Positions 1 to 25,037 of a stretch of DNA of 25,037 nt are shown here, one piece after another. Where the stretch lies: positions 1 through 25,037 of the IMG/VR virus record IMGVR_UViG_3300011116_000780; one strand, given 5' to 3'. Each line of letters begins with the position of its first letter. Position 1 is the first letter of the stretch. The translations under genes were made by a program, and so were the position numbers. The notes below the pieces were generated by a model that made no database searches, was not told the origin of the DNA, and was given only the letters and a program-made list of their open reading frames with translations. This stretch comes from a virus.

Positions 1-157
1 ACATCTCAAACGGCGACCAGTGTTTGTGATTGATCAAGTAACGCAACAACTTAGGAGCAGTGTCCATGTTGTCTTGATTCTTTGGAGCAGAGACGCGAGC
101 CATTTTGACAATCATCTCTTCTGCATTAGGCGTTACCCATACCAAATCAACATGCAT
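1..157 (-). CDS. thyX: Flavin-dependent thymidylate synthase ThyX, N-terminal part (cut by window edge)
   Basis: The reverse strand from the ATG at 157 encodes 52 residues and is still open at base 1. It reads MHVDLVWVTPNAEEMIVKMA, then ARVSAPKNQDN, and later a segment ending HKHWSPFEM. The ARVS.PKNQDN and HWSPFE blocks are the usual N-terminal signatures of ThyX, which makes dTMP from dUMP using FAD, NADPH and methylene-tetrahydrofolate. The catalytic RHR motif would lie outside the window. The start is preceded by GGAGAG, one of the few good ribosome sites in this arm, and lies 2 nt after the stop of the upstream gene. ThyX is common in cyanophages as a nucleotide-supply gene. The family call is sure; activity cannot be judged from the fragment. 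Confidence 0.9.
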   Translation of the reverse strand, partial: MHVDLVWVTPNAEEMIVKMARVSAPKNQDNMDTAPKLLRYLINHKHWSPFEM

Positions 158-159
158 GA

Positions 160-459
160 CTACTCTCCAGGTACGGAAACATTTTTGCTGAGCTGATCTA
201 AATAATCAATAGGACAAATGCGCATTTGTGGATGTTCAGTGGGTGATGTTAAATGATCCCATTGGATAATCAATACCTTAATGGCATTGCCACGGGAGTC
301 ACGCTTTTCTTTGGTAGCAATGACGGTACCATACCGCTGAGTTCTGTGTTGTGCAATGCGTTGTTTAACTTGTGGATTGTTGGTAAAAATGCCATGGGTT
401 TTGGGACGTTCTGCAACGCGATCACCCACGGCGTAACGGAACTGTGCTTTGGTTGCCAT
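160..459 (-). CDS. Hypothetical basic protein, possible SH3/KOW-like fold (99 aa)
   Basis: The protein opens MATKAQFRYAVGDRVAERPK and continues with a RYGTVIA strand and KVLIIQWDHLTSP. The pattern VGDRV ... GTV ... WD resembles small beta-barrel KOW/SH3-like modules that bind nucleic acid or protein. That is a pattern-level inference, not a family match. It is coupled to its neighbours: the upstream stop and this start overlap as TAATG, and thyX starts 2 nt after its stop. There is no Shine-Dalgarno, so translation probably depends on coupling. It may be co-expressed with thyX, but no functional link can be seen. Confidence 0.75.
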   Translation of the reverse strand: MATKAQFRYAVGDRVAERPKTHGIFTNNPQVKQRIAQHRTQRYGTVIATKEKRDSRGNAIKVLIIQWDHLTSPTEHPQMRICPIDYLDQLSKNVSVPGE

Positions 460-803
460 TAGATGTGAGTCCAGACTTTGCGGTTAATGATGCGTGAAAT
501 GTACGAGGTGCTCATACCGTATTTATCAGCAATAACCTGAAGGGTCATACCCCAAGCATGCATACGTCGCATGTGCAAAACATTCTTTTCAGTCAAGATG
601 GCAGAGCCATGTTCACTGCCACGTGCAATCTTGCCAGGCCTAGGTGTTCCTTTGGCTGGTCCAGGTTTTGCACCTTCGTACTTCTCGACGGTACGATACT
701 TGGCATTGCACGAAAGGCAACGACAATAACGTTTTGTAAATCCTTTGAAATGATTAGTGCATGTAACGCGTGTGTGCTTGCTTGAGCAAACAGGACAGTT
801 CAT
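459..803 (-). CDS. Zinc-ribbon plus helix-turn-helix protein (114 aa)
   Basis: Residues 1-42 form a zinc ribbon resembling the N-terminus of NrdR: CPVC at 3-6 and CLSC at 29-32, followed by KYRTVE. A basic Pro/Gly linker (about 44-62) leads to a C-terminal domain (about 64-113) reading GSAILTEKNV ... IADKYGMSTSYISRII ... VWTHI. The second half is a clear helix-turn-helix at about 86-107. The same C-terminal layout occurs in the protein at 6768-7190, so this phage carries two proteins with this DNA-binding tail. Such tails are also found next to HNH nuclease domains in phages, but no nuclease motif is present here. The likely role is DNA binding or regulation. It overlaps the next gene as TAATG. 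Confidence 0.8.
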   Translation of the reverse strand: MNCPVCSSKHTRVTCTNHFKGFTKRYCRCLSCNAKYRTVEKYEGAKPGPAKGTPRPGKIARGSEHGSAILTEKNVLHMRRMHAWGMTLQVIADKYGMSTSYISRIINRKVWTHI

Positions 804-1162
804 TGTGGATCAATGGAACATGGTGCGGTATCAGTAGATCCATGGCGGACCTCAACGTATTTATCAAGTTGTAATGAATCAAGTAAATACAAAGTGTTTT
901 CTGCACCCAAAATTTTGAATGCATCAATGATCAGATCTTCATGACGAGTATCAATGCGATAGTAATCCAAAAGGATTTCTTCTGCACGATCAAAGTTATC
1001 CACTGATCCTGTTAAACGCTCAAGCACAGAGCCTGGCATATTGTCCACGATGTTACCAACGATGGCATCGATGACAGCTGACCATGTTTCTTTGGGAATC
1101 ATGGCAACAACTTTATCGACCAAATCAAGATCAATGGGATCGTTTTGAGATTGGCTGATCAT
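800..1162 (-). CDS. Hypothetical acidic helical protein (120 aa)
   Basis: The protein is predicted mostly alpha-helical and acidic (MISQSQNDPIDLDLVDKVVA, later FDRAEEILLDYYRIDTRHED). I see no catalytic motif, signal peptide or membrane segment and do not recognise a family. The ATG at 1162 lies only 8 nt after a strong GC-rich hairpin (1170-1191) whose T-rich tail forms the leader, so the G-rich 3' arm of the hairpin is the only sequence that could act as a ribosome site. Its end overlaps the start of the zinc-ribbon gene by 4 nt, so the two are translationally coupled. Confidence 0.7.
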   Translation of the reverse strand: MISQSQNDPIDLDLVDKVVAMIPKETWSAVIDAIVGNIVDNMPGSVLERLTGSVDNFDRAEEILLDYYRIDTRHEDLIIDAFKILGAENTLYLLDSLQLDKYVEVRHGSTDTAPCSIDPQ

Positions 1163-1191
1163 AGAGAAAAGCCCCCGCTTCCGCAGGGGCT
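1163..1191 (-). terminator. Probable rho-independent terminator or leader hairpin
   Basis: On the minus strand the arms AGCCCCTGC and GCGGGGGCT pair around a GGAA loop with one mismatch, followed by TTTTCTCT. It lies 20 nt after the stop of the gene at 1212-1574. It looks like an intrinsic terminator, but the T tract ends at the ATG of the next gene, so it may also attenuate or pace entry into the thyX operon. Confidence 0.65.
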
Positions 1192-1211
1192 CCAGAGGTT
1201 CCGCGTGTAGT

Positions 1212-1574
1212 TTAGGCAGGTTGAACCTGGGTGTCCACCACTGGTTGCATTACGCCTGCTTCTTGAAGCTTATCAAGCATGGCGCACATGATTGTGGCGT
1301 GCTGATGGGTTTGCTCCATGAAGTGCTTAGCACGTTCTGGTGTAATGGTGTGGACCTGACCATTAGGTTCGGTGTACTTCCAACTGCCATCCGGCTGAGG
1401 ATCGCCCTGCAACGCAAGGCGCTCAGAGTTGTGTACATAACGGAGTTCCAAGTTGTGGTAGTCCTTGAGACCATCTGGTGCAGTCCAAGTTGCACCGAGG
1501 TTGTAACGATTCTCGTTGTCAGAGAAAGCATGGAACTCAGGGATGATTGATTTGAATGCAGCAAAGATTTGCAT
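1212..1574 (-). CDS. Hypothetical protein (120 aa)
   Basis: The protein starts MQIFAAFKSIIPEFHAFSDN and contains a stretch rich in aromatic and polar residues (TWTAPDG, DYHNLELRYVHN, WKYTEPNGQVHTITPE) followed by a helical C-terminus. It is probably a soluble mixed alpha/beta protein. No known domain or catalytic motif is recognised. The ATG is preceded by the A/C-rich leader CTCAATTCACACC with no Shine-Dalgarno, as in several genes of this arm. The tRNA-Leu gene lies 22 nt upstream and a terminator-like hairpin follows the stop. Confidence 0.7.
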   Translation of the reverse strand: MQIFAAFKSIIPEFHAFSDNENRYNLGATWTAPDGLKDYHNLELRYVHNSERLALQGDPQPDGSWKYTEPNGQVHTITPERAKHFMEQTHQHATIMCAMLDKLQEAGVMQPVVDTQVQPA

Positions 1575-1596
1575 GGTGTGAATTGAGTAGGTGAAT

Positions 1597-1683
1597 TGGT
1601 GCAGACGGCGGGAGTTGAACCCGCAAGAGCAAATGCTCGACGCATTTTAAGTGCGTTACGTATACCTATTCCGTCACGTCTGC
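1597..1683 (-). tRNA. trnL-UAA: tRNA-Leu (anticodon UAA), intronless, CCA encoded
   Basis: Read on the minus strand from 1683, the acceptor arms GCAGACG and CGTCTGC pair over 7 bp. The anticodon stem is ACGCA/TGCGT with loop CTTAAAA, giving anticodon TAA. A long class II variable arm GAGC-ATTT-GCTC follows, then a T arm GCGGG-TTCAACT-CCCGC, discriminator A and an encoded CCA. The long variable arm and the anticodon both mean leucine. It has no intron, unlike the usual cyanobacterial chromosomal tRNA-Leu(UAA), which carries a group I intron. It would read UUA and UUG, codons common in the AT-richer late genes here. Confidence 0.96.
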
Positions 1684-1896
1684 ATCGCTTGGACTTACAC
1701 ATACGTCTATTGACGCATGCTGCCAAGTGTGATCATGAGGTAATACTTCCATACCATATTGCCAACTGTCATAATCCTCATCATTACGCGGATCGTCTTC
1801 GATCAAGACGTAATGAGGTGAGTTGTCATGGATGAAGTCACCAATATTTGCCATAGCCATGGCGAGGAGTTGATCATCGGTGTAGTTGTGTGTCAT
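1666..1896 (-). CDS. Hypothetical acidic protein whose 3' end runs into the tRNA (76 aa)
   Basis: The protein starts MTHNYTDDQLLAMAMANIGD and is rich in Asp, Tyr and His; no domain is recognised. The first ~57 residues look like an ordinary small phage protein. The last ~19 residues are encoded by a structured RNA element (1688-1727) and by the first 18 nt of tRNA-Leu, so the stop lies inside the tRNA. The original gene may have ended earlier, with the present tail being read-through into the element. The ATG lies 6 nt after a terminator-like hairpin and has no Shine-Dalgarno. Confidence 0.6.
   Translation of the reverse strand: MTHNYTDDQLLAMAMANIGDFIHDNSPHYVLIEDDPRNDEDYDSWQYGMEVLPHDHTWQHASIDVCVSPSDADVTE
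1688..1727 (-). other. Structured RNA element M, copy 1
   Basis: On the minus strand, outer helix CTTGG/CCAAG encloses CA on the 5' side and GTAAGT on the 3' side. The inner hairpin is GCATGCGTC-AATA-GACGTATGT (9 bp with two G-T pairs). It sits 4 nt upstream of the mature 5' end of tRNA-Leu. Copies 2 (5759-5792) and 3 (9171-9203) keep the CA/GTAAGT internal loop while both helices differ. Confidence 0.6.
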
Positions 1897-1902
1897 AGAT
1901 AA

Positions 1903-1934
1903 GACCAGCCCTAATACTGAGACTAAGGCTGGTC
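1903..1934 (-). terminator. Hairpin after the PcfJ-like gene, possible terminator
   Basis: The arms GACCAGCC and GGCTGGTC pair perfectly over 8 bp around a 16-nt loop and are followed on the minus strand by TTATCT. It lies 11 nt after the stop of the 579-aa gene and 6 nt before the next ATG. The T tract is weak, so termination may be partial. Confidence 0.5.
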
Positions 1935-1945
1935 AGTTTGTGTTG

Positions 1946-3685
1946 TCAGGACTTTAGCGTAGCCTCACGGGATTGCAAGGCAAGGCCAAAGGCTTTGGTG
2001 TATTGAGCCTTCTGTTCTTCCTCCAAGCGTTTGTTGGATAGCCCAACAATTTGCTTGACGGACATCATGCCCATCTCAACGATGAGCTGAATGGTGAACT
2101 GAGGCTTGCCATCAATCATGCAGAGTACAAGGAAGTGCTTCTTCTTCTTGCAGTCTTCAGCGTAGTGAGAGGCAGAGCCAACGCAATTGCGTACGGCTTG
2201 ACCCCACATAGCTAGTTGATGTGTGTCGTGAGGCTGGAAGAATGTCCAGGTTTGACCATCCAGCTGAACCTTGGTTGGTTCAGGGAATAGATCCTGGGGC
2301 AGGCCCTCATTGGGATTGAGGATCTTCCAGGATTCTGCCTGAATGTAGTCATGGAATTCTTCAATGCGCCAGCGCTTGGGTGGCGCCAGCTGCTCACCTG
2401 TCTCTACAAATTTAGAAAGCATGCGCTCCATCATGGAGACGGTGTCGTTCCAATGGTGGAATGAAAAGACATGAATGCCATATTCAGTAAGCGCATAGGA
2501 ATGATGATGGATTTCATAGTCAGCTTTCGCTTTGTCATAGAATTTCCTGAGCATCTGGAAGAATGAGGCAACAGGCATGTGTTGACGCAACCATTCGTTG
2601 GTCAGTGCATAGCCGTTTGAATGTTCACGGAATGCAGTACCAAGTAATGCGTCAATATTGGATTGAATGAAATCAAGTGGACAATCGGGCCATATCTTAG
2701 TGACGTAATAAATCTTTTCGGCAAGTTGATTAACTACGCCGAAATGTTTAGTGACATCCTTCTTCTTGGTTGTTTCAGGATCATTGAAAGCATTGATAGC
2801 ATCGGTGTATTTCTCTTGCATCCACCGACGGAAAAACGGTGTATCAAGAATGTGTTTGACAGCCAGGAACTTACGGTGTTCATTCAGTGCATAACCACCT
2901 TCCATGTCTGTGAGCTGACGAATACGTGCAGCTTTTTCGAACATAGAGTCAGGGGTTGGCAGCCAATCATCGGTGAATTCCAAAGCCATGGACCTTGGGA
3001 AATTCATGAGCTGATAGATGTGTGTTGTTATCAGACGTTCAAAAGTTTTGCCATCTTCCCAAGTAGGAATTGTGGCAAACAAATCGTCTTCGAAACGTTT
3101 CAGTACACGGGATAAATCCCTGGACTTTTCGTAGTAACTAGCAGCGTGTGGTGCACGCCAGTTGCGATCAGTCTCGCCGTTGATAATATCTTGTTTAGTA
3201 ACCAGTTGTGTATTGATGTAAAACGTAGTGCGTCCATATTGTTTGACTTCATAGGTATCACGTTCCCGCCAGAAGTTGCCAGGAACTGTTTTAGCAGCAG
3301 CCGCTGTGTCTTTGAAGGCAATGGCATAACCGTAAACGTAGTCTTTCTCCTTGCCTTTAGGCGGCAGCCATGCTGCGTACCAGCATTGTTCGTAGTGATA
3401 AAGGATGGCGTAAGTCAGGGTGTGTGCTTGTGAAGATGCCACGTTCACAAGCCTGGTAAAGGCATAGTATCTAGCGTTTGCCGGATTGCTGTTGATCAGA
3501 TCAACTGCATCTTGTTGCAATGAAGCACGGACAACTTCAACAGGGATAAGATCGTTGACATTGCCGTGCGGATACTTAGACTTCTTGGCTGGCTTGCGAT
3601 CAGTTGTCTGACGAGCCAAGGCTTTGAGCTTGGGGTCGTACGCCAGCAGTTCTGTTTGCAGATGTTGGGGAAGTTGGAATTGCAT
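1946..3685 (-). CDS. PcfJ-like protein (579 aa)
   Basis: This is the largest gene of the left arm. Residues about 489-560 match the PcfJ pattern: WGQAVRNCVGSASHYAED, then FLVLCMIDGKPQFTIQL and SVKQIVGLSNKRLE, i.e. a conserved N-C-V-G-S turn followed by beta strands and a final [QN]-x-x-G-x-x-N-[KR] element. PcfJ proteins occur on plasmids and in phages and have no firmly established activity. The rest (1-488) is helical with many aromatic and charged residues and no motif I recognise. The start is the ATG at 3685, preceded by an A/C-rich leader ending CACACC and by a 25-nt repeat at 3711-3735. A terminator-like hairpin follows. The domain call is fairly sure; the role in the phage is unknown. 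Confidence 0.75.
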   Translation of the reverse strand: MQFQLPQHLQTELLAYDPKLKALARQTTDRKPAKKSKYPHGNVNDLIPVEVVRASLQQDAVDLINSNPANARYYAFTRLVNVASSQAHTLTYAILYHYEQCWYAAWLPPKGKEKDYVYGYAIAFKDTAAAAKTVPGNFWRERDTYEVKQYGRTTFYINTQLVTKQDIINGETDRNWRAPHAASYYEKSRDLSRVLKRFEDDLFATIPTWEDGKTFERLITTHIYQLMNFPRSMALEFTDDWLPTPDSMFEKAARIRQLTDMEGGYALNEHRKFLAVKHILDTPFFRRWMQEKYTDAINAFNDPETTKKKDVTKHFGVVNQLAEKIYYVTKIWPDCPLDFIQSNIDALLGTAFREHSNGYALTNEWLRQHMPVASFFQMLRKFYDKAKADYEIHHHSYALTEYGIHVFSFHHWNDTVSMMERMLSKFVETGEQLAPPKRWRIEEFHDYIQAESWKILNPNEGLPQDLFPEPTKVQLDGQTWTFFQPHDTHQLAMWGQAVRNCVGSASHYAEDCKKKKHFLVLCMIDGKPQFTIQLIVEMGMMSVKQIVGLSNKRLEEEQKAQYTKAFGLALQSREATLKS

Positions 3686-3710
3686 GGTGTGGTATGTGGT
3701 GATGTGGTAG

Positions 3711-3735
3711 GCAGTTTAACGTCATGCCCAGGACG
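3711..3735 (-). repeat. 25-nt leader repeat R, copy 1
   Basis: On the plus strand it reads GCAGTTTAACGTCATGCCCA then GGACG. CGTC and GACG can pair as a 4-bp stem around an 8-nt loop. It starts 5 nt after the stop of the gene at 3741-3998 and ends 25 nt before the ATG at 3685. Copies 2 and 3 each differ by one base, and both changes fall in the loop. Confidence 0.8.
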
Positions 3736-3740
3736 ATGGA

Positions 3741-3998
3741 TCAGTCTACGTCGTAGTCAGAGGTATCGACGAGTTGCCAGTAAAGATCGAGTGAATCAAG
3801 ATAGCTGCAGAAGCCATCTTCATCAAGAGGGATTTGTTCTCCCTCATCCAACTGGAAAGTTGCTGAGCAAAGAGCAGGAGCCCATTCTTCAGGTTCGTAA
3901 TGCGTTGCCCGATAAAGCAAACGCATGTCTTCAACCACTGCTGTAACTGTGACATCAGATCCATCAATAAAAGTGTCTTCGATTGCAAGGACAGTCAT
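3741..3998 (-). CDS. Hypothetical acidic protein (85 aa)
   Basis: The protein starts MTVLAIEDTFIDGSDVTVTA and is strongly acidic, with an Asp-rich C-terminus (DTSDYDVD). It probably folds as beta strands followed by a helix. I recognise no family. Its ATG overlaps the stop of the upstream gene as ATGA, so the two are coupled. Repeat R copy 1 begins 5 nt after its stop. Confidence 0.75.
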   Translation of the reverse strand: MTVLAIEDTFIDGSDVTVTAVVEDMRLLYRATHYEPEEWAPALCSATFQLDEGEQIPLDEDGFCSYLDSLDLYWQLVDTSDYDVD

Positions 3999-4183
3999 CA
4001 GTAAGTTTCAACGTAGGAATAGGTTTTAGTGATGACGCACCGGTAGTGAGTCCAAGCCCTTACGGTTTGGTACTCACCGGTGAAACGATCAGCATCCATT
4101 AAGTTTTCGTTGGCACGACGCATTGCACAATTAGCAATGTTGATGCGATCAAATAGACCGAAGTAATCATTTGCTACAGACAT
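3998..4183 (-). CDS. Hypothetical small protein (61 aa)
   Basis: From the ATG at 4183 the protein reads MSVANDYFGLFDRINIANCA and on to a C-terminal YSYVETY. A TTG 15 nt upstream could extend it, but the ATG fits better and puts repeat R copy 2 at 28 nt, as in the other two leaders. There is no Shine-Dalgarno (leader GCAATTCAATTCA). It overlaps the next gene by 1 nt (ATG/TGA). No domain is recognised. Confidence 0.7.
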   Translation of the reverse strand: MSVANDYFGLFDRINIANCAMRRANENLMDADRFTGEYQTVRAWTHYRCVITKTYSYVETY

Positions 4184-4211
4184 TGAATTGAATTGCAATG
4201 GAATAGTGGAT

Positions 4212-4236
4212 GCAGTTTAACGTCATACCCAGGACG
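4212..4236 (-). repeat. 25-nt leader repeat R, copy 2
   Basis: It differs from copy 1 at one loop position (A for G), and the CGTC/GACG arms are unchanged. It lies 5 nt after the stop of the gene at 4242-4439 and 28 nt before the ATG at 4183, the same placement as copy 1. Confidence 0.8.
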
Positions 4237-4241
4237 TATCT

Positions 4242-4439
4242 TCAGAATAATTTAATGTTTCGTTTACTCAAGCCAGTGCCTGGGATCGAGATCGACCCAA
4301 GCATACCTGATGGCCTGGCATTAAGAGTGATCTGGATGGGACCAAGCCGTATCGATTTGGTGAACGACTTGATCCCACGTTCTGTGATGTTGACTCCGGC
4401 AATGGTCTTGTCGAAGTTGAAGGCTGAGCGTTTAGTCAT
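4242..4439 (-). CDS. DUF4236-like protein (65 aa)
   Basis: The protein reads MTKRSAFNFDKTIAG, then FTKSIRLGPIQITLN and GSISIPGTGLSKRN. The K-S-I-[RK]-[LI]-G-P ... SIPGTGLS.R pattern is typical of DUF4236, a short beta-rich domain of unknown function found in bacteria and phages. The ATG at 4439 overlaps the end of the upstream gene by 8 nt; another ATG lies two codons earlier at 4445. It is compact, with no membrane segment. Function unknown. Confidence 0.65.
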   Translation of the reverse strand: MTKRSAFNFDKTIAGVNITERGIKSFTKSIRLGPIQITLNARPSGMLGSISIPGTGLSKRNIKLF

Positions 4440-4782
4440 GACCATCAGAATCAATGGATTCAACAATGAACTGCAAAGTGAATTGCTCTGGTTCGTCATC
4501 AACCTTGGGAAGGTAACGTGCTACAAACCCTCCGGTTGCAACACATTTATGGTTGATGGCTTCACGTAGTAAGTGACGTGCGCAAGCTTTGAGCTTGGCA
4601 ACAGAAGGTACGGCAAGTCCATTGCCTTCTGTAGTGTGCCAACCCCAGTCCAGCGCAACCATTGCAACGTGGACTTTTTCAAAGTTGAACTTGTCGATTA
4701 CATCATCAATGATGACGTTGCGATCATCGTAGTCAAACATTGAACTTACATTGGATTTTGATCCGATTCTTTTGGGTTTCAT
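4432..4782 (-). CDS. Conserved phage protein of unknown function (116 aa)
   Basis: It reads MKPKRIGSKSNVSSMFDYDD, then KVHVAMVALDWGW, VPSVAKLKACARHLLREAI, CVATGGFVARYL and FTLQFIVES. The order of a V-M-V-A-L-x-W-x-W strand, a helix starting VPS/TV.eL, and a [ST]-GGF-A strand is one I associate with a widespread small phage protein family without assigned function. The start codon overlaps the upstream stop as ATGA. It is cytosolic by composition and part of a four-gene overlapping run from 5152 to 4242. Confidence 0.75.
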   Translation of the reverse strand: MKPKRIGSKSNVSSMFDYDDRNVIIDDVIDKFNFEKVHVAMVALDWGWHTTEGNGLAVPSVAKLKACARHLLREAINHKCVATGGFVARYLPKVDDEPEQFTLQFIVESIDSDGHD

Positions 4783-4949
4783 TGTGAATTAGTAATGTCA
4801 TCAACAATGTGATTGATGATCTCTTGGTTGTCATCTTCCAAGATTTCATCTGTAATCAAACTAGCAATTGATTCGGAATAATCACAGCTTGAAACTGTGT
4901 AATCCCTACCATCAATGCTAATTACTTCACGGTAAATAACTTGTTTCAT
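4779..4949 (-). CDS. Small acidic hypothetical protein (56 aa)
   Basis: The minus-strand frame from the ATG at 4949 encodes MKQVIYREVISIDGRDYTVS, then SSCDYSESIASLITDEILED and ends DDITNSQ. Both ends are ATGA overlaps, with the gene before and the gene after, which strongly supports it despite its size. It looks like a beta hairpin followed by acidic helices. No family is recognised. Confidence 0.75.
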   Translation of the reverse strand: MKQVIYREVISIDGRDYTVSSCDYSESIASLITDEILEDDNQEIINHIVDDITNSQ

Positions 4950-5152
4950 TTGAGGTCATCCGGTAAAAGGAATTGGGTGTCTTCATCAGACATGTTGGAC
5001 ATCATGAATTTCTCACCGTTGGGTGCAATGAATCCACCAACGAATCCAACACCACATTTATCGGCTGATTCCTTCATCTTTGCTACGAGTTGCATAGCAG
5101 AGAGTCGTTGCATGTCGATGGAGTCTGGTATGCGGGGAGTGTTGTCAGGCAT
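4946..5152 (-). CDS. Hypothetical protein (68 aa)
   Basis: It reads MPDNTPRIPDSIDMQRLSAM and then KCGVGFVGGFIAPNGEKFMM. The glycine-rich VGFVGGFIAPNGEKF strand-turn-strand looks like the core of a small sheet; no catalytic residues are evident. It is the first gene of the overlapping run that continues to 4242, with an ATGA overlap at its end. The leader is CACTCACCTTACTTACC with no Shine-Dalgarno. Confidence 0.7.
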   Translation of the reverse strand: MPDNTPRIPDSIDMQRLSAMQLVAKMKESADKCGVGFVGGFIAPNGEKFMMSNMSDEDTQFLLPDDLK

Positions 5153-5256
5153 GGTAAGTAAGGTGAGTGAATGGAGAGTAAGACATTGGTTTATCTAATA
5201 GAAGATAAGGTTCCCCCCTGGTACTCCCTGCGGGGTTGTAGGGGTACTCCAATGTC
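5153..5256 (-). other. Intergenic spacer with GGTACTCC direct repeat and GC-rich hairpin potential
   Basis: No gene was found. GGTACTCC occurs at 5219-5226 and 5243-5250, flanking TCCCTGC and GTAGGGG arms that can pair over about 7 bp. This would put a hairpin in the leader of the gene starting at 5152, as in other gaps of this arm, although here it is about 70-95 nt away. There is no T tract on either side. Confidence 0.4.
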
Positions 5257-5454
5257 TTAATGATTTCTTAACTTTGCGGTAGTTGTACGCATCTTGTATT
5301 CAACCTTTGGTACATCCTGCAAACAACCGTTGCATTGCATGGTGACCCACGCAAAGTGACCAACGGTTGTTACCTGGTTACAGTGTGGACAGATGATGTC
5401 TCTACCGTAAGGACCAGTACGAGATGACGTTGTGATTGGAATGAATTCATCCAT
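5257..5454 (-). CDS. Small zinc-finger-like protein (65 aa)
   Basis: From the ATG at 5454 it reads MDEFIPITTSSRTGPYGRD, then IICPHCNQVTTVGHFAWVTM and QCNGCLQDVPKVEY. The two CxxC pairs (CPHC and CNGC) form a four-cysteine zinc knuckle, and the HFAW segment between them fits a small cyanophage family of unknown role. The start overlaps the upstream gene by 8 nt; an earlier ATG at 5481 would overlap by 35 nt and is less likely. Probably nucleic-acid or protein binding. Confidence 0.7.
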   Translation of the reverse strand: MDEFIPITTSSRTGPYGRDIICPHCNQVTTVGHFAWVTMQCNGCLQDVPKVEYKMRTTTAKLRNH

Positions 5455-5731
5455 GTAATTCCCGGTGCTGTACCCAGGCTGCATGGTGCATTTCTGCTGC
5501 AGTGATCGGTGGTTCACCGCCCATGTCATCTGTGGGATCGTAGTCCAGTTCGTTTTCAAGCACTGGAATGATCTCGTCCTCTAACAGTGCACGCATGGAT
5601 GGAGTCAAGTCCTGATCCATTTCATGACGTTTGCCATCACGTTCGAGGACTTCTTTGAGTTCCTTGATGATCCGCTGCAAATGCGCGTATTCATTCGTTG
5701 GGAACTCAGGATACTTCTTGGTTTGTTCCAT
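5447..5731 (-). CDS. Hypothetical charged helical protein (94 aa)
   Basis: It reads MEQTKKYPEFPTNEYAHLQR, with a long amphipathic helix (LQRIIKELKEVLERDG) and an acidic second half (ALLEDEIIPVLENELDYDPTDD). A coiled coil is possible around residues 18-35. No known domain is recognised. The leader GCACACCAACTAACC lacks a Shine-Dalgarno, and structured element M copy 2 lies 27 nt upstream of the ATG. Confidence 0.7.
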   Translation of the reverse strand: MEQTKKYPEFPTNEYAHLQRIIKELKEVLERDGKRHEMDQDLTPSMRALLEDEIIPVLENELDYDPTDDMGGEPPITAAEMHHAAWVQHRELHG

Positions 5732-5758
5732 GGTTAGTTGGTGTGCAATGGAATGAAA

Positions 5759-5792
5759 AGCCTGGGACTTACACCTTGCGGTTGCCCAGGCT
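5759..5792 (-). other. Structured RNA element M, copy 2
   Basis: On the minus strand, outer helix AGCCTGGG/CCCAGGCT (8 bp) encloses CA and GTAAGT. The inner hairpin is ACC-GCAA-GGT, closed by a GNRA tetraloop. It is followed by TTTTC, so this copy could also act as a weak terminator. It lies between the stop at 5801 and the ATG at 5731, wholly outside coding sequence. Confidence 0.65.
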
Positions 5793-5800
5793 AATACTTG

Positions 5801-6049
5801 TTAGGTATGTGGCTCACGAATGATCCAACCTGTGTAGTTATCGCTGATACGTTCAACGCGTATCAACTTCATTTCCTCAAGACGTTCAATCATCTTGAGG
5901 TAGTCGGACATTCGATTTCCTTGGACTGGAATCTTTGGTACAAAACATGGAGCATTTGGATGCTTACGCTTGTGATTCAAGTAGTAAAGATAAAGATTCC
6001 TTTGATTGATGGACAATGCAGGAATCTCGTTTTGAACTTGAGTGCCCAT
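5801..6049 (-). CDS. Possible winged-helix DNA-binding protein (82 aa)
   Basis: From the ATG at 6049 it reads MGTQVQNEIPALSINQRNLY, then a helical stretch and RMSDYLKMIERLEEMKLIRV followed by RISDNYTGWIIREPHT. A recognition-helix-like segment ending LEEMKLIRVER, then a short strand-turn-strand wing, is the usual shape of phage winged-helix regulators. The call is by shape only. The ATG at 6049 (leader ending AACACC) is preferred over one 42 nt upstream that would overlap the previous gene. Confidence 0.65.
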   Translation of the reverse strand: MGTQVQNEIPALSINQRNLYLYYLNHKRKHPNAPCFVPKIPVQGNRMSDYLKMIERLEEMKLIRVERISDNYTGWIIREPHT

Positions 6050-6063
6050 GGTGTTGTACCTGG

Positions 6064-6417
6064 TTAGATTAAGCCAAGGATTGAGAGCCAACTGTCGGGA
6101 TGGTCGGGCTCGACTTCGTCATCACCTGGGGTGAAGCAGACTGAGTCGAGGGACCATTCTTCGATTTCCTCGTTGGTTGGGACATCGTACCAGCCTTCGA
6201 GTTCTTCTTCGCTGCACTGTGGTTTCCAGTAGCAGCGGTAGACGCCTTGCTTGTCGATGTAGACCGAGCCGTTGACCGGGTGCGTGTCTTCGTCTTCTGA
6301 GTCGAATGCACTTGGGTCGTAGTTGACTTCGGCTTGGTACTGTTCTTGACCTTCCTCTTCGGAGAAGGGGATGTAGCCAAAGGATTCAGCGATGGCTTGT
6401 GTCGTGGGGTGAAGCAT
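6064..6417 (-). CDS. Highly acidic hypothetical protein (117 aa)
   Basis: It reads MLHPTTQAIAESFGYIPFSE and is very rich in Glu and Asp (FDSEDEDTHPVNG, CSEEELEGWYDVP, GDDEVEPDHPDSW). One compact beta segment, GSVYIDKQGVYRCYWKP, breaks the acidic background. Very acidic early phage proteins can act as DNA mimics or host-enzyme inhibitors, but nothing specific supports that here. It ends 14 nt before the next start. Its DNA is GC-richer than its neighbours' (many GAG and GTC codons). Confidence 0.75.
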   Translation of the reverse strand: MLHPTTQAIAESFGYIPFSEEEGQEQYQAEVNYDPSAFDSEDEDTHPVNGSVYIDKQGVYRCYWKPQCSEEELEGWYDVPTNEEIEEWSLDSVCFTPGDDEVEPDHPDSWLSILGLI

Positions 6418-6430
6418 TGGATTAGTTCCG

Positions 6431-6472
6431 TGATGATGATTGAAATGATTGTGATGATGACAATGATGATGT
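6431..6472. repeat. TGATGA-rich simple sequence
   Basis: The 63-nt gap between two genes is largely an imperfect run of TGA/ATG triplets (for example TGATGATGATTGAAATGATT). On the minus strand it is a CAT/TCA-rich, probably unstructured leader for the acidic protein that starts at 6417. It looks like replication slippage and no gene is evident. Confidence 0.6.
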
Positions 6473-6480
6473 CGTTATCT

Positions 6481-6675
6481 TTATGGTGCGTCTTCGTCGT
6501 CATAGATAACGCCCTCCCATTCATTCGTTGTTTGGAAGCCAACGAAGGTACCGTTGTCTTCAATGAGTGACCATTCGGTCTGTTGAGATTCACGCATGGC
6601 TTGCTCTTGTTCATGAGCCATGTCAGCCATGGCGTCAAGCAAGTCAGCGTTGTAGTTCACATCGAGTTGAGTCAT
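6481..6675 (-). CDS. Small acidic hypothetical protein (64 aa)
   Basis: From the ATG at 6675 it reads MTQLDVNYNADLLDAMADMA, then HEQEQAMRESQQTEWSLIED and ends EGVIYDDEDAP. The N-terminal half is helical and Met/Gln-rich, and the C-terminus is acidic. This start is chosen because it leaves repeat R copy 3 in the leader at 30 nt; an in-frame ATG at 6738 would read through the repeat. No family is recognised. Confidence 0.7.
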   Translation of the reverse strand: MTQLDVNYNADLLDAMADMAHEQEQAMRESQQTEWSLIEDNGTFVGFQTTNEWEGVIYDDEDAP

Positions 6676-6705
6676 GGTTTGAATTAATGTGGTGAAAAGG
6701 GTTGA

Positions 6706-6730
6706 GCAGTTTAACGTCATGCTCAGGACG
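6706..6730 (-). repeat. 25-nt leader repeat R, copy 3
   Basis: It differs from copy 1 at one loop position (T for C), with the CGTC/GACG arms kept. It ends 30 nt before the ATG at 6675. It lies 37 nt after the stop of the upstream gene, so proximity to the start, not to the stop, is what the three copies share. Confidence 0.8.
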
Positions 6731-6742
6731 TGGGTCATTAAT

Positions 6743-6756
6743 AGTACGTGCGTACT
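6743..6756. other. Perfect dyad AGTACG-TG-CGTACT
   Basis: Two 6-nt arms pair exactly around a 2-nt spacer, 12 nt upstream (minus strand) of repeat R copy 3. The short spacer suits a dimeric DNA-binding protein better than an RNA hairpin. It occurs once in the window. Confidence 0.45.
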
Positions 6757-6767
6757 ACCCCCGTAGG

Positions 6768-7190
6768 TCAGGCTTGGACGTGGGACCAGGCCCTTCCCTT
6801 GTGGATATTGGAGATGGTGTGTTGGCTAACGCCGTACGCCTTACCGATGTCGATGTAAGCGCGATTGAGGCTCTTGAATTCCTTCATGATTGAAGGCGTT
6901 GCAAGGACACCTTTGATCTCGCGGACATCTCCTTCGGAGAGCTTGGCGTTACAGAAAGCGTCTGGTTTAACACGCTTGGGGCGATCACCAGACACAATCT
7001 TCTTGACCAGTGCCATCTCACCGTCCTGCTGGAGCGCAGGCCGAGGAGTTGTGTTGATTACCTGACGGATCGGCAGTCCAAGGGTCACAGATGTTCCGTC
7101 TTTCATGACAGAGATCGTGACCTTGCCTTCCCTGGTAATCACAGAGACATGGTCAGGGTTTTGGATGTCGAGTTGACTGATGGCTTCCAT
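6768..7190 (-). CDS. Helix-turn-helix protein (140 aa)
   Basis: From the ATG at 7190 it reads MEAISQLDIQNPDHVSVITR. Residues 1-45 form a beta-rich N-terminal domain (VSVITREGKVTISVMKDGT). A linker leads to the C-terminal DNA-binding tail at about 80-138, reading NAKLSEGDVREIK, then YIDIGKAYGVSQHTISNIHK and AWSHV. The helix-turn-helix at about 112-130 and the final [RK]-x-W-[ST]-H match the tail of the protein at 459-803. The stretch upstream of this ATG contains a long GC-rich hairpin and is unlikely to be coding. Likely a phage regulator; its target sites could be the palindromes or repeats of this arm. Confidence 0.75.
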   Translation of the reverse strand: MEAISQLDIQNPDHVSVITREGKVTISVMKDGTSVTLGLPIRQVINTTPRPALQQDGEMALVKKIVSGDRPKRVKPDAFCNAKLSEGDVREIKGVLATPSIMKEFKSLNRAYIDIGKAYGVSQHTISNIHKGRAWSHVQA

Positions 7191-7246
7191 GAGTTGAATG
7201 GAGTTCGGTAAGAAGATAGCGAGATGAGAGCTGGATGCAAGTACTA

Positions 7247-7311
7247 GGTTTAGTCCCCAGCACCCCCTCCCACGCCACCGGTAGTGGCAGTGGGGGGAAT
7301 GGGGACCAACC
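7247..7311 (-). other. Long GC-rich hairpin in the leader of the HTH gene
   Basis: Nested arms pair over about 65 nt: GGTT/AACC, GTCCCC/GGGGAC, CCCCCTCCCAC/GTGGGGGG and GCCAC/GTGGC, with small interruptions. It begins 4 nt after the stop at 7316 and ends 56 nt before the ATG at 7190. There is no T tract after it on the minus strand (CTAAACCTAG), so a simple intrinsic terminator is unlikely. Confidence 0.6.
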
Positions 7312-7315
7312 TCTG

Positions 7316-7666
7316 TTACCTCATGTAGAGGTAGGAGCCTGCCCAATCGGCATTGTGTAGACATGCCTCATAGGACGTGTCATCCAGCAGTTGGTAGCGG
7401 ACGTGAGCAGCCGGAGCTTTCCAGCTGGCTGGCTTGTAGACGGCACCGGTCTGACGTGAGACAAATGCATGGACGGACGAGGATGGTCTCGTCTCGTTGG
7501 CATTGGTGATCTCAATGATCTTGTAGTACTTAGTACCACGCTGTACGTCAAACCTCAGTGAGCCGTAATTGGTAGGATACATCTTTTCGTAGCGCTCAAC
7601 CAGGACTTTCGTCAGGTTGTTAATGCGCTCCTCAATGAGTGCAGTGTCAGTGCTTAGGCTGTTCAT
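7316..7666 (-). CDS. Conserved cyanophage hypothetical protein (116 aa)
   Basis: From the ATG at 7666 it reads MNSLSTDTALIEERINNLTK. The core has KYYKIIEITNANE, SVHAFVSRQTGAVYKPASW, KAPAAHVRYQL and ends WAGSYLYMR. The HAFV..[KQ]TG.VYKPASWKAPA block with a terminal GG/GSYLY[MI]R is a pattern I know from a small protein widespread in cyanophages, of unknown function. The start overlaps the upstream membrane-protein gene by 20 nt. It probably forms a small soluble beta-rich fold. Confidence 0.75.
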   Translation of the reverse strand: MNSLSTDTALIEERINNLTKVLVERYEKMYPTNYGSLRFDVQRGTKYYKIIEITNANETRPSSSVHAFVSRQTGAVYKPASWKAPAAHVRYQLLDDTSYEACLHNADWAGSYLYMR

Positions 7667-7844
7667 GGTTCTGACCTTGGTTGATGTTGGTGATGTCGAT
7701 GCCAACTGCGGCGCACATCGTCATGACTGCAATAGCAGTAGCGAGGAGGCCGACAAAGAAGTTGGCAACGGGCGTCTCATAACGAGACCCATAAGAATCA
7801 AGGTGAACGAATTGATTCTTGCCGATGCGAGCAATGTGTTTCAT
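7647..7844 (-). CDS. Small single-span membrane protein (65 aa)
   Basis: From the ATG at 7844 it reads MKHIARIGKNQFVHLDSYGS, with one hydrophobic helix at about 28-47 (ANFFVGLLATAIAVMTMCAA) and a short polar tail. The basic N-terminus suggests it stays cytoplasmic. Function is unknown; small early membrane proteins of phages often alter host membranes or exclude other phages, but nothing here shows that. The leader (AACCTTAACTCAC) lacks a Shine-Dalgarno, and an 8-bp hairpin lies 25 nt upstream. Confidence 0.7.
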   Translation of the reverse strand: MKHIARIGKNQFVHLDSYGSRYETPVANFFVGLLATAIAVMTMCAAVGIDITNINQGQNHEQPKH

Positions 7845-7869
7845 GTGAGTTAAGGTTGTGTAGACAGAG

Positions 7870-7890
7870 GCAGTCCTGGGTGAGGACTGC
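7870..7890 (-). other. Leader hairpin N, copy 1
   Basis: GCAGTCCT and AGGACTGC pair perfectly over 8 bp around a 5-nt loop, 25 nt upstream of the ATG at 7844. On the minus strand it is preceded by GGGTTTTC. The hairpin at 8376-8392 has the same layout. No T tract follows. Confidence 0.6.
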
Positions 7891-7905
7891 AGAAAACCCA
7901 CCGCC

Positions 7906-7921
7906 GATACGAATTCGTATC
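7906..7921. promoter_or_regulatory. Palindrome GATACGAATTCGTATC, possible operator
   Basis: This is a perfect 16-bp palindrome without spacer, followed by AACG. A near copy with one change (GATATGAATTCGTATC) is at 9298-9313, also followed by AA and a CG. Both lie in non-coding leaders. A spacerless palindrome suits a dimeric DNA-binding protein. Function inferred. Confidence 0.5.
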
Positions 7922-7965
7922 AACGGAAGGGTTAAGTGCAGTCGTCAGATTACTGAGAACAATAA

Positions 7966-8352
7966 TTAGAAGGGCAGCTCAGCGAGCGTTGGTTCAGCCT
8001 TGGGTTGCTGTTGTGCAACTGCAGGCTTTGGCTCTGGAGCTGACCCGATAACAGCACGAACACGCGTCAATGCAACTTCCGGATACTTGAGAGCAATCAG
8101 CTGGTCATCCTTGAAGTAGTGCGTACGGATACTGTTGATCCGCACGTCCCACTGCGTAAGGATAAGCTGCTGGCCGACCGACAACGTACCGTTGTTGTAT
8201 GCCGTGTGAAGACCGTTGCTGTTGTTGAATTTGATGCGGCAAACACCGTCGTACTGGTCCTTGACGTACATGGTGATCGCAAGAAACTCGCGACCTTCAT
8301 GCACTGCAACTTCCAGGTGGGCGATGTTGCCGACAATGGTGTTACTGAACAT
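7966..8352 (-). CDS. Probable single-stranded DNA-binding protein, OB-fold (128 aa)
   Basis: From the ATG at 8352 it reads MFSNTIVGNIAHLEVAVHEG, then FLAITMYVKDQYDGVCRIKF and SVGQQLILTQWDVRINSIRT. The VGNI ... V.E..EFLAITM.V order and later GQQL...G-like strand resemble SSB OB-folds. A Pro/Gln-rich linker (EPKPAVAQQQPKAEP) ends in TLAELPF, like the acidic [DE]-[ILP]-PF tail through which SSBs recruit partners. Expected role: coating single-stranded DNA during phage replication. The call rests on shape and tail, as sequence similarity is weak. A hairpin lies 23 nt upstream. Confidence 0.6.
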   Translation of the reverse strand: MFSNTIVGNIAHLEVAVHEGREFLAITMYVKDQYDGVCRIKFNNSNGLHTAYNNGTLSVGQQLILTQWDVRINSIRTHYFKDDQLIALKYPEVALTRVRAVIGSAPEPKPAVAQQQPKAEPTLAELPF

Positions 8353-8375
8353 TGTTAATGTGAAGTAAGGGACTA

Positions 8376-8416
8376 GCAGGAGTGAATCCTGCAAGAAACC
8401 CTGTGCAATGACAGGG
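8376..8416 (-). other. Leader hairpin N, copy 2, with a second hairpin beside it
   Basis: GCAGGA/TCCTGC pair around a 5-nt loop at 8376-8392, 23 nt upstream of the ATG at 8352. On the minus strand the stem is preceded by GGGTTTCTT, close to the GGGTTTTC before copy 1 at 7870-7890. A second hairpin CCCTGT/ACAGGG occupies 8399-8416. No T tract follows either. Confidence 0.55.
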
Positions 8417-8429
8417 CTTGATGCAGAAA

Positions 8430-8618
8430 TCAGCTGTTGGCAAGCTTTGAATACAACTTGCGAGCACCAGCGAGAGACAAGCTGGTGCTTTGGTCGTAAC
8501 CCTTCTGACCTTTACGGACCAGCTTGGTTACGTGTGCCACATTTCCTTCGGTGTAAACGAAGAAGAAATAGATGGCTTGGTTGGTTTCAACTGCCAGGGT
8601 TTTGTCAGGAGTAGACAT
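8430..8618 (-). CDS. Hypothetical small protein (62 aa)
   Basis: From the ATG at 8618 it reads MSTPDKTLAVETNQAIYFFF, then VYTEGNVAHVTKLVRKGQKG and ends AGARKLYSKLANS. It appears to be a beta sheet followed by a C-terminal helix with an SLSLAGARKLY turn, as in small DNA- or protein-binding phage proteins. No family is recognised. The leader ATTCAACACCACACC is Shine-Dalgarno-free, and leader element L copy A ends 21 nt upstream of the ATG. Confidence 0.7.
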   Translation of the reverse strand: MSTPDKTLAVETNQAIYFFFVYTEGNVAHVTKLVRKGQKGYDQSTSLSLAGARKLYSKLANS

Positions 8619-8639
8619 GGTGTGGTGTTGAATGTGTGG

Positions 8640-8688
8640 TGCCCATCTCCACGTTGGGCAATAACTGGACCAGGGTTTGCACCTGGTC
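8640..8688 (-). other. Double-hairpin leader element L, copy A
   Basis: On the minus strand, hairpin 1 is GACCAGG-TGCAAAC-CCTGGTC (7 bp, 7-nt loop). Six spacer bases follow, then hairpin 2, TGCCCA-ACGTGGAGA-TGGGCA (6 bp). The element ends 21 nt before the ATG at 8618. Copy B at 8878-8926 keeps the TGCAAAC loop and hairpin 2 stem, while the hairpin 1 stem differs yet still pairs fully. Confidence 0.65.
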
Positions 8689-8703
8689 ACCCGCTTTGAC
8701 GGA

Positions 8704-8856
8704 TCAGCTGAGAACCTTCATTTCAGAGATGAAATAATGTTCTCCTTCTTCGACATCAGCAGTCTGTATCCATTGCTCAGCCGCTTGACGGCTAGAGAAC
8801 ACAGACAGCAGATGATCTTGGTACAGATCACCAAGGCTGACGACGTAGACAGTCAT
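8704..8856 (-). CDS. Small hypothetical protein (50 aa)
   Basis: The minus-strand frame from the ATG at 8856 encodes MTVYVVSLGDLYQDHLLSVF, then SSRQAAEQWIQTADVEEGEH and YFISEMKVLS. The order VYVVSLGD ... LLSVFSSRQAAEQWI ... HYFISEMKVL is a small beta-alpha-beta unit that I associate with short phage and bacterial proteins of the 'VFSS.e.A..[YW]I' type of unknown function. It is supported by leader element L copy B at exactly the same 21-nt distance as copy A has from the next gene. Confidence 0.75.
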   Translation of the reverse strand: MTVYVVSLGDLYQDHLLSVFSSRQAAEQWIQTADVEEGEHYFISEMKVLS

Positions 8857-8877
8857 GGATCTACTCCACGTGTGCAG

Positions 8878-8926
8878 TGCCCATCTCTGCTTTGGGCAAT
8901 AGTTGCTGCTGGGTTTGCACCAGCAG
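8878..8926 (-). other. Double-hairpin leader element L, copy B
   Basis: On the minus strand, hairpin 1 is CTGCTGG-TGCAAAC-CCAGCAG and hairpin 2 is TGCCCA-AAGCAGAGA-TGGGCA. The element ends 21 nt before the ATG at 8856. The loop TGCAAAC, the spacer ending TAT and the hairpin 2 stem match copy A; nearly every pair of the outer hairpin 1 stem is changed in a compensated way. Confidence 0.65.
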
Positions 8927-9003
8927 ACTCGCTTGAATACGAATCAACGTGACAAGTAACGGCCATTATTAGGGAGGCCCCCCTCGTGCACCTTGGATAC
9001 GGA
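8927..9003. other. Spacer with a partial copy of the GATACGAATTC palindrome
   Basis: No convincing gene. GAATACGAATCAACG at 8934-8948 looks like the palindrome of 7906-7921 with its central TCGTAT removed, and GGATACGGATCAG at 8994-9007 is a weaker relative that runs into the end of the next gene. Their repeated placement in leaders suggests a decaying operator family. Confidence 0.35.
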
Positions 9004-9141
9004 TCAGTCTTTAGGCTCAATCGCCTTGGCTACCTTTCGACGGGTAGCCTTAACGAATGCCTGGATCTTCTCCTTGCTTTGATCCTTGGCAACTACGTTG
9101 GCTGCATGGATCAGTGCAATGGATAGGTGGTGACGAATCAT
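9004..9141 (-). CDS. Small basic hypothetical protein (45 aa)
   Basis: The frame from the ATG at 9141 encodes MIRHHLSIALIHAANVVAKD, then QSKEKIQAFVKATRRKVAKA and IEPKD. It is a single amphipathic, Lys/Arg-rich helical protein, possibly nucleic-acid or membrane associated. It has a good ribosome site (AGGAG, 8 nt before the ATG), and its start overlaps the stop of the upstream peptide as ATGA. No family is recognised. Confidence 0.7.
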   Translation of the reverse strand: MIRHHLSIALIHAANVVAKDQSKEKIQAFVKATRRKVAKAIEPKD

Positions 9142-9254
9142 GGTGAACTCCTGTGATGTGGATGTAAACCCTTGGACTTACCTGCGCTACGCGCAGTGCC
9201 AAGCAATGTAAATGCAACTACAATTCCTAACAGAATCAAAGTCACAGTCTTCAT
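9138..9254 (-). CDS. Tiny membrane or secreted peptide (38 aa)
   Basis: The frame from the ATG at 9254 encodes MKTVTLILLGIVVAFTLLGT, then ARSAGKSKGLHPHHRSSP. Residues 4-19 are strongly hydrophobic after a single Lys, and the tail is basic and His-rich. It could be a one-span inner-membrane peptide or be cut after GTARSA-like residues. The stop overlaps the next start as ATGA, which supports translation. Structured element M copy 3 lies inside its second half, so the tail may be read-through into an RNA element. Confidence 0.6.
   Translation of the reverse strand: MKTVTLILLGIVVAFTLLGTARSAGKSKGLHPHHRSSP
9171..9203 (-). other. Structured RNA element M, copy 3
   Basis: On the minus strand, outer helix CTTGG/CCAAG encloses CA and GTAAGT, and the inner hairpin is CTGCGC-GTA-GCGCAG (6 bp). 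It is read in a different frame from copy 1, and copy 2 is non-coding, so the resemblance is not a shared peptide. It ends 29 nt before the ATG at 9141. Confidence 0.65.
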
Positions 9255-9297
9255 CTGAAAGTTGTTGCGGCGCGGGGCTTTCCCCACTTTCGAGCAC

Positions 9298-9313
9298 GAT
9301 ATGAATTCGTATC
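9298..9313. promoter_or_regulatory. Near-palindrome GATATGAATTCGTATC, possible operator
   Basis: It differs by one base from the perfect palindrome at 7906-7921 and is likewise followed by AA and CG. It lies 43 nt upstream of the ATG at 9254, in a position where a bound protein could control the early operon. Function inferred. Confidence 0.45.
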
Positions 9314-9390
9314 AATCGTTAAATTCCCACCGAAATATCCTGATTTGCTAACATTACTTGACAAATCCTGCGCTTTGGTGTCTAAAACTT

Positions 9391-9438
9391 AGCGAACGTA
9401 GTGAGCGTTGCCCTCCCTCAGCGAACGCAGTGAGCGTT
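9391..9438. repeat. Two 19-nt direct repeats with internal dyads
   Basis: AGCGAACGTAGTGAGCGTT (9391-9409) and AGCGAACGCAGTGAGCGTT (9420-9438) differ by one base and are spaced 29 nt apart. Each can form AACGY-AGTGA-GCGTT, a 5-bp hairpin. A following CGCTC (9445-9449) can pair with GAGCG of the second copy. They could be iterons of an origin, protein sites, or a mobile short palindrome. Confidence 0.6.
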
Positions 9439-9621
9439 TCCCTTCGCTCGCAATGCATACACCACGTACTTCTTTTTTTTCTCCCCACAATCGCAGTCGG
9501 ATGGGTGGTGGGAGAAGCGTCAGGTAATTTTGTACCCTATTTGGCCCTATAAGGGGCTTTTCCGTTGAAGTAAAAATGCAATAATGTAGTAATTTTTAAG
9601 GCTTTACCCAAATTTCTACAC

Positions 9622-9648
9622 AAAAAAGCCGGGGTCTTTCTCCCCGGC
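9622..9648 (-). terminator. Strong rho-independent terminator
   Basis: On the minus strand GCCGGGG/CCCCGGC pairs perfectly over 7 bp around a 7-nt loop and is followed by TTTTTT. It lies 24 nt after the stop of the 70-aa gene, so that gene is probably a separate transcript and the rest of the left arm starts from the gap to its left. Confidence 0.85.
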
Positions 9649-9672
9649 GTTATTTACGATTAGAAAAATTTA

Positions 9673-9885
9673 TTATTCTCCCTTCTTTGCCTTGTATGCG
9701 AGCGTTGCATTCATTGCTTTTTTAAAAGCATCCTCATCGGGGAGCTCATATGCCAGTTCTTTTTTAGCCGAAGTCACAAAATCACGGACTTCCAAAGAGT
9801 CACGCCCTTCTTTTGCCATATTTACGGCTTTGTTTTTGATGGCTTCCAGGGCTTCGACCCGTTTTTGGCGCGTTCCAGCGTCCAT
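9673..9885 (-). CDS. Small helical hypothetical protein (70 aa)
   Basis: It reads MDAGTRQKRVEALEAIKNKA, then VNMAKEGRDSLEVRDFVTSA and ends ATLAYKAKKGE. It is highly charged and predicted to form two or three helices, with no Cys and no membrane segment. It is the first minus-strand gene at the divergent junction and has its own terminator, so it is probably one of the first genes expressed or a regulator of the switch; this is inferred from position only. An AAGG is too close to the ATG to be a normal ribosome site. Confidence 0.7.
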   Translation of the reverse strand: MDAGTRQKRVEALEAIKNKAVNMAKEGRDSLEVRDFVTSAKKELAYELPDEDAFKKAMNATLAYKAKKGE

Positions 9886-9996
9886 CCTTGGTCTAAATAG
9901 CGTTATTCTTCAATAATAACTGGTTTATTTCTTGGATTCATCAACAATAGAATGTTGACAGACAAATAACCGGGTAATAAACCAATTAGGTGGCAT
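9886..9996. promoter_or_regulatory. Divergent promoter region between the two arms
   Basis: The gap separates oppositely directed arms. Nested dyads are seen: TCAACA-ATAGAA-TGTTGA (9941-9958) inside GGTTTATT (9922-9929) and AATAAACC (9976-9983). On the plus strand TTGACA (9955-9960) overlaps the inner dyad, with TAATAA 14 nt later as a poor-spacing -10. AGGTGG just before the ATG at 9997 is a ribosome site. The layout suits a shared operator; exact promoters are uncertain. Confidence 0.5.
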
Positions 9997-12195
9997 ATGG
10001 ACCCTAATCTTGCTGCGTACGCCGCACAAAACCGTGAAGAACAACAAGAAGAGGGTGGATTACTTGACGCATTAGGGAAAATTGCCCTTGGTGCAGGTGC
10101 ATTAGCCGCTGGCGCCATTGGTGCTCGTCGTTTGGCGCAAGGATTAAAGACAGGCGCCACTGTTGACTTAAGTTCTTTTAGTCCCAAAAACGTTCGTCGG
10201 GTTGCAGCTGAATATTTAGCGCCCAAAGAAGTTGTTCCTCCGTCTCGTCCAGCTCCTACCACAGCAATCCAACGTCAACAAGAAGCAATTGAATTTACAC
10301 GCCAAGCACGGGCCGAGCGTCCGCAAGGAGTGAGACAGGGCAACCTGCAAGACATGATTAAACAAGTCAAGGTTGAAGACCTTGGCCCAACTTATTCTCC
10401 TATTAATCCGGAAGAAATAAAAAGAGATTTAAATTTTATTAATAACGTTTTAATTCCAATGGAGCAAAAACGGTTGCCTTCCGCAACTGAGTTTTTGCAA
10501 GAACGTTTACAAGGACAGACTACAAATCTTCCGTCTACTTATTATTCTCGAACTCCTAGTACATTTAAAGAATTTAGCAGTGATCCCGCTCGTTCTTTAT
10601 TGTTTGATCCTGAATTGCTTAAACACGTTGAAACAGAAGAACTAGCCGAAGAAATGCGGCTACCCGAAGCACGGGCCGAACAGGCTCGTCAACAAGCTCA
10701 GGTTCGACGCGCGTATAGTGCTACAGCACAGGATGTTATTGATGCTGCACGCAAAGAACAAAACACAACGCAAGCTGCGGCGCAAGGTGACTTTGCTCGT
10801 CAATATCTTCAAGAACAAAATTACGCTGAGCCCAGCATGGTCGTTCAACAACAAGCAGAAAATCCTGAGCACGTTGAACATGCAGTCAATGCATTAAATG
10901 CAGCCCAAGATCAAGAAGCTGCTCGTGCTGCTCAAGTTGCAGTCCGCGATGTCCTTGGCGCTAGAGATGTTGGTCAAATCAATGCACGCGCTAATGCGCT
11001 TGAAGTACAATATAAAAACTTTGCTCAACGCACTGGAGCCAATCCTCCGGTCGATGCTGCAATGACCCAAGCAGTTCAAGAAGTCACGCAAGAACCGGTC
11101 ATTGATCAAGCCGAAACACTTGTTACAAAACCTAAATATATTTTTCAAGAACGTATCTTTGAAAAACCTGGAATGCGTTTACAAGAAGAAGCCGCAAAAG
11201 TGCAGCGTTATCAAACGCCAACTCCGGTTGTAATTGTTGAAGGTCGGGAAGCTCGTGTAGGAGAAATGGGCCGTCCAGGTCGTTTTACTGTTTTATCTCC
11301 AGGTACACCAACAGAAGGTACAGTTTTTACTGGTTTATCTACGCCAACGCTTAGCGCAGATGAAATTGCAACCAAACTTGATGAATTACAAACTAGCAAA
11401 GAAGCGCAAATTCAAAATGCAATGGCGCGTGGTTTAAGCAAAGCACGTGCTCAAAGAAATGTTCAATTGACAGAAAGTCAACGTCAAGCATTGGAAGCAG
11501 ATCTTCCTACATTTTCTTCTGAAGATGTTATGAGTCGTACAGGCGTTAAAGGTTATGGAAATGTAGAAGAAGCAGAAAGATTTTCAGAAGAACAAGCCTC
11601 TCGTTCAGGTCAGCTTAAAGCTTTAGAAGAGGTGGGTTTTTTAGAAGAACAAGTTGATCCCGGTGAATTGCGTGCTCAACCGCGTCAAGTGCAACCTGGA
11701 GTAATGATTCGTCCTGCCTCAAGGACTTCTTACCGTGGCATGACAGGGCGCCCAGGAGTTGGCATTTATGGCGAACAAGCTCCCGGTACCGCAGGTACAC
11801 CAGGTTTTGGTGCTGGCGCCGTAGAAGCCAGTAAAGTCATTAAAACTGAAGGAGAAGAACGCGGCGTAACAACTCCTAGAAAATTTATTCCTGGAGTTGA
11901 TGACCCGGCAACTCAAACACCTGAAGGTTTTGTTTATACAGAAGAAGCAATGACACAACCAACGCAAGCTCGCGGTGGTTATCGACGGTATGGAACACAA
12001 CCTCCAACACGCCTTGAAGCCGCCCGTGAAGCTTTTGATATTTCAAGACAGTTGCGTTTATTGCAGCAATCTGGTCGACCAGAAGAAGCTCAAGCATTCC
12101 TTGATAAAATAATGCAAGAGCGGGGAATTAGCGCTTTGGGCCAATCACAACCTTTGCGTCAAAAAATAAACCGTCACGGTAAATTTGAAATTTAA
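9997..12195 (+). CDS. Large Gln/Glu-rich probable virion-associated protein (732 aa)
   Basis: The first gene of the late arm. Residues about 22-48 form an Ala/Gly-rich hydrophobic segment (LGKIALGAGALAAGAIGARR), followed by about 680 residues rich in Gln, Glu, Ala and Arg with many short helices (for example ARAEQARQQAQVRRAYS), and Pro/Gly-rich stretches near 590-630. No catalytic motif is recognised; in particular no lysozyme or transglycosylase signature is visible. Its size, low complexity and single membrane-prone segment fit an internal or ejection protein of the virion, but homology is not established. The start is the ATG preceded by TTAGGTGG. Confidence 0.7.
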   Translation: MDPNLAAYAAQNREEQQEEGGLLDALGKIALGAGALAAGAIGARRLAQGLKTGATVDLSSFSPKNVRRVAAEYLAPKEVVPPSRPAPTTAIQRQQEAIEFTRQARAERPQGVRQGNLQDMIKQVKVEDLGPTYSPINPEEIKRDLNFINNVLIPMEQKRLPSATEFLQERLQGQTTNLPSTYYSRTPSTFKEFSSDPARSLLFDPELLKHVETEELAEEMRLPEARAEQARQQAQVRRAYSATAQDVIDAARKEQNTTQAAAQGDFARQYLQEQNYAEPSMVVQQQAENPEHVEHAVNALNAAQDQEAARAAQVAVRDVLGARDVGQINARANALEVQYKNFAQRTGANPPVDAAMTQAVQEVTQEPVIDQAETLVTKPKYIFQERIFEKPGMRLQEEAAKVQRYQTPTPVVIVEGREARVGEMGRPGRFTVLSPGTPTEGTVFTGLSTPTLSADEIATKLDELQTSKEAQIQNAMARGLSKARAQRNVQLTESQRQALEADLPTFSSEDVMSRTGVKGYGNVEEAERFSEEQASRSGQLKALEEVGFLEEQVDPGELRAQPRQVQPGVMIRPASRTSYRGMTGRPGVGIYGEQAPGTAGTPGFGAGAVEASKVIKTEGEERGVTTPRKFIPGVDDPATQTPEGFVYTEEAMTQPTQARGGYRRYGTQPPTRLEAAREAFDISRQLRLLQQSGRPEEAQAFLDKIMQERGISALGQSQPLRQKINRHGKFEI

Positions 12196-12197
12196 TT

Positions 12198-12416
12198 ATG
12201 GCTGAAAAAAAGAAAGAAAAGAAGTGGATTCAAGGCATGGAGATGAAGGAAGGCGCCTTTACTGCTAAAGCCAAAAAGAAAGGTATTACAACTGCTCAAC
12301 TTCAGGAAAATGTTTTGTCTAATCCTGAAAAATATGATGAGCGCACTGTAAAACAAGCACGTCTTCGCCAGACGCTGGTAAAATTGAAAAAGAAAAAAAA
12401 CGAGAAAAAGGGCTAA
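12198..12416 (+). CDS. Small Lys-rich protein (72 aa)
   Basis: It reads MAEKKKEKKWIQGMEMKEGA, then FTAKAKKKGITTAQLQENVL and ends with a run of lysines. The core WIQGMEMKEGAFTAKAKKKG ... TVKQARLRQTL is a pattern found in many small phage proteins of unknown function encoded among virion genes. It is very basic, so DNA or acidic-protein binding is possible. It starts 2 nt after the previous stop, with no ribosome site, so it is coupled. Confidence 0.75.
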   Translation: MAEKKKEKKWIQGMEMKEGAFTAKAKKKGITTAQLQENVLSNPEKYDERTVKQARLRQTLVKLKKKKNEKKG

Positions 12417-12422
12417 GTATTG

Positions 12423-13070
12423 ATGGCTAAAGATGCCAGGTTGGACTTAGGTCGTTACATTCAAAATCCATTTAATCGGCGCGGTGAAATTGGCAAGCGC
12501 TTGGATTTTGATGATTTGTTTCGGGCCAAGCCAGAAACTGGTGACTATCCCTGGAACCCATCACGGTTTAATGAACGCGATCTTTTAAAGCGTTCAATGA
12601 CACGCAAGGTTACTCTCAACCCTGATCTTAATTTTGTTAGTAACACTCCGTTTTTTGACACTAAAAATTTAGATCAAAATTATCAAGTTTTTGAGGGACT
12701 TGGTAGGTTTAACCGTCCAATGGATTATGACTTTAACGAAGGTCGTGCCAGAACACCTCAACGTCCTCAAGATCAACCGGATTTCAATCCTGAGTGGATT
12801 GAGGCTTATAAAATTAGCCCGACTATGAATCCTGGCAACGCAGCCAAAAATCCCATGCCACGTCTTCGCAATCCTGATCCCAATGGTTACTTAATGGCGA
12901 TTGCCGAAAAACGTGCTGAGAATGAAGTTGAAGATAAACCGTCGATTGCCCAATTGCTTGATCGTCAAGGCCTTATTAAAAAAGAACAAGCGCAAGCCGA
13001 AGTTAACCAAGGTGAGCAAACAGCTGATGAAGAACCAATAGAAGCAAACAATGCTCCGCGTAAAGATTAA
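12423..13070 (+). CDS. Hypothetical, probably virion-associated protein (215 aa)
   Basis: From the ATG at 12423 it reads MAKDARLDLGRYIQNPFNRR and is rich in Asn, Pro, Asp and Arg with little hydrophobic core (FNRPMDYDFNEGRARTPQRP). It is probably partly disordered. A TTG one codon earlier is possible but less likely. No domain is recognised. Its place in the late arm suggests a structural or assembly role. Confidence 0.65.
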   Translation: MAKDARLDLGRYIQNPFNRRGEIGKRLDFDDLFRAKPETGDYPWNPSRFNERDLLKRSMTRKVTLNPDLNFVSNTPFFDTKNLDQNYQVFEGLGRFNRPMDYDFNEGRARTPQRPQDQPDFNPEWIEAYKISPTMNPGNAAKNPMPRLRNPDPNGYLMAIAEKRAENEVEDKPSIAQLLDRQGLIKKEQAQAEVNQGEQTADEEPIEANNAPRKD

Positions 13071-13109
13071 AGGTAACCACAGATAAAATACAAATAACGC
13101 AACGAAGAA

Positions 13110-13706
13110 ATGTTTAAATTAGCCGGTGCTTTATTGAATAATCCTGCTCTTTTGCAACGTGCTGCTCGTATGTCTTCGGCATCACCTGTGGTTAAAGGTG
13201 CGGCTCGTTTAGCTGGGCAAGGTGGTTCCGAGTTAATTTCTGCATCTATCCCTGGGGCCCTTCTCACTGGTGGATTAAGTGCACTTGCAACAGGCAACCC
13301 ACTTGCAGGCGTTGCTGTTGGTGCCGCTGATCTTGGTTTAAGTTTTGGAGGTGCCCGTGCAATTGGTAAATTTGCACCACAAATGGCTGGTAAATATCGC
13401 GGTTATGTTCCTCAAGAAGCTTTAGAAAAATACGCTGGTCGCAAAACAATTCCCCAAGACGTTCTTTCTAAAACTTATGAGCCAAGCGTCGCTCAACATG
13501 CTGCCATGCTTGCCGGAAGTATCGCTGCACCTGTTGTATTAGAACCTATGTTTATGCAAATGCAACAACAGCAAGACATGAATCAACAAGTTACACAACA
13601 GCAACAACTTGGTCAACAAGAAGCATTAAATCAAATGTATATGCCGTATACAGCTGATGGAACCCTTTATCAATTACAAGGACTTCCTCAGCGGGTAGTG
13701 CAATGA
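13110..13706 (+). CDS. Ala/Gly-rich membrane-prone protein with Gln-rich tail (198 aa)
   Basis: It reads MFKLAGALLNNPALLQRAAR. Residues about 45-90 are hydrophobic and Gly/Ala-rich (SIPGALLTGGLSALATGNPL, VAVGAADLGLSFGGA), with another span near 130-150 (AAMLAGSIAAPVVLEPMFM). The C-terminus is a Gln/Met-rich helix (QMQQQQDMNQQVTQQQQLGQ). Such proteins in podoviruses and siphoviruses are often ejected with the DNA and insert in the host membrane; that role is an inference. The stop overlaps the next start as ATGA. Confidence 0.65.
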   Translation: MFKLAGALLNNPALLQRAARMSSASPVVKGAARLAGQGGSELISASIPGALLTGGLSALATGNPLAGVAVGAADLGLSFGGARAIGKFAPQMAGKYRGYVPQEALEKYAGRKTIPQDVLSKTYEPSVAQHAAMLAGSIAAPVVLEPMFMQMQQQQDMNQQVTQQQQLGQQEALNQMYMPYTADGTLYQLQGLPQRVVQ

Positions 13707-14677
13707 ATTTAATTCAGGATATTAAAACAGGCTGGCAAGCAGCACTGGATTACATGAATTATCGGGCTCAGCCCGAAATTGTTAAAAACGTTGTAGTACG
13801 GCCTCCCGATTATCGTCATAGTGTTTTAGATCCGCGTTTTAATCAAGCCATACGCCAAGGTACAAAAGCTGTAACGGATGCAGGTGTAAAAGTTATCAAT
13901 CAACCGCTTACAAAACCGGGTGAATTTCTTGGTGCTTATTCAGCACGTTTATTGACTGATGTTGGCACTGACTCTACACGTCAGTTTTATTGGCGTTACA
14001 ACCATCCAATGGCGCTTGCCGAAAAAGCTATTGAACAAGTTGTTCCGCAATTAGGTGATATTCAAAATCCGGCTAAACGTGCAGCAATTACTTTAGGTAT
14101 TACTGCACCGGTAGCGGCTTCTCTGGGTACATTCGACATTACAAATCCTGGCGAACTTTTTCGTCCCAAGGGGTATGCTCAACGTTATGCTGAACCAGGC
14201 TCAGAAGATCGTAGGGAAACAGCGGAGCCTGGCATGGAATTATTTGATCGGTTTTTCTTGGGCCGGCGCGGCGAACCTTTGAAATACGAAACAGCTAAGC
14301 AAGACATTCCAAGTCTTACACCAGAGCGATACAAAAATGTTTTGCAAAACCAGTATCAAGATCGCGGCTTACTTGGTTTAGGAATTGTGAAAGGGACAAT
14401 GGAAAATATTGAAGGTTATCCCGAGGTTCGAATTGTTGGTTTCCCCGTTGGTCTGCAGTCTGCAGGTGCCTTAGCCGGTGGTGCTATTGCAGCAAGAGAA
14501 GCCTTCAAGCCGGTTGAAGGGCGTGCACCCTTAAGAACACGGGCTAAAGCTGGTATTACATTGACTGGTTCTTTAGCAGGTGCGCTGGCTGGTAATTTAG
14601 TTAATCGGGCGATTGCTTCCATGAACAATAGTCCTGAAAAACTGCCTTCAACAATTGAGTACCAGCAAAACATGTAG
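13703..14677 (+). CDS. Hypothetical late protein with C-terminal membrane-like segments (324 aa)
   Basis: It reads MNLIQDIKTGWQAALDYMNY. The central part is mixed polar (FYWRYNHPMALAEKAIEQVV). Two Gly/Ala-rich stretches near the end, SAGALAGGAIAAREAF (about 253-268) and ITLTGSLAGALAGNLVNRAI (about 287-306), look like glycine-zipper membrane helices. It continues the theme of the neighbouring genes, so a shared assembly is plausible. No known family is recognised. Confidence 0.65.
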   Translation: MNLIQDIKTGWQAALDYMNYRAQPEIVKNVVVRPPDYRHSVLDPRFNQAIRQGTKAVTDAGVKVINQPLTKPGEFLGAYSARLLTDVGTDSTRQFYWRYNHPMALAEKAIEQVVPQLGDIQNPAKRAAITLGITAPVAASLGTFDITNPGELFRPKGYAQRYAEPGSEDRRETAEPGMELFDRFFLGRRGEPLKYETAKQDIPSLTPERYKNVLQNQYQDRGLLGLGIVKGTMENIEGYPEVRIVGFPVGLQSAGALAGGAIAAREAFKPVEGRAPLRTRAKAGITLTGSLAGALAGNLVNRAIASMNNSPEKLPSTIEYQQNM

Positions 14678-14679
14678 CC

Positions 14680-14688
14680 TGGTAAAAT
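14680..14688 (+). promoter_or_regulatory. Possible extended -10 promoter TGGTAAAAT
   Basis: TG-n-TAAAAT lies 24 nt before the ATG at 14712 in a short AT-rich gap. No -35 box is clear. The similar TGATATAAT at 17872-17880 supports internal late promoters, but two sites are not enough to be sure. Confidence 0.3.
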
Positions 14689-14711
14689 TAATTTATCAAG
14701 ATCTAAAATAG

Positions 14712-15509
14712 ATGGCTCAAGAACGAATTCCCCAAGGCGGTCCCTTGGCTGTTTACGATCCTTTTCAGTCCATTTTAAATCAAGTTCGGGCAGGGTTAAT
14801 TCCTGAGCAACTTAAACAAGGTGTCCGTGGTGCAGCCACTGCTGTTAGTAGCCCCATGGGCGCCCGGATTACCGGCATGGGCCTCCCTTCTTTGTATGGC
14901 GCTGGCAGCCTTGCACAAGGACAGATCGCTCAAGGCGTGGGTGAAATTGGCGGTGGTTTGCTGGGCTCTCAACTTGTTGGTGGTATTGCGAGCGGCTTAG
15001 AAAAAGGTGGTACGCGAGGCAAGCTTCTTGGCGCAGGCGTTCGTTTAGCAGGTGGTCTTCTTGGTGGTGCTATTGGTGGCGGCGTGACTGGCGCCGTGGC
15101 TGGCGGTGCTGCACAGGCTGCACAAGGACTGTTGGGTGGTGCGCAACAACGTGAAATGGCTCGCGGTGAATCTCCTGGTGTGACCGGTATCCCTGGTATG
15201 GGCTCCAAAGGTGTTGGCTTTAGTGATGAAGATATTGCTAAAATTCAACAGCTTTCGCAGATTACTGGCCGTAGCCAAGTTGATATTGCTCGAGAAATGC
15301 TTCCCATTTCTAACCAATTTCGTGATGCAGATATGCAGCGTCAGATGCAATTAAATCAACAAACTGGTCAAATTACAGGTGCTTTAAATCGTCAACTTTA
15401 TACGGCTCAACTTGCAAGTGGAGCGCAAGCCCAGGCTGGTGACACAACGAGAACAATGTTGACCGCTGCGAATCCTTACGCTTCTTCCGCATTCCAGTAT
15501 CGGGGTTGA
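14712..15509 (+). CDS. Glycine-zipper protein, possible ejection protein (265 aa)
   Basis: It reads MAQERIPQGGPLAVYDPFQS. Residues about 60-145 are an extreme Gly/Ala/Leu run (for example VRLAGGLLGGAIGGGVTGAV) typical of glycine-zipper helices that insert into membranes. The C-terminal third is polar and Gln-rich (MQRQMQLNQQTGQITGALNR). Similar proteins in tailed phages are virion internal or pore-forming; the precise role is unproven. Its stop lies 2 nt before the next ATG. Confidence 0.7.
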   Translation: MAQERIPQGGPLAVYDPFQSILNQVRAGLIPEQLKQGVRGAATAVSSPMGARITGMGLPSLYGAGSLAQGQIAQGVGEIGGGLLGSQLVGGIASGLEKGGTRGKLLGAGVRLAGGLLGGAIGGGVTGAVAGGAAQAAQGLLGGAQQREMARGESPGVTGIPGMGSKGVGFSDEDIAKIQQLSQITGRSQVDIAREMLPISNQFRDADMQRQMQLNQQTGQITGALNRQLYTAQLASGAQAQAGDTTRTMLTAANPYASSAFQYRG

Positions 15510-15511
15510 TC

Positions 15512-15940
15512 ATGGACCCGCAAGAATACGTTAGAAATTACACCTATCTTTTAGGTGAAGGTAAAAAAGCAGGATTAGAAGGCAACGCTCTTTCTGGTTT
15601 TATTGGCACTGGTTTATCTGGAATTAAACCTGCAAAGAGCGAAACAGCAGAGCTTTTTGCCGGTCTTAAAGACATCCAGGCTATTTATAATGACCCCGTA
15701 CTCCGGAAACAAATTCTGGAAGATACGTTAGGGTTTCAAAAAGAGCAAATGAAAGAAGCGGGAAAATATAAAATGCTTTTTGATATTCCTCAGGGCATTT
15801 CACAAGCATTTGGTAATCAAGCAATGTTGAATCTCCTTGGTGCTAGAAGCGCAACAGAAGCCTTAGCAACAACGCTTGCTAATTATCCTCGGGCTCAATT
15901 CACCTCTTATCAATTCCAGCCCCAGAGCTACCTTAGTTAG
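15512..15940 (+). CDS. Hypothetical late protein (142 aa)
   Basis: From the ATG at 15512 it reads MDPQEYVRNYTYLLGEGKKA, then NALSGFIGTGLSGIKPAKSE and a helical middle (PVLRKQILEDTLGFQKEQMK). It ends RAQFTSYQFQPQSYLS. It is mostly alpha-helical and lacks a membrane segment. It is packed between two membrane-prone proteins and probably belongs to the same assembly. A TTG two codons earlier is possible but overlaps the previous stop. Confidence 0.65.
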   Translation: MDPQEYVRNYTYLLGEGKKAGLEGNALSGFIGTGLSGIKPAKSETAELFAGLKDIQAIYNDPVLRKQILEDTLGFQKEQMKEAGKYKMLFDIPQGISQAFGNQAMLNLLGARSATEALATTLANYPRAQFTSYQFQPQSYLS

Positions 15941-15952
15941 AATAAGTGAACG

Positions 15953-16480
15953 ATGAACAGCTGGGCTTACGAAAGTTCATTACCTTCGTTCTTTGGAGCG
16001 AGCGGAAAAATAGCAGGCAAAAGTATGTTTGATCCCACTCTTCTTGGTCTTGGTGCTATTAGCGCGGGCGTCAATCTGTTTGGTGGTTTAAATCAAGCTC
16101 AGACTTCTGCTAGTATTGCTCAATCTCAACTTGCTGCGCAAAATGCAGCAATGCTAGAAGGTCGAGAGCAAGCAAAAGGGGCACTGGCTTCCAGTATGTT
16201 TGGGCCACTTTTTGCTGCAGGTGCTGGCGGCGACATTGCTTTTGGCCGTGAAAAAGAAGCGGCAATGTTTAAAACGGGGCCTTTAGCCGAAAGGACACGT
16301 GCACAAGAAATGGAATTTCGTCGTGCGCTGACTGGTCTTGAGGGCTCTGCCGAAGCGCGTGAATTGCGGCAACGCGAAAATCGAGAGGCTTTAAAACGTG
16401 CCTTAGCCGAACGGGAGGCAGGCATGGCTGGTATGTTTGGTCGTATTGCACCACGTGAAGTTGGTACATATTTTGTATAA
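15953..16480 (+). CDS. Possible internal virion protein with one membrane-like helix (175 aa)
   Basis: It reads MNSWAYESSLPSFFGASGKI, followed by a Gly/Ala-rich hydrophobic segment at about 29-46 (LLGLGAISAGVNLFGG) and then long Ala/Gln/Arg/Glu-rich helices (ASIAQSQLAAQNAAMLEGRE, ELRQRENREALKRALAEREA). One N-terminal membrane helix followed by long coiled helices is the layout of small internal core proteins such as T7 gp14; sequence similarity was not tested. Confidence 0.65.
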   Translation: MNSWAYESSLPSFFGASGKIAGKSMFDPTLLGLGAISAGVNLFGGLNQAQTSASIAQSQLAAQNAAMLEGREQAKGALASSMFGPLFAAGAGGDIAFGREKEAAMFKTGPLAERTRAQEMEFRRALTGLEGSAEARELRQRENREALKRALAEREAGMAGMFGRIAPREVGTYFV

Positions 16481-16514
16481 ACTTTAAACAGCAAAAGAAT
16501 TTACTCGTCAACGA

Positions 16515-16967
16515 ATGAGCACTGTCGAAGAGCGCGTTGAAAACGAACAAAAATTATCTTTTATTTTAGAGTTGGCCTCTGGCTCTGATGTTGAAGCCTT
16601 TGAATATTTAAAGGCTCTTGCATATTGCGCTCGAATTGCCGATGATATTTTTGATGAATTTACAAATTTAACTCAAAATAATTTCTTAACTTTAATTGAA
16701 CTTCTATTTATAAAAATTCCTTCTAATAAATTTTATTTAAAACATCAGGATTTTTTATTTTCACAGCATCTTGCAATGTGGAACGCTTGGGAGGCAAGCA
16801 ATTTTTTGCAAGAAGGCGATGAAACCGATCAAATTTATGCGCATGTATTAAGAGACTATATCAATGAAATTCTTCCCTTAGTGGCTCTTCTCACGCAAGG
16901 TCACGATAAGATGAAAGAAGTAAACGCCACAATGCGTTTTTTATTTAAAAAGAAGCTGGGAGAGTAA
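16515..16967 (+). CDS. All-helical conserved phage protein with DDIFD motif (150 aa)
   Basis: It reads MSTVEERVENEQKLSFILEL. Around 40-51 is ARIADDIFDEF, followed by a helix, an N-K-F-Y-L-K-H segment, MWNAWEASNFLQEG and HVLRDYINEILPLVALLTQG. The order 'W/A-DD-x-x-D ... N.FY..H ... W...n..E ... YvLR.[YD]' matches a conserved phage family of unknown function that I recall from marine phages. The DDxxD resembles the metal motif of isoprenyl synthases, but a second Asp-rich motif is not visible. Its low GC content (many TTT/AAA codons) stands out. Confidence 0.65.
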   Translation: MSTVEERVENEQKLSFILELASGSDVEAFEYLKALAYCARIADDIFDEFTNLTQNNFLTLIELLFIKIPSNKFYLKHQDFLFSQHLAMWNAWEASNFLQEGDETDQIYAHVLRDYINEILPLVALLTQGHDKMKEVNATMRFLFKKKLGE

Positions 16968-16969
16968 AG

Positions 16970-17860
16970 ATGGGATTGTATGACAGCACAAATGTTACAT
17001 ATACGCCACCGGCGCCGGACAATACATTTTCAAAATTTTTAGAATATCAACAACGCAAAGAAGAAGCTGCAGAGACACGGGCTGCACAAGAAAGAAAAGA
17101 AGCTAGTGATCGAGAAGAGGCTCGCAAGGCTGCTGGTGCCGCTGGCTATACAGGTCTTCGTACAGGTCTTGAGTCGCAATTACGTCAAGGCTTAATTAGC
17201 TATTCGGATGCCACTGGTCAACTGCGTGATTTTGCCGCCAAGTATGAGCTTGCTCCGCCCGAGCAAGATGTTGCCTCTTTAACCAAGGTTTACACTGAAG
17301 AGCTTCTCCCTGGCCGCCGCGCCACGGGGGTTAGTGCTGCTTACGAAGAACTTCTCGGACGCCAAGCAACGGAGGAAGAGAAGGGTAAAGCCATGGAGCG
17401 CTTTCAACAGGGCTATTACAGCTCTGTTCAGGATTTGCGTGATTCTCTTTCCAAGAGCCAGGAATACCAGGAAAAATTCAATCAGAGCTACCTGGACAAC
17501 TATTACGACACGATGTTTGGCAAACAGACTGTCGATGAATCCGGCAAAAAAACAGGCAAGCGTAATTTTACGTTTGATAAAAATTTGCTTCCGACTTATG
17601 CGGAAACAACCAAAGGGCGTGCAGGGGTTGAGCTTCCCACGTTTGCTGATCAGTTCCAAGGTACCCCAGCCGAAATTGAAGAACAGCTTCAAAATGTGCG
17701 CGAAACACGCAAGTATCTTTACAGTGCTGGCCTGACTAATCTTCAGGGTGAAATTGACAAAGAAACGCAGAAGTTGAAAAACGAAGGCGGTAAAGAGATT
17801 GCAAAGATTGGCGCACAGGGCAATATTTATCAACAATTAGTTGGCTCATTCAGTTTCTAA
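16970..17860 (+). CDS. DUF4214-containing late protein (296 aa)
   Basis: It reads MGLYDSTNVTYTPPAPDNTF. Residues 23-56 form a charged coiled-coil-like helix (EYQQRKEEAAETRAAQERKE). Residues about 121-172 fit DUF4214: YEELLGRQATEEEKGKAMER, then a second helix ending LSKSQEYQEKF, i.e. the Y..LLGR ... G..S...L...l..S.EYQ pattern. DUF4214 modules occur in cell-surface, allergen-like and phage structural proteins; no catalytic role is known. It has a good GGGAG ribosome site 8 nt before the ATG. Likely a virion protein. Confidence 0.7.
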   Translation: MGLYDSTNVTYTPPAPDNTFSKFLEYQQRKEEAAETRAAQERKEASDREEARKAAGAAGYTGLRTGLESQLRQGLISYSDATGQLRDFAAKYELAPPEQDVASLTKVYTEELLPGRRATGVSAAYEELLGRQATEEEKGKAMERFQQGYYSSVQDLRDSLSKSQEYQEKFNQSYLDNYYDTMFGKQTVDESGKKTGKRNFTFDKNLLPTYAETTKGRAGVELPTFADQFQGTPAEIEEQLQNVRETRKYLYSAGLTNLQGEIDKETQKLKNEGGKEIAKIGAQGNIYQQLVGSFSF

Positions 17861-17871
17861 AAGAATGGGCT

Positions 17872-17880
17872 TGATATAAT
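17872..17880 (+). promoter_or_regulatory. Possible extended -10 promoter TGATATAAT
   Basis: TG-n-TATAAT is a consensus extended -10, 24 nt before the first of three tandem related genes. No -35 is needed for such promoters. It is the best promoter candidate in the late arm. Confidence 0.45.
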
Positions 17881-17904
17881 TACGTTAGTCCCAGCAAGAT
17901 AGGC

Positions 17905-18084
17905 ATGACCAGTTCCGTTCCCGTCGGTCAAACCGACACTGAAGATTATTTCAACATCAATAAGTTCGAAGAGCTTTTGAATCGTTTGGAGGCCTCTAAG
18001 GGTCGTCAAACCCGTCAAAAATCCCTGGAGAGCCGCCGTGACATCTTTGCTCAGGGCCTTGCTTCCATGATGAGCAATTTCTAA
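17905..18084 (+). CDS. Small tandemly duplicated protein, copy 1 (59 aa)
   Basis: The frame from the ATG at 17905 encodes MTSSVPVGQTDTEDYFNINK, then FEELLNRLEASKGRQTRQKS and LESRRDIFAQGLASMMSNF. A short N-terminal extended segment is followed by an amphipathic helix and a basic patch. The next gene encodes the same protein with two substitutions (T10S, D11G), and the gene after that shares the first ~20 residues. High expression or a copy-specific role in the virion could explain keeping both. No family is recognised. Confidence 0.8.
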   Translation: MTSSVPVGQTDTEDYFNINKFEELLNRLEASKGRQTRQKSLESRRDIFAQGLASMMSNF

Positions 18085-18090
18085 TTAGCC

Positions 18091-18270
18091 ATGACAAGTT
18101 CTGTTCCCGTCGGTCAGTCCGGCACTGAAGATTATTTCAACATCAATAAGTTTGAGGAGCTTCTGAATCGTTTGGAGGCTTCTAAGGGTCGTCAAACCCG
18201 TCAAAAATCCCTGGAGAGCCGTCGCGATATCTTTGCTCAGGGCCTCGCTTCGATGATGAGCAACTTCTGA
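18091..18270 (+). CDS. Small tandemly duplicated protein, copy 2 (59 aa)
   Basis: It encodes MTSSVPVGQSGTEDYFNINK followed by the same 39 residues as copy 1. By direct count, 16 of 180 nucleotides differ from copy 1; two change the protein, one changes the stop codon and the rest are silent. The duplication is therefore old enough to have accumulated silent changes and both copies are under selection. Only 6 nt separate the two genes. Confidence 0.8.
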   Translation: MTSSVPVGQSGTEDYFNINKFEELLNRLEASKGRQTRQKSLESRRDIFAQGLASMMSNF

Positions 18271-18295
18271 TTTTTTCTTGTAAAATTTGTAAGCC

Positions 18296-18544
18296 ATGAC
18301 CAGTAGTGTTCCCGCCGGACAAGTCGATGTCGAAGATTGGTTCGACCTAGACAAATACCGCCAGGCTGCTGGTGTAGCTTACGAATTTTCCAAGAAGAAA
18401 ATGGAGACTGCTGGTGAGCAAGAACGAGAAACTATCGGTAAAGGTGCCACAGAACAGCGCACTTCCTCCGAGCAGTCGCAGCAATTCAAAGAACGGGACG
18501 AAGCCAGGGACTACGGTCAGGCCCAACGAGCTTATCGATATTGA
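18296..18544 (+). CDS. Third paralogue sharing the N-terminal motif (82 aa)
   Basis: It reads MTSSVPAGQVDVEDWFDLDK, clearly related to the first 20 residues of the two preceding proteins, then diverges into a charged, Gln/Glu/Arg-rich helical region (METAGEQERETIGKGATEQR) ending AQRAYRY. The shared head could be a docking signal, for example to a capsid or tail component, on different bodies. Its stop overlaps the apparent beginning of the conserved part of the next gene. Confidence 0.75.
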   Translation: MTSSVPAGQVDVEDWFDLDKYRQAAGVAYEFSKKKMETAGEQERETIGKGATEQRTSSEQSQQFKERDEARDYGQAQRAYRY

Positions 18545-19031
18545 GTTATTTGATGCTTGGGTTGACAATTTAGACGCATCAACCCAAGAATCATTCTGCG
18601 CTTTTGCTGCAGAAAATTACTCTTTAATTGAAATTTATCTCTACTCGCGTTTCCTTGGTTACAAGGGAACAATTACTGCGTGTCAACTTTGGGTTAAAGA
18701 TAATTATAAAAAACCGGATCATCGCAAGAAACTCCTGTATGAAATCGATGAGATGCAGGAGGATGTTCGTAAGTTACGTGAAGATGTAGAAAACGGCGTT
18801 GTCAAGCGAGATGCTGGAGTCGCACGTATTGCTTCTATGCAAAAAGAAATTAGGGGTCATATTGATCAAATTGAGAAATTTACAAGTACCAAGGATCGCA
18901 AAGGGTTGTTGATGGCGGGGGCTGATCGTGCCATTCGTGAGTTGATGTTTATCTTTAAAGACGACCCCATTGAAATTCCCCTGGAAGAAGCAACAATGAG
19001 TGTGTGGGCACGTATGCAACTCGAAGAATAA
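18414..19031 (+). CDS. terS: Probable terminase small subunit (start uncertain)
   Basis: The conserved-looking part begins near 18540: IDIELFDAWVDNLDASTQES, then FCAFAAENYSLIEIYLYSRF, a helical region and a long coiled coil (LLYEIDEMQEDVRKLREDVE), ending MSVWARMQLEE. An N-terminal helical DNA-binding region plus a central coiled coil, three genes before terL, suits a small terminase that recognises phage DNA; sequence proof is lacking. The only standard in-frame start is a GTG at 18414, which would overlap the previous gene by 131 nt. The alternatives are an ATT at 18540, overlapping the TGA stop as ATTGA, or a frameshift from the upstream gene. Confidence 0.6.
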   Translation: MSKNEKLSVKVPQNSALPPSSRSNSKNGTKPGTTVRPNELIDIELFDAWVDNLDASTQESFCAFAAENYSLIEIYLYSRFLGYKGTITACQLWVKDNYKKPDHRKKLLYEIDEMQEDVRKLREDVENGVVKRDAGVARIASMQKEIRGHIDQIEKFTSTKDRKGLLMAGADRAIRELMFIFKDDPIEIPLEEATMSVWARMQLEE

Positions 19032-19069
19032 TTCAGTTAGGATAGTTTTAAATAAAAACATTTATATCA

Positions 19070-19357
19070 ATGGGCGCACAACAAGGGAACATGGCTGATG
19101 CTCGTCAGCGTCAAATTGCTCGCGAAGGCATTCGTATGCGTCAAGAAAACATTCGTCAACGTGAAGCTGCGCCTCAAACTGGTGAAGCAGCCATGGCACC
19201 TGGCGTTGAACCAGGCCCCACTCAAGTCGGTGTTACAGCTCCCCGTGGCGGTATTGAATTTGCGCCGGGTCGTGCGCGCCGCTTCCCAGCTGAAGGCACA
19301 GCTGAGTATCAAATGATGGTTGATCGTATTCGCCGTGGCCTTGGGGGTCGGGATTGA
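19070..19357 (+). CDS. Small Arg/Gly/Pro-rich hypothetical protein (95 aa)
   Basis: It reads MGAQQGNMADARQRQIAREG, continues with a basic helix (IRMRQENIRQREAAPQTGEA) and a Pro/Gly-rich second half (PTQVGVTAPRGGIEFAPGRA), ending RIRRGLGGRD. It is basic, low in complexity and probably partly disordered. No family is recognised. Its stop overlaps the next ATG by 1 nt (TGATG). Confidence 0.7.
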   Translation: MGAQQGNMADARQRQIAREGIRMRQENIRQREAAPQTGEAAMAPGVEPGPTQVGVTAPRGGIEFAPGRARRFPAEGTAEYQMMVDRIRRGLGGRD

Positions 19358-19521
19358 TGGCTAAAGGCAAGATGCCTCCTGAGCTTCTGGAACACTTTAA
19401 AAAGAAAGAAGCCAAGAAAGAAGACGGCACTGAGATGTCGGATAAGGAAAAGCGTAAAGCTGCTTTAGATAAAGCTCGTAAGTATCAAGAGCAAAAGAAG
19501 AACAAACAAGAGCAGAAATAA
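19357..19521 (+). CDS. Small Lys-rich conserved phage protein (54 aa)
   Basis: The frame from the ATG at 19357 encodes MAKGKMPPELLEHFKKKEAK, then KEDGTEMSDKEKRKAALDKA and ends KQEQK. The MPPELLE.FKKK.AKK.[DG] opening followed by a Lys/Ala-rich helix is seen in many small phage proteins near the packaging genes, of unknown function. It is coupled to the gene before it and lies 32 nt upstream of terL. Confidence 0.75.
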   Translation: MAKGKMPPELLEHFKKKEAKKEDGTEMSDKEKRKAALDKARKYQEQKKNKQEQK

Positions 19522-19553
19522 GATAGCATTCGGTTATTGTCTGAATTGTTATC

Positions 19554-21080
19554 GTGCCCAGCTATACGCATCTTGCTTACCGTCGCAATGCAAAAGCAGC
19601 GGCACGTCGCCAGCAAATCCGTACACCACGCAATGCAGACGCCCTGGCATTAGCGCGGGAAGATTTTGCCTATTTTTGTGAGTACGTTGCAGATAAACCA
19701 CCGGCTACACATCACAAAGAATGGCATCGTCACTTTGTAACAAATGAAGACAGTAATTGTCTTATTAAGATTGCTGGCCCCAATATTGATCTTCTTGCTC
19801 CACGAGGTTCTGCTAAATCCACGGTTCTTGGTTTGCTTACCGCCTGGGCCATTGGCATTCATACTCAAGCCAAACTTCCCCTCCAAATTCTTTATTTGTC
19901 TTACACGGTTGATATTGCACGTTCTAAATCTGCAACGATTAAACGCATTATTGAAAGCAAGCGGTATCAAGAAGTTTTTCCCACTGTTCGCTTAATGAAA
20001 AACGTGACCAGTAATGAGTACTGGTCTATTGATCATAAGTTTGCTGGAATTGATACTACGGGTGATGAGCAATTCACCCTTTGTGCTGCGGGCCTTAAAG
20101 GCTCTGTGACTTCTAAGCGTTCTCACCTGGTCATGATTGATGACGCAATTAAATCTGCGGCAGACATTTCCAACCCTGACATCCGAAAACAGATGCAGGA
20201 AAACTGGAACGCGGTGATCGCTCCCACCATGTTCGAAGGCGCTCGCGCCATTTGCCTTGGTACGCGCTTCAGGCATGATGATATTCACGCTACGACATTC
20301 AATGAGCAAAACAATTGGATGCAGATTGTTCTTTCTGCTATCAATAATGATTCCAAGACAGGTGAAGAACAATCGTATTGGCCCGAGATGTGGTCATTGG
20401 AATATCTCAAAGAGAAAAAACGGCAAGCACCGATTGCTTTTTCGTTTCAGTACATGAACCAAATTGTTCGTCAAAACGAATTATCTTTGGCACCTGAGTT
20501 GATTGTTAAAGCTGAGATTTCAACGGAGTTTGACACGCTTGGCATTGGTGTTGACCTTTCCGCTGGCACCAAAGAAAAGAATGATTACACGGTCATGATC
20601 CTGGGCGGTCGCATCGGAGATCGTATTCACATTATTGATTACAGACGCATTCGTGTCATGGGTAACCTGGAAAAACTGGATGCTCTTAAAGAACTGCTTA
20701 ATGATTGGTCTGTAATTGGACGTGATGATAACGGTAATTATTTCCCCACTTATTCCACGTGCGACATTTGGTCAGAAGCTGTTCAATATCAGGCCTCTCT
20801 CGAAGCCGACTTCAAACGGGTCTGCCTCAATAACGAAGGTCTCTACAACTTGATTTGGCATCCAGTCAAAGGATTCCGTGCAGATAAGTTGGCACGTTTC
20901 CGAGGAATCATGGGCATGTTTGAAGACCGCAAAATTATTTTCAATCGGTTCCGTAACTTCACAAATCTCTTCGAGGAACTCACAAATTTCGGAGTAAGTG
21001 GTCATGATGACACGGTTGACGCGTTAGTATGGTTGGTGACGGGCCTTGCCCGCAAGGGTCAACTACATATTGATTATTGA
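19554..21080 (+). CDS. terL: Terminase large subunit (508 aa)
   Basis: This is the ATPase and nuclease that drives DNA into the capsid. Residue 83 onward has the Walker A-like PRGSAKST (83-90); the Walker B is HLVMIDD (191-197), and LGTR (235-238) is the coupling motif. The C-terminal RNase-H-like nuclease begins IGVDLS (331-336, Asp334) and ends HDDTVDALVW (484-493), giving the expected acidic residues. The length is usual for the family. The start is GTG with no ribosome site. The last 18 residues are encoded a second time after the HNH gene (21512-21565). The stop overlaps the HNH start as TGATG. Confidence 0.95.
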   Translation: MPSYTHLAYRRNAKAAARRQQIRTPRNADALALAREDFAYFCEYVADKPPATHHKEWHRHFVTNEDSNCLIKIAGPNIDLLAPRGSAKSTVLGLLTAWAIGIHTQAKLPLQILYLSYTVDIARSKSATIKRIIESKRYQEVFPTVRLMKNVTSNEYWSIDHKFAGIDTTGDEQFTLCAAGLKGSVTSKRSHLVMIDDAIKSAADISNPDIRKQMQENWNAVIAPTMFEGARAICLGTRFRHDDIHATTFNEQNNWMQIVLSAINNDSKTGEEQSYWPEMWSLEYLKEKKRQAPIAFSFQYMNQIVRQNELSLAPELIVKAEISTEFDTLGIGVDLSAGTKEKNDYTVMILGGRIGDRIHIIDYRRIRVMGNLEKLDALKELLNDWSVIGRDDNGNYFPTYSTCDIWSEAVQYQASLEADFKRVCLNNEGLYNLIWHPVKGFRADKLARFRGIMGMFEDRKIIFNRFRNFTNLFEELTNFGVSGHDDTVDALVWLVTGLARKGQLHIDY

Positions 21081-21508
21081 TGGAACGACTTAATCCGCAA
21101 ACAGGCAAACCCTGGAAATACGGGGAAACCGGACCCGACGGGAGAATTTTTTTAGCCTATAGACGAAAATCAAGAATTAATAAAGACGGGACATATCAGA
21201 TAAATTGGCTTAGCCCAGAAGCCTGGGCCAAAAGAGAAGCCAGTTGCCGAGAAGCGGCTAAGCGAGCACAAAGACGCAATGCCAAAATAATTAAAGAAGA
21301 AAAGTTAAAACGTGGTTGCGAAAAATGTGGATATGACGAGCACCATGCAGCCTTAGATTTTGATCATCTGGATCCGACAAAAAAACGCCGTGACATTGCC
21401 AAAATGCATACAACAAATGTTGCGTCATTAAAAGCGGAGATAGAAAAATGCCAAGTGTTGTGCGCAAATTGTCATCGGATAAAAACCTATGAACAACGTT
21501 TGTCTTGA
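21080..21508 (+). CDS. HNH endonuclease directly after terL (142 aa)
   Basis: From the ATG at 21080 it reads MERLNPQTGKPWKYGETGPD. Residues 1-50 form a small domain (R/L-NP-TG-K ... DGRIFLAYRRKS) common next to phage HNH domains. The HNH domain spans about 78-138: CEKC at 80-83, LDFDHLDP with the catalytic Asp95-His96, and CQVLCANCH at 124-132 providing zinc cysteines, Asn130 and His132. It is probably a DNA-nicking or homing enzyme. Some HNH proteins next to terL aid packaging (HK97 gp74), but the duplicated terL end downstream favours a mobile origin. AGA/AAA-rich codons differ from terL. Confidence 0.92.
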   Translation: MERLNPQTGKPWKYGETGPDGRIFLAYRRKSRINKDGTYQINWLSPEAWAKREASCREAAKRAQRRNAKIIKEEKLKRGCEKCGYDEHHAALDFDHLDPTKKRRDIAKMHTTNVASLKAEIEKCQVLCANCHRIKTYEQRLS

Positions 21509-21511
21509 ACC

Positions 21512-21568
21512 CTCGTTTGGCTTGTTACAGGTTTGGCGAGAAAAGGACAGCTACATATTGATTACTAA
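21512..21568 (+). pseudogene. Remnant copy of the terL 3' end
   Basis: In the same frame as the HNH gene, beginning 3 nt after its stop, the DNA encodes LVWLVTGLARKGQLHIDY and then TAA. This is identical to the last 18 residues of TerL. Of the 18 codons, 13 differ at the nucleotide level, all silently; only CTACATATTGATTA is shared as a longer run. It has no start codon of its own and is probably not translated. See the finding on the HNH insertion. Confidence 0.9.
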
Positions 21569-21576
21569 ATTTAGAA

Positions 21577-21891
21577 TTGAAAAAAAGCATTTTTGTCGTG
21601 GGGCCCGAATATCTTGCCATTGGCATTACGGCGGTCGTATCCGCTGTAACAGGTGGATCCTGGGTTGCCAACAAACTATTGGAAAGACAAAGAGAACGTC
21701 TTCAACAAGCCTTTGATTACACTGGTTCTCAAAAACGCAGGATTGACATTTTGGAAGATCAAATTAATCGCATGCCTTTGGACTACGTTCTAAAGGTTGA
21801 TTTTTTGCGCGAGATCCAGGAGATGCATAATAATTTTAGACAGATAAACGATAAGCTTGATAAGCTTATGGAAAAGCTTTTGTCAAAATGA
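21577..21891 (+). CDS. Single-span membrane protein with coiled coil (about 100 aa)
   Basis: With a TTG start at 21577 it reads MKKSIFVVGPEYLAIGITAV; a GTG at 21598 (MGPEYLAIG) is the alternative, and neither has a ribosome site. Residues about 12-32 are a membrane helix, followed by a basic stretch and a coiled coil (IDILEDQINRMPLDYVLKVD, MHNNFRQINDKLDKLMEKLL). One helix plus a coiled coil could be a holin-like, spanin-like or anchoring protein, but nothing decides this. The unclear start may result from the HNH event just upstream. The stop overlaps the next ATG. Confidence 0.65.
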   Translation: MKKSIFVVGPEYLAIGITAVVSAVTGGSWVANKLLERQRERLQQAFDYTGSQKRRIDILEDQINRMPLDYVLKVDFLREIQEMHNNFRQINDKLDKLMEKLLSK

Positions 21892-22070
21892 GTTACATCC
21901 TTGAAGTCGAGGAAGACGAAAACGGGGAACAATTCATTACTCTTCCTGACGAATTAATCGAAGAGTTGGGTTGGCAAGAAGGCGATGTACTTGATTGGGA
22001 TGTTCGCGGTAACGGCATCATTTTGAGCAAAGTCAACGATTCCGCTGGTTACGAAGTTATAGAAGAGTAG
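21888..22070 (+). CDS. SpoVT/AbrB-like small protein (60 aa)
   Basis: It reads MSYILEVEEDENGEQFITLP, then DELIEELGWQEGDVLDWDVR and GNGIILSKVNDSAGYEVIEE. The ITLPDELIEELGWQEGDVLDWDV core is the swapped-hairpin AbrB/MazE fold that binds DNA as a dimer. Family members include transition-state regulators and antitoxins. No toxin gene is next to it, so a regulatory role, perhaps in late gene control, is more likely than a toxin-antitoxin pair. It is very acidic outside the fold. ATGA overlap with the gene before. Confidence 0.75.
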   Translation: MSYILEVEEDENGEQFITLPDELIEELGWQEGDVLDWDVRGNGIILSKVNDSAGYEVIEE

Positions 22071-22093
22071 AATACGAAAAAAGGGATAAAGAC

Positions 22094-22795
22094 ATGTTTT
22101 ACGGCGGAGAAAGCAACGTCCCCGGCGCTCCCGGAAATTTACTCGCGGGTAGTCCCAGCTTTGATATTCGTCGCGGTGCAGGCGCTCTGGGTGGCCGCTC
22201 CGGTGAGCAGTTACGTCGCTTATATGAAGGCGGTACACAGCAAAATCAACAGCTCAATGAAGAGTTAATGAAGCGCGGCATCATGCCCGGTAGTGGCCCC
22301 CAGCTTCCAATGGCTTTTGGTTCCAGCAATCTCCCTGGTGCCGTAGGAAACATGGGTGGTCTTGCCAATGCTCAGTTCTTTGAAGGTCCTCAACTTGGAC
22401 AAGCTGCTCCGCAAGGCGAACCTCAACGCCCTTATGGCGGTGCGCCTAATGTTCCATTGACTCCTGAGGAAAAAGCTCGTTTATTACAGCAAGGTAGCCC
22501 GATTCCTCCGAACTTCCGCGAACAATATCTTCCCAAGGCAACTACTCCATTTGGAAGTCAAACAGAATCTTTAGTTGCTCAAGCCCCGGGCCGTTATCCC
22601 AGTGGTATGGAGGGTGCAGTGGACCTTACCTATCCTCCAGGACACCCTATGTACGGAAAACCTATCTTGCTTCCAGGTTCGCAAACCCCCTTGGATGCAA
22701 ACAAGGCCGAGTACGAAGGACTTAAGCGCATGCGCTCTGCTCCAATAGACCCGAGACTTACACCCCAAGGATTCCAAAATAAAATGGTTTACTAA
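22094..22795 (+). CDS. Gly/Pro-rich low-complexity late protein (233 aa)
   Basis: It reads MFYGGESNVPGAPGNLLAGS and is rich in Gly, Pro, Gln and Asn throughout (GTQQNQQLNEELMKRGIMPG, QAAPQGEPQRPYGGAPNVPL, LTYPPGHPMYGKPILLPGSQ). There is no catalytic motif, membrane helix or regular repeat. It is probably extended or disordered and could be a scaffold, linker or decoration protein. AGGG before the ATG is a weak ribosome site. The stop overlaps the next start (TAATG). Confidence 0.65.
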   Translation: MFYGGESNVPGAPGNLLAGSPSFDIRRGAGALGGRSGEQLRRLYEGGTQQNQQLNEELMKRGIMPGSGPQLPMAFGSSNLPGAVGNMGGLANAQFFEGPQLGQAAPQGEPQRPYGGAPNVPLTPEEKARLLQQGSPIPPNFREQYLPKATTPFGSQTESLVAQAPGRYPSGMEGAVDLTYPPGHPMYGKPILLPGSQTPLDANKAEYEGLKRMRSAPIDPRLTPQGFQNKMVY

Positions 22796-23082
22796 TGGCA
22801 CAAGAAGACGCCAAATATACAAAACCTGAGCTACGCGAACGCATCAAAGATCGCGTTATGGCTGGCAGCAAGGGTGGAAAGCCCGGCCAGTGGTCAGCAC
22901 GTAAGGCTCAGCTCCTTGCCCAGGAGTATGAAAAGGCTGGTGGCGGGTACCGTGGGGGAAAAGGGGAGAAGCAAAAATCCTTGGAGAAATGGGGAAAAGA
23001 AAAGTGGATGACTAAAGACGAATACGAAAAACGTTCTAAGGCAAAAGCTGCCGCTAAAAAATATAAGGACAGTAAAAATTAA
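22795..23082 (+). CDS. DUF5872-like protein, N-terminal half (95 aa)
   Basis: It reads MAQEDAKYTKPELRERIKDR, then VMAGSKGGKPGQWSARKAQL and LAQEYEKAGGGYRGGKGEKQ, KSLEKWGKEKW. The KPELRERIK..VMAGSKGGKPGQWSARKAQLLA.EYEKAGGGY block is the signature I know for DUF5872, a basic protein found in nucleocytoplasmic large DNA viruses and in some cyanophages, function unknown. Here only the first part is present; the matching second part follows as the next gene. It overlaps both neighbours by 1 nt. Confidence 0.75.
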   Translation: MAQEDAKYTKPELRERIKDRVMAGSKGGKPGQWSARKAQLLAQEYEKAGGGYRGGKGEKQKSLEKWGKEKWMTKDEYEKRSKAKAAAKKYKDSKN

Positions 23083-23294
23083 TGGCTGCTGACAAGGCGA
23101 TACAAAAGGGATATACAAAACGGTATTTACCGGAAAGCGCCTGGGCTTCTTTGTCTAAAGAAGAAAGAGAAGAAACTGATCGCAAAAAACGAGAAGGTAG
23201 CAAGAAAGGCAAACAATTTATTCCAAATACAGAATCGGCTAAAAAAGCGGGCAAGGCTGCACGTGCAGCTAAACGCTATAAGGAGGCAAAATGA
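23082..23294 (+). CDS. DUF5872-associated C-terminal half (70 aa)
   Basis: It reads MAADKAIQKGYTKRYLPESA, then WASLSKEEREETDRKKREGS and KKGKQFIPNTESAKKAGKAA. The TKRYLP..AW..L...E...TDRKKREGSKKGKQF..NT..AK block is, from memory, the C-terminal part of one-piece DUF5872 proteins of giant viruses. The start overlaps the previous stop (TAATG), so the halves are probably made together and may assemble. It is very basic and may bind DNA. Confidence 0.7.
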   Translation: MAADKAIQKGYTKRYLPESAWASLSKEEREETDRKKREGSKKGKQFIPNTESAKKAGKAARAAKRYKEAK

Positions 23295-23437
23295 AAACTA
23301 AAAAACTTGTTAAACGAGCGCTCCGCCATCCTGAACTTTATTCGCCAGCTGAGCTTTTGTTTTTTAACAAGTGGCTTCGCCTGAAGAAGCAAGCGAAGAC
23401 TGCTAAGATCAATAAAGATAAAAAGGCAAATAGTTGA
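23291..23437 (+). CDS. Small basic hypothetical protein (48 aa)
   Basis: The frame from the ATG at 23291 encodes MKTKKLVKRALRHPELYSPA, then ELLFFNKWLRLKKQAKTAKI and ends NKDKKANS. The LVKRAL.HPELYSPAELLFF..WL core is a short helical unit I associate with small phage proteins next to the portal. It has a perfect AGGAGG ribosome site 5 nt before the ATG, overlaps the previous gene by 4 nt and the portal gene by 1 nt (TGATG). Function unknown. Confidence 0.75.
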   Translation: MKTKKLVKRALRHPELYSPAELLFFNKWLRLKKQAKTAKINKDKKANS

Positions 23438-25037
23438 TGGCTGGGGACGCAAAGGCCAGACTCAAAGAAATCATCGACTCCTACCTTGAAAAAGACGGTG
23501 GAGCATCGATTGATACTGGCATTGTTGCAGCACATCTTGCACAGATGAAATTGTTCGGCATCCGTCAGGGTGTCGAATTTTTTCCTGCGCAAGACAATTT
23601 TGGCAACCAGCGCAAAGACTTTATTGACCGTGTAATTAAATACAATCAGCTTGATACGCGCCTGGATTCCATCTGGGATTATTTCCTGTGCGACGGCCAG
23701 GGGCTTTTTTATTTGCGGCCAACGCAAAATAATTACCGGATGTACTTTTTCCGGAAGCATGAATACAGAAGTTTTTACAACATTGATGGCGAGCTAGACG
23801 AAGTCGTCATTATTTACAGCTATAAAGTTCGTCAAGGGATGGGCTTCCAGCAAGACATTGAAATGAGCAATGTCTCTGGTCCGATTGGCATGGGACGTGG
23901 TGGCGTCAAGCGTTATATTCGTTTATCAATTAAACGTAAAACAATTGAGGAAACACACTCAGAAGGTGAAATTTCTTTCGATACAAATTATCAGTCGGTT
24001 CCAGGGCGCACTAAAACATTTAAGAATACTCTTGGCTTTATTCCTTGCGTTGAAATTTTCAATAATGCCAAGGGCTTTTCCACAGAAGGTGTTGGTGAAT
24101 TTGACGCTTTAGCCAATCATATTTGCACGCATGACGACATGGTTCGCACCATGCGTAAAAATGTGCAGTTCTTTGGTAATCCAACACTGCTTTCGTCTCG
24201 TCCCAAGACAGACTTGATGGAGTCTGGCGGCGAAACTGTTGTGCAGCGTCCGTCTATTGCGGCCAACTCTGGTTTTACTGGTGCGGGCGCGTTAAGCCAA
24301 TCACGCTTTAAAGCAGACCCCATTTATCGCGGCGTTGATGGTCAACTGCGCGTTCCACGAGTTATTGCAAATCTGGAGCCAAACGACCGAGTTGGTTATA
24401 TCGTTCCCGACGCTATTACTGGTGACCAAAATTCTTTTGCTCGTCAATACCGCGAAGAAATTCGCACGGCATTAGGCGGTGTGGATGAACTGTCTATTTC
24501 AGCTGGTGTTACGGCAACTGAATATAAATCCCTCTTTGGACGCGTTTCTGCAACATCTAAGAAAAAAGCAATTTCTATTTATACGTACGGTGTTTGCCGT
24601 TGCTTGGAATTAATTATTTTCCAAGAAGAACGTCTTTTCCGTGACACCCTTGCTGCTGCAGCAGGTCTCGAAAAACCCCTGGAATTGCCTGAGACGGCAT
24701 CTCCTGAAGACTTAATGGCTTACGAAGACGCCATGAGCATGTTTGAAGATCAGGTCAAACAACTCATGATGGCTTGCCTGAAAACACAGCAAATTCCTCC
24801 CGGTGTTTTAGGCCTTATCCCAGATGGCGATGTCACCGTCCAGTGGCGTTGGCTGGGTCCCGTTTACGAAGATTCGACGCAAGATATTCTGAACAACTCC
24901 ATTGTTGTTCGAAATCTGCAAGAATTAGGTGTTGATAGCATTGAGGCACTGAAATACCTCTTCCCGTCAAAAACGGATGAGGAACGGGCCGAGATGCTAT
25001 CTGGGTTCCCGTTCAGAATGGTGAACGAATTGCAGGG
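23437..25037 (+). CDS. Portal protein, incomplete at the window end (533 aa visible)
   Basis: An uninterrupted frame runs from the ATG at 23437 to the window edge. It begins MAGDAKARLKEIIDSYLEKD and contains YNQLDTRLDSIWDYFLCDGQ, GLFYLRPTQNNYRMYFFRKH, a wing-like central domain and a helical region (NSFARQYREEIRTALGGVDE) followed by YKSLFGRVSATSKKKAISIY. The DYFLCDGQGLFYLRP and 'QYREEIRTALGGVDE' parts, the size and the place right after the packaging genes suit a dodecameric portal, which forms the DNA entry channel and docks TerL. Called from context and general resemblance. Confidence 0.75.
   Translation, partial: MAGDAKARLKEIIDSYLEKDGGASIDTGIVAAHLAQMKLFGIRQGVEFFPAQDNFGNQRKDFIDRVIKYNQLDTRLDSIWDYFLCDGQGLFYLRPTQNNYRMYFFRKHEYRSFYNIDGELDEVVIIYSYKVRQGMGFQQDIEMSNVSGPIGMGRGGVKRYIRLSIKRKTIEETHSEGEISFDTNYQSVPGRTKTFKNTLGFIPCVEIFNNAKGFSTEGVGEFDALANHICTHDDMVRTMRKNVQFFGNPTLLSSRPKTDLMESGGETVVQRPSIAANSGFTGAGALSQSRFKADPIYRGVDGQLRVPRVIANLEPNDRVGYIVPDAITGDQNSFARQYREEIRTALGGVDELSISAGVTATEYKSLFGRVSATSKKKAISIYTYGVCRCLELIIFQEERLFRDTLAAAAGLEKPLELPETASPEDLMAYEDAMSMFEDQVKQLMMACLKTQQIPPGVLGLIPDGDVTVQWRWLGPVYEDSTQDILNNSIVVRNLQELGVDSIEALKYLFPSKTDEERAEMLSGFPFRMVNELQ

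Follow-up and report, generated by a model that had tools for sequence, protein, structure and literature searches.

A recoded terL end and an HNH gene as a probable homing cassette in phage genomes

In the viral DNA analysed here (the window: 25,037 nucleotides, positions 1 to 25,037 of the IMG/VR record IMGVR_UViG_3300011116_000780), a gene encoding an HNH endonuclease is flanked by two versions of the 3' end of terL, the gene for the large terminase subunit. It is very likely, in our judgement, that the HNH gene and the recoded terL end preceding it (~21012-21508) constitute a single mobile homing cassette of cyanophage-like viruses, and that this explains the arrangement as a whole. The features of the locus are the following:

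19554..21080, + strand: terL (508 aa, large terminase subunit); native up to codon 486, with a replaced end
21012..21080, + strand: copy 1, recoded terL 3' end, codons 487-508 and stop; left part of the cassette, imported
21024..21029, + strand: TTA-GTA, codons 491-492; silent footprint common to carriers and putative protected recognition/cleavage site
21080..21508, + strand: HNH endonuclease gene, 142 aa; its ATG at 21080 overlaps the terL stop and its TGA is at 21506-21508
21512..21568, + strand: copy 2, the displaced native terL 3' end, 18 codons and TAA; now outside terL
21598..21891, + strand: downstream membrane/Rz-like gene with a conserved GTG start; PHROG lipoprotein/Rz-like spanin matches

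The window TerL matches Pfam PF17289 (E = 1.3e-9) and PHROG 38 (E = 6e-75), and shares 82% identity with its counterpart in Synechococcus phage S-EIV1. In copy 1, the left limit of which (21012) was taken from the pair of loci L043 and L055 compared below, the 18 codons shared with copy 2 span 21024-21077 and are followed by TGA at 21078-21080. After the HNH stop, the trinucleotide ACC (21509-21511) precedes copy 2, whose codons span 21512-21565 with the TAA stop at 21566-21568. Both copies encode LVWLVTGLARKGQLHIDY, 13 of the 18 codons as well as the stop differ, every change is silent, and an identical 14-nt stretch, CTACATATTGATTA, is found near the end. An earlier note on this DNA had described these two terL ends, with an identical 18-aa protein and 13 silent codon differences, on either side of an HNH gene, and we confirm this description; the location it gave for copy 1 is also correct, except that the first leucine codon starts 3 nt earlier, at 21024 instead of 21027. 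A TerL search across the window matched copy 2 (E = 1.8e-6) and, as the arrangement recurs in many other contigs, it does not arise by chance. In its own frame, copy 2 has no start-to-stop ORF beyond a few residues and the HNH stop lies just before it, which rules out that it is an expressed gene. The downstream gene, to which 104 aa had been assigned, more likely starts at GTG 21598, as conserved in relatives with an uninterrupted locus. Elsewhere in the window, positions 17905-18270 hold two nearly identical tandem 59-aa ORFs (MTSSVPVGQ...); a further, third related start is found at 18296.

Scanning IMG/VR with TerL gave more than 600 relatives, from which the best 80 were read. In ~75 of these 80 loci we found the empty site that the earlier note had predicted, with a single terL end joined to the next gene: a short A-rich spacer leads from the terL end to the membrane/Rz-like gene, which begins with GTGGG(A/C)CC and directly adjoins terL. 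Four of the best 80 (L003, L043, L056 and L063) carry the HNH gene together with a second terL end, and two others (L066 and L080) display copy-1-like codons without HNH. A second copy in relatives lacking the HNH gene, which would speak against homing, was looked for and seen in a single locus, L050. There, the HNH gene is reduced to its first 17 nt, which are followed by 11 nt and then by the second terL end; we read this locus as a deletion scar. The HNH gene thus combines sporadic occurrence, a fixed site and relatives with empty alleles, a criterion for homing endonuclease genes (HEGs).

The comparison of an occupied locus, L043, with an empty one, L055, is decisive as to which of the two copies is foreign. 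Over codons 1-400 of terL the two are 99.4% identical, over codons 401-486 they do not differ at all, and from there copy 1 of L043 is only 63% identical to the terL end of L055. After the HNH gene, L043 reads as the native end of L055, with 1 mismatch in copy 2, followed by nearly identical downstream DNA, for a net insertion of 489 nt. Since L055 carries the native end without any copy-1 bases, it cannot derive from L043 by loss, and the comparison implies that copy 1 and HNH entered together. In the window likewise, copy 2 and the DNA downstream read like the empty sites and copy 1 does not, and in nearly every carrier copy 2 is the closer of the two to empty-site sequences. On these alignments, the cassette that was imported consists of copy 1 and HNH, whereas copy 2 is the native end that it displaced. 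The earlier note had also considered the reverse, namely that copy 2 arrived with HNH and that copy 1 is the native end, because copy 2 and the HNH gene have some codon preferences in common. This is refuted by L055, which contains copy 2 and its flank and not copy 1, and by the empty-site relatives, and it now deserves almost no credence. The rest of that interpretation is borne out: the empty-site relatives support the joining of two diverged terL ends, one working and the other a remnant, as well as homing or recombination having brought HNH with the 3' end of one allele, and the proposal that the element re-makes the end of its target gene is also supported.

Movement of the cassette with its flanking DNA into otherwise unlike genomes, another HEG criterion, is seen not only in L043/L055 but also in two further pairs. 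The cassette stands out as a 98% identical island in phages that are about 80-85% identical around it. L120 and L132 are 98% identical across HNH and the ~100 nt adjoining it, against ~76-90% for terL upstream and ~70-83% downstream; L136/L137 display the same island pattern (97-98% versus roughly 70-90% for the surroundings). The window and L003 have identical HNH genes and copies 1, and the 5' halves of their terL genes are 73-90% identical. A tree test of HNH for transfer between two terL lineages gave p values of 0.05-0.23 after removal of a misleading long branch, and was significant only with that branch included. Within a given genome (L099 and L095 are examples), the protein encoded by copy 1 tracks that of copy 2, which free jumping does not predict, so that long residence in a lineage or conversion between the copies must be assumed. 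This tracking within lineages would fit another scenario, in which the terL end of the recipient itself was duplicated when HNH inserted illegitimately, and selection against self-cutting later recoded copy 1, with no import. In L120/L132, however, copy 1 and HNH move as one island, and copy 1 of L043 must have arrived already diverged, as it differs by 37% from copy 2 despite flanks almost identical to those of L055. We consider this scenario improbable, while local duplication may describe the first origin of the arrangement in a lineage.

A scan with the HNH protein identified 17 carriers. In all 17 the HNH gene directly follows terL, and in all 17 the second terL end lies at or just inside the HNH stop. 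A profile scan added carriers, and nearly all full-length relatives are likewise located directly after terL with a second copy. Altogether, carriers amount to ~43 distinct contigs, or 29 once terL genes >95% identical are removed, and copy 2 is kept at the site in 24 of these 29. The two copies of a carrier differ by 6-15 silent changes and 0-4 amino acids. The HNH frame of several carriers enters the native end and borrows its last codons and stop, and in L147-L152 copy 2 has decayed to CTTGATTACTAA-like remnants. An extra ORF of ~55 aa lies between HNH and copy 2 in L134 (3225-3440) and L135, and is possibly cargo of the cassette. A distant HNH gene (~40% identity) occupies a second terL site in L156 (1261-1957), located between codons 433 and 434; the architecture is the same there, and the second copy comprises 75 codons.

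Among carriers at the first site, codon 491 is TTA in 22/22 and codon 492 is GTA in 21/22 (ATA in 1/22), and all other silent positions over codons 455-508 are as varied as in empty-site loci. The TTA-GTA pair is found in 22 of the 29 carriers versus 2 of 59 non-carriers (Fisher p = 1e-12), both of these non-carriers being recoded loci that lack HNH. In a distant terL lineage, TTA-GTA is present in all or nearly all of 4 carriers and in 2/66 loci without HNH. Codons 491-492 are located where copy 2 begins. We propose that TTA-GTA at this junction is the expected mark of a protected cleavage site, which would be positioned at about codons 488-492, and we take the remaining silent differences between the copies to be ordinary divergence. 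Carriers without TTA-GTA often differ in their local amino acids (V-Y-T in L146, S-L-V-W-V-I in L147-L149), but L136-L140 do not. As copy 1 has ordinary CTC-GTC codons in L136-L140 and CTC/TTG-GTT in L147-L149, TTA-GTA is either not the sole solution or not always needed.

The HNH protein of the window matches PF01844 (E = 1e-4) and PHROG 3106 (E = 3e-30), and its AlphaFold model (pLDDT 93.5) adopts an HNH fold. The predicted fold resembles HNH nucleases (Z 5.2 with the Gme HNH nickase); Foldseek with this model returned weak HNH matches only, and no credible relative was found by sequence in the PDB. From Pfam, PHROGs and fold, the protein thus has the nuclease domain of a homing family that is among the criteria for a free-standing HEG. 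Its dN/dS is ~0.03-0.06 among carriers, where estimable. Such strong purifying selection would also be compatible with HNH assisting the terminase in packaging, as in HK97-type phages, and being kept beside terL for this function, with the duplicated end as an incidental feature; HNH genes do occur beside terminases, and one assists cos cleavage (PMC10448857). That HNH is present in so few of the best 80 of >600 TerL loci, and downstream of terL, as well as the empty sites, the scars and the signature of a mobile island, makes this partnership very improbable. For relatives of HNH in L128, L129 and L154 (KP34, EFA-2 and a T7-like contig), the gene begins within the 3'-terminal part of a DUF3310 gene, so that both use the same DNA in different frames; for the T7-like relatives, no duplicated gene end was seen in the few loci checked (L154).

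A DNA scan for the footprint retrieved 25 contigs, 11 of which lack HNH. In L113, the left part of an L056-type copy 1 is joined to the native end, and in L127 the copy 1 of L092 is found almost unchanged, followed by the native spacer. These junctions suggest that recombination between the two copies can delete HNH and leave a recoded, presumably resistant terL; such recoded-empty loci could also come from partial transfer without HNH. Together, empty, occupied, recoded-empty and scar loci suggest a cycle of gain and loss, resembling the one that Goddard and Burt (cited in PMC2248197) reportedly modelled for homing genes.

Within the homing cassette interpretation, the HNH enzyme would introduce a cut or nick into the native terL near codons 488-492, and the cassette would then be copied in during repair on the template of a carrier phage. 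The cassette replaces the last ~22 codons of terL with its own complete version, the HNH gene coming after that stop, and the native end is displaced downstream as copy 2, beginning at codon 488-491. Copy 1 would be spared from cutting by the silently recoded (or otherwise changed) codons 491-492, and copy 2 by the loss of the left half-site. Copy 2 would be retained because it serves as the right homology arm, and every homing event would renew it, which would account for its native-like sequence. Other types of element were examined and rejected. A group I intron or an intein is excluded by copy 1 being complete with its own stop and by copy 2 lying in another frame behind the HNH stop; an Rfam scan of the window retrieved only a tRNA, and no intron family or riboswitch. 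For a site-specific integrating element, there is no integrase, the cassette consisting of the HNH ORF only (plus the ~55-aa ORF in L134/L135), and the divergence of the two copies rules them out as att-site repeats.

Other parasites are present in these phages. The terL of S-EIV1 (L083:4001-6541; KJ410740 54080-56620) contains an intein (PF14890), another parasite of terL. In L043 (7338-8380), an Endonuclease VII gene (PF02945) is inserted in the homolog of a window gene (22795-23082, DUF5872-like) that is uninterrupted in the window; this homing-type cassette was noted at L043 and at loci L272-L310 and L313-L361, and its gap occurs in 49 contigs. The cassette provides a replacement 5' end and, after it, a gap in the coding sequence in which a take-off TCG, an immediate TAG, a 5-bp hairpin with a GNRA tetraloop (UAGCC-GNRA-GGCUA) and a landing TCG (TCT twice) succeed each other. 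The 19 distinct gaps measure 20, 21, 24, 25, 26 or 30 nt and fall in all three frames, hence skipping of the gap is required for the downstream frame to be restored. The parts flanking the gap are conserved (low dN/dS), and the gap persists where Endonuclease VII is truncated or absent. It displays the hallmarks listed for the bypassing of T4 gene 60 (PMC5009743), and from its sequence it looks like programmed ribosomal bypassing of the same kind.

In addition to introns and inteins, the terL cassette would give selfish nucleases a third way of occupying an essential phage gene harmlessly, namely by putting a recoded end in place of the original one. The loci offer natural snapshots (empty, occupied, recoded without nuclease, deletion scar), and with every stage represented, both the cycle of gain and loss by homing and the precise target bases become directly testable. 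Note that terL 3' ends, which are used in phage taxonomy, can be foreign. We give about even chances to a wider generalization: that phages harbor a class of elements that reside in essential coding sequence without splicing, by means of a cleavage-proof replacement end and a renewable native homology arm, and that coexist, in the same phage family, with the S-EIV1 intein and the bypass-like Endonuclease VII cassette as parasites of essential genes, each with a different immunity trick and cycling between empty, occupied and recoded-empty states.

The architecture itself is already known from fungal mitochondria, and no report of it in phages was found in the open-access literature, where we found no phage HEG with a duplicated gene end; the phage reviews PMC2988022 and PMC10448857 do not describe gene-end replacement. 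In fungi, mobile ORFs insert before the ends of atp6, atp9, cox2 and nad3 with a foreign C-terminus, leaving the native C-terminus downstream with mostly silent differences, as in atp6 of Allomyces macrogynus and in atp6, atp9, cox2 and nad3 of Glomus (PMC3630166, PMC4019555). The terL cassette likewise has an endonuclease ORF, an in-frame substitute end and a displaced native end matching uninserted relatives. It differs in its enzyme, HNH in phages versus LAGLIDADG or GIY-YIG in organelles, and in its target, an essential packaging gene, and only the terL cassette displays many independent loci, a shared two-codon footprint and recoded-empty states. Given its HNH enzyme, it works like the fungal elements but is not a member of their group by descent. 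With the free-standing phage HEGs such as T4 Seg/Mob (PMC2988022) it shares a sporadic gene beside or in an essential gene, flank co-conversion and the HNH domain, and HEGs are frequent beside terL (PMC10448857). Known HEG insertions within phage genes, however, split the gene, as mobE does in Aeh1 nrdA and mobA in the T4 topoisomerase (PMC2988022), whereas terL stays whole and has its end replaced. Finally, in T4 gene 60 the MobA cassette addresses both residence in an essential gene and self-cleavage by means of a 50-nt translational bypass (PMC5009743); the terL cassette would address the two by silent recoding.
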